Shown piece after piece: positions 1 through 36,287 of a stretch of 36,287 nucleotides of DNA. The translations under genes and the position numbers were made by a program. Where the stretch lies: positions 1 through 36,287 of the forward strand of contig JAITCI010000014.1 in assembly GCA_031283155.1 (NCBI GenBank), written 5' to 3'. The notes beneath the pieces were generated by a model. It did not search any database. It was not told where the DNA came from and saw nothing but the letters and a program-made list of their open reading frames with translations. The stretch's first letter is position 1; every line of letters begins with the position of its first letter. This DNA comes from Spirochaetota bacterium (GTDB lineage: Bacteria; Spirochaetota; JAGLSM01; JAKPMW01).

Positions 1-250
1 CCTTTTCATCCGCAACTTGCACCTCCAAAGCCACCCGCTGCCTGTTTACCCTCATGTTGATATCCAAATGACAAAACTTATTTTCAATAAAATCCGGCGG
101 CATCTCGGGATTGGTTATCGCAAATTGCCCTATACTCTCAAAACGTATGTCGAGCAGCTCTGCAATGAGTCTTTTCAGCAGCTCCGGATATTGCGTAAAA
201 AGCATTTTGAAAAGTGTGTCATGCTTGAACGTATAATCAAGTTTGGTCAT
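1..250 (-). CDS. Rpn-family PD-(D/E)XK nuclease/transposase-like protein, N-terminal part (cut by window edge)
   Basis: The minus strand reads open from ATG at 248-250 to the window edge, about 83 codons. The protein begins MTKLDYTFKHDTLFKMLFTQ and continues through ..YPELLKRLIAELLDI.. and ..FCHLDINMRVNRQRVALEVQ. This is the typical start of the Rpn / 'PD-(D/E)XK nuclease family transposase' group: an FK-D-.FK-LF motif, then a D-I-..VE-Q nuclease core. Known members act as recombination-promoting nucleases or toxin-like DNases. The C-terminal part lies outside the window, so intactness cannot be judged. It shares a 71-bp upstream leader with the second Rpn-type gene (919-1869). The family call is fairly secure; the biological role is inferred. 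Confidence 0.8.
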   Translation of the reverse strand, partial: MTKLDYTFKHDTLFKMLFTQYPELLKRLIAELLDIRFESIGQFAITNPEMPPDFIENKFCHLDINMRVNRQRVALEVQVADEK

Positions 251-257
251 ATATGCG

Positions 258-328
258 CCCCTGTTTGCGTACTATACAAACAAAGGCGCGGGAAGGACGC
301 GGGGTTCCCTTTTTTTACAATTTTTTTC
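258..328 (-). repeat. 71-bp direct repeat, copy 1 (leader of the truncated Rpn gene)
   Basis: This 71-bp stretch matches 1878-1948 at almost every base, at an exact offset of 1620. Differences cluster in the short segment 290-301. It lies 7 bp upstream of the ATG at 250, just as copy 2 lies 8 bp upstream of its gene's ATG. It contains the imperfect palindrome GTTTGCGTACTATACAAAC (263-281; arms GTTTG and CAAAC). On the minus strand this also reads TATAGT, a possible -10. A T/A-rich block at 308-328 is conserved too. It probably carries the promoter and possibly an operator for the downstream nuclease gene. Confidence 0.8.
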
Positions 329-493
329 AAGCGCGGGGTTCTGCGCACAAGCGCGGCCGACAGGAATGTACCCCCGCCAGCCGCATTTTTCTAAAGATCA
401 AATGGAGGTTTTCACTCCGTTTATGCCTATGCCCCCGAAAGGGGGTTACGCCTGTAGGGTGCCAAGGGTACAGGATGTATCCGTCCCCTGTTG
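329..493. other. Gene-free stretch with a GAAA-loop hairpin; possible IS end
   Basis: I see no gene here. A perfect 5-bp GC hairpin with a GAAA tetraloop (CCCCCGAAAGGGGG) is at 432-445. It has no following T-run, so it is not a clear rho-independent terminator. From 478 the sequence TGTATCCGTCCCCTGTTGTC resembles the terminal TG...CCC type of IS3-group ends. No matching inverted copy was found on the far side of the orfA remnant, so the IS boundary is only suggested. Confidence 0.4.
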
Positions 494-796
494 TCACGTT
501 TTCAGGGAAAGCGATTCCTTGTGCGAGTCTGCGAAGTAGGCCGTCGCTTTTTTCAATATGTAGGTCTCCATTTTGAGACGGGCATTTTCCACCTTCAACG
601 CCTTGTGCTCTTCTTTCAGCATGGCAAAACGGGTTTTGCCTCCATCCGCTGTGTACTTCTTGCGCCATCTGTACAGAATGTTTCTGGGGATACCTATGTC
701 CTTGGCTGCCTGCTCTACACCGTTGGGGTTGGCATAACTCAATTTAACAGCGTTTTTCTTAAACTCTTCGTCGTATTGCTTTCTGACATCGGATAT
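494..796 (-). pseudogene. IS3-family orfA (transposase HTH subunit) remnant, start codon ATA, orfB missing
   Basis: The frame encodes an IS3/IS911-type OrfA of about 100 residues. It starts (x)SDVRKQYDEEFKKNAVKL, then has an HTH region (GVEQAAKDIGIPRNILYRW) and a leucine-zipper-like helix (LKEEHKALKVENARLKMET) ending in YILKKATAYFA. In the full protein the start falls on ATA at 794-796, spaced correctly behind a strong AGGAGG (minus strand, about 803-808). This looks like an ATG that has decayed. The first usable in-frame start would be TTG at 742, which removes the basic N-terminus. The catalytic orfB (DDE domain) that should follow is absent; after the TGA at 494 the sequence is unrelated. 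The element therefore cannot transpose by itself. Confidence 0.8.
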
Positions 797-918
797 GTTT
801 GACGCCTCCTGTTTTCAGATGGTCAGGGATTCCGAGGGGCTTTTGCGCAACCCCGAAACCCTGCCGACCGACAGATATTACAAAAACCTCCGTGTTTTTT
901 GCTTCGCGGGGTATAGCC

Positions 919-1869
919 TTACGTTGGCTTCCGGACGCTTGCTTTGCCTTTCTTAAGAGCGCGTACCCGCGCTGCCGGCAGTTCGGCAAGACGAGCCACT
1001 TCGTCTACGGTCATGCCTTCGGCGAGAAGATTGCGGATTATTATTTCTTTGCCTGCCGCAATGCCCCGCTCCATACCTTTTTCTATACCTTTTTCTATAC
1101 CTTTTTCTATGCCCTTCTCCATGCCTTTTTCCATGCTCTGTTGTACAAAGACGGGGAACTCCTCCGGGTATATTTCACTCAGCGCCTCTTCCAATGTCGG
1201 GTATCGCCTCGCCATGTTTTTTGCCTCCGCAAATATTTTTCGGTTAGACCTGAATAATATGTTTAAATAAGCTCCAAAATACATCTGGAGCCTATTGTCG
1301 GTACTCGCTTCCAGTATAGCCCGCGCGGAATCAACTCTCAATGTATTTGTGAGCGATTTCAGCCACAAGCTCTCGCTTTCCGGCAATCGCTTGGACTCAA
1401 TAATCTGTATCGGGATATAATGCCCTTCAATCAGATAAATCCCGGGCGCAGATCGCGCAGCCGTGTATTTGCGCTTCTCGGTTAAATATTGCAGCAATGC
1501 GCGGGGATGCCGACTGCCCACAAAAGTGAGACTCAAATCGGCGTCGTCAACGCCCGGCGTATTTGCCGCATAGTGGTTTGCATATGCGCATACTTGTAAA
1601 AAATCCCGCGCGGAGAAGGAATCATCCGGCGATTTATACTCGATGATATTATGCCCGCGAAAAATACAGGCAATGTTTTTATTGATGATTACATCTTTCC
1701 GTTTTTTAACGATCAGCAAATCAATCCTCATCGGCTCCGAAGTGAGCTGATATTCAAAGGTAATCTCAATATCGCTTAAATTTTCAAACAGTTCCAGCCG
1801 AATGGCGTCAAAAAACGCCAGATGCCAATGTAATGTATCCTTCTTGCCGGAACCTCTCTTGTTGTCCAT
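919..1869 (-). CDS. PD-(D/E)XK nuclease of the Rpn/transposase-associated type with EKG repeats
   Basis: 316 residues from ATG 1867-1869 (MDNKRGSGKKD), preceded by GGGGAG at good spacing. The upstream in-frame ATG lies inside the leader repeat and has no such site. The nuclease core is visible: RIDLLIVKK (about residues 49-57) supplies the acidic residue, and HNIIEYKSP (about 73-81) supplies the E-x-K. A helical middle follows. Next comes the tetrapeptide array MEKG/IEKG/MERG near residues 244-267, encoded by a 12-bp tandem repeat, and then a short C-terminal segment (MTVDEVARLAELPAARV) typical of this family's HTH-like tail. Such proteins are common, multi-copy, rapidly evolving genes in Treponema and other gut bacteria. 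The role (DNA cleavage, recombination or defence) is inferred from the family. The gene carries the same leader as the truncated copy at 1-250. Confidence 0.8.
   Translation of the reverse strand: MDNKRGSGKKDTLHWHLAFFDAIRLELFENLSDIEITFEYQLTSEPMRIDLLIVKKRKDVIINKNIACIFRGHNIIEYKSPDDSFSARDFLQVCAYANHYAANTPGVDDADLSLTFVGSRHPRALLQYLTEKRKYTAARSAPGIYLIEGHYIPIQIIESKRLPESESLWLKSLTNTLRVDSARAILEASTDNRLQMYFGAYLNILFRSNRKIFAEAKNMARRYPTLEEALSEIYPEEFPVFVQQSMEKGMEKGIEKGIEKGIEKGMERGIAAGKEIIIRNLLAEGMTVDEVARLAELPAARVRALKKGKASVRKPT
1067..1138 (-). repeat. 12-bp in-frame tandem repeat (about 6 units) encoding (M/I)E(K/R)G
   Basis: On the plus strand the unit is tatacctttttc or a close variant, repeated about six times. 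On the coding strand it gives MEKG MEKG IEKG IEKG IEKG MERG. The three central units are identical at DNA level, so slippage could change the copy number without breaking the frame. The encoded stretch is charged and helical and probably acts as a linker or coiled coil. Confidence 0.85.
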
Positions 1870-1877
1870 TTCACACT

Positions 1878-1948
1878 CCCCTGTTTGCGTACTATACAAA
1901 CAAAGGCGCAAAGCGGACGCCGGGTTCCCTTTTTTTACAATTTTTTTC
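1878..1948 (-). repeat. 71-bp direct repeat, copy 2 (leader of the Rpn-type gene at 919-1869)
   Basis: Nearly identical to 258-328. It ends 8 bp before the gene's ATG and includes part of its ribosome-binding region (CAGGGGAG). The palindrome lies at 1883-1901. Two direct copies around the IS remnant and one nuclease gene could recombine and delete 1,620 bp, fusing one leader to the other gene. Confidence 0.8.
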
Positions 1949-1961
1949 TGAAAATTCCTCC

Positions 1962-3167
1962 CTAATATACAGGATGATACACGCGCGCGAGACCGCCGGC
2001 GGCTGTTTCGCGGTAGGATGCATGCATATCGATACCCGTTTGGCGCATGGTTTCCACCACCTCGTCAAAGGTGATGCGATGCCTGCCGTCGGAGAGCAGC
2101 GAATAGTCGGCGCAGTCGAGCGCGCGCGTGGCGGCAAAGGCGTTGCGTTCAATGCAGGGTATCTGCACCAGGCCCGCCACAGGATCACAGGTCAGCCCAA
2201 GATGATGCTCGAGCCCCATTTCAGCGGCGTACTCAATCTCCTCAAGCGTTCCGCCCATGATCTGCGCGGCGGCGGCGGCGGCCATCGCGCACGCGGTACC
2301 CACCTCGCCCTGGCAGCCCACCTGCGCGCCCGAGATGGAGGCGTTCGCCTTCACAAGATTGCCCACCAGCCCCGCCGTGGCCAGCCCCTTGATGATGTCT
2401 TCCTCGGTCGCCTCGGCGTAATCGCACAAAAAGGAAAGCACCGCCGGCAGAATACCGCAGGAGCCGCAGGTCGGCGCGGTGACAATCTCGCCCCCGCCGG
2501 CGTTTTCCTCCGAGACCGCGAGCGCGTACGCCGAAAGGATGCCATTGCGCCGGAGCATGGCGTCGCCCCTCTTCGCCTTCAGGTAATACCCCCGCGCCTT
2601 GCGCTGGAGCCTGAGCCCGCCCGAAAGCTGCCCCTCGGTCTTTAAGCCGCGGTACATCGCGCGCTGCATAACGTCCCATACCTTGCCGAGATATGCCCAC
2701 ACCTCCGGCTCTTCATGCTCCTTAACATACATCCAGAAGGGTTTGCCGTTTTCCATGCACCAAATCGTGATTTCCTCAAGCGCGCACTCTTCATATATAA
2801 GGTGTACGTCGCGCGTTTGCCCGGGAACATAGAGCGCGCCGCCGCCGATGCTGTAAACCACCCAGGCGCTCTCCTCGCAAACGCTGCCGTTCTCGACAAG
2901 CTCAAAGCGCATACCGTTGGGATGCTCAGGAAGAACGTCTCTTTCGCGCCAGACAATCTCGGTCGCGGCGGGCAGAAGCGCCTCAATAATCGCGGCGTCG
3001 GTCAAATGCCCCTTGCCCGTCGCGGCGAGGCTTCCATAGAGGGTAACGCGGAAGGCCTGCGCCCCGGGATACCGCGCCTTATAGATACCGGCGGCATTTT
3101 TCGGCCCCATGGTGTGGCTGGACGACGGCCCCGCGCCGATGCGGTAGATCTCGCGAATCGATTCCAT
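1962..3167 (-). CDS. sdaA: L-serine dehydratase (L-serine ammonia-lyase), iron-sulfur type, single chain
   Basis: Converts L-serine to pyruvate and ammonia using a [4Fe-4S] cluster. 401 residues from ATG 3165-3167 (MESIREIYRIGAGPSSSHTM), chosen because GGAGGG lies 4 bp upstream; the longer frame has no such site. The beta-domain signature GAGPSSSHTMGP is at the N-terminus. The alpha-domain motifs come later: TAPTCGSCGILPAVL, then VGCQGEVGTACA, then LGLTCDPVAGLVQIPC. These carry the conserved cysteines expected for the cluster. Both domains are in one chain, as in E. coli SdaA. It lies 182 bp downstream of udp on the same strand, so co-transcription is possible but not certain. The likely role is serine catabolism. 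Confidence 0.95.
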   Translation of the reverse strand: MESIREIYRIGAGPSSSHTMGPKNAAGIYKARYPGAQAFRVTLYGSLAATGKGHLTDAAIIEALLPAATEIVWRERDVLPEHPNGMRFELVENGSVCEESAWVVYSIGGGALYVPGQTRDVHLIYEECALEEITIWCMENGKPFWMYVKEHEEPEVWAYLGKVWDVMQRAMYRGLKTEGQLSGGLRLQRKARGYYLKAKRGDAMLRRNGILSAYALAVSEENAGGGEIVTAPTCGSCGILPAVLSFLCDYAEATEEDIIKGLATAGLVGNLVKANASISGAQVGCQGEVGTACAMAAAAAAQIMGGTLEEIEYAAEMGLEHHLGLTCDPVAGLVQIPCIERNAFAATRALDCADYSLLSDGRHRITFDEVVETMRQTGIDMHASYRETAAGGLARVYHPVY

Positions 3168-3349
3168 GATTCCCTCCGTGCGGGAGTGTGCGCGTTGAAA
3201 TTTGATCAGGGTACGGCGTCCGGAGCGCGCGTAGATTTTCAAAGCTGCGCGAACGGGAGCGCAAGTGATTTCAGATCTGCCGCCACACTACACGCCCGCG
3301 AAGCGAGGGTTCGGAACGCAAAGGCAGTTCGCCCGCAATAATAAAAAAC

Positions 3350-4126
3350 TTATTCCGCCTCGAGCCTGATCTGGAGCGCCTTGCGGATGACTTTTGAAAG
3401 ATTATCCTCGGCGCGCACAAGTTCCTCGTCGCTCGGGGTCTCGCCCGCAATGCGCGACACAATCGCGGAAGCCACCATGCCCGCGCGCAGGCCGAACACG
3501 CTCACCAGAGTCAAGAGGGTTGCGGATTCCATTTCGTAATTGAGGACGTGCAGCTTTTGCCATTCCTTGAGGGTGTTCTGGAAACGCAGGGGAACGTAAC
3601 CGGTAAAGGTATCGTAGCGCTCCTGCCCGGGATAAAAGGTATCCGATGACGCGGTGATCCCGACATGATACTCCACGCCCACATCCTTCGCCGCCTCCAC
3701 AAGAGCCTTCGTGAGTTCAAAATCCGCCACGGCGGGATACTCTATCGGGGCGTAATGCGTGGAAGCGCCGTCGAGGCGCACAGAGCCGGTCGTGATAATA
3801 ATCGAAGGAAGTTTTATATCGGGCTGAATCACGCCGGTGGTGCCGATGCGGTAGAAGTTTTTAATGCCCAGCGAGGCAAGCTCCTCAAGCGCTATTGAGG
3901 TTGATGGACCGCCGATTCCTGTTGAGCATACCAGAACCTTTTTGCCGGAGAGATTCGCGAGCCACGAGGTGTATTCGCGGTTGGCCGCGAGAAATATGGC
4001 ACCGTTGGGATCGATATATTTCGCAACCTTTTCCACCCGCCCGGGATCGCCGGGCAAAACCGCGTAAACCGCCCCCTGGAGCATACCTTTGGAGAGCCGA
4101 ATGTGATATTTTACTTCTTCCGCCAT
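3350..4126 (-). CDS. udp: Uridine phosphorylase
   Basis: Splits uridine with phosphate to uracil and ribose-1-phosphate. 258 residues from ATG 4124-4126 (MAEEVKYHIRLSKGM), with GGAGG 6 bp upstream; an ATG five codons earlier lies before this site. NP-1 family motifs are present: VLPGDPGRVEKVAKYID (phosphate-binding Gly-Asp), STGIGGPSTSIALEELA, YRIGTTGVIQ, and the nucleoside-binding NYEMESATLL (Glu-Met-Glu). Length matches the family (about 250). It follows a secreted-protein gene by 31 bp, probably in one transcript. Together with punA, deoB, udk and cdd in this window it forms a nucleoside-salvage set. Confidence 0.95.
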   Translation of the reverse strand: MAEEVKYHIRLSKGMLQGAVYAVLPGDPGRVEKVAKYIDPNGAIFLAANREYTSWLANLSGKKVLVCSTGIGGPSTSIALEELASLGIKNFYRIGTTGVIQPDIKLPSIIITTGSVRLDGASTHYAPIEYPAVADFELTKALVEAAKDVGVEYHVGITASSDTFYPGQERYDTFTGYVPLRFQNTLKEWQKLHVLNYEMESATLLTLVSVFGLRAGMVASAIVSRIAGETPSDEELVRAEDNLSKVIRKALQIRLEAE

Positions 4127-4157
4127 TATGTGCCTCCGCAAAATGTATTTTGAAAAA

Positions 4158-4763
4158 CTATCTGGATTGCCGGGGACTTAAAGAAAGCGCTTGGGTTTGC
4201 CCCTCTTTAAGCATAACGGTTTTTTCAATCGTATAATTCTGTTCATTCGATTTGCGCTCCAGACGAATCCGGTGTTCCATATCTGCTTTGAGCCAAAAGC
4301 GGCGGGTCTCGCCCCGCCTGAGCATCCCATACGAAACATTATTGATCGTAATATTGCCCCACGAAATTTCGGCGTCTTCGGAGAGCGTGATATGCACATA
4401 CCCCCTGGGCTCAACCCGATCAGAATTTTGCAGCTCGGGCGAAAGCACCACCCATTGTCTGCCGACGCCCCTTTCGATAAACTGAATGCGTTCGCGCATA
4501 TACATCTTTCCGTCAACCAGGCGCGACGCCAGGATGGAGAAACTGGAACCCACGCGAAGCCGCAGCACAAGCGCCTGCCCCTTGCGCGCCACCCCTCTGT
4601 TTTCGCCGTCGATGCTTATATACACCCAGTCGAGTTCGGAGCGATCATGCAGCGTGATATGCACTTCGCGGGTATCGGGATCCGTATCGGGCGCTGCAAA
4701 AAGCGCGCCATGCGACAGCGCAATCAGCATGGATACAATCAACAAAGCGCGGATATTGTTCAT
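4158..4763 (-). CDS. Secreted protein of unknown function
   Basis: 201 residues from ATG 4761-4763 (MNNIRALLIVSMLIALSHGA), preceded by AAGGGG. The N-terminus is a clear Sec signal peptide with a likely cut after ..GALFAA. The mature part is polar and beta-rich with two similar halves: ..REVHITLHDRSELDWVYISI.. and ..GYVHITLSEDAEISWGNITI... Each half is followed by a VARKGQ/MLRRGE-type turn, which suggests a duplicated beta-sandwich of about 80-90 residues. I do not recognise the family. It is the first gene of a probable operon with udp. Confidence 0.75.
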   Translation of the reverse strand: MNNIRALLIVSMLIALSHGALFAAPDTDPDTREVHITLHDRSELDWVYISIDGENRGVARKGQALVLRLRVGSSFSILASRLVDGKMYMRERIQFIERGVGRQWVVLSPELQNSDRVEPRGYVHITLSEDAEISWGNITINNVSYGMLRRGETRRFWLKADMEHRIRLERKSNEQNYTIEKTVMLKEGQTQALSLSPRQSR

Positions 4764-4797
4764 ATATACCCCTTGTAACCCAGACACCGACTCTATT

Positions 4798-4806
4798 AGA
4801 ATAGCA
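4798..4806 (-). promoter_or_regulatory. Candidate extended -10 (TGC-TATTCT) for the 4763 gene
   Basis: The minus strand reads TGCTATTCT about 35 bp before the ATG. No convincing -35 lies 16-18 bp upstream, so recognition would depend on the extended TGn. The TGC-TA..T form recurs ahead of several other genes here. Confidence 0.4.
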
Positions 4807-4919
4807 TATTTCCCCGAAAAGGCATATCCCCTTTTGTAAAAACCGCAGGCGTTCCCTGCGAAAGATCCCGCGCCGGTTCATTAAAAAACCCCGCGCTTTT
4901 CCTGGTCTGTAATCAGCGC

Positions 4920-4949
4920 TTGCGCGCCCCGAAACCAATATGCTATCTT
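4920..4949 (+). promoter_or_regulatory. Candidate sigma-70 promoter for the 4987 operon
   Basis: TTGCGC (4920-4925), an 18-bp spacer, then TATCTT (4944-4949) preceded by TGC. It is 37 bp upstream of the ATG at 4987 and is followed by the Shine-Dalgarno-like CTAAGGA. Confidence 0.5.
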
Positions 4950-4986
4950 AGGTGTCTATAGATTTAATCTCTCTAAGGATTTTCGC

Positions 4987-6648
4987 ATGAAAATAAAAAA
5001 GAGTTTCGTCATTCGCGGCGCGATAGTGCTTGGCTGCATAGCGCTCGCGGCGCTCGTGTACAGCGTGTATACGGAAACGCGGTTTGATATACCAAACGCC
5101 TTCGGCGATCTCGCGAGCTTTGCCGACGAGAGCGTACTTGCCTGGGCGGAGGCGCGTTCGCTGACCGAGGCGCGCACGGCATTCCAGAAAGACCCGGTGG
5201 GCAAAACACTCAGCGAGAGCGCGCTCTTCCGCGATTCCGTCCTTGAGCCCATGCAGGATCAGGCGCGGTATTTCACGCGGCGGCTGGTACAGCTTACGGG
5301 GCTGGACATCGGCGAGGCCGTGCTTGCCCGCGCCTTTGAACTCCCCGCAGCCATCGGGATCTACGCAATCAACGAAAGCAATACGATGCCGGTATGTATC
5401 CTCAAGGTGCGCGCGGGCGACAGCCTCGTCACGGGGCTTGCGGCAAAGCTCGGCGCTGCGCTCTCCGGCGATAACGAACTCACGGAAACAAAATGGAAAG
5501 AAAAATCCATCTTCGCTTTGGGCGAAGCGCCGCGAACCATATACTTCGCGCTGGTAAACGACGCTTTACTCGTGTCGCCGGAGATGGATCTGGTGAAGCT
5601 CTCCATCCGCAGCGCGAGCCGGAAGGATGCGCGCGCGCTCCCGCCCGAGTGGAAGGATTTTCTCGCGCGGCATCCCTTTGGCGAAGGCGTCCTCGCGCGT
5701 TTTTGGATACGGCAGGAATATTGCAGGGAGGCCTTTCCGGGCATACCCCTTATAATTCCCGGTGCCGCGCGCGCGGCGTCGCTTGCCGCATCCGTAACCG
5801 TTAATCCGGGCCTCGCGCTGGAGGCAAGCTGGAACCCCGCCGATGCCGCCGCCGTTATAAGTGAAAATATGCTGCGCCAGTTGCCGGCATCGGGGCTGGC
5901 GATGCAGGCGGACGCGAATTTCGCGATGGGCGAAACCTGGCTCGGTTCCGGTCTCTTCGCGCGGGCGCTTGCGGAACTCCCGAAAGATATCCGCTCGAAC
6001 CTGGAAAAATTTCTGAAAACCCTCGCAGGTAATTTCGCCCTTGTATTTGAAGGCGTTCTTGGCGACGGAAGCGCGGTCTGGCCTTCCCTGCGGTTTATCG
6101 CAGACGCAGGTAAAGCAAACGAACAGGCATTCGCGAAGCTGGAAACCCTGATCGCGGATATCCCGGGCGCGAAGATAAGTCCGGCAAGCCATCATGGGCT
6201 GGAGTATAAAACGCTGCTGCACACGGACAATCCCTATACGCAGGAAGGGAAAACGCCCGCGCCGAAAAGAATCGGCGGGTTTAATCCCTGCTACGCGCGT
6301 ATCGGCGATCTGATCGTTCTCGCGCTTGATGAAAAATCCATGCAAAGCGCGATAGAGCTTTCGCAGGGCTTGCAGCCGCAGATCCTGGATACCACGTTCT
6401 TCACGCAAAGCCTCGACAAGGTGCGCCGTGAAAGCCTTACGCACTATGCCGTTCTGGACGCGAAAAAAATTATCGCGAATATCTATCCGCAGATGGAAGC
6501 CTACGGCTTTCGCTCCGGGGACTATTCGCAGCGGGAACTCGCGGGCGCGTTTCGCCCGCTCCTGAACGACGGCCTCGGCTTTAACACACTTTCCGTAATC
6601 GCGGCGCGCGAACAGAACCACATCCGCGCGCGCCTGACCCCGCGCTGA
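4987..6648 (+). CDS. Membrane-anchored extracytoplasmic protein of unknown function
   Basis: 553 residues. One N-terminal signal-anchor (IVLGCIALAALVYSVY, about residues 13-28) is followed by a large soluble domain. Internal features are reminiscent of the loosely defined DUF3352-type proteins (..LASFADESVLAWAEARSL.. near the start; later ..YARIGDLIVLALDEKSMQSAI..), but I cannot confirm this by eye. Start ATG 4987 has AAGGA upstream. The next gene (peptidase) starts 4 bp after the stop, so the two are almost certainly co-translated. This and the following two products are all exported, which points to a cell-envelope role. Function unknown. Confidence 0.75.
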   Translation: MKIKKSFVIRGAIVLGCIALAALVYSVYTETRFDIPNAFGDLASFADESVLAWAEARSLTEARTAFQKDPVGKTLSESALFRDSVLEPMQDQARYFTRRLVQLTGLDIGEAVLARAFELPAAIGIYAINESNTMPVCILKVRAGDSLVTGLAAKLGAALSGDNELTETKWKEKSIFALGEAPRTIYFALVNDALLVSPEMDLVKLSIRSASRKDARALPPEWKDFLARHPFGEGVLARFWIRQEYCREAFPGIPLIIPGAARAASLAASVTVNPGLALEASWNPADAAAVISENMLRQLPASGLAMQADANFAMGETWLGSGLFARALAELPKDIRSNLEKFLKTLAGNFALVFEGVLGDGSAVWPSLRFIADAGKANEQAFAKLETLIADIPGAKISPASHHGLEYKTLLHTDNPYTQEGKTPAPKRIGGFNPCYARIGDLIVLALDEKSMQSAIELSQGLQPQILDTTFFTQSLDKVRRESLTHYAVLDAKKIIANIYPQMEAYGFRSGDYSQRELAGAFRPLLNDGLGFNTLSVIAAREQNHIRARLTPR

Positions 6649-6652
6649 AGCC

Positions 6653-7432
6653 ATGCGCCGCCCCGCGTGTATTCTTGCCGCGCTGCTTGCGATCCTGCTT
6701 GCGGGCGCAGCTGTGCGCGCCCAGGCACCGCAAACCATATCTCCTGATCGCGCAAATGCGCAGACCACGGATGGCGGGTTTCGCCGCGCTTATCAAAACC
6801 CCTATCTTGATCACGCGCTTGGCGGGTATGCGCAGACCTCCTGCAAAGCCGCGATCCCGATAGCGGTTGCGCGGACCCAGCGTATCTTTCCCTGGTTCGA
6901 CGAGGAGCGCGCCCCGCAGTTCTCCTTTCACGCGAACGCCGCCCTGGATACTCCCGCCTCGCCCTGGGCAGGCGGCTATTATCTGCGCGACCGGCATATA
7001 GTTTATGTGCAGCACGTCCCCGTCCTGCTCGATCAGGGGCGGCTCCTTCAAACGATGCAGCATGAATGTGTGCATGCCGCCCTTGCCCTGGCGGGATCGG
7101 CGCGCCTCCCGCTCTGGCTTGAGGAGGGATGCGCCCTTTATTTTTCCGGGCAGGAAATTCTGCGCGCGCCCGAGGGATCGCGTACAGCAAGGACGCTCGC
7201 CGAACTCGAGGCGAATATCCAAACGCTCTCCGCGCAGAACGATCAGGCCGCCTGGGAGGAGGTGCGCGCGAGCCATGCCCAGGCGCGGCGGATCGTCTCG
7301 CTCCTCGCCGGTCGGCTCGGGGCAATGCACTGTGTTAATTTTTTGCGCGTGCTCAAAAACGGAACACCCTTCGCGCAGGCTCTCGCTTCCTACTACGCGC
7401 TTGAGGTGCGGGAGTTATATGCCTGGCTTTGA
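6653..7432 (+). CDS. Exported gluzincin-like metallopeptidase (peptidase MA-like)
   Basis: 259 residues with an N-terminal signal peptide (ACILAALLAILLAGAAVRAQA). The zinc motif HECVH (about residues 137-141) is an HExxH, followed 15-20 residues later by LPLWLEEGCALYF. That spacing and the W-L-x-E-G form match the 'peptidase MA-like' gluzincin group, in which the second glutamate completes the zinc site. The protein is therefore probably an active periplasmic or lipoprotein-like protease, although no substrate can be named. The start is 4 bp after the upstream stop, so translation is coupled. A transpeptidase follows 78 bp later. Confidence 0.75.
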   Translation: MRRPACILAALLAILLAGAAVRAQAPQTISPDRANAQTTDGGFRRAYQNPYLDHALGGYAQTSCKAAIPIAVARTQRIFPWFDEERAPQFSFHANAALDTPASPWAGGYYLRDRHIVYVQHVPVLLDQGRLLQTMQHECVHAALALAGSARLPLWLEEGCALYFSGQEILRAPEGSRTARTLAELEANIQTLSAQNDQAAWEEVRASHAQARRIVSLLAGRLGAMHCVNFLRVLKNGTPFAQALASYYALEVRELYAWL

Positions 7433-7510
7433 TTCTTGCGGAAGATTTTTAAAAATTTTTTGGCACCATATTTCGCATACGGAAAATTTCCAAAAAGGAA
7501 ACATTCTTAA

Positions 7511-8557
7511 ATGGCGTTCTGCCGCCCCGCATCTAACCTGAGCCTGAGCCTCCGAAAAATACGTCCCGCCGCGCTCTGTCTGCTGATCTGTCTTGCGCTC
7601 CTGCCCTCTGCGTCCGGCGCAGCAGAAACAAACGCGGTTATCGCGGCGTTCCGAGCCATGCAGATGATAGCTCCGCGCGGCCTTATCGCGATTGTGTATG
7701 ACGTGCAGAACCAAAAAATCATTGCGTCCGCATCCGATACCGCCGCGCGGGCTGATCTTTTCTCCCCAGGATCGCTCATGAAAGTCCCGAGTCTGCTGTA
7801 CCTGCTCGCGGCCGGAAAGCTCAGCGCAGAGTATACATATCACTGTACAGGGCGCTATTATCCGCGCGGCGAAAGCACCCTGCGCGATGAACTCATTCAC
7901 GAAGACGTTCGCGAACCGCTCGCGGGACAATGGTATACCTGCAGCGCGGCAAAGGGGCATGGGACAGTCGGTGCCGCCGAAGCGCTCGCCCACTCCTGCA
8001 ATCACTATTTTATGTCGCTCCATGCGCTCTTGGAATCCGCCGCCGATCTCCGCAGCTTTGCGGAATTTTGCAAAAGTTATGGACTTGCGCAGATCTCGCG
8101 GCGGCTTCTCGAAATCGCGAATGTCGGCGCGCTCTCCACACGCGACCGGCTGCATCTTTCGCTTGGCCTCCCCTTGCGCGCGAGCGTATACGAGATGACG
8201 CTCTTTTTCGCCCATCTCCTCAGGGACGATATCGCATATCCGGTTGGCGCGGCGGAGGCGCGGCGGATCGTCCTTGATGGAATGCGCCTCGCGGGCAGCA
8301 TTGGGACGGCGCGTGCGCTCGGATTTCAGGGGAAAAGAACTCTGCTCGCGAAAACAGGCAGCGGGCTTCTTCTAAATTCAATCTTCAAAACCAATGGCTG
8401 GTGCGTCACCGCATGGCCGGCACACAGACCGCGCATCCTGCTGGTGAGCTTTGTGCGCGAGGGTTACGGTGCCGGGGTACCGCTCGTGTGCAGCAGATAT
8501 TTCTGGAAAATTTTATTTTCGATATCCGCTTGCGGAGTCCCCCATTCCAGCGACTGA
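7511..8557 (+). CDS. Secreted penicillin-binding transpeptidase-domain protein
   Basis: 348 residues with a signal peptide or anchor around residues 18-37 (ALCLLICLALLPSASGAAE). All three serine-acyltransferase motifs are in the right order: SLMK (S88-K91) within FSPGSLMKVPSLL; SCN (S162-N164) within LAHSCNHYFM, preceding a helical region; and KTG (K281) within LLAKTGSGLL. It is shorter than a full class B PBP and lacks the dimerisation domain, so it is a minimal transpeptidase or carboxypeptidase-like enzyme. It probably acts on peptidoglycan in the periplasm. The gene follows an exported peptidase. The 3' end is overlapped by a small opposite-strand reading frame. Confidence 0.8.
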   Translation: MAFCRPASNLSLSLRKIRPAALCLLICLALLPSASGAAETNAVIAAFRAMQMIAPRGLIAIVYDVQNQKIIASASDTAARADLFSPGSLMKVPSLLYLLAAGKLSAEYTYHCTGRYYPRGESTLRDELIHEDVREPLAGQWYTCSAAKGHGTVGAAEALAHSCNHYFMSLHALLESAADLRSFAEFCKSYGLAQISRRLLEIANVGALSTRDRLHLSLGLPLRASVYEMTLFFAHLLRDDIAYPVGAAEARRIVLDGMRLAGSIGTARALGFQGKRTLLAKTGSGLLLNSIFKTNGWCVTAWPAHRPRILLVSFVREGYGAGVPLVCSRYFWKILFSISACGVPHSSD

Positions 8558-8658
8558 AAAAAACCGTAATTGGATGGCCGCAGCCGGCGGCGCTGATCGC
8601 GGAAAGCCTGTTTTTTCATAACCTGCCCGAGAAGGATCTCCCGCATTTCTTCGTTCAT
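8464..8658 (-). CDS. Possible small ORF antisense to the transpeptidase 3' end
   Basis: 64 residues (MNEEMREILLGQVMKKQAFR..) from ATG 8656-8658. It has an unusually good AAGGAG at 7-bp spacing and lies in otherwise empty DNA at its 5' end. About 94 bp overlap the transpeptidase gene on the other strand. I recognise no homologue, and the overlapped half could be shadow coding. Treat as tentative. Confidence 0.25.
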   Translation of the reverse strand: MNEEMREILLGQVMKKQAFRDQRRRLRPSNYGFFQSLEWGTPQADIENKIFQKYLLHTSGTPAP

Positions 8659-8718
8659 TTGATCACTCCTTCGCTTGCAGTGGTTTTCAATATAATTATC
8701 GGGTTTTTGGGCAAAGGC

Positions 8719-8748
8719 TTGATTATGGTGTATATCTTTGAGTATCTA
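8719..8748 (+). promoter_or_regulatory. Candidate promoter for the outer-membrane protein gene
   Basis: TTGATT (8719-8724), an 18-bp spacer, then TATCTA (8743-8748), 27 bp before the ATG at 8775. The ribosome-binding site is AAAGGGG at about 8759-8765. Confidence 0.45.
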
Positions 8749-8774
8749 TGCCATCTTGAAAGGGGCTTTTCGGT

Positions 8775-9479
8775 ATGAAAAAAATTCTGGGAGCTTTAAT
8801 TCTCTGCGTTCTCGCTTTACCCCTGGCTGCTTTTAATATCCCTCAGGGGCAGCAAAACAGTTATTACGAACCTTTGCTTGACCTTTTTTCAACCGGCGTA
8901 AATTCCGGTCTTGCGGCAGCCACCATTCCGGCCAAAATCTTCAGCGCCGGTTTCCAGGCAAATATTGCGATAAACACGGGGGGAGAAATACTGAGTCAGG
9001 CCGGCAATACGGACAATTACTTCTTCCCGCTCCTTTATGTCAATTTGCACATCAGTGATTTTTTAATCTTTGGGCGCGGGTTTGCGATGAAGCAGCACGA
9101 GGTGTCTACCTGGTATGCCGGCGGCGGTCTGGGGTATATAGTTTCCGATTATAAGCTCTTTTTCCCGCAGATCCGCATCCTGGGCGCGTTCCATATCCTC
9201 AATTCGGGCAGCGACGATTTCAAGGTGTCCACCGCTACCGTTAATGCAGTCGCCGATTATAAGATCCCGATCCTCCCGATCCACGCTCTTGCCAATATCG
9301 CGTATGAGCGCAACATGATGTCCACAAGCTGGACGGATTTCCGCAACGTGGACTTTGGCGTAAACCGCGTTCGGTTCTCGTTAGGGGCGATGGTTTCAAT
9401 CCTGTTCCTGAATGTCTCCTATGAGTACACAATCCTCCCGAACCCCAACCACAACCTGGGCTTGTCGGTCGGCTTTTAG
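8775..9479 (+). CDS. Predicted outer-membrane beta-barrel protein
   Basis: 234 residues. The signal peptide is MKKILGALILCVLALPLAAF. The mature chain has repeated amphipathic strands such as FFPLLYVNLHISDFLIFGRG, YAGGGLGYIVSDY and VRFSLGAMVSILFLNVSYEY, and ends in Gly-Phe. A terminal aromatic residue is the usual barrel-assembly signal. This supports a small outer-membrane barrel of about 10-12 strands, common in treponemes but without a specific known function. Its 3' end overlaps the open frame of the downstream pseudouridine synthase by up to 68 bp. Confidence 0.65.
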   Translation: MKKILGALILCVLALPLAAFNIPQGQQNSYYEPLLDLFSTGVNSGLAAATIPAKIFSAGFQANIAINTGGEILSQAGNTDNYFFPLLYVNLHISDFLIFGRGFAMKQHEVSTWYAGGGLGYIVSDYKLFFPQIRILGAFHILNSGSDDFKVSTATVNAVADYKIPILPIHALANIAYERNMMSTSWTDFRNVDFGVNRVRFSLGAMVSILFLNVSYEYTILPNPNHNLGLSVGF

Positions 9480-10179
9480 CATCCGTCTTGACCGTTTGCT
9501 CGCCAATCTCGGCTATGGCTCGCGCGCGGAAATACGCGCAGCCCTGGCGGAGGGGCGGGTATCTGTCGGCGGCGTACCGGAGAAAAACGCGGCGCGCAAA
9601 GTATGCGCTCGCGATGTGATGCTCGACGGGCAAACGCTCGATCACCCTGATGGAATTTGTATCATCCTGCATAAACCGGCGGGGTACGCCTGCTCACATG
9701 ATCCGCGCGAAGCCCCGCTGATCTACGATCTCCTGCCTCCGCGCTGGATGCGGCGCAGCCCCAAGCTATCGAGTGTTGGTCGGCTTGATCGCGATACAAC
9801 GGGGCTTATCATCATCACCGACAATACGGAACTCATTCATGATCTCACCTCGCCCAAGCGCGCGATCCCCAAGGTATATATAATTGAAACAGATCCTGCG
9901 GGGGCGGAACTGGATGAGCGCCTGATCCCGCTCTTCGCAAGCGGATCCTTGCGCATAACAGAAAAGGATACAGAGGAACCCTGCCTGCCCGCCGAACTGA
10001 CGATTACCGGAAAAAGAAGCGCGCACCTTGTTTTGTACGAGGGACGGTATCATCAGGTAAAGCGTATGTTCGCGGCCTGCGGATATCATGTATGCGCGCT
10101 GCACCGTGAGAGCTTAGGTTCATGGACCCTGGAAGGACTCGAACCCGGAACATACACAGACGCGCACAATACCCCTTAG
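9412..10179 (+). CDS. RsuA/RluB-family pseudouridine synthase
   Basis: Converts a uridine in rRNA to pseudouridine. The frame gives 255 residues. The S4 RNA-binding domain starts at IRLDRLLANLGYGSRAEIR (about residues 24-42). The synthase core follows with HKPAGYACSHD, the catalytic GRLDRDTTGLII, and LVLYEGRYHQVKRMFAA near the C-terminus, all typical of the RsuA group. The only in-frame ATGs before the S4 domain (9412 and 9421) lie inside the end of the upstream gene, giving a 59-68 bp overlap. No strong ribosome site precedes either. An ATC at 9481 would fit the family N-terminus best but is not a usual start. The target base cannot be assigned by eye. Confidence 0.88.
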   Translation: MSPMSTQSSRTPTTTWACRSAFSIRLDRLLANLGYGSRAEIRAALAEGRVSVGGVPEKNAARKVCARDVMLDGQTLDHPDGICIILHKPAGYACSHDPREAPLIYDLLPPRWMRRSPKLSSVGRLDRDTTGLIIITDNTELIHDLTSPKRAIPKVYIIETDPAGAELDERLIPLFASGSLRITEKDTEEPCLPAELTITGKRSAHLVLYEGRYHQVKRMFAACGYHVCALHRESLGSWTLEGLEPGTYTDAHNTP

Positions 10180-10212
10180 TACGTGCCTTCTGAACAAAGG
10201 TTTTCCTCAAAC

Positions 10213-11040
10213 TCAGATCTTGATCTTCTTCACAATACCAAGCATCAGTTTGATAAAACTTTCGCTTACGCGGGCGGAGGTCAGGATCACTTCCTCGTGG
10301 CTCAGCGGAGCGTCCAGAACGCCGGCGGCCATATTGGTTATGCAGGATATACCGAGTGCGCGCGTACCCTGGTGATTGGCGACGACTACCTCGGGAACCG
10401 TGGACATACCCAGGGCGTCGGCGCCCAAAAGACGCATCATGCGCACTTCGGCCGGGGTTTCGTAATTCGGTCCCGTGAGCGCGGCATATATGCCTTCCTG
10501 TAGCGGAATCCCGAGTTCTTTGGATGTTTCGCGCGCGATACGCTGTAATTCAGGATCATAAGGAGCGGAGAGATCAGGAAAACGCGGTCCGAAGCTGTCA
10601 AAATTTTTGCCTATAAGCGCGTTGGTTCCCTGGAAATTGATGTGATCGGTGATAAGGACAAGATCCCCGGGTTTATAATCCTTATTGACCGCGCCGGATG
10701 CGTTGGTGACAATCAGGATCTCGATTCCCAGCCGCTTCATCACGCGAATCGGGAAGGTGACGTCCTCCATGCTATAGCCTTCGTAATAATGAAAACGCCC
10801 CTGCATACAGATCACCTGATGCCCCGATAACATACCCACCACAAGACGACCGGCGTGTCCGGCGACTGTGGTTCGCGGAAAACCGGGTATCTTTTCATAA
10901 GGATAAAACTCGGCACCCTCGACAATATCGCCTATGTCGCCCAGGCCGGAACCCAGGATCATGGCGATCTTCGGCGCGTATTTTGTGCGCGCTTTTAACC
11001 AGGCGGCCGATTCTTCGATAATTCCCTCAAGTTTGTTCAT
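10213..11040 (-). CDS. punA: Purine nucleoside phosphorylase (trimeric type)
   Basis: Splits purine (deoxy)nucleosides with phosphate to base and (deoxy)ribose-1-phosphate. 275 residues (MNKLEGIIEESAAWLKARTK). Family-2 motifs: MILGSGLGD (phosphate loop), TVAGHAGRLV, GRFHYYEGYSM, TNASGAVN, AALTGPNYETPAEVRM (with the base-binding Glu), and LGMSTVPEVVVANH with the guanine/hypoxanthine-type Asn. Length matches the trimeric PNP family. It follows deoB by 31 bp on the same strand, so phosphopentomutase can use its product directly. Confidence 0.95.
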   Translation of the reverse strand: MNKLEGIIEESAAWLKARTKYAPKIAMILGSGLGDIGDIVEGAEFYPYEKIPGFPRTTVAGHAGRLVVGMLSGHQVICMQGRFHYYEGYSMEDVTFPIRVMKRLGIEILIVTNASGAVNKDYKPGDLVLITDHINFQGTNALIGKNFDSFGPRFPDLSAPYDPELQRIARETSKELGIPLQEGIYAALTGPNYETPAEVRMMRLLGADALGMSTVPEVVVANHQGTRALGISCITNMAAGVLDAPLSHEEVILTSARVSESFIKLMLGIVKKIKI

Positions 11041-11071
11041 GTTTCGTTTCTGCCTTTCGATATATATAAAT

Positions 11072-12265
11072 TTATTTTCGCCGAATCAGGGATAAAAAAC
11101 TCTCGCCATAACGAATCGGCTCGCAGGATAAAATTTCCGCTATGGTTTGCCCAATATCCGCAAAACTCTTCCGGGTTCCGAGATCCACCCCGGGCGTAAA
11201 TCCTGCGCCATACCCGACAAGGGGAACATACTCGCGGGTATGATCGGTACCCGGGAATGTAGGATCGCAGCCGTGATCAGCCGTGAGGAACAGAACGTCG
11301 CGTTCGGTCATGGCGGAGAGAATTTCCGGAAGGCGCGCGTCGAAAGCCTCGAGCCCTTTCGCGTAGGCCGCATAATCGTTGCGATGCCCCCACTTCATAT
11401 CAAAATCAACCAGGTTGGTAAAAATGAGACCGGTTTTTCCGTTTTGCATATACCCGAGCGTTTTATCGATGCCGTCGTCATTGCTTTTTGTATGCACCGA
11501 TTCGGTGACGCCCCGCCCGTTAAAAATGTCAACAATTTTGCCGACTGCCATAACCGCCAATCCGTTTTTCGCGACCGTGTCAAGTACGGTATCATACGGC
11601 GGCGCAATCGCGTAGTCGTGCCGGTTTGCGGTGCGCGTAAAAGCGCCGGGAGAGCCAATAAAAGGGCGCGCGATAACGCGCGCGACGGTATGCTGCCCAT
11701 CAAGCAAGCGCCGCGCGGTTTCGCAAATTTCGTAGAGTTTCGGGATCGGGTAGAGTTCCTCATGCGCGGCTATCTGGAAAACGCTGTCGGCGGAGGTATA
11801 GACGATGAGCTTTTTGGTTTTCATATGCTCTTCGCCCAGTTCGTCGAGGATCTCCGTGCCGGAGGCGGTTTTGTTCCCCAGGGTACCCACCCCGACAGCT
11901 TTCTCAAAAGCCCCGATCACCTCCGGCGGGAACCCGTTTGGGTAGGTCGGGAATGGCCGCTCGGTAAAAATCCCCGCCATCTCCCAATGCCCTGTTATGG
12001 TGTCCTTGCCGTTGGAGAGTTCGGAGAGACGCGCAAATATCCCCTCGGGTTTCGCAGTACGCGCGGCGCTTGCATCCTTTGAAAGCTGCTCCATGCCCTC
12101 GATATTCCCGAGACCGAGGCGCGTCAGGTTGGGCAAAGCGAGACCACCCACTTTTTTCGCAATATTCCCGATGGTATTTGAACCCACATCGCCGTATGCC
12201 GCAGCATCGGGCAGCTCGCCCATGCCCACGCTGTCAAGCACAATCCAAATGACACGATCGATCAT
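11072..12265 (-). CDS. deoB: Phosphopentomutase
   Basis: Interconverts (deoxy)ribose-1-phosphate and -5-phosphate, linking nucleoside breakdown to central carbon metabolism. 397 residues, the usual length. Alkaline-phosphatase-superfamily metal sites are visible: VLDSVGMGELPDAAAYGD at the N-terminus, NGKDTITGHWE (phosphorylated Thr region), and LTADHGCDPTFPGTDHTRE near the C-terminus. ATG 12263-12265 has a GAGGAG-like site upstream. It is the first gene of a deoB-punA operon with its own promoter. Confidence 0.95.
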   Translation of the reverse strand: MIDRVIWIVLDSVGMGELPDAAAYGDVGSNTIGNIAKKVGGLALPNLTRLGLGNIEGMEQLSKDASAARTAKPEGIFARLSELSNGKDTITGHWEMAGIFTERPFPTYPNGFPPEVIGAFEKAVGVGTLGNKTASGTEILDELGEEHMKTKKLIVYTSADSVFQIAAHEELYPIPKLYEICETARRLLDGQHTVARVIARPFIGSPGAFTRTANRHDYAIAPPYDTVLDTVAKNGLAVMAVGKIVDIFNGRGVTESVHTKSNDDGIDKTLGYMQNGKTGLIFTNLVDFDMKWGHRNDYAAYAKGLEAFDARLPEILSAMTERDVLFLTADHGCDPTFPGTDHTREYVPLVGYGAGFTPGVDLGTRKSFADIGQTIAEILSCEPIRYGESFLSLIRRK

Positions 12266-12301
12266 GATTCACTCCTCGCGTATTCAGAGAAACGTGTTCT
12301 T

Positions 12302-12331
12302 ACATTAGCATACACTGAAAGAGACTGTCAA
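12302..12331 (-). promoter_or_regulatory. Promoter of the deoB-punA operon
   Basis: On the minus strand, a consensus TTGACA (12326-12331), an 18-bp spacer, then TAATGT (12302-12307) with extended TGC in front. It lies 37 bp upstream of the deoB start. This is the best -35 box in the window. Confidence 0.65.
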
Positions 12332-12363
12332 CCGCTTATAGACACGGCGACAAAATGCTTAGC

Positions 12364-12392
12364 TTGTCTCCCGGGGCGCAAAACAATATATT
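12364..12392 (+). promoter_or_regulatory. Promoter of udk
   Basis: TTGTCT (12364-12369), a 17-bp spacer, then TATATT (12387-12392), 44 bp before the GTG start of udk. It is back-to-back with the deoB promoter; the two -35 boxes are about 32 bp apart. Confidence 0.6.
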
Positions 12393-12436
12393 TGAGCGCG
12401 GGCGCTCGCACATTGCAGGCCTCTAAGGAGGACAGC

Positions 12437-13081
12437 GTGATCGTCATCGGGATTGCCGGCGGCACAGCGTCCGGCAAAACAACGGTCGTGCGCAGCATCT
12501 ACGAAAGAATCCCCAGCGACCTTGTCGCCTGCATCCCCCAGGATGCCTACTATAAAGACATGAGCCATCTTCCGATGGAAGAGCGCCTTCTGGTCAATTA
12601 CGATCATCCCGATACGGTTGAATTTGATCTCTTCCTGCAGCATATCCTTGCGCTCCAAAGCGGGCAGGCCATTGAGGTGCCGATCTACGACTATGTTACC
12701 TGCACCCGCAGCCTGGGTACCCGAACCGTTATGCCGCAGAAAATCGTCATTGTCGAAGGCATCATGATCATGACCGACGCGCGCCTGCGCCAGCAAATGG
12801 ATATTAAGATATTCGTGGACGCCGATGCCGATGACCGGCTCATGCGCAGGATCAAAAGGGACGTGGGCGAACGCGGGCGCTCGGTGGAATCGGTGCTTGA
12901 GTGGTATGAAACGCGGGTCAAACCCATGCACAATCTTTTTATCGAACCCACCAAACGCTACGCCGATCTGATCATTCCGCAGGGCGGGAGCAACCATGTC
13001 GCGATTGACGTTCTGACATCGATGATCCTCGGCAAGCTCAAAACGGAATCGGCGAATACGGGCATCCTCGCGACGGCATAG
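12437..13081 (+). CDS. udk: Uridine kinase
   Basis: Phosphorylates uridine and cytidine to UMP and CMP. 214 residues from GTG 12437, chosen because AAGGAGGA ends 4 bp upstream and the protein then begins VIVIGIAGGTASGKTT with the P-loop (GGTASGKTT). Other family motifs: CIPQDAYYKDMSHL, NYDHPDTVEFDLF, PIYDYVTCTR and a lid-region RRIKRDVGERGRSVESVL. Length and order match Udk. It reads divergently from deoB-punA. Its stop codon is followed directly by repeat-rich DNA. Confidence 0.93.
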   Translation: MIVIGIAGGTASGKTTVVRSIYERIPSDLVACIPQDAYYKDMSHLPMEERLLVNYDHPDTVEFDLFLQHILALQSGQAIEVPIYDYVTCTRSLGTRTVMPQKIVIVEGIMIMTDARLRQQMDIKIFVDADADDRLMRRIKRDVGERGRSVESVLEWYETRVKPMHNLFIEPTKRYADLIIPQGGSNHVAIDVLTSMILGKLKTESANTGILATA

Positions 13082-13129
13082 GGATGCGCCCTAGCCCTCG
13101 CAAGAGCGTACATCCATGTACGCGCTCGG

Positions 13130-13210
13130 GACAGAACCTCCTGTTCTAGCCCTCGCCTACGACCTGCGCAGCACGCAAAGCGGGATGGGAGTGTCCCGCG
13201 TTGGGCAAGG
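13130..13210 (+). repeat. 81-bp direct repeat, copy 1
   Basis: Starts GACAGAACCTCCTGTTCTAG and ends ..GCGTTGGGCAAG. It is the same base for base as 13351-13431, at an offset of 221 bp. It contains the AGAAC-CTCCT-GTTCT hairpin and the CTAGCCCTCGCC boundary motif. Confidence 0.85.
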
Positions 13211-13274
13211 ATGCCCAAAAACGCGGGGAAGAGCGTACATTACCCTACGCACCCACAGGGCGTAGAGGCACAGG

Positions 13275-13372
13275 CCATGTACGCGCAACGCCCTACGGGC
13301 GTGACTGTAGGGAAAATTGTAGGCGTCGCTTACGCGACGGACAGTATCGTGACAGAACCTCCTGTTCTAGCC
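13275..13372 (+). repeat. Dispersed hairpin element (also at 30554-30675, opposite strand)
   Basis: Shares with the reverse complement of 30554-30675 a run of modules: GTACGCGCAACGCCC..GGGCGTGACTG, GGAAAATT.TAGGCGTCGCTT, GCGACG.ACAGTATCG, and a CAGAAC..CCTGT.CTAGCC end. Substitutions fall mostly in the hairpin loops. This 13-kb copy seems to carry an extra 34 bp or so inside its GTACAT/ATGTAC arm, at about 13241-13274. Confidence 0.75.
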
Positions 13373-13431
13373 CTCGCCTACGACCTGCGCAGCACGCAAA
13401 GCGGGATGGGAGTGTCCCGCGTTGGGCAAGG
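13351..13431 (+). repeat. 81-bp direct repeat, copy 2
   Basis: Exact copy of 13130-13210. Its start is the terminal hairpin of the dispersed element at 13275-13372, so the duplication includes that element's end. Confidence 0.85.
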
Positions 13432-13495
13432 CTTGTACCCTGTGGGTACAGGGGGTAAAGGCACAAGCGCAATCCATTTTGATGTGTGTACAGCC

Positions 13496-13531
13496 TGGAT
13501 TGCTTCGCCGCTCACGCGGCTCGCAATGACG
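13496..13531. repeat. REP-like palindrome (ATTGC...GCAAT type)
   Basis: Reads GGATTGCTTCGCCGC, loop TCAC, GCGGCTCGCAATGACG. The outer arms are ATTGC/GCAAT and the inner stem is GCCGC/GCGGC. The pattern is the 'cattgcgag...gcaatcc' short palindrome that I know as widespread in intergenic DNA of many unrelated bacteria. A run of seven A residues follows on this strand. Confidence 0.7.
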
Positions 13532-13555
13532 AAAAAAACACTTTGGGGACACGCC

Positions 13556-14788
13556 CTAGCCCTCGCCGTCAGGATAAAATTGCCGGATTGAATTGATGGT
13601 TTCATAAATCCGGAAAAAAGCCTCTGTGACCTCGGGGTCAAACTGCTTCCCCGCCTGCTCGCGGATATACTCAAGCACCTGTTTCTCGCCCCATTCCTCT
13701 TTATATGCGCGTTTGGAGATCAGGGCGTCGAATACGTCGGCCAGAGCAACTATCCGCCCAAAGATGGGTATATCCTCGCCCGCAAGCCCCGTGCCATAGC
13801 CGCTGTCTTCAGAGCCGTCTCCGGGCTTGTTCCCCGGATAGCCGCCGCCATCCCAGCGCTCGTGATGCGTACGCGCAACCTCGGCTGCCAGCATATCCCA
13901 GTCGGATACGGGATTATTGAAAAGGTGCGCGCCGTGCAGGGTGTGCGCTTTCATGGCGGTGTACTCTTCCTCGGTAAGCCTGGCGGGCTTTTTGAGTATC
14001 GTGTCGGAAATGGCCACCTTGCCCACGTCATGCAGCATGGCCGCGATGCTCAGCATATCCTTGTTCTTCAGAATCTCCTCGCGATTCATGCCGCGATGCT
14101 GCGCCCAGTTGTCGAATATCTCCACCGAATACGCGCTGACGCGGCGGACGTGATTTCCGGTTTCTTTCGGATCGCGGTACTCGGCCATGCGTATCATGCG
14201 CATAACAAGTTCGCGCATCATCTTTGCGCGCTCTATCGCAAGCGAGGCGTTATTCGCGAAAAAAATGATGTGCATTATATCGCTGCCCGAAAAGGCTTTT
14301 GTAACCCCAATCTTGCTGCGGGAATTCAGTATCTGCATCACGCCAATGGTGATCTGCTGACTGGTGATGAGCGGCACCGTCAGAAGGGATTTGGTGCGGT
14401 AGCCGGCCTTTTGATCAAAGCTGCGGTTAAAACTGTAGGGCAAATTTTCATCTATTTTGTAGACGTCGGGAATACAGACGGTTTTTCCGGTTAAAGCGAC
14501 GTAGCCGGAGATGGACTTTTCGTTGATCTCCAGCGCCTGTTTAACATAAATGTGTTTATTGGCGCTCGGATCGCGCGCGGCAAGCGTATCATTCTGCACA
14601 TAACTGAAGAGCAGAAAATTTCCCTCGCGCAGGTAGATGGAGCCGGCGTCGGAATTCGTGAAACGGCGCGCCTCGTAGAGTATCTTCTCAAGAAGGACGT
14701 CGATATCCTTGATGCGGTTCATATCTTCGGTAATCTTCAGAATGTCGGCAAGATTCTTCCGGCTGTTTGAAACAATCTCTGCGGTCAT
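13556..14788 (-). CDS. GAF-HD-GYP domain protein, probable c-di-GMP phosphodiesterase
   Basis: 410 residues, cytoplasmic, with no membrane segment. A GAF domain spans about residues 25-185 (EARRFTNSDAGSIYLREG.., ..RTKSLLTVPLITSQ..IGVMQILNS..). It is followed by an HD-GYP domain: GNHVRRVSAYS, MLHDVGKVAISD (H253-D254), KAHTLHGAHL, HHERWDGGGYPGN (the GYP motif) and ALADVFDALISKRAYK. All metal and GYP residues are present, so c-di-GMP hydrolysis is likely; the GAF ligand is unknown. Start ATG 14788 has a G-rich ribosome site. The stop codon TAG lies inside the repeat-mosaic motif CTAGCCCTCGCC. Confidence 0.9.
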   Translation of the reverse strand: MTAEIVSNSRKNLADILKITEDMNRIKDIDVLLEKILYEARRFTNSDAGSIYLREGNFLLFSYVQNDTLAARDPSANKHIYVKQALEINEKSISGYVALTGKTVCIPDVYKIDENLPYSFNRSFDQKAGYRTKSLLTVPLITSQQITIGVMQILNSRSKIGVTKAFSGSDIMHIIFFANNASLAIERAKMMRELVMRMIRMAEYRDPKETGNHVRRVSAYSVEIFDNWAQHRGMNREEILKNKDMLSIAAMLHDVGKVAISDTILKKPARLTEEEYTAMKAHTLHGAHLFNNPVSDWDMLAAEVARTHHERWDGGGYPGNKPGDGSEDSGYGTGLAGEDIPIFGRIVALADVFDALISKRAYKEEWGEKQVLEYIREQAGKQFDPEVTEAFFRIYETINSIRQFYPDGEG

Positions 14789-14876
14789 TGAACCCCCCCG
14801 CGCTCAGAAACAGGAAGCCGGCTGCGTCGCCCTCTCGCAGAACTTCCCCTCGGAAACTTCGCGCCGCCCGGACTTC

Positions 14877-14893
14877 TTTAATTATCCATTAAA
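14877..14893. promoter_or_regulatory. Inverted repeat overlapping the HD-GYP promoter
   Basis: TTTAAT-TATCC-ATTAAA, with 6-bp perfect arms. It covers the candidate -10 of the minus-strand promoter and could be an operator or an A/T-rich coincidence. Confidence 0.35.
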
Positions 14894-14909
14894 AAAGCGC
14901 GGGCGTCCA
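14881..14909 (-). promoter_or_regulatory. Candidate promoter of the GAF-HD-GYP gene
   Basis: On the minus strand, TGGACG (14904-14909), a 17-bp spacer, then GATAAT (14881-14886), 93 bp before the ATG. The rhodanese gene reads the other way from the same 208-bp gap. Confidence 0.45.
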
Positions 14910-14996
14910 GTTTTTCACGAGGGGCTGCGGGTTAATAAACAGCTTGCCGCATGGCGTCATATTTGGCTAAGCTCTTATAAACAAAGCGAGGTCATT

Positions 14997-15401
14997 ATGA
15001 AACAATCCGCGTTCATCTTTCTGCTTGCTTGTTGCGCCGCAGTCTTTGCTTTCTGCTCTCCCAAGCCCCAAGAAAAAGGCGGGGCTCCGGAATTTGGCAA
15101 GGTTGTGGTTTTTGCCACGCTTCAGGAATGGCTGAACGACACGGAAACCCAAACCATCGTTATTGATCTCCGGCGCGATGATGAAATCGTCTCCGGCATG
15201 ATTCCGGGCGCGCGGCATATTCCGGTCGCCAATCTCGAAGCGCGTATCAACGAAATACCCAAAAACGCGCGCATCGTGCTGTACTGCTCAAGCGGGAACC
15301 GCGTAAAAACCGCGCTTCCTGTTTTCGAAGCAAACGGATATACCCTGGTCTATAGTTTTGTGACCATTTCCAACTGGAAAGGCCCTCTCGAATATCCTTG
15401 A
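14997..15401 (+). CDS. Rhodanese-like lipoprotein
   Basis: 134 residues from ATG 14997 (MKQSAFIFLLACCAAVFAFC), with GCGAGG upstream; the longer frame crosses non-coding DNA. A lipobox-like FAFC at about residues 17-20 predicts lipid anchoring. The rhodanese fold follows: TIVIDLRRDDEIVSGMIPGA, HIPVANLEARI, then the active-site loop YCSSGNRVKTAL with the catalytic cysteine. Single-domain exported rhodaneses carry sulfur or handle thiols in the periplasm; the substrate here is unknown. The next gene's TTG start overlaps this stop. Confidence 0.85.
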   Translation: MKQSAFIFLLACCAAVFAFCSPKPQEKGGAPEFGKVVVFATLQEWLNDTETQTIVIDLRRDDEIVSGMIPGARHIPVANLEARINEIPKNARIVLYCSSGNRVKTALPVFEANGYTLVYSFVTISNWKGPLEYP

Positions 15402-16018
15402 AGAATCTCGCTGATCTTCTCCCCTGGGTTCCGGAACTCTTTCGCGATTTTGCGGCGCTGCTTCCGGATGCCGCTGTATGCTCCGGCGAAAAAACGCATA
15501 TCTGGTATATCGGGGAGTGCCGCGCGGATCTGGCGCGCGCCTGTAGCCCGGATGATAACTCTGGCCGGGCAGTTCTGATCGGGGATGATCGCGATGAACT
15601 CTTTGCGGAACGCGAAAAACTGAATTCTGCGTGTATGGGCTTTTTGCGCAATATACATACGCCCGGCTGGAGCAATGGTCTTCCGCGTCCGGCGCAGGCG
15701 ATTGCGGCTTCATTTTGTATATCACGTCTCCAGCCGAATGAGGCTGCGGCTTTTCTGAAAGAGGTATGCGCTTCGCTTGCATCCGGCGGCGTCTTTTTCT
15801 GGATTGATTTTTTTCTTCCGCAAAGTCTTTCCCTGATGGCGCAGTACCAGAAAGCGCTTACCGCCGCGATTGACGAAAATGAGTTCGACGCCCTTCTCCG
15901 CAGCCGGAATTTAATGCTGCTGGAGACAGCGATGCCGCTGCTTGCGGAATCCGGCTTCGGCAATGTGGAGATCCCCTCAAAACGAATGCTCCTCGCGGCT
16001 ATCGCTGCGTATACATAA
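15398..16018 (+). CDS. Possible class I SAM-dependent methyltransferase-like protein
   Basis: 206 residues from TTG 15398-15400, which overlaps the rhodanese stop (TTGA), so translation is coupled. No ATG exists before the conserved part. The middle and end fit a Rossmann methyltransferase: RPAQAIAASFCISRLQPNEA, FLKEVCASLASGGVFFWIDF, and a final LLAESGFGNVEIPSKRMLLA. The N-terminal SAM-binding glycine motif is weak (IWYIGECRADLARA), so the enzyme may be divergent or inactive. The gene ends 6 bp before the convergent glycosyltransferase stop. Confidence 0.45.
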   Translation: MKNLADLLPWVPELFRDFAALLPDAAVCSGEKTHIWYIGECRADLARACSPDDNSGRAVLIGDDRDELFAEREKLNSACMGFLRNIHTPGWSNGLPRPAQAIAASFCISRLQPNEAAAFLKEVCASLASGGVFFWIDFFLPQSLSLMAQYQKALTAAIDENEFDALLRSRNLMLLETAMPLLAESGFGNVEIPSKRMLLAAIAAYT

Positions 16019-16024
16019 TCCTGA

Positions 16025-17131
16025 TCATATACCGATAAGCTCCAAAAAACGGCGCGCGGCTTGTTCCGCCCCATCCAAAAAATACCCGCCTGCCGCATTT
16101 TCCGCGCGCAGTTCCAGCGCGGCTTGCAGACTCTCTTCCCACGCGCCGGCCTCAAAATCCACACGGCGCAGAAAAACCCCGCCGACAGTTTCGCGCACAA
16201 GAGCCTCCAGATACGGAAGCTCCGGAAAATCGCCGCGCTCGGTATACACAAGCGGAACAGTATTCCGCACTGCGTCGCTCACAATACCATACCCAAGTTT
16301 TGTAACAATGATATCGGACGCGGCAGCGAGACTTGCAAAATCCAGTGTCTCCGGCATGAGCGCATTTTCAAGATCCATTCGCATCGGAGAAGGAATAATA
16401 TACCGGATCGTCCCGCGCTTTGCGAGCGCATCGAGGCGCTCACACGCAGCATCGCTTAAATGAAGTTCGCTGAAGCCCAGAAGCGCCGCGCAATCTCCGT
16501 CCCTAAGACCAAGCCGCCGCCGTGCCTCTTCGCGCGAAAAACGCGGAGTGCGCGCGACAAGCGGAATCTTCTCGTGTTTTGGGAAAGCGGAGGGCGGAGG
16601 ACTATGGGGAAGCTCGAAATACATGAACGCGCGCTGATACGTCTCGCGCGCCAGTTCGGCGGCTTCGGCAAAGACGGGATCTGCATCGGCGTAATAATCG
16701 TAGATCCAGTCCCATGAAAAATTTCCCATCCCGATTGCCGGTATGCCCTCGCGGGCGGCAGCCTCAAACGGAATGAAAGGGATATCGCACCAAAGAGCGG
16801 CGGCGGAGCAGCGGCTTAAAAACGCACGCTCGCGCGCAATGATGCGTTCGGCGTGATTAACAAGCGATCTTAACTTTCGCGCCGTCATCGCAAGCGAAAA
16901 ATTTCTGGGATCGCGCTGCACAAGACCAAAATCCACGGCGGCGCTGCGCAGCGAGATATTGGGGAATTCGCTCATCGCATCTTCAAAAAGAAATCGCGGA
17001 GCGCCGCTCACGATAATGATACGCAGATCTGCGCCCGATCGCAGGCGGGCAAGCTGCCGCATCACCTCAAGCGAGCGCACCGCGTGCCCATAGCCATGCG
17101 AGGAGAGATAACAGGCGATAGTGTCCGGCAT
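16025..17131 (-). CDS. GT-B fold glycosyltransferase-like protein
   Basis: 368 residues. The N-terminus IACYLSSHGYGHAVRSLEVM has the G-H-x-x-R/S form found in MurG/GT28-like enzymes and in the glycosyltransferase-like half of plant arabinokinase. A linker with PLVARTPRFSREEARRRLGL leads to a C-terminal domain with LLGFSELHLS, YIIPSPMRMD, and the donor-site-like SDIIVTKLGYGIVSDAVRN. Sugar donor and acceptor cannot be predicted. It follows a signal-peptide protein by 8 bp on the same strand. Confidence 0.75.
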   Translation of the reverse strand: MPDTIACYLSSHGYGHAVRSLEVMRQLARLRSGADLRIIIVSGAPRFLFEDAMSEFPNISLRSAAVDFGLVQRDPRNFSLAMTARKLRSLVNHAERIIARERAFLSRCSAAALWCDIPFIPFEAAAREGIPAIGMGNFSWDWIYDYYADADPVFAEAAELARETYQRAFMYFELPHSPPPSAFPKHEKIPLVARTPRFSREEARRRLGLRDGDCAALLGFSELHLSDAACERLDALAKRGTIRYIIPSPMRMDLENALMPETLDFASLAAASDIIVTKLGYGIVSDAVRNTVPLVYTERGDFPELPYLEALVRETVGGVFLRRVDFEAGAWEESLQAALELRAENAAGGYFLDGAEQAARRFLELIGI

Positions 17132-17139
17132 GGAGTTCC

Positions 17140-17850
17140 TTAGCCGGGGTTTGCCGCAGAGCTGCTCTCTTCCTGTGTTGTTCGCTCGTACATACGAAGC
17201 ATAAGGATGCTGTGCTTCAGATTGCCCGCCATGGTTTGCAACTGAGGAACCTTGCTCGCGGATTTGCCCGGCAGCAGCACGAATACCGTTACCCCTTGCC
17301 GCAGGATCTGCATATCCTCGCGCAGGAGCGCAAGCGCGTTTGCGTCTTTCTTTTGCATGGCAGCCTCAAATTCACCGCGCCAGCGGCTCATCAGGCGATC
17401 ATAGGCGGGCGAAAAATTCTCAAAGGAGCCAAATTCCTCGATTGTCACCGTATATTTGGCGAAAAAATCCTTGGTATACTCAGGATAGGTACGCTGCATC
17501 TCTTCCATGGTCTGTTTGAGCTGCGTAATCTTCGCGATATTTTCAAGGTTCCTGTAGTACAGACTCTGTGCAAGCCGCTCGCCCGGACGCTTATATGCCA
17601 CATAAGAAACCACAGCAGGCGTAAATTGACGCATCGCCCCCTCAGTCTCGGCATACTTGCCCGCATCGCCCTTGAAAATATATTCCATGAGCGAAAGACG
17701 CCAGGAATCGCTCTCGGCAATGTACCGGTCCTCGACCGCGCGCGGACTTGTGTCGGCCTCAGGTTGCTCCGCCGCCTGTGCCGAAAGAACCGCCGCAAAT
17801 CCCAAAAGAAGGATTAAGGGTAAAAACAGGAAAAAAACCACTCTCCGCAT
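17140..17850 (-). CDS. Exported alpha-helical protein of unknown function
   Basis: 236 residues from ATG 17848-17850 (MRRVVFFLFLPLILLLGFAA), chosen because GGAGG is 8 bp upstream; the ATG 15 bp earlier overlaps that site. The signal peptide probably ends at ..VLSAQA. The mature part is mostly helical and charged, with no motif I know. It is upstream of and nearly touches the glycosyltransferase gene, suggesting a two-gene operon. Confidence 0.7.
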   Translation of the reverse strand: MRRVVFFLFLPLILLLGFAAVLSAQAAEQPEADTSPRAVEDRYIAESDSWRLSLMEYIFKGDAGKYAETEGAMRQFTPAVVSYVAYKRPGERLAQSLYYRNLENIAKITQLKQTMEEMQRTYPEYTKDFFAKYTVTIEEFGSFENFSPAYDRLMSRWRGEFEAAMQKKDANALALLREDMQILRQGVTVFVLLPGKSASKVPQLQTMAGNLKHSILMLRMYERTTQEESSSAANPG

Positions 17851-17946
17851 TCTTGCCACCTCCATGTGCAGAATACTCTGCGATGAACCTCCATGTCCAC
17901 CGCATTTAACGCCTTATTCAGGCTATCGGAAGATTCCGCACAAAAT

Positions 17947-17975
17947 TTTATATATCTTTGATATTGTGCTATCTT
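17947..17975 (+). promoter_or_regulatory. Candidate promoter of the 18071 gene
   Basis: TTTATA (17947-17952), a 17-bp spacer, then TATCTT (17970-17975) preceded by TGC. A hairpin GGATTTT-TGCCGG-AAAATCC follows at 18001-18020 in the leader. Confidence 0.45.
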
Positions 17976-18070
17976 TGGGAATGTGCAAAAAAATTTTCAT
18001 GGATTTTTGCCGGAAAATCCGACAATAATAAGAGGCAATACGCCCGCACAACCTGTAAAAGCTGGTATGT

Positions 18071-19240
18071 ATGGAACAACTCGGTAAAACGAACACAACT
18101 GGCAGCGGACAGTACATCAATCTTCCCATGCGCCTGTATCTGACCGGCCTTGGCGTAAGTTCAATGCGCGACAAAACAGGCCTGGAACGAAAACTGGACG
18201 CTACAAGCAACTCCCTGCCATCCATCGCGACCGGACGGGTACTCGCGAGTTCGCTCAAGGAATATGTCATATCCAGCCGCGTCAATCAGATTGAAATTGT
18301 CCAGGATGATCTGACTATCAACAAAAATGATCTCATCGACACTACCAAACTTATCGTCTATTCCCTGCTGTACCGCCTGTTCCCGATTGATCTTTTGGTG
18401 ATCCTGAAACAGCGCGGCCTGACCTTTCCTTATGCCGACGCGCGCAGCGAACAAAACTGGACTGCGGCCAATCCCAAAGAGTACCACCAGCTCAAGCTCG
18501 ACATTTTTAACGCAGCCAAAAGCATTTTGGTCCGGGATCGGCAATCGACCGAAAAAAACGCATATTACAAACAAAAATCCGCCGCTTCCGTTGCTGTCAA
18601 ACTCCTGAATATGGTTCCGATACGCATTTACCGCGCCCTTCTCAGTTCCAGGGGGGGATCTACGCGGGATATTATAGTTGAGAGTACTGTTGCGCTCATT
18701 GATAAGTACCTCAGCCGAACCTTTGTGAGCGATTGTCTCTCCGGCGCTTTCCTCGAGTGGGTGGAATGTCTGGATAAGGTAAATCGCAAGCGCATCTTCA
18801 GCCTCTGGCGCGCCGAATATGAGGAGACAAACCGCCGCGGCTGCCCGATTGACAATATCCAGAAGGGTCTCGAAGAAGAAAGCCCCTATCGCGAAGAAAT
18901 ACTGGACTTTGTGAACAGCCATGATCTTGCGCTCAAGATCAACTGGAAATTCGGAAGCGGTCAGCAAAATTCACGGGCGGGCGACTTAAACAGCGCAAGC
19001 GTCCTGCGGATTCGCCTCTCCGGCAAAGGACAGTTTGGCGACTGGATGCGCAAGACAATCCAGACACAGCTTTTAACGCAGCCTGCTCCGCCGGATAAAA
19101 AATCTCCCGTATTCGGATATACACAATCGCTCAGAGCAGTTTGTCAAAGCCAGGCCATGGCGGTGTTCATGCAAAGTTTCGAAAACAAAGAGCGGGATGA
19201 AACGGTGTTGAGTTTCAGTATGCACATCGCGCCGATATAA
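18071..19240 (+). CDS. Hypothetical cytoplasmic protein
   Basis: 389 residues without a signal peptide or membrane segment; not recognised. The middle is helical and basic (..VAVKLLNMVPIRIYRALLSS.., ..CLDKVNRKRIFSLWRAEYEE..). ATG 18071 is used; the ribosome site is weak (a TGTAAAAG stretch). A TGC-TATCTT promoter is upstream. It stands alone, convergent with the rubredoxin gene. The reading frame is long and its composition resembles its neighbours, so it is very probably real. Confidence 0.65.
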   Translation: MEQLGKTNTTGSGQYINLPMRLYLTGLGVSSMRDKTGLERKLDATSNSLPSIATGRVLASSLKEYVISSRVNQIEIVQDDLTINKNDLIDTTKLIVYSLLYRLFPIDLLVILKQRGLTFPYADARSEQNWTAANPKEYHQLKLDIFNAAKSILVRDRQSTEKNAYYKQKSAASVAVKLLNMVPIRIYRALLSSRGGSTRDIIVESTVALIDKYLSRTFVSDCLSGAFLEWVECLDKVNRKRIFSLWRAEYEETNRRGCPIDNIQKGLEEESPYREEILDFVNSHDLALKINWKFGSGQQNSRAGDLNSASVLRIRLSGKGQFGDWMRKTIQTQLLTQPAPPDKKSPVFGYTQSLRAVCQSQAMAVFMQSFENKERDETVLSFSMHIAPI

Positions 19241-19312
19241 GAGCGCCGAATTTACAGCGCCGCCGCATCCGGACTGCGGAAAGCGCATGATCGCGTATTC
19301 CGCCAATATAAT

Positions 19313-19453
19313 TCAGGCGATTTCGCTGAACATTTCTGCGGCAGCGCCGCACTCAGGGCAAATCCATCCGCCGGGCAGTTTATCAAACGGGACTCCATTA
19401 TTCTCGGCGGGATCATAGATATAGCCGCAAATCGTGCATTCCCATGTTTGCAT
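19313..19453 (-). CDS. Rubredoxin
   Basis: A 46-residue protein from ATG 19451-19453, with GAGGAG 6 bp upstream. It starts MQTWECTICGYIYDPAENNG and ends PGGWICPECGAAAEMFSEIA. The two C-x-x-C-G knuckles (C6/C9 and C32/C35) and the Y-x-Y-D-P and W-x-C-P motifs make a complete one-iron rubredoxin, slightly shorter than the usual 52-54. It carries single electrons in anaerobes, often to rubrerythrin or oxygen reductases. It lies 96 bp downstream of the NAD synthetase gene on the same strand, so it may be the last gene of the chemoreceptor-nadE transcript. Confidence 0.93.
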   Translation of the reverse strand: MQTWECTICGYIYDPAENNGVPFDKLPGGWICPECGAAAEMFSEIA

Positions 19454-19549
19454 CGTGGTCTCCTCTGTACATCACAATAATCCGGACAGCACATCCATGT
19501 ACTAGTTTAATTACTGACGACGAAATTATGAAATATTTTCCCGAAAATT

Positions 19550-21262
19550 CTACGCAAAATCTTCCGGGAACAGGACAGTTCGCGCCGCGAGCGGGACCTG
19601 CCGGGGAGAATAGAGCGCCGTATGCGTGAGATGCAGCATGGGCGGCGCCTGCCTTCGCTTATATTCGCTGCGCTCCACCAGCGCAATGATGGAGCGGACA
19701 AGCCCGGCGTCAATTCCGCGCGCCGCAATGTTTTTTACGTCATAACCGCACTCGAGATAGAATCTGAGAATCTCATCAAGTACCTCGTAGGGAGGAAGCG
19801 AATCCGAATCGAGCTGCCCGGGCGCGAGTTCGGCGGAGGGCGGTTTTGCGATGATTGCCTCGGGAATGATCGTATGCTCGCGGTTGATCCAGCGCGCAAG
19901 CGTATAGAGTTCGGTTTTATAAATATCCGCAATCACGGAAAACGCGCCGTTCGTATCGCCGTAGAGCGTACAGTAACCCGTCATCGCTTCACTCTTATTG
20001 CCTGTGTTCAGGAGCAGCCAGGAAAATTTATTGGCGAGCGTCATCAGGAGTGTCCCGCGAATGCGCGCCTGCAAATTTTGCTCGGCCAGGCCGCTTTCGG
20101 TTCCCGCAAAGAGCGCCGCGAGTTCCCCGGAAAAAGCGCCGACTATCGGTTCTATCGGCAGCGTTTCCAGGCGAATCCCGAGGGTGCGCGCGAGGGCGGC
20201 CGCGTCGTCGACGCTCCCGCCGGACGAAAAGCGCGAGGGCATGGATACGCCCACAGTGTTCTCCACGCCAAGCGCGTCCGCCGCAAAAACCGCAAGCATC
20301 GCGGAATCCAAACCGCCCGACAAACCGATTACTGCGGTTGTAAACCCGGACTTTCGGACATATTCGCGCAGACCAAATACGCACGCCGCATAGAGTTCGG
20401 CGCGGTTTTCATCCGAGCCGTCGCCTTTGCCCCGCATCAACCCCGCGCTGATATGCGGCGAGCTGTCATCCCGCTCGCAGCGCGGGACAGGACCATTGTA
20501 TACCAGCCCCACACCTTCCGCGCCCTCGACGACAATATCCGTTTTATTGACGGTATCCACAATACGGAGTTCCTCCGCAAAACGCGCGCATACCATGACT
20601 TCCTTCCCGGGGAAGGCCGCGATGCTGCCGCCGTCAAAGATGTATTCCCCATTGCCGCCGGTCAAATCGACCATAATACATGGGCAATGAGCAGTCTGCG
20701 CAAGCAGCTCAGCCAGGGGGATTTTGCGAATCCCCCTGTAAAATGGCGTCGCCGCCGGCACAATCACCAGGCTTGTTCCCGGCGGAAAATCTTTTTTTCT
20801 GACTGGAGGCGCATCGAATCCTCCCCGCGCATAGAACGCGATCTTCTCCCCTGCGTACTCCCAGCCGGAAACGCTGGGGTTCTCCCCGGCGGTAAAATAC
20901 CGATCTTCATGCAAAAAGGGATGCGCCCCAATATACCGCTTATCCACACGATGCCGGATCTGCCCATCGGCCAATACCAGCGCGGCATTATAGAGATTTT
21001 CATTGTCAAGATACGGCGCTCCAAGCACCAGAGGGATCCTGCCTGCTGCCGCGGCAAGTTCGTCAATCGCGCTCATGCAGGCTTGCACAACAGCGGATCG
21101 CGCCAAAAGATCAAACGCAGGACAGCCAATGAGCGCGAGCTCCGGGAATACAACCAATTCCGCGCCCGCCTCCTGCGCGCGCGAATACATCTCAAGGATG
21201 CGCGCCGTATTGCGCGGGATATCGCCGATCACAGGATTCATTTGCGCAAGAGCGATTCTCAT
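19550..21262 (-). CDS. nadE: NAD+ synthetase, long (glutaminase-fused) form with an apparently altered glutaminase site
   Basis: 570 residues: an N-terminal nitrilase-like domain (about 1-250) and a C-terminal synthetase domain. The synthetase part is intact: GLSGGLDSAMLAVFAADALG (PP-loop), LLLNTGNKSEAMTGYCTLYG, AIIAKPPSAELAPGQLDSDS. In the nitrilase part the Glu (FPELAL, E41) and Lys (VDKRYIGAHPF, K108) are present. Where the nucleophile motif ICED(L/I)W should be, the protein reads IAFYARGGFD (141-150), with no cysteine. The enzyme probably uses free ammonia, or another cysteine (HCPC, about 192-195) has a role. Its ATG overlaps the chemoreceptor stop by 4 bp. Confidence 0.92.
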   Translation of the reverse strand: MRIALAQMNPVIGDIPRNTARILEMYSRAQEAGAELVVFPELALIGCPAFDLLARSAVVQACMSAIDELAAAAGRIPLVLGAPYLDNENLYNAALVLADGQIRHRVDKRYIGAHPFLHEDRYFTAGENPSVSGWEYAGEKIAFYARGGFDAPPVRKKDFPPGTSLVIVPAATPFYRGIRKIPLAELLAQTAHCPCIMVDLTGGNGEYIFDGGSIAAFPGKEVMVCARFAEELRIVDTVNKTDIVVEGAEGVGLVYNGPVPRCERDDSSPHISAGLMRGKGDGSDENRAELYAACVFGLREYVRKSGFTTAVIGLSGGLDSAMLAVFAADALGVENTVGVSMPSRFSSGGSVDDAAALARTLGIRLETLPIEPIVGAFSGELAALFAGTESGLAEQNLQARIRGTLLMTLANKFSWLLLNTGNKSEAMTGYCTLYGDTNGAFSVIADIYKTELYTLARWINREHTIIPEAIIAKPPSAELAPGQLDSDSLPPYEVLDEILRFYLECGYDVKNIAARGIDAGLVRSIIALVERSEYKRRQAPPMLHLTHTALYSPRQVPLAARTVLFPEDFA

Positions 21263-23100
21263 GGATGCTCCGAACCGAAAATATAGTCGTTGATCAACTG
21301 CACATCCTTCATCATCTCGTCAGAATGTCTGTGCAGCTTTTGGGAATTTTCGTTACTGCTTTTGGAGTTCACGATATTCCCCTGAATCACCTTCGCCATT
21401 TCCATAACGCTGTTTTTGATATGCTCTATCCCCCTGGCTTGCTCGCCCGAGGCATGGGCGATCTCAGCGATGATCTGCTTCGTTTTATGCGTTTGCTCAA
21501 CAACCAAATCAATGCTCTTTCCGGTTTCCCTGGACATTTCCATACCATCACGAACCTTACTGATCGTTTCTTCTATCATTTCCGCAGTCCGCCTGGAGGC
21601 GTCTGCGGAACGCATCGAAAGGCCGCGCACCTCGTCGGCCACCACCGCAAAACCCGCGCCTACCTCACCCGCGCGCGCAGCCTCCACTGCGGCATTCAGC
21701 GAAAGCAGATTTGTCTGAAATGCTATTTCGTCAATGGTCTTGATTATCTTGTAGGTTTCATTGCTTGCCTGCACAATCTCCTGATTCGCGGCAAGGGATC
21801 GCTGCATCGCCCTGTGGGTATCGTCAACTGCCTGCGCCGCATTTTCAGTAATTGTATTCGCCTGGACTGCGTTATCGGCATTGCTCCTGATCGTCGAGGA
21901 TATCTCTTCAAGAGCTGCGGAAATATTCTCGGAGGCTTCCGCCTGTATGCCTGTGCCCGCCGAGAGGAGCTGCCCCCTCTCTTCAACCTGCGATGCGGAT
22001 TCCCGGACGTCGTCTATGGCAGTGGAGAGCCTGCCAAAGATTTTCTGCATGGTACCCACAATACGCCTTATGATGAAGTTAAGAACAACAATAATCAGTA
22101 TCAGGACGACGCCCATGCCCACAAGGGAAAAGAGGATCATTTCATTCACGCCTCTGAAAACCTCCGAGCGCGGCGCAGAAACAATCAGGCCCCACCTCTG
22201 TTCGCTGAGTCCAAAATGAACAGGGACAAATACCGATATCGCATTTTCCTGAATGACGTCCGACCAGCGTGCCACGATGAGAGGCGAATCTTTCCGTAAA
22301 GACTCTTTCACCTGAAGCATAAATGGAGAATCGCCTATATCTTTGGTAAGCAGCGCGGTATTCGGGTGGCTTGCCCAGGTGTAATTTTCGGCGATCACCA
22401 CAAGACGCCCGCGCTTAAATGGGCGAATATTGCCCACAACATCGTTCAGAACCGTGAGCGGGAGATCCACCCCCGTAACGCCCACAAAATCGCCGCTCTC
22501 GGTATAAAAAGGCGCGGAGAGACTGACCATCAATAATCCCGCGGCTTCCGAATCAGCGTAAGGTTCGGTTATCGTGGGCTTGCCGCTTTCGCGCGCCATC
22601 CAGTAAAATTCGGTTCCCTCTTCCTTTTTGTCGTTGGGATCCGGTATGGCGGTAGGGATAAACTCGAGTCCATCTTTTCCCCGGACCCAAAATACCGAAA
22701 AACGGCCTTTACATTCGCTGTATTCCCAATCGCGCGCGTACTCATTGTCGCGCCCGTCATACAGAAAGGGTTCCGTATCTACCCAGACGCCGGAAAGATT
22801 TTTGTCATGGAGGTACCCGGCAATCATGGTGGACACCTGTTTGCGGGAATATCCGTTGATATTTTTGACAGCCACTCCCATAAATCCGGCCATGCTGCCT
22901 GCCGTCATCAAAGCCGGGTCGAGTGTATTTTGCACCTGCCATGAGTAATTGGACGCGATGCTGCACAGATAATCTTCCGCCATTTTTTTTTCGCGCGTAT
23001 ATGTACTCCCGATGGTAATGCCAAAAACCGCCAGAAAACACGTTGCTGTCACCAGGACAACAGGATACAGAATACGCCTGCGAAGTCCAAAATTGTGCAT
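21259..23100 (-). CDS. Methyl-accepting chemotaxis protein with dCache ligand domain
   Basis: 613 residues. TM1 is at about 10-31. A periplasmic double-Cache sensor spans about 35-310 (WVDTEPFLYDGRDNEYARDW, VTGVDLPLTVLNDVVG), and TM2 is at about 323-345. I see no clear HAMP domain; the chain passes quickly into the signalling coiled coil. The hairpin tip is canonical (IDEIAFQTNLLSLNAAVEAA, then RAGEVGAGFAVVADEVRGLS). The dCache fold binds amino acids or other small molecules; which one is unknown. ATG 23098-23100 has GGGAGG upstream. It is the first gene of a chemoreceptor-nadE-(rubredoxin) operon. Confidence 0.95.
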   Translation of the reverse strand: MHNFGLRRRILYPVVLVTATCFLAVFGITIGSTYTREKKMAEDYLCSIASNYSWQVQNTLDPALMTAGSMAGFMGVAVKNINGYSRKQVSTMIAGYLHDKNLSGVWVDTEPFLYDGRDNEYARDWEYSECKGRFSVFWVRGKDGLEFIPTAIPDPNDKKEEGTEFYWMARESGKPTITEPYADSEAAGLLMVSLSAPFYTESGDFVGVTGVDLPLTVLNDVVGNIRPFKRGRLVVIAENYTWASHPNTALLTKDIGDSPFMLQVKESLRKDSPLIVARWSDVIQENAISVFVPVHFGLSEQRWGLIVSAPRSEVFRGVNEMILFSLVGMGVVLILIIVVLNFIIRRIVGTMQKIFGRLSTAIDDVRESASQVEERGQLLSAGTGIQAEASENISAALEEISSTIRSNADNAVQANTITENAAQAVDDTHRAMQRSLAANQEIVQASNETYKIIKTIDEIAFQTNLLSLNAAVEAARAGEVGAGFAVVADEVRGLSMRSADASRRTAEMIEETISKVRDGMEMSRETGKSIDLVVEQTHKTKQIIAEIAHASGEQARGIEHIKNSVMEMAKVIQGNIVNSKSSNENSQKLHRHSDEMMKDVQLINDYIFGSEHP

Positions 23101-23128
23101 ATCGCCTCCCGCTTTGGATACATACCTG

Positions 23129-23137
23129 AATATAGCA
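23129..23137 (-). promoter_or_regulatory. Candidate extended -10 (TGC-TATATT) for the chemoreceptor gene
   Basis: The minus strand reads TGCTATATT 29 bp upstream of the ATG. No good -35 lies at 16-18 bp. It is in the 84-bp divergent gap with the RNA methylase gene. Confidence 0.4.
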
Positions 23138-23184
23138 AAACATCGTTATTTTTATTCCGTGATTATTAAAAACAGGAGTCCGCA

Positions 23185-24003
23185 GTGATCACAAGCGCCT
23201 CCAACCCGCGGATAAAAGCGCTCCGCGCTCTTTCTGAACCGCGCGAACGCCGCCGGGCAGGACTCTGCCTCATTGAAGGGCAGGACGAAATTCGTTTTGC
23301 CTTTACTGCGGGCACGGAGATACAAACGCTTTTTTACGCCAAAATGAGCAAATCCTTCTCCGAAAACAACGCGCTTATGGTTAAAATATGTGCCGCCGGA
23401 GCGGAATGTACTGAACTCTCGCCGGATATTCTCGCGCGGATCGCGTACCGCGAACACCCCGACGCCCTGCTGGCTATCGCGAAATCGCCTCCGGTGAGCC
23501 TCGCCGATCTTGAGAAGAGACTGCCGCCGACGCCAAATCATACGCTCGTGATCCTTGCCGACGTTGAAAAACCCGGGAATATCGGTGCCGCCCTGCGGTC
23601 GCTGGACGCAGCGGGGTATGACGGGCTTATCGCTGCATCCTGCCAAACTGATCTCTTTAATCCAAATGTTATTCGCGCAAGCCGGGGCTCTGTTTTTACG
23701 GTTCCGGCTGCGGAATGCGAAACCGAAGAGGCATTAACCTGGCTTAAAAAACAGAACTATGTCATTTTCGCGCTGCATCCCGGCGCGGGTAAAGCATATT
23801 ACAATTACGATTATCGTCAGCATCAAACAAATAATACGGCATTTGTATTCGGGGCGGAGCATGAGGGCTTAAGCTCGGTATGGCTGCAGTCTGCGGATAT
23901 TCAGCTCGCCATTCCGATGTTCGGTGCTGTAAATTCACTGAATATCGCGCAGGCTGTCACCCTTGCGCTCTACGAAAAGCGCCGCGCGGACGCCTTTCCA
24001 TGA
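23185..24003 (+). CDS. TrmH/SpoU-family RNA 2'-O-methyltransferase
   Basis: 272 residues from GTG 23185, with CAGGAG upstream. It has an N-terminal substrate-binding domain (ITSASNPRIKALRALSEPRE, LCLIEGQDEIRFAF) and a SPOUT knot domain with the three motifs: DVEKPGNIGAALRSLDAAGY, VFGAEHEGLSS and IPMFGAVNSLNIAQAVTLAL. The last supplies the knotted SAM site. Members methylate the ribose of tRNA or 23S rRNA; this form resembles the rRNA (RlmB/TsnR-like) branch, but the target is not certain. hisI follows 20 bp later. Confidence 0.9.
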   Translation: MITSASNPRIKALRALSEPRERRRAGLCLIEGQDEIRFAFTAGTEIQTLFYAKMSKSFSENNALMVKICAAGAECTELSPDILARIAYREHPDALLAIAKSPPVSLADLEKRLPPTPNHTLVILADVEKPGNIGAALRSLDAAGYDGLIAASCQTDLFNPNVIRASRGSVFTVPAAECETEEALTWLKKQNYVIFALHPGAGKAYYNYDYRQHQTNNTAFVFGAEHEGLSSVWLQSADIQLAIPMFGAVNSLNIAQAVTLALYEKRRADAFP

Positions 24004-24023
24004 AACTCCTGTAAGGAACAAAT

Positions 24024-24380
24024 ATGCAGCCGGATTTTGAGAAAGCGGGCGGGCTTATTCCCGCAATTGCCCAGGACGCACAAAGCGGCAAGGTACTCAT
24101 GCTCGCGTGGGTCAATGAATTCGCCTGGAAGGAAACCATCCGCACCGGCTGGGCGCATTACTGGAGCCGTTCGCGGCAAAAGCTCTGGAAAAAAGGAGAG
24201 AGTTCAGGGCATACGCAGCGCATCATCGAGATTCGTATCGATTGCGATGCGGACGCGATCCTCTACCTGGTTGAGCAGAAGGGTGCCGCCTGCCATGAGG
24301 GGTACGCCTCGTGCTTTTTCCGCTCGCTTGGCACAGGCGGTGATGAACCAAAAATTATGGAACCCAAAATCCAATTATAG
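24024..24380 (+). CDS. hisI: Phosphoribosyl-AMP cyclohydrolase
   Basis: Histidine biosynthesis step 3: opens the purine ring of PR-AMP. 118 residues, with [40 protein letters not shown], the metal-binding [16 protein letters not shown] and the zinc-ligand region [15 protein letters not shown]. It is the stand-alone form without the HisE domain. No other his gene is in the window. It is probably co-transcribed with the upstream methylase. Its 3' end overlaps the convergent NUDIX gene by 6 bp. Confidence 0.93.
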
Positions 24381-24935
24381 CTCGTTAACTGATCCCTGCT
24401 TGCGCGCGAGATACCAGGCATAGACGCGGCTGTCGATCACGAGCTGTGTGTTTTTGCTTTCCTCAATGAGCGCGCAGAGTTCGTCCACACTGAGTACAAG
24501 CACCTCGATTTCTTCCGACGCCTCATGCAGCGGGGGATGTTCGGGCTGCTCCTGTACCTCCATGCGCGCAATCACAATGAGTTCGCCGGTAAGGCCGGGG
24601 GAAGTGCAGAGCGCAGGGCTGATATCGCGGATGCTTCCCTCAAAGCCGCTCTCCTCAAGAAGCTCGCGATAAGCAGTTTCCGCAGCGCTCTCATTATCGT
24701 CCGCAAGACCGGCCGGAAATTCCAGCGCATACGCCCCGAGCGGGACGCGGTACTGCCGGAGGAGTACAACCCGCCCGGTCGTCACTGTTTCCGCTATCAC
24801 AAGCACCGCAGGCCGCGCATCCGTTCGTTCGGTATATGACCACAACCGTTCGCGCCCTTCGCGATCAAGGTACCGACGCTCCATAAGCGAAAGCCAGGAC
24901 GTACCGGCAATCCGGGTTTCAGAAAGAATTTGCAT
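24375..24935 (-). CDS. NUDIX hydrolase, ADP-ribose pyrophosphatase-like
   Basis: 186 residues from ATG 24933-24935 ([20 protein letters not shown]). A TTG two codons earlier, overlapping the upstream stop, is an alternative. The Nudix box is complete: G, five residues, E, then [15 protein letters not shown] (about residues 77-99). [19 protein letters not shown] just before it is typical of the ADP-sugar/ADP-ribose pyrophosphatase branch. Such enzymes clear ADP-ribose. No Shine-Dalgarno is visible; translation is likely coupled to the MBL-fold gene. Confidence 0.88.
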
Positions 24936-24937
24936 AC

Positions 24938-25783
24938 TCAAAATAAATAGTGCGTCATTTGCTGCGCAAGACCGGCAAACCCCAATTCGGCAATCCGGGG
25001 CTCAAACTGTTCCCAATTATCCCCGTAGTGCATGAGGTATATCTTTTTCCGTATTTCGGGAGGCAGAGTTGCGAGTTCCTCAAGCCCCGCGTGGACGCCG
25101 CCGGTAAAAAACTGACAATCATGGAATATTGCCTCAAGCGGGAATTGCTCATTAAATGTGATGACAAGATCGGGATCAAACCGCGTATCGCTTGTGAATA
25201 AGATTTTCCCGTTAATGATAACGCCGCAGCTCCAGAATGAACTCTCCCAGCTCCCCGATGAATCAGGGATGTGCTTGGTGCGCATAAATTTGAGCTTGAT
25301 ATCGCCCAGCGCGGTCTCGCAAAAAAGCCTCGACGCGTTCGTTATATACCGCGGACGCCTGGGTTCAAAAAAGTCCACAAAGGCAAGCACTTCTCCGGCT
25401 GCTTCCTCGTTATATCCGCATCCGCCGCGGAGCGACATATCCCAGAGGAGATGCTGATAGGTTTCGGTAATGATCATGACGGGTTTTTTCTTTGTGAAGT
25501 ACCGCCCCAGAAGAGCCGCCTCCTCAAGCCCGCCGATGTGATCGGCATGGGAATGCGTGATAAAAAAATTATGGATGTCTGTAATATGTATTCCGGCTTT
25601 CGCGAGCGCCATCGGTGCCGAGGTGCCGCAATCGATCAGAATGTGATCGTTCCCCTGGATGATGAGCAGATTGGTTTGGTAATTCCGCTTTGTAAAGGCG
25701 CTCCCCACACCAATGAAAAAAAGATCGAGCCTTCCGTCATTGGTCAGCGAGAGCTTGTTGCCGCCAAGCGCCTGTATTTCCAT
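24938..25783 (-). CDS. MBL-fold metal-dependent hydrolase (RNase Z-like group)
   Basis: 281 residues from ATG 25781-25783 (MEIQALGGNKLSLTNDGRLD), with GGAGG 8 bp upstream. The metallo-beta-lactamase motif ITHSHADHIGGLEE is complete. It is flanked by LIDCGTSAPMALA, the later metal ligands FTSDTRFD and FHDCQFF, and a final YLMHYGDNW. All metal ligands seem present, so it should be an active binuclear zinc or iron hydrolase. The lineage resembles RNase Z/PhnP-like enzymes more than lactamases; the substrate is unknown. It lies between folE and the NUDIX gene, same strand. Confidence 0.85.
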   Translation of the reverse strand: MEIQALGGNKLSLTNDGRLDLFFIGVGSAFTKRNYQTNLLIIQGNDHILIDCGTSAPMALAKAGIHITDIHNFFITHSHADHIGGLEEAALLGRYFTKKKPVMIITETYQHLLWDMSLRGGCGYNEEAAGEVLAFVDFFEPRRPRYITNASRLFCETALGDIKLKFMRTKHIPDSSGSWESSFWSCGVIINGKILFTSDTRFDPDLVITFNEQFPLEAIFHDCQFFTGGVHAGLEELATLPPEIRKKIYLMHYGDNWEQFEPRIAELGFAGLAQQMTHYLF

Positions 25784-25838
25784 GAGGGCATCCTCCTCGT
25801 CTGACAGTATAGGATGAAAGAGAGACGGAATCAAAATT

Positions 25839-26381
25839 TTATTTTGAGATAAGCGCCATAAACTCCGCGCGGGTTTCAGGCCGCCGCCGGAACGCCCCCA
25901 GCATGGCAGAGGTACGCATCTCGCTGTTCTGCTTTTCCACGCCGCGCATCATCATACATAAATGCCGTGCCTCAATGATCACCGCCACTCCGCGCGGCTC
26001 AAGCGCGTCCATAACCGCGCCCGCGATCTCATGCCCAAGACGCTCCTGTACCTGCAATCGGCGCGCGTACATATCCGCAATCCGCGCGAGCTTGGAAACC
26101 CCCAGTATCTTCCCCCGCGGAATATAGCCGATGTGGCACTTCCCGAAAAACGGGAGGAGGTGATGTTCGCAGATGGAATAGATCTCTATATCCTTCACAA
26201 TGACCATCTCGTCGCCGGGCGCGTCAAAAACCGCTCCGTTGATGATCTCCGCGAGATTCCTGGAATAGCCGGATAAAATATACTCCCAGGCTTGGATGAC
26301 GCGCTCGGGCGTTCTCTCAAGTCCGGGGCGCGTAACATCTTCGCCGATATGGCGAAGGAGAGCGAGAATTGCTTCCTGCAT
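25839..26381 (-). CDS. folE: GTP cyclohydrolase I
   Basis: Converts GTP to 7,8-dihydroneopterin triphosphate, the first step to folate or queuosine-type pterins. 180 residues. The zinc and substrate motifs are intact: [20 protein letters not shown] (Cys and His-His), [34 protein letters not shown], and [20 protein letters not shown] with the second zinc cysteine. ATG 26379-26381 follows AGGACAGGA. It is the first gene of a folE-MBL-NUDIX set (gap 55 bp to the next start). No other folate gene is present here. Confidence 0.95.
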
Positions 26382-26417
26382 TCCTGTCCTTCCTGTGTCA
26401 ACATATTTTCTCCGGTA

Positions 26418-26426
26418 AAGATAGCT
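26418..26426 (-). promoter_or_regulatory. Weak candidate -10 (AGC-TATCTT) for folE
   Basis: The minus strand reads AGCTATCTT about 36 bp before the start. The -10 is the same TATCTT as two other promoters here, but the TG extension is not present. No consensus -35 at the right distance. Confidence 0.3.
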
Positions 26427-26445
26427 CTTCGCCGGTCAAGCGCCT

Positions 26446-26853
26446 ATGCGCCGCACGGACTATCTGAGTACTTTAATTATTATGGTATTCAGGTATATAT
26501 GCGCAATTATCCTCCTGCTTTTCGCGGGCTGCGGTGCCAGAAATACCGGGCGTGTATTCAGCGATGGAAACGTGGCGCTCGGCTACCGCCACACCGGGAA
26601 TGAGCGTCCCGCAAGCGTATATCTCTCCGGTTCCTTCAACGATTGGCTGATAAGCGATCCCCGGTTTAAGTGCGAATGGGATCCGGCTGAAGAAAAGTAC
26701 AGCATCGCCTTCAGATTGGTGCCCGGAAGATACGAATATCGTTTTGTTGTGGATGGACGCTGGGTACACGACCCGGACGCCCGTGAAAGCGCGCCTGATC
26801 CTCTCGGAGGAAGACTCGGAGTTTTTTATGTCACTCAGCCAAATCCGCAATAA
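26446..26853 (+). CDS. Small lipoprotein with a glycogen-binding-like E-set domain
   Basis: 135 residues. A signal peptide ends in the lipobox LLLFAGC (Cys about residue 29). The rest is one E-set domain of the AMPK-beta/CBM48 type: ASVYLSGSFNDWLISD, a WDPAEEKYSIAFRLVPGRYE beta-strand pair, then YRFVVDGRWVHDPDA and a DPLGGRLGVFYV end. The aromatic and G-Y/D-G-W residues that bind alpha-glucans in this family are mostly present. It probably sits on the outer face of a membrane and binds a carbohydrate or protein. A later ATG (26482) is possible. It overlaps the phosphatase gene by 26 bp, so the two are co-translated. Confidence 0.8.
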   Translation: MRRTDYLSTLIIMVFRYICAIILLLFAGCGARNTGRVFSDGNVALGYRHTGNERPASVYLSGSFNDWLISDPRFKCEWDPAEEKYSIAFRLVPGRYEYRFVVDGRWVHDPDARESAPDPLGGRLGVFYVTQPNPQ

Positions 26854-29089
26854 GCTGCGGAAGCTTAACCGGTTCAAAAGTTTATATATGCCGTTTTTTA
26901 TAGTCATACTCATCTACATCCCCCTGCGTTTTATCTTGGCTGAGTTAGACGAAAAATCAAGAGCGCCCAGGCTCTTTCAATACGAACACAGGGAAGAGGA
27001 CGGAGCGCTGCCCGGAGAAGTGTATTTCAGTGATCGTTCCAACGGCTGGGCGCTTCAGGACGAGCACTATCGCATGATGTTTGATGGTACCAATACATGG
27101 AAAATCAAACTGCCGCTCAAACCCGGGATCCACAACTATCGCTATGTACTCCATTTTCCTGCCGAAAACACGCTTCGCTTTGCCACCGACTCCAATAAAC
27201 TCAGCTCCAGACTTTTTAACGACAAAATGCCCCGATCTGAAATTCGGGTACAAAGCATCCGGCCTCTTTGCGAATGGGTTGACCGTATTTTTCACATACT
27301 GATCATCGGTATTCCGCTTTTCTTCCCGCTCAGTTTCTGGCTCATACGCTTTATGCGTTTTCGTATGTCGCTCAGGTATAAACTGATCGTTTCTTTTCTG
27401 TTCCTGCTTATTGCTTCAAACGCGATTGCCATCATCCTGAACAAACCGCAGAACGAAAATGTGGCGCGGATTCTTCAAACCGATACGATTAATTTTATCC
27501 ACACCATGCTCATCAGCGAAGGAATTGAGTTTTCAGAACTTGAAACCAATCCGGTAATGCAAAACAGAATCAGCGAACGGCTGGATCGCTTTTTTCAAAA
27601 TACCCTCATCCGTGAAAACTATGAAACCTTTGCTAACGATAATCTGCAGATCACGCGCGTGTCCGTACTCGGCATGGATGGGCAAATTCTGGTCAATGTC
27701 TGGGGAAAAGAACTCGAAGAACTTCTCCGCATATCCTACCCCGGCGACAGCGATATCAAAGACTACTACGAGGCTCTTGCCGGCCGGGTCTTTCTTGCCT
27801 ATAAAAAACGACCGGAATTTAACCAAACGATCTTCGGTTTTTCCATATTCGATTATTTCACGGATGAGATACGGGGCGAGACAGACAAAAAAAGGATTCA
27901 GCAATACAGAAATATGACGTCCCATTTCCAGGAAAATGGGTATATCGCGCCCATACTCCATCACCAGAAGGTCTGCGGCTATTATTTTTTCGAGATCGAC
28001 GGCGAAAGTATATCCGGTCTCTTCAGAAACAATATATATTACAGCCTGGTTCTGCTTGCGGTATTTGCTATTCTCTGCTTTTTCCTGATATCGCGATCCA
28101 TGGGCATCATGCTTCATCCGGTACTCTCCCTCATCAATGGACTCGACCTGGTTCGCGAAGGGCAGCTTGATTACAAAATCGAAGTCGATACGCATGATGA
28201 GATTGAGGCTCTTGGCGACGCCTATAATTTTATGAGAAAGCGCATTCAGGAATCCGCCGATCAAATTGAATATTATACCAGCCACCTGGAACTCGAACTC
28301 GACAAGCGCTGGCGGGAACTCAGCCGGGCAAACGCCGCCTACAGGGAAGAACTGTATATCGCGGGAAGGCTCCAGCAGCAATTGCTTGACTTAAGCGCAT
28401 TTCTGCAGATAAAAAATCCCGAAATACGGGTTATTTATTCCGCGCTGACCGAGGTGGGCGGGGATTTTTACATTGTCTCAGAGCCGCGAAATTCCTGTGT
28501 GCGTATTTTTCTCGCCGACGTTACCGGTCACGGGGTTCCGGCGGCGCTTATCACGATGATTCTGAAGAGCGAATACGAAAAGGTTAAATCGCTGTACGAT
28601 CCGGTTCTGCTTCTGAACATCATCAACGATGCCTTTGCCGCCACCTATGGGACTATATGCGTTTTCTTTACGTGTATCGTAATAGACATCGACACGGCGG
28701 AGATGAAGCTGCGCTATGTTTCCGCCGGTCATCCCAGTCAATATCTTTTGCGAAACGGGGAATGTGTCCCGCTGCACAGCAAGGGCAGGATCATCGGCGT
28801 CGTGGCTAATCCGGGATTTTCGATTGAGGAGATAACGCTTAATGAGGGTGATCGCATCCTTCTCTTTACCGACGGCCTGCTTGAGCAAACAAACCCGCAG
28901 GGAGAGGAATACGGGGAGGCACGCCTTATTGATTTTCTGCGCAAGGCAAGCGGACAATTAAACTGTGATGAATTGAATGCGGCAGTCCTCGGGGATATGA
29001 AAGATTTTCAGCAGGATCAGGAACCCGTTGACGACATTACCCTGATTTCTGTCCGATGCCCAGTGAAAAGCCGCATGGGAAAGGTATAA
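26828..29089 (+). CDS. Membrane sensor phosphatase: E-set domain, HAMP, PP2C (RsbU/SpoIIE-type)
   Basis: 753 residues from ATG 26828 (GGAG 6 bp upstream). Order: TM1 (about 18-38); an extracytoplasmic E-set domain similar to the preceding lipoprotein (about 62-145: PGEVYFSDRSNGW, PLKPGIHNYRYVLHF); TM2-TM3 (about 154-204); a second outside domain (about 205-400); TM4 (about 403-425); HAMP (to about 475); a coiled coil; and a PP2C domain. Phosphatase metal motifs are present: EVGGDFY (D546), LADVTGHGVPAAL (D564), LLFTDGLLEQ and DDITLIS. Such phosphatases usually act on anti-anti-sigma (STAS) proteins; no partner is encoded here. Confidence 0.87.
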   Translation: MSLSQIRNKLRKLNRFKSLYMPFFIVILIYIPLRFILAELDEKSRAPRLFQYEHREEDGALPGEVYFSDRSNGWALQDEHYRMMFDGTNTWKIKLPLKPGIHNYRYVLHFPAENTLRFATDSNKLSSRLFNDKMPRSEIRVQSIRPLCEWVDRIFHILIIGIPLFFPLSFWLIRFMRFRMSLRYKLIVSFLFLLIASNAIAIILNKPQNENVARILQTDTINFIHTMLISEGIEFSELETNPVMQNRISERLDRFFQNTLIRENYETFANDNLQITRVSVLGMDGQILVNVWGKELEELLRISYPGDSDIKDYYEALAGRVFLAYKKRPEFNQTIFGFSIFDYFTDEIRGETDKKRIQQYRNMTSHFQENGYIAPILHHQKVCGYYFFEIDGESISGLFRNNIYYSLVLLAVFAILCFFLISRSMGIMLHPVLSLINGLDLVREGQLDYKIEVDTHDEIEALGDAYNFMRKRIQESADQIEYYTSHLELELDKRWRELSRANAAYREELYIAGRLQQQLLDLSAFLQIKNPEIRVIYSALTEVGGDFYIVSEPRNSCVRIFLADVTGHGVPAALITMILKSEYEKVKSLYDPVLLLNIINDAFAATYGTICVFFTCIVIDIDTAEMKLRYVSAGHPSQYLLRNGECVPLHSKGRIIGVVANPGFSIEEITLNEGDRILLFTDGLLEQTNPQGEEYGEARLIDFLRKASGQLNCDELNAAVLGDMKDFQQDQEPVDDITLISVRCPVKSRMGKV

Positions 29090-29128
29090 TTCTGCGCCCG
29101 GGCGCGTAAAAAGTTACAGAGGGGATTC

Positions 29129-30139
29129 ATGGCAAAAACAGAAATCAAACCACAGCATGAAAAACCGGGCAATCAAAAACTGATTGCCCTTGCCATCCTT
29201 GTGCTCCTTCTGCTCTCGGCTGTTCAATTTGTGTTTTTGCTTGTCATCCGTGCCGAAAAGCTCCCTCCACTGGATCCGGGAACAGAAATAGCGCTTGAGG
29301 TTGTGCAGGTGATCGACCTTAAATATTCTTTCTTCAGCGAGACAGAGTTTCAGGAGATACTGGACTCCATCAAGCGCGAGACCAAAGAAGTGCTTGGCTA
29401 TGAGATTGTTTTTACCCAGGTTCGGAAGGTGATGAGCGACGCCTACGCAGACCTGCATAACGTCTTTATTGACCCGAAAGCCGCAGACGCCTGGTTCAGC
29501 TCGCAGCTGGCGCAGGAGAAAGGCTGGCAGACCAACTTTGCGTGGCTGAATGCGGTCCTGCAGCATCCGGTTTCGCGCGGGATACTGGAATCCTTTTACG
29601 GTATGGAGGAGAATGCCGCCCTGAGTACCGCCATTAAGCAGGACTTCACCAAAAAAATCACCGGCAATCTTGCCATCCGCGATCTCCGCGGCAGCCGCGT
29701 GTTTGACGACAAACGGCAGGAAGGTCTCTCGTCGGTCGCGTATTGGCACTATCTGTTGGGAGAGCAGTCCGACGGAGATCTGGTGATTTCAAATATTCCG
29801 GTATTTTTCCCCTCGGCGCAAACCCCGGCGGACGCAGTCACGCGCGGAGGACTCGCGCATTCGATGATCGTTTCCTCTGCGCGCCCGCTCGGCGGAGTGA
29901 TCGGGCTTTCTTCCTGGCCGCTTCTTGCCCGGGACGATTATTCCCGCGAAACCGCGCAAAACATATTTTCGCGCATCGCGCTGCAATCGATTGCGCGATT
30001 GCTGCTCAGGCAGGATTACTCCCGCGAACCCGAGGGGAATTTACTCTCTCCGATACTTGGCGAAAATTACCTTTTGTGGTATACTCAGTTTTCAGGGCGG
30101 CTTGCGGAAGATACACCGCAGCCCGTCAAAAACTTTTGA
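29129..30139 (+). CDS. Membrane-anchored protein of unknown function
   Basis: 336 residues with a basic N-terminus, then one membrane helix (LIALAILVLLLLSAVQFVFL, about residues 18-37). The remainder is soluble and predicted to be outside, with no recognised motif (..DLKYSFFSETEFQEILDSIK.., ..LARDDYSRETAQNIFSRIAL..). It lies 39 bp after the phosphatase and 9 bp before cdd, so it is within a four-gene transcription unit. The ribosome site is AGAGGGG. Confidence 0.7.
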   Translation: MAKTEIKPQHEKPGNQKLIALAILVLLLLSAVQFVFLLVIRAEKLPPLDPGTEIALEVVQVIDLKYSFFSETEFQEILDSIKRETKEVLGYEIVFTQVRKVMSDAYADLHNVFIDPKAADAWFSSQLAQEKGWQTNFAWLNAVLQHPVSRGILESFYGMEENAALSTAIKQDFTKKITGNLAIRDLRGSRVFDDKRQEGLSSVAYWHYLLGEQSDGDLVISNIPVFFPSAQTPADAVTRGGLAHSMIVSSARPLGGVIGLSSWPLLARDDYSRETAQNIFSRIALQSIARLLLRQDYSREPEGNLLSPILGENYLLWYTQFSGRLAEDTPQPVKNF

Positions 30140-30148
30140 GGAGCCCCT

Positions 30149-30541
30149 ATGGACGAAACAACGAAGAAAAAACTTGTCGAGACAGCGATACAGGCGGCAA
30201 GCCGTGCTTATGCTCCGTATTCAAAGTTTCGCGTCGGTGCAGCCCTCATAGACGCCAGGGGCGCTGTATTTACGGGCTGCAATGTGGAAAACGCTTCCTA
30301 TGGGCTCTCGGTTTGCGCCGAACGCACAGCGCTCTTTAAGGCGGTGAGCGAGGGTGCCGCCGAAATCAAAGGGCTTGCCGTTGTCACCCTCGACGCTCCG
30401 GGCTTTTGTTCGCCCTGCGGTGCCTGCCGTCAGGTTATCCATGAACTCGCGCGCAAGGCCGTGGTCTTGCTTGCCAGCCGCGACGGGACATGGGAGGAAA
30501 CAACGCCCGACGGGCTTCTTCCCGGGGCTTTTGCTTTATAA
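30149..30541 (+). CDS. cdd: Cytidine deaminase
   Basis: Converts (deoxy)cytidine to (deoxy)uridine. 130 residues, the length of the small homotetrameric form. The zinc and catalytic motifs are intact: GCNVENASYGLSVCAERTAL (Cys-Ala-Glu) and FCSPCGACRQVIHELA (P-C-x-x-C). Its product feeds uridine phosphorylase or uridine kinase, both encoded in this window. Start ATG 30149 follows TGAGGAG. It is last in the lipoprotein-phosphatase-membrane protein series. A dispersed hairpin repeat lies directly after it. Confidence 0.95.
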   Translation: MDETTKKKLVETAIQAASRAYAPYSKFRVGAALIDARGAVFTGCNVENASYGLSVCAERTALFKAVSEGAAEIKGLAVVTLDAPGFCSPCGACRQVIHELARKAVVLLASRDGTWEETTPDGLLPGAFAL

Positions 30542-30553
30542 GACCCGCAGCGC

Positions 30554-30675
30554 GGCTAGGACAGGATGTTCTGCACCGATACTGTTCGTCGCGCAAGCGA
30601 CGCCTATAATTTTCCTTGCAGTCACGCCCGAAGGGCGTTGCGCGTACAAGGATGTACGCTCTTGCGAGGGCTAGG
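30554..30675 (-). repeat. Dispersed hairpin element, second copy
   Basis: Inverted relative to the 13275-13372 copy. It contains the ACGCCC-GAAGGGCGT-type hairpin, the CGTCGC..GCGACG hairpin, the GTACAAGGATGTAC hairpin and the GAGGGCTAGG boundary. It fills the 129-bp convergent gap between cdd and the HD-GYP response regulator. The regulator's TAG stop lies in its final CTAG. The short reading frame across it is repeat-encoded and similar in peptide sequence to the one at 13 kb, not a gene. Confidence 0.75.
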
Positions 30676-31765
30676 CAACATCTTTCTTGAAACGGAAGCA
30701 ATCCGCCGACTCGAGGAATATATCCACCAGCGTCGGGTCAAACTGGGTTCCGCGGCGCTCGCGGATAATCTGCACCGCTTTCTGGTGCGGGTAGGCGGGC
30801 TTATATGGGCGCACAGAAACAAGCGCGTCATAAACGTCGGCGATTGCCATGATGCGCCCGAGAAGAGGTATCTCTTCGCCCTTCAAGCCATACGGATAGC
30901 CCGAACCGTCCCAGTACTCATGGTGGAATGAGACAAAGATTTTCGCATATTCAAGAAAATCGCTCACGTTAGTCATGGACTGCGCTTTTTCAATCATCTG
31001 CTTTCCCAGAATGGTATGCTTTTTCATTTCGTCAAATTCGTCAGTCGTGAGTTTCCCGGGTTTCTTGAGTATCGCGTCGCTGACGCCTACCTTTCCGAGA
31101 TCATGGAGCTGGCATGACTGCAGCACAAGTTCCTTGTTCCAGTCCCTGGTCTCATTTGGCCAAAGACCCCTTTTTATAATCTCGTCGAGCAAAACGCCTA
31201 CTCCAAGCTGCGTACGCTCTATATGCTGACCTGTTGTATCATCACGCGCTTCAACCACTTCCGCCAGTGAGGTTAAAAAAATATTCTGAAGCGTCATAAT
31301 GTCTTTTGTTTTTTCTTCAACCATACTCTGGAGATTTTCATTGAAATTCCGCAATTCGCTTGCCTGCGCCTCCAATGAAAGCCGCTGTGCCTGAATCAGG
31401 AGGTGTATCTCAATGCGTTTCAAAAGCAGAACAGGCTGAAAGGGCTTTGTTATATAATCCACCGCGCCAAGCGAAAGCCCCATGAGTTCGTCTTCCGATT
31501 CGGTCTTTGCCGTCAGAAACATAACCGGGATATTTTGCGTACTCTGTTTTGATTTCAGTATGCGAATCGTTTCGTAGCCATCCATTTCCGGCATATCCAC
31601 ATCCAGAAGAATCATATCCGGAGTCATAACTTCCAGGAGCTTAAAGAGCTTTTCCGCCGAGGGAGCAGTGGCGGTATTGTATTTTTCAGAGATAACATTC
31701 TTGCCAATACGAAGGTTTGTTGGATTATCGTCCACAAGCATGATCAAGGGTTTTTCGTCTCTCAT
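30671..31765 (-). CDS. Response regulator with HD-GYP output (probable c-di-GMP phosphodiesterase)
   Basis: 364 residues from ATG 31763-31765 (MRDEKPLIMLVDDNPTNLRI), with AAAGGG upstream; a coupled start at 31780, overlapping the kinase stop (ATGA), is also possible. Receiver: D12-D13, phospho-acceptor D55 in MILLDVDMPEMDG, and K107 (ITKPFQP). A coiled linker (about 125-165) leads to the HD-GYP domain: GQHIERTQLGVGVL, QLHDLGKVGVSD (H221-D222), KKHTILGKQM, HHEYWDGSGYPYGLKGEEIP, MAIADVYDALVSVRPYK. All catalytic residues are present. It is encoded directly after a hybrid kinase with an HPt, its likely phospho-donor. Confidence 0.93.
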   Translation of the reverse strand: MRDEKPLIMLVDDNPTNLRIGKNVISEKYNTATAPSAEKLFKLLEVMTPDMILLDVDMPEMDGYETIRILKSKQSTQNIPVMFLTAKTESEDELMGLSLGAVDYITKPFQPVLLLKRIEIHLLIQAQRLSLEAQASELRNFNENLQSMVEEKTKDIMTLQNIFLTSLAEVVEARDDTTGQHIERTQLGVGVLLDEIIKRGLWPNETRDWNKELVLQSCQLHDLGKVGVSDAILKKPGKLTTDEFDEMKKHTILGKQMIEKAQSMTNVSDFLEYAKIFVSFHHEYWDGSGYPYGLKGEEIPLLGRIMAIADVYDALVSVRPYKPAYPHQKAVQIIRERRGTQFDPTLVDIFLESADCFRFKKDVA

Positions 31766-31776
31766 AAGCATCCCTT

Positions 31777-34700
31777 TCATTTGACAGAATGAAATAACGC
31801 TTCAATCGTATTCACTGCTTCGTCATAATCCGCCATCAGAATCTGGTCGGAAACGGTTTGCACAGCCCGTTCTGTTCCGGCTTCCAGCGTTCTTCTGGTA
31901 AGCGCATCCATTATACCATCAATATTAGCAATGTTTCGCGTTTTAAGCGACTCCAGTAATTTTCTGAAAATCGGGAATAATGTCTCAGAATTAAAAGGTT
32001 CGGATTCTTTATTCTCGGGATGCACAAAACCAAGTTTTTCGAGTAAAAACATCCAGTCCAGAATTTCATAAACCAGAGCGTCCAGACGCTCAATAAAACC
32101 CGGTATATCTTCCCGGATGTACGCCAGATTGCCTTCTCCCCCCTTTGCCTCGAGAATTGCGGCCTCTTTTGAAAAATCCGCCGCCCCCAGACTTGAAGAC
32201 GCGCTCTTGAGGGAATGAAACTGCGTGACAAAATCAGGCAGGGATTCGGGATCAAGGGGATTCGCGCGAAAAAAATCAATCCTTGCCGCCGCGTCTTTGC
32301 AAAACACGTCAAGAACCTTCTTATAACCCGTAAAGGTTCCGCCTGTCATTATAATACCCCGCTCCACATCCACCCCTTTAAGCGAAGGATACACAGGGGC
32401 TTTTACTTCCACGCGCGGAGAATCCGTCTGCAGCGTTCTTTTTATCCGCTTTTCCTCCGGAATCCATTGTATAAGAACTTCATCCAGCCTGGCAATATCC
32501 ATTGGCTTGGCGAGAAAATCATTAAAGCGGGAGGCAATATACATTTCACGCGTTCCGGAAACCGCATTTGCCGTTAGTGCGATAACAGGCAGCGAAACAT
32601 GGCGCCCGCCGAGATCGCGTATCGCATGTACTGCCTCTATGCCGTCCATGCCGGGCATCATATGATCCATAAATACGACGTCGTAATCATGGTTTTTTAC
32701 AAGCTCGATGGAATCCAGACCGGACAGGCAGGTATCCACCCTGGCCTCGTAGGGCGTCAAAAGACCTTCGGTTACTTTAAGATTGGTAAGCATATCGTCA
32801 ACCACAAGAATCCGCGCCTCAGGGAAAACATACCGGACAAAATTATCTGTTCTCGTGCTTCCGAGCAATTCGGTATAGGTTGCCTGTCCATTCAATATAT
32901 TCGCCAGGGAAAGAGTGTACACCGGCAAGGACAGAAAAGAAACGCCGGGTATGGGGTTTTCGGAACCCAGCGCGACAGTAAGTATCAGACCCGGCTTTTC
33001 ATCACCGGAAGACACCGAGACCGTCTCTTTCAGGATTTCGCGGATCCGTTTGTAGATTTTATAAATACCGTAATCGGTTAAAATAAAGTTCCATTTTCCG
33101 GCAGTAATGGCTTCGTAAAAATCTTCGACGGACGCCACCATTTTACAGGGTACTTTGAGGTTATCCAGCGACCAGCAGAGCGACTGAGCATACGCCTTGC
33201 GGTGCTCAAAAACCAGCACATTCTTTTTTTCGGGGGATTCCACACAGGCAAACGGCAGATCGGAATCAATCTCCTGGATAATGCTCGCTTCAAAGATACT
33301 GCCCTTGCCATACTCGCTTTTCAGCCTGATACCGCCGCCCATAGCTATGCAGAGAGATCGGGTGATCGCGAGTCCAAGACCTGTCCCCTCGATGCCGGAA
33401 TTTTTTTTCATGTCCACCTGGATAAAATCCCCGAAGAGCTTTTCCTGATCCTCGGGCGTTATACCCCTTCCGGTATCGGCAACCTCTATCCGCAGAAGAA
33501 CCTGCCTGGAACCATGTCTTTCCGCCGTAAGCGTGAGAGTGATTTGCCCGCGGTCGGTATACTTGACGGCATTCGAGAGTATGTTCAGAAGTATTTGCCT
33601 CAATCGTATCTCGTCGCCAATGAGGCTTGATGGAATATTGCTGTCGATATTTGTTATAAAACGAATGGGTTTCTCCGAAAGCCGCATACGGATAATATTG
33701 ATTGTATCCTGTATGAGCGAAGCCAGGGCATATTTTGCGGGCGTTATCTGGATCTGACCGGCCTCAATCTTGGAAAAATCCAGGATATCGTTAATAATGG
33801 AAATAAGATTTGCCGACGCCTGCTTGATATCCTGCGCGTATTCATGCGGCTTGGCGGGAAGGGTCTCCCTGAGAAGGAGTTCCGCCATACCGGTGATCGC
33901 GTTCATGGGAGTGCGGATCTCATGGCTCATTTTGGCAAGAAAATTTGATTTGTATTTATTTTCTTCCTCGGAACGAAGCCGCGCCATGGAGAGCCGCAGC
34001 AGAACATAACAGAGCGAAGCGGCCAGGCTCCCGCCCAAAAGCATCAGAATGAGCGCGGAGGTATACCGGTCGCCGTAAAATTTTGTTTTGGGGATAATGC
34101 TTCCGACATACCATCCGTTAAAAATTTTCTTGAAAAAAACAAGGGCGGTGGTTCCGTCCCTGTCTTCGATCTCGCGGTCAAACACTATTTCGCCGCTTCT
34201 GAGATCGTGCGCCAATTTCGTAAAATCCCCGCCCAGGTTCTGAAACTGATTGCCCAGAACATCGCTGTCAGGGTGCGCCATGATGGCCATATCCTGGCTG
34301 AGTAAAATTCCATACCCGTCAAAAAGACGCGTAAGCCCGGCCACTGCCTGCCCAATCATTTTGCTGTCGACGTCAACCGCGAGGATACCGATTATATCCT
34401 CTTTATAAATGACGTTTTGTACGATGGATATAATCGTATTTTCGGTACGCGCGTCATGATAGGGTGCCGTATACGCAATGGACGTACCGCTGCGCACCGC
34501 AGTTTGGTACCAGGGCTGTCTTTGGGGAACAAAATCATCACCGGGATACAAATCAATACTGTCGTAAAAATGGCCGTTGATATATCCATAAATACCGTGA
34601 ATATCGATCATCCCCTGCTCGCGCTGTGTCAGCCAGGCGGTAGTTGTACGCAGATAGTTCAGGATCTCGTACCGGGATGCGCCGTGGTCCAGCATACCTG

Positions 34701-34932
34701 TCAGGACATAATAGGAGTTTAAGAGCGTGATTTCCCCTTTTGAAAACCACACCTTGACGTTCGTCTCAGCGGTATCGATGACCTCTTCCACCCTGCCGAG
34801 AAGACGGTTTTCCAGTATATCCCCGATGAATATGTACGCGGCAAGAACCATAATGGTGAAAGACGCAAAAACAATGACGATCTCACGGATGTTGTGCTTA
34901 AGCGCTTTTGTAATATTGCGCTTGTCTTCCAT
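31777..34932 (-). CDS. Hybrid histidine kinase: Cache, HisKA-HATPase, degenerate receiver, receiver, HPt
   Basis: 1051 residues from ATG 34930-34932 (MEDKRNITKALKHN); an ATG four codons earlier is possible. TM1 about 16-36; extracytoplasmic Cache sensor about 40-285 (FVPQRQPWYQTAV, VIYKEDIIGILAVDVDSKMI); TM2 about 294-314. HisKA: AKMSHEIRTPMNAITG, H337. ATPase: NILSNAV, VADTGRGI, GTGLGLAI. A receiver-like domain lacking the acidic pair and lysine lies at about 569-685. The true receiver has VVDD, D756 (VVFMDHMMPGMDG) and K809. The HPt is FVTQFHSLKSASSSLG, H906. This is a full four-step phosphorelay. A binding lipoprotein is upstream and the HD-GYP regulator downstream. Confidence 0.93.
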   Translation of the reverse strand: MEDKRNITKALKHNIREIVIVFASFTIMVLAAYIFIGDILENRLLGRVEEVIDTAETNVKVWFSKGEITLLNSYYVLTGMLDHGASRYEILNYLRTTTAWLTQREQGMIDIHGIYGYINGHFYDSIDLYPGDDFVPQRQPWYQTAVRSGTSIAYTAPYHDARTENTIISIVQNVIYKEDIIGILAVDVDSKMIGQAVAGLTRLFDGYGILLSQDMAIMAHPDSDVLGNQFQNLGGDFTKLAHDLRSGEIVFDREIEDRDGTTALVFFKKIFNGWYVGSIIPKTKFYGDRYTSALILMLLGGSLAASLCYVLLRLSMARLRSEEENKYKSNFLAKMSHEIRTPMNAITGMAELLLRETLPAKPHEYAQDIKQASANLISIINDILDFSKIEAGQIQITPAKYALASLIQDTINIIRMRLSEKPIRFITNIDSNIPSSLIGDEIRLRQILLNILSNAVKYTDRGQITLTLTAERHGSRQVLLRIEVADTGRGITPEDQEKLFGDFIQVDMKKNSGIEGTGLGLAITRSLCIAMGGGIRLKSEYGKGSIFEASIIQEIDSDLPFACVESPEKKNVLVFEHRKAYAQSLCWSLDNLKVPCKMVASVEDFYEAITAGKWNFILTDYGIYKIYKRIREILKETVSVSSGDEKPGLILTVALGSENPIPGVSFLSLPVYTLSLANILNGQATYTELLGSTRTDNFVRYVFPEARILVVDDMLTNLKVTEGLLTPYEARVDTCLSGLDSIELVKNHDYDVVFMDHMMPGMDGIEAVHAIRDLGGRHVSLPVIALTANAVSGTREMYIASRFNDFLAKPMDIARLDEVLIQWIPEEKRIKRTLQTDSPRVEVKAPVYPSLKGVDVERGIIMTGGTFTGYKKVLDVFCKDAAARIDFFRANPLDPESLPDFVTQFHSLKSASSSLGAADFSKEAAILEAKGGEGNLAYIREDIPGFIERLDALVYEILDWMFLLEKLGFVHPENKESEPFNSETLFPIFRKLLESLKTRNIANIDGIMDALTRRTLEAGTERAVQTVSDQILMADYDEAVNTIEALFHSVK

Positions 34933-35006
34933 GACCTGCCCCATAGCGTCTTTTGCTGTAATTATACCGGATACCGCTGAATTCCGTCAAAATTTAATTG
35001 ACTGCC

Positions 35007-36146
35007 TTATTCCCAGGCGTTTGAGATCTCAATCACGGTTCGGTAGTACCAGTTCATACTGAATTGAACCACCTCGCCGGGGATAGTCTCCCCGATTTTG
35101 CCTATTATTTTCCCGTCGTTTGTTTCAAATACTCCTTCAAATATACGCTTTTCCCCGGATTCAATCCGCTCCCGTTCCGTTTCCAGTACGCGAAGAATCG
35201 CCGGTTCCCAGGGTATTGCATTATTGAGAGGTGTGATATCCACAAACCGATCCTTCAGGGAACCCATATACGGGTGCGGCGTAAAACTGCCATCCATAAC
35301 GCTTTGCATCATGTTTATATAGTACACGCCCCAGTTCCATACCACTGAGGTAAGAATGGCATTGGGCGCTTCGGCAGCCATATCGGAATTATAGCCGATT
35401 CCAAAAGCCCCTGCCTTTTCCGCCTCTTTCAGAGCGTCGGCGGAATCGCAGTGCAGGGTAATGACGTCGCATCCCCGCGCGATAAGGCTGCGGGCCGCCG
35501 CTCTCTCTTCCATAGGGTCAAACCAGCTGTACGTGGTTCGTACATAGATCCTTGCGGCGGGATTTACCTTTTCCACGCCCAGGGCAAAAGCGTTTATACC
35601 GCTGGAAATCAGACTATGCTCCTTGCCCATTCCCGTAACATAGCCAATCTTGCCGGATTTTGTTTTCATGCCGGCAATCAACCCGGCGAGGTAGCGCGCT
35701 TCCTGAATATTGCCGAAATAGTTTGTGAAATTTGTATCATTATACTTGTTTCCTGATGCGTGCGCGAAAATGACCGACGGGAATTCCTTTGCCAGCTTTT
35801 CAATGGCGTTCATATACCCCAGGCTTGTCGCAAATATGATATTGGCACCCCAGGCAATGAGATCCCGTATTGCGCTCTCGGCACCCAGGGCGTCTTCATC
35901 ATAAATATTGCCCCTTCGGAAAACCTGCGCGTCCTTAAAACCAAAATGTTTTATCATTTCCTGGATTCCGGTTTCATGGGAAAACGTCCAGCCGGAAATT
36001 TCCGATGTATGCTCAATTTGATAGAGTACGCCTACTTTTATCTGTTCTTTCGGTATGGGCACTCCCGGTTTCCAGGCTTCAGCCTGTTTACACCCGGAAA
36101 TTCCAAACACAAACAAAAATGCGCAGCCTGCAAGAATATGTTTCAC
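35007..36146 (-). CDS. BMP/PnrA-family substrate-binding lipoprotein
   Basis: 379 residues from GTG 36144-36146 (VKHILAGCAFLFVFGISGCK). The lipobox GISGC puts the lipid on Cys19. GGATGGA precedes at 6 bp; longer frames run into the poly-C artefact and are not believed. BMP-family features: IKVGVLYQIEHTSEISGWTF, WGANIIFATSLGYMNAIEKL, GKIGYVTGMGKEHSLISSGI, VITLHCDSADALKEAEKAGA, GIGYNSDMAAEAPN. The treponemal relative PnrA/TmpC binds purine nucleosides. Ligand specificity here is inferred only. No ABC permease or ATPase is adjacent. The next gene (gap 74 bp) is a hybrid sensor kinase, so it may serve as its sensor partner. Confidence 0.9.
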   Translation of the reverse strand: MKHILAGCAFLFVFGISGCKQAEAWKPGVPIPKEQIKVGVLYQIEHTSEISGWTFSHETGIQEMIKHFGFKDAQVFRRGNIYDEDALGAESAIRDLIAWGANIIFATSLGYMNAIEKLAKEFPSVIFAHASGNKYNDTNFTNYFGNIQEARYLAGLIAGMKTKSGKIGYVTGMGKEHSLISSGINAFALGVEKVNPAARIYVRTTYSWFDPMEERAAARSLIARGCDVITLHCDSADALKEAEKAGAFGIGYNSDMAAEAPNAILTSVVWNWGVYYINMMQSVMDGSFTPHPYMGSLKDRFVDITPLNNAIPWEPAILRVLETERERIESGEKRIFEGVFETNDGKIIGKIGETIPGEVVQFSMNWYYRTVIEISNAWE

Positions 36147-36174
36147 AATATTCCATCCATCCACTTGAAGATGT

Positions 36175-36287
<113 letters not shown>

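Follow-up and report, generated by a model that had tools for sequence, protein, structure and literature searches.

A repeat mosaic in a Spirochaetota genome built around a dispersed GGA-loop double hairpin that resembles CsrA-binding RNAs

We analysed a stretch of 36,287 nucleotides from a Spirochaetota bacterium (the window), and in it a 474-bp intergenic stretch (13082-13555) that lies between convergent genes and had been described, from the letters alone, as a mosaic of hairpin repeats. The flanking genes and the largest repeat are as follows.

12392-13081, plus strand: uridine kinase gene, left flank of the mosaic
13556-14788, minus strand: GAF/HD-domain gene, right flank of the mosaic
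13130-13210: first copy of an exact 81-bp duplication, from sequence comparison
13351-13431: second copy of the duplication, offset 221

The earlier note had claimed this exact duplication with its offset of 221, and the two blocks are indeed identical; around them, 85 nt align with one mismatch (13126-13210 against 13347-13431). The several hairpins that it had described are borne out by RNA folding, in which each strand of the stretch fell below all 100 shuffles (z -5.4 and -5.1). The boundary word also recurs: CTAGCCCTCGC stands at 13091, 13146, 13367 and 13556, and this 11-mer occurs 20 times genome-wide compared to 6 times for its reversed control. The minus-strand GAF/HD gene ends within the copy at 13556-13566, where the module end GCGAGGGCTAG provides its final codons and its TAG stop. 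When the 474-bp stretch was compared by blastn with the host genome (2.50 Mb in 89 contigs, 94% complete), 72 matches were found, so the copies are not confined to this window and the repeat mosaic is real and dispersed.

Comparison of copies resolved the mosaic into four modules, F, X, m and R. The F unit is a double hairpin of ~59 bp, of which the sequence examined holds 28 full-length copies, and the X element (60 bp) has two hairpins of its own. The m insert (~17-34 bp) sits in the loops of other hairpins, for example at GG^A; it measures 17-18 bp in simple copies and 34 nt in F unit 2 of the window. The R element is a MITE of 118-343 bp with inverted ends GGGCGTGTCCCTAAAGT. In the window these modules are arranged as follows.

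13091-13149, minus strand: F unit 1, reading CTAG - HP2 - spacer GTCCCGAGC - HP1 - tail TCTTGCGAGGG - CTAG
13106-13123, minus strand: HP1 of F unit 1, GCGTACA[TGGA]TGTACGC, which folds so
13133-13147, minus strand: HP2 of F unit 1, AGAAC[AGGAG]GTTCT, which folds so
13180-13227, plus strand: GGA unit in the opposite orientation, a hairpin (13180-13199) plus an outer stem round an inner hairpin
13195-13200 and 13222-13227, plus strand: outer stem of that unit, CCCGCG/CGCGGG, read from sequence
13201-13218, plus strand: inner hairpin of that unit, TTGGGCA[AGGA]TGCCCAA
13233-13368, minus strand: F unit 2, broken by m and X, from sequence
13233-13284, minus strand: HP1 of F unit 2, with an m-type insert (13241-13274) splitting its loop
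13287-13346, plus strand: X element in F unit 2, directly before TCG
13354-13368, minus strand: HP2 of F unit 2, AGAAC[AGGAG]GTTCT
13432-13448, minus strand: m insert, CTTGTACCCTGTGGGTA on the plus strand, in the duplicated hairpin at its GG^A site
13469-13556: right-hand part of an R element, left end missing, GCAATCC...CTCGCAATGAC...ACACTTTGGGGACACGCCC
30554-30675, plus strand: second copy of F+X, whose end coincides with the stop codon of the minus-strand gene 30671-31780

The HP1 loop of F unit 2 is split at a position identical to that in loci L006, L007, L019 and others, and the intact counterpart of the hairpin split by m, GGGCAAGGATGCCC, is found at 13203-13216. The stretch is best explained as a mosaic of dispersed repeats with the F unit as its core.

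Read along one strand, the F hairpins have the form stem-CA(N)GGA(N)G-stem'. The pattern STEM-AC(N)TCC(N)TGT-STEM', its outer stem set at a minimum of 3 pairs, was found 42 times in a 309-kb sample (up to 20 kb from the start of each of 20 contigs) and 0 times in the reversed control, which extrapolates to some 340 such hairpins per genome. The sequence examined contains 101 GGA-loop hairpins with a stem of at least 6, and 75 of these carry an A 1-2 bases before GGA. These 75 hairpins are built on 40 different 6-bp stems, with pairs 4-6 from the loop using all four Watson-Crick types. On these stems, which differ between copies and yet remain paired, the loops are fixed: among 24 ungapped F copies, the letters of GGA are kept in 70/72 cases in HP2 (positions 9-11) and 71/72 in HP1 (positions 35-37), and the most variable of the 59 columns are position 34, before GGA in HP1, and position 12, after GGA in HP2. 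The two GGA motifs are spaced by 25-27 nt in 34 of the 49 hairpin pairs, and other F families differ in their stems and share the plan, in which HP2 is followed by HP1 on an outer stem bulged on the 3' side. When this plan was searched for without regard to the loop, 20 cases were found, compared to 3-6 in each of five shuffles. Both loops were GGA in 6 of these, CGA then GGA in 3, CGA in both in 2, TCC in both in 2 (the mirror image of GGA units) and other in 7. CGA thus occupies HP2 in 5/20 of these architectures, including the 2 with CGA in both loops, and it is common in some families.

The bare motif ACANGGATGT occurs 155 times in the host genome compared to 6 times when reversed, with 17 of 26 sites in hairpins (sample). 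In a genome of the same genus (a sister species, G001; assembly 81% complete) it occurs 44 times compared to 2 times reversed, with only 2/29 sites seen in hairpins with at least 3 outer pairs, and in G008, G012 and G013 no site lay in such a hairpin (0/22); in these genomes the bare motif is therefore not evidence of arrays. When loop trinucleotides were ranked, GGA came first in the host genome and, at stem 6, in the sister species, and not in G002, G003 or G009; AGG is a poor control for this ranking because AGGA loops count for both. A pattern scan of genome contigs returned one match, to an unrelated-looking contig titled Paludibaculum, and the matches listed in a literature text search with CATTGCGAG look unrelated. 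The stems of X and R vary too, though without GGA loops, so that stem change alone would not prove an RNA role, and part of the stem variation may come from how the host genome rewrites palindromes.

F units are enriched at gene ends, with few copies in divergent gaps and many in convergent ones, and together with the stable folds on both strands this would suit a mosaic of ordinary 3' hairpins between convergent genes, serving as a bidirectional terminator or mRNA stabiliser with any loop. However, the F hairpins have no T-run behind them, F units also lie within operons (see the flgL-fliW gap below), and the fixed GGA loops on varying stems would be left unexplained; we consider this reading unlikely. 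The loops themselves could also be taken as AGGAGG-like decoys for the anti-Shine-Dalgarno sequence of the ribosome, and the main-family HP2 does read ACAGGAGGTT. The base after GGA can, however, be any of the four (G, T, A or C); this spoils the Shine-Dalgarno match and leaves the CsrA motif intact, and we regard such decoys as very improbable.

The CsrA motif offers a closer parallel. SELEX with E. coli CsrA gave the consensus RUACARGGAUGU, its GGA lying in a hairpin loop, and CsrA can span two sites separated by 10-63 nt (PMC7652899). The F loops, CA(N)GGA(N)G, are close to this published consensus, and the main-family HP1 reads GCGTACAAGGATGTACGC in many copies. The CGA loops should not be accepted by CsrA, because GGA is 100% conserved in CsrA sites. 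The host genome has both csrA and fliW, in a flgN-flgK-flgL-fliW-csrA operon. Residues L4 and R44 matter for CsrA function. Both residues of E. coli CsrA are, by eye, also found in the host CsrA; R44A is named in PMC7652899, and the operon order is reported for Leptospira and other spirochaetes (PMC8668096). An F-type unit lies in the flgL-fliW gap of this operon (L079 11003-11102, contig C18), on the strand of fliW-csrA and upstream of csrA, and its first TAG is the flgL stop. In the sister species the F-type unit is absent from the flgL-fliW gap (L109), which is too diverged for a clean empty-site call. F units are nevertheless present in that genome, with other stems and with GGA kept. In its contig C271 (L233 954-1108) a stop codon is immediately followed by six consecutive GGA-loop hairpins, all on a single strand, and another GGA hairpin array is found directly after a tRNA-Thr gene. 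The six-hairpin array is the most sponge-like that we have seen.

We also compared the repeats with known RNA families in Rfam. The 474-bp stretch itself gave nothing relevant, its own unit being without a match up to E 5, and four sample loci likewise gave nothing relevant, with one AsdA match (E 0.007). Among L233, L235, L073 and L001, RsmW matched the GGA strand of the six-hairpin array (E 0.0074), and it did so again when 20 short loci of the sister species were searched. TwoAYGGAY matched the GGA strand of L067 in a set of 14 loci, and this locus searched alone (301 bases) scored 39.6 bits with E 4e-5; in a set of 20 loci, TwoAYGGAY was found at L019 and Bacillaceae-1 at L021, next to unrelated sub-threshold matches such as sR47. 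Finally, 20 short F segments of the host genome (3.7 kb, 4227 families) gave nine sub-threshold matches, six of which belong to CsrA-binding or candidate families: TwoAYGGAY (2), PrrB_RsmZ (1) and Bacillaceae-1 (3, on the TCC strand). No F-array match reaches the gathering score. For TwoAYGGAY this is 43, and the scores are 39.6 (L067, the best), 33.4 (L265) and 29.6 (L271). As all matches are sub-threshold and other families give chance matches at similar E-values, single matches count little. What carries weight is that these matches fall on F arrays, with the CsrA-clan families TwoAYGGAY, RsmW and PrrB_RsmZ on the GGA strand and Bacillaceae-1 on the opposite one.

Like F, TwoAYGGAY (RF01731, clan CL00106) consists of two adjacent hairpins of which the second sits on an outer stem, and it gives partial and full-length matches on F arrays. 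Its published stem with tandem G-A pairs is seen in 19/28 F copies in an alignment read by eye. The A-Y-GGA-Y loops of the family are approached by the F loops, A(N)GGA(N), in which GGA is fixed and the flanks are not only pyrimidines. In contrast, the scores lie below the gathering cut-off, and the F copies are many, dispersed and nested. For Bacillaceae-1 (RF01690), the matches in three F segments lie on the TCC strand, again sub-threshold, so that its reverse complement, the predicted CsrA strand, corresponds to the GGA strand. The CsrA-binding predictions for these two families reportedly come from Gardner and co-workers. Both TwoAYGGAY and the reverse complement of Bacillaceae-1 are given as predicted, unvalidated CsrA-binding RNAs in a motif study, which describes Bacillaceae-1 from Bacillales and Lactobacillales (PMC4333381); TwoAYGGAY is listed for the human gut, gamma-Proteobacteria and Clostridiales (PMC2864571). 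The CsrB/CsrC and RsmX/Y/Z/W sponges are like F in having several GGA-loop hairpins per strand, and the RsmW and PrrB_RsmZ matches fit this; F, however, occurs as scattered two-hairpin units and not as one dedicated gene, and its GGA strand shows no significant tie to transcription.

We therefore favour, at a probability of roughly one half, a reading in which F units are TwoAYGGAY-like RNAs that bind CsrA, dispersed through the genome and invaded by further mobile repeats. As RNA of the GGA strand, F would be a short structured molecule in which HP2, with an AGGA(N) loop, precedes HP1, whose loop is A(N)GGA(N) and which rests on an outer stem bulged on its 3' side; most often 25-27 nt separate the two GGA motifs. 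Once transcribed, in a read-through 3' UTR or as a free RNA, each unit would offer two sites for one CsrA dimer, and the scattered copies could jointly titrate CsrA or bring the transcripts that carry them under CsrA. Some F copies have been invaded by X (at sites before TCG), by m (in hairpin loops) and by R (as a TA-flanked MITE). For CsrA binding by the F units we would give even odds, and the data suggest, without proving, a scattered RNA sponge for CsrA.

A different reading is that F is a DNA-level, non-autonomous mobile palindrome of the REP/PATE kind, the single-stranded DNA hairpins of which are recognised by a loop-reading transposase, and that the likeness to CsrA sites is fortuitous. 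F is dispersed on both strands, and between co-directional genes the GGA strand agrees with transcription in 22 clusters and opposes it in 16, which is no significant bias; the copies thus look inserted without much regard to transcription. Other strand comparisons add little: a wobble-pair test had too few imperfect pairs (2 G-T and 2 A-C, read by eye), and the GGA strand of 15 units folded lower by 0.7 kcal/mol on average, a weak difference with one 5-kcal exception in the opposite direction. The scarcity of F in divergent gaps and its abundance in convergent ones also suit a DNA palindrome, as do the CGA loops and the neighbouring X element, whose constant flank and lack of a target duplication are as in IS200/IS605-type elements. 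Furthermore, CTAG is present at F ends, and the opposite end (in GGA orientation) adjoins CTAG or CTAA in 17/39 copies (9/30 without tandem copies), as if YTAG were the target, although this fits only part of the copies. Several of the adjoining CTAG/CTAA are stop codons on one strand, and F ends form the stops at 30671 and at the end of flgL; stop codons (TAG/CTAG) look like favoured sites for F.

Against the DNA-level reading, the host genome has no match to Y1_Tnp, RVT_1 reverse transcriptase or the DDE_3 (PF13358) transposase. A single enzyme would also have to take some 40 stems and yet insist on GGA, the sister species has retained GGA, and F matches RNA families of the CsrA clan. We consider this reading quite possible, though less likely than the CsrA reading. 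The earlier note had compared the modules with BIME/REP clusters, which can be moved by REP-associated tyrosine transposases (RAYT). Part of that comparison stands, since the modules are extragenic, palindromic, dispersed and multi-copy, and F is, like REP/BIME and REPIN elements, short and clustered. F differs from these in its many stem families with a fixed loop motif, a build that the note had not anticipated and that is typical of CsrA-binding RNA families. The RAYT-driven movement found no support: in profile searches, Y1_Tnp (PF01797) was found neither in the host genome (94% complete) nor in the sister-species genome (81% complete), the incomplete assemblies leaving its absence unproven, and the identical search was positive in 7/21 genomes and 5/14 controls. 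A more distant relative, G009, has 15 Y1_Tnp matches together with R-like palindromes, a possible source of mobility elsewhere in the phylum.

The other three modules behave as inserts. The right flank of X is TC in all 30 distinct copies (TCGG 17, TCGC 6, TCGT 6, TCTG 1), and X lies without target duplication in unrelated hosts, namely F, R and other X copies. With its two hairpins, fixed flank and lack of a target duplication it resembles the IS200/IS605-derived PATE elements, although there is no Y1_Tnp in its host genome. Of 11 paired copies of R, 6 are flanked by TA on both sides and the remaining 5 on one. With these flanks and its terminal inverted repeats it resembles the TA-flanked MITEs of IS630/Tc1 type, although the host genome has no DDE_3 match. 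The cyanobacterial SDR repeats, mentioned in PMC3116915, are a possible parallel for m. Nesting can be deep, as in L164 (1497-1839) and L173 of the host genome, where R elements have X and m nested in each other. In the inner hairpin of R, between ATTGCGA and GAAGCAATCC, both stem and loop vary by copy (for example L165 and L161), whereas the F loop is fixed.

An extended version of the CsrA reading would have RNA and protein antagonists of CsrA at work side by side in one organism. Specifically, F may be a mobile repeat with a CsrA-binding double hairpin as its body, its some hundreds of GGA hairpins forming a distributed CsrA sponge beside FliW, and its spread would rewire the CsrA regulon, one unit being already in place between flgL and fliW; we put this extended version forward tentatively and think it less likely than not. 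CsrA-sponging RNAs are established in Gammaproteobacteria, with TwoAYGGAY and Bacillaceae-1 the first predicted, and unvalidated, outside them (PMC4333381), and according to a review it "remains to be determined" if any species uses FliW and sRNAs jointly to control CsrA (PMC7652899). With fliW, csrA and a very large number of CsrA-type hairpins in one genome, this question becomes directly testable. The findings also suggest that dispersed repeats can have a second role as decoys for a regulator; in the parts of the PMC literature covered (PMC4333381, PMC2864571 and PMC11701678 included) no paper was found that links CsrA to REP-like or transposable repeats.

Elsewhere in the window, two 71-nt copies of CCCCTGTTTGCGTACTATACAAACAAAGG... 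(258-328 and 1878-1948) are 92% identical and lie 1620 bp apart, and an array of 12-bp TCTATACCTTTT-like units occupies 1070-1141.

Follow-up and report, generated by a model that had tools for sequence, protein, structure and literature searches.

The analysed window, 36,287 nucleotides of contig JAITCI010000014.1 from a Spirochaetota bacterium, contains a lipoprotein gene (26446-26853) and a receptor phosphatase gene (26828-29089), both on the (+) strand. Their open reading frames and coordinates were verified, and with them the 26-bp overlap (26828-26853, (+) strand) reported in the preliminary description. A gene for a membrane protein of 336 aa, which has no Pfam family, starts 39 bp after the phosphatase gene (29129-30139, (+) strand) and is possibly co-transcribed with it. 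No glucan gene adjoins the pair within the window, and a search for a viral or phage origin gave no match. Further upstream, the window encodes a metallo-beta-lactamase-fold protein matching the Apyc1 family (24938-25834; PF23023, 5.3e-36), and further downstream a hybrid histidine kinase with a receiver-HD-GYP partner (30671-34944). A similar kinase elsewhere in the genome (L002) is partnered by a receiver-SpoIIE protein; the SpoIIE domain of this partner and that of the window phosphatase share 53% identity.

The lipoprotein gene encodes 135 aa from the ATG at 26446, although the ATG at 26482 is the likelier start. The signal peptide extends through the lipobox cysteine C29 (26446-26532, (+) strand; lipobox LLFAGC, hydrophobic segment 10-28). 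Residues 54-130 (26605-26835, (+) strand) form one AMPK1_CBM (PF16561) domain, which was detected with 45.1 bits against a gathering cut-off of 26.8 (1.2e-11). By sequence, the nearest solved structures were AMPK beta glycogen-binding domains (6.8e-8). An AlphaFold model of the lipoprotein (pLDDT 77) matched AMPK beta1 in a Foldseek search (1z0m/1z0n, 1.1e-6, TM 0.78 on the target). The Pfam match and the predicted fold together bear out the earlier assignment of the lipoprotein as a single AMPK/CBM48-type E-set domain.

The phosphatase gene is apparently intact and encodes 753 aa (26828-29089, (+) strand). The predicted protein starts with a transmembrane segment (TM1, residues 19-37, 26882-26938), followed by a degenerate E-set domain at about residues 48-143 (26969-27256), which was delimited by sequence and profile comparison. 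Two further segments (TM2, residues 154-172, 27287-27343; TM3, residues 186-204, 27383-27439) precede a second extracytoplasmic domain without Pfam family (about residues 205-402, 27440-28033). TM4 (residues 403-421, 28034-28090) leads to a HAMP domain (residues 426-475, 28103-28252; PF00672, 4.6e-7) and a SpoIIE/PP2C phosphatase domain (residues 557-744, 28496-29059; PF07228, 8.3e-43); all of these features lie on the (+) strand. The acidic metal-site motifs of SpoIIE proteins are present in the sequence (GGD546 just before the domain, D564VTGHG, TD682G and DD736), and together with the PF07228 match they place the protein among the SpoIIE-type PP2C phosphatases. The order of second outside domain, HAMP and PP2C is thus as originally described.

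The preliminary description had also proposed that the first outside domain of the phosphatase is a similar, more degenerate E-set. A PF16561-type search of both proteins, suggested there as a check, gave a divided result: the lipoprotein matched, whereas the Pfam search of the phosphatase (P0002) returned neither PF16561 nor any other family over residues 62-145. Related receptors (the GAF-SpoIIE and LuxR forms described below) gave PF16561 matches below the cut-off. BLASTP aligned the E-set cores of lipoprotein and phosphatase with 7e-6 in the window and 2e-8 in the pair of a sister species, and hhalign matched the receptor and lipoprotein profiles over 77 columns with 98.8% probability (E 4.4e-17). 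An HMM built from the lipoproteins alone scored the two phosphatase domains at 31.7 and 37.7 bits, with 2000 shuffles at 5.1 bits or less. In a search of the PDB, the receptor profile matched E-set domains of alpha-amylase (7e-5), pullulanase and AMPK beta. These comparisons make shared ancestry with E-set domains clear. Because AlphaFold prediction of the phosphatase sensor from two sequences failed (pLDDT 35), the fold itself is assigned from sequence.

A weak FastTree phylogeny of the short E-set domains placed the phosphatase E-set beside the adjacent lipoprotein (support 0.79) and not with the other receptors. The domain may therefore have arisen by gene conversion or by independent recruitment from the lipoprotein, and the same placement makes it insecure to carry glucan sensing over from the related receptors.

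In AMPK beta1, carbohydrate is contacted by W100, K126, W133, L146 and T148, and mutants at these residues bind less glycogen (PMC2642990). We compared these positions in an alignment of 26 E-set domains, with rat AMPK beta1 as the reference. W/K/W occupies the W100, K126 and W133 positions in each of the eight receptors from other genera that were compared, and all eight keep the asparagine at the N150 position. The window phosphatase has W/R/F (W74, R105, F118) and lacks the N150 asparagine, as does its counterpart in the sister species; its remaining contact positions are not kept, and the domain does not carry the AMPK set of sugar contacts. The lipoprotein has W/R/W at the three positions in the window and W/K/W in the sister species. 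Its W67, R99, W106 and L120 are identical to the AMPK beta1 contacts or conservative replacements, T148 is replaced by G, and the T148 and N150 positions are lost. The receptor of the window's genus thus looks worn at its sugar face, while its lipoprotein partner does not. The difference between W/R/F in the receptor and W/R/W or W/K/W in the lipoprotein suggests a division of labour between the two E-set domains.

The preliminary description had named conservation of the pair outside this genome as a further check. The pair was found in one more genome, a second Spirochaetota MAG of the same genus (G001, JAKPMW010000321.1). The overlap there is again 26 bp, and each of the two proteins is about 50% identical to its window counterpart (52% for the lipoprotein ortholog, P0003). 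The flanking gene content differs between the two genomes. Downstream of the pair, the sister genome has a gene that resembles by eye the one for the 336-aa membrane protein, and in the sister genome only, glgC lies about 4 kb downstream. In a phylum search with the sensor profile, the receptor was absent from the sole other genome sampled of the same order. Since the pair occurs in two congeneric genomes and the third genome of the order lacks the receptor, it is genuine and retained, yet narrow, being confined in our sample to the window's genus.

In order to find relatives of the receptor, the sensor profile was used in a phylum-wide search and in two orders. The layout TM, E-set, TM, TM, outside domain, TM recurs with other outputs and therefore behaves as a portable sensor module. 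A HAMP-GAF-SpoIIE form was found in four genomes of one genus, and a HAMP-HisKA-HATPase-receiver-SpoIIE form in one genome of that same genus. A third form, which carries a LuxR/GerE DNA-binding domain, was found in genomes of two other families (G380, G401, G406 and G073), and in G404, where it is cut by the contig end. In all three genomes with sequence downstream of the LuxR-form gene (G380, G401 and G406), a secreted GH13 alpha-amylase follows directly on the same strand (L196:5791-10024, L193:7601-11901 and L195:1124-5398, all within one Spirochaetota family). These amylases have 927-934 aa, match PF00128 with about 1e-56 and contain Glucodextran_C; in G380, a pullulanase-type GH13 gene also lies nearby. 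The E-set-LuxR protein is thus a candidate one-component starch-sensing regulator, and its adjacency to amylases is the best evidence on what the E-set sensor reads. Since related sensors are wired to starch-degrading enzymes, the window sensor probably reports starch-like sugars.

In the genus with the GAF-SpoIIE form, the genes after the E-set phosphatase encode a receiver, a secreted TPR/multi-E-set protein and another membrane protein, so that the phosphatase and the multi-E-set protein are one gene apart. The other membrane protein resembles, at its N terminus, a phosphatase of genome G027 (see below). One genome of this genus has 32 GH13 matches. The genus also has genes for single-E-set proteins, either secreted or lipoproteins, in tandem runs of 3-5 (L134:711-3045, L150:3815-5699 and L123).

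E-set proteins are common in the phylum. PF16561 proteins were found in 171 of 198 Spirochaetota genomes, with seven matches in the genome of the window, and many of them are secreted, with two domains and about 250 aa. Such two-E-set proteins (for example L011:1489-2175, G000:C63) occur in most Spirochaetota families. Of 80 sampled E-set neighbourhoods, three contained a SpoIIE gene at a distance of up to about 4 kb, which indicates that E-set proteins mostly do other things. A general rule of E-set genes beside SpoIIE genes was therefore rejected. The arrangement was co-directional in one neighbourhood, that of G027 (L158:2887-7074), where a SiaC-family STAS gene, a gene for a secreted TPR/four-E-set protein and a HAMP-SpoIIE phosphatase gene stand in a row, the last two overlapping by 4 bp. 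Considering G027 and the GAF-SpoIIE genus together with the window, E-set and SpoIIE proteins are coupled in at least three different ways, but not as a general pattern.

On the output side, the genome of the window has five STAS and seven HATPase_c_2 (RsbW-type) matches, none of which adjoins the pair; this complement is enough for partner switching. Its small STAS proteins include C15:14685, C41:3185 and C70:14663. SiaC was considered as the phosphatase substrate and rejected for this genome, in which PF09345 has no match. The genome also encodes GH13 enzymes, one of which has an N-terminal membrane segment and, by eye, an E-set-like stretch.

Our preferred reading, held tentatively and at somewhat below even confidence, is that the pair works as a receptor phosphatase for alpha-glucans, with the sugar bound by the lipoprotein and the lipoprotein in turn read by the receptor's worn E-set. 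The ligand would be an alpha-glucan, such as starch, maltodextrin or a glycogen fragment. The lipoprotein probably captures it and then docks on the receptor, because it keeps the sugar-contact surface that the receptor E-set has partly lost. From there, TM4 and HAMP would relay the signal to the SpoIIE domain for dephosphorylation of a STAS anti-sigma-factor antagonist, and the resulting partner switch would alter transcription or enzyme activity. We infer glucan binding and the contact between lipoprotein and receptor, and likewise the substrate and the direction in which the cell responds. The preliminary description had offered as one option that both proteins read the same glucan. The position of the LuxR-form receptors upstream of secreted GH13 amylases favours a glucan as the signal; direct reading by the phosphatase is weakened, since the AMPK W133 and K126 positions are F and R in both species. 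The wider generalization, a receptor family that uses the AMPK/CBM48-type E-set as an alpha-glucan sensor with swapped outputs, and that in the window's genus has handed binding to a lipoprotein read by the worn E-set, is a possibility that we consider rather unlikely as a whole.

The E-sets might instead be Ig-like modules that bind proteins or the envelope, with the lipoprotein reporting envelope state to the phosphatase, in analogy to the periplasmic partner protein of a sensor kinase; we give this explanation a limited chance. Secreted E-set proteins, being near-universal in the phylum, are more widespread than one would expect from alpha-glucan feeding. The two domains of the window gave weak matches to the type IX secretion plug protein as well, and part of the sugar contacts has gone from the phosphatase, as have the T148 and N150 positions from the lipoprotein. 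However, the invariant W/K/W of the eight homologous receptors and the GH13 amylases adjoining the LuxR form are hard to explain without a sugar, and the lipoprotein retains W67, R99 and W106, as does its ortholog with K in place of R.

If a sugar is indeed read, the two proteins could bind it independently, the lipoprotein gathering it and the phosphatase acting as a direct receptor, with the operon reflecting a shared pathway only. The overlapping genes fit such an arrangement, and W74, R105 and F118 of the phosphatase are still aromatic or basic, conservative changes that need not abolish binding. Yet these changes are fixed in both species and the lipoprotein is nearer to the AMPK pattern, so that we regard independent binding as improbable. 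Chance neighbourhood without a functional link is less probable still: the abundance of E-set genes in the genome and the rarity of SpoIIE neighbours elsewhere would agree with it, but an identical 26-bp overlap has persisted in two species despite about 50% protein divergence and differing flanking genes, and a distant genus again has an E-set phosphatase close to a secreted multi-E-set protein.

Spirochaetes have many SpoIIE-type receptor phosphatases, and the signal is known for few of them. On the preferred reading, with sugar capture by the lipoprotein, the receptor family gains alpha-glucans as a concrete, testable ligand class and a candidate co-receptor, and for the LuxR form the adjacent amylase is an immediate candidate target gene. 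In the open-licence literature we found no described system with an E-set/SpoIIE pair or a CBM48 membrane sensor, in agreement with the initial impression that such a pair had not been described. What is new is the portability of the sensor among SpoIIE, histidine kinase-receiver-SpoIIE and LuxR outputs, and the linkage of the LuxR form to amylases.

Several known systems share parts of this design. In spirochaetes, the 7TMR-DISM receptors fused to SpoIIE likewise combine an outside domain of sugar-binding-like type with a SpoIIE or kinase output; this domain is a jelly roll, and the receptors have seven TM segments. The window receptor, with an E-set, four TM segments and no DISMED Pfam match, does not belong to them. 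Transmembrane transcription regulators and Bacteroides hybrid two-component glycan sensors are not known to use an AMPK/CBM48-type E-set as input domain. Like the LuxR-fused relatives, each is one membrane protein that senses external signals and governs transcription, that of glycan use included; the paper on the transmembrane regulators does not mention LuxR in its text (PMC10269533). SiaA of Pseudomonas aeruginosa, the HAMP-PP2C protein of the SiaABCD partner switch (PMC7647112), has the layout of outside domain, HAMP and PP2C in common with the window phosphatase, and a carbon-linked response would be a further likeness. SiaA was the best NCBIfam match of the phosphatase, with 93 bits against an equivalog cut-off of 700, and unlike SiaA the window protein has a four-TM sensor with an E-set. 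In the starch phosphatase SEX4 (4pyh and 3nme, Foldseek matches of the lipoprotein), CBM48 is linked to a phosphatase as it is here, but SEX4 is a plant enzyme of dual specificity whose target is glucan phosphate, whereas the window enzyme is a membrane PP2C that presumably acts on a protein. The AMPK beta glycogen-binding domain (CBM48/PF16561) is a glucan binder in control of a phosphorylation switch (PMC2642990); the lipoprotein resembles it in predicted fold and in its main sugar-contact residues. In AMPK the domain belongs to a cytosolic kinase, whereas here it is extracytoplasmic and present on both a lipoprotein and a receptor phosphatase; if our reading is true, the glycogen-sensing domain of AMPK serves bacteria as an outside nutrient sensor.
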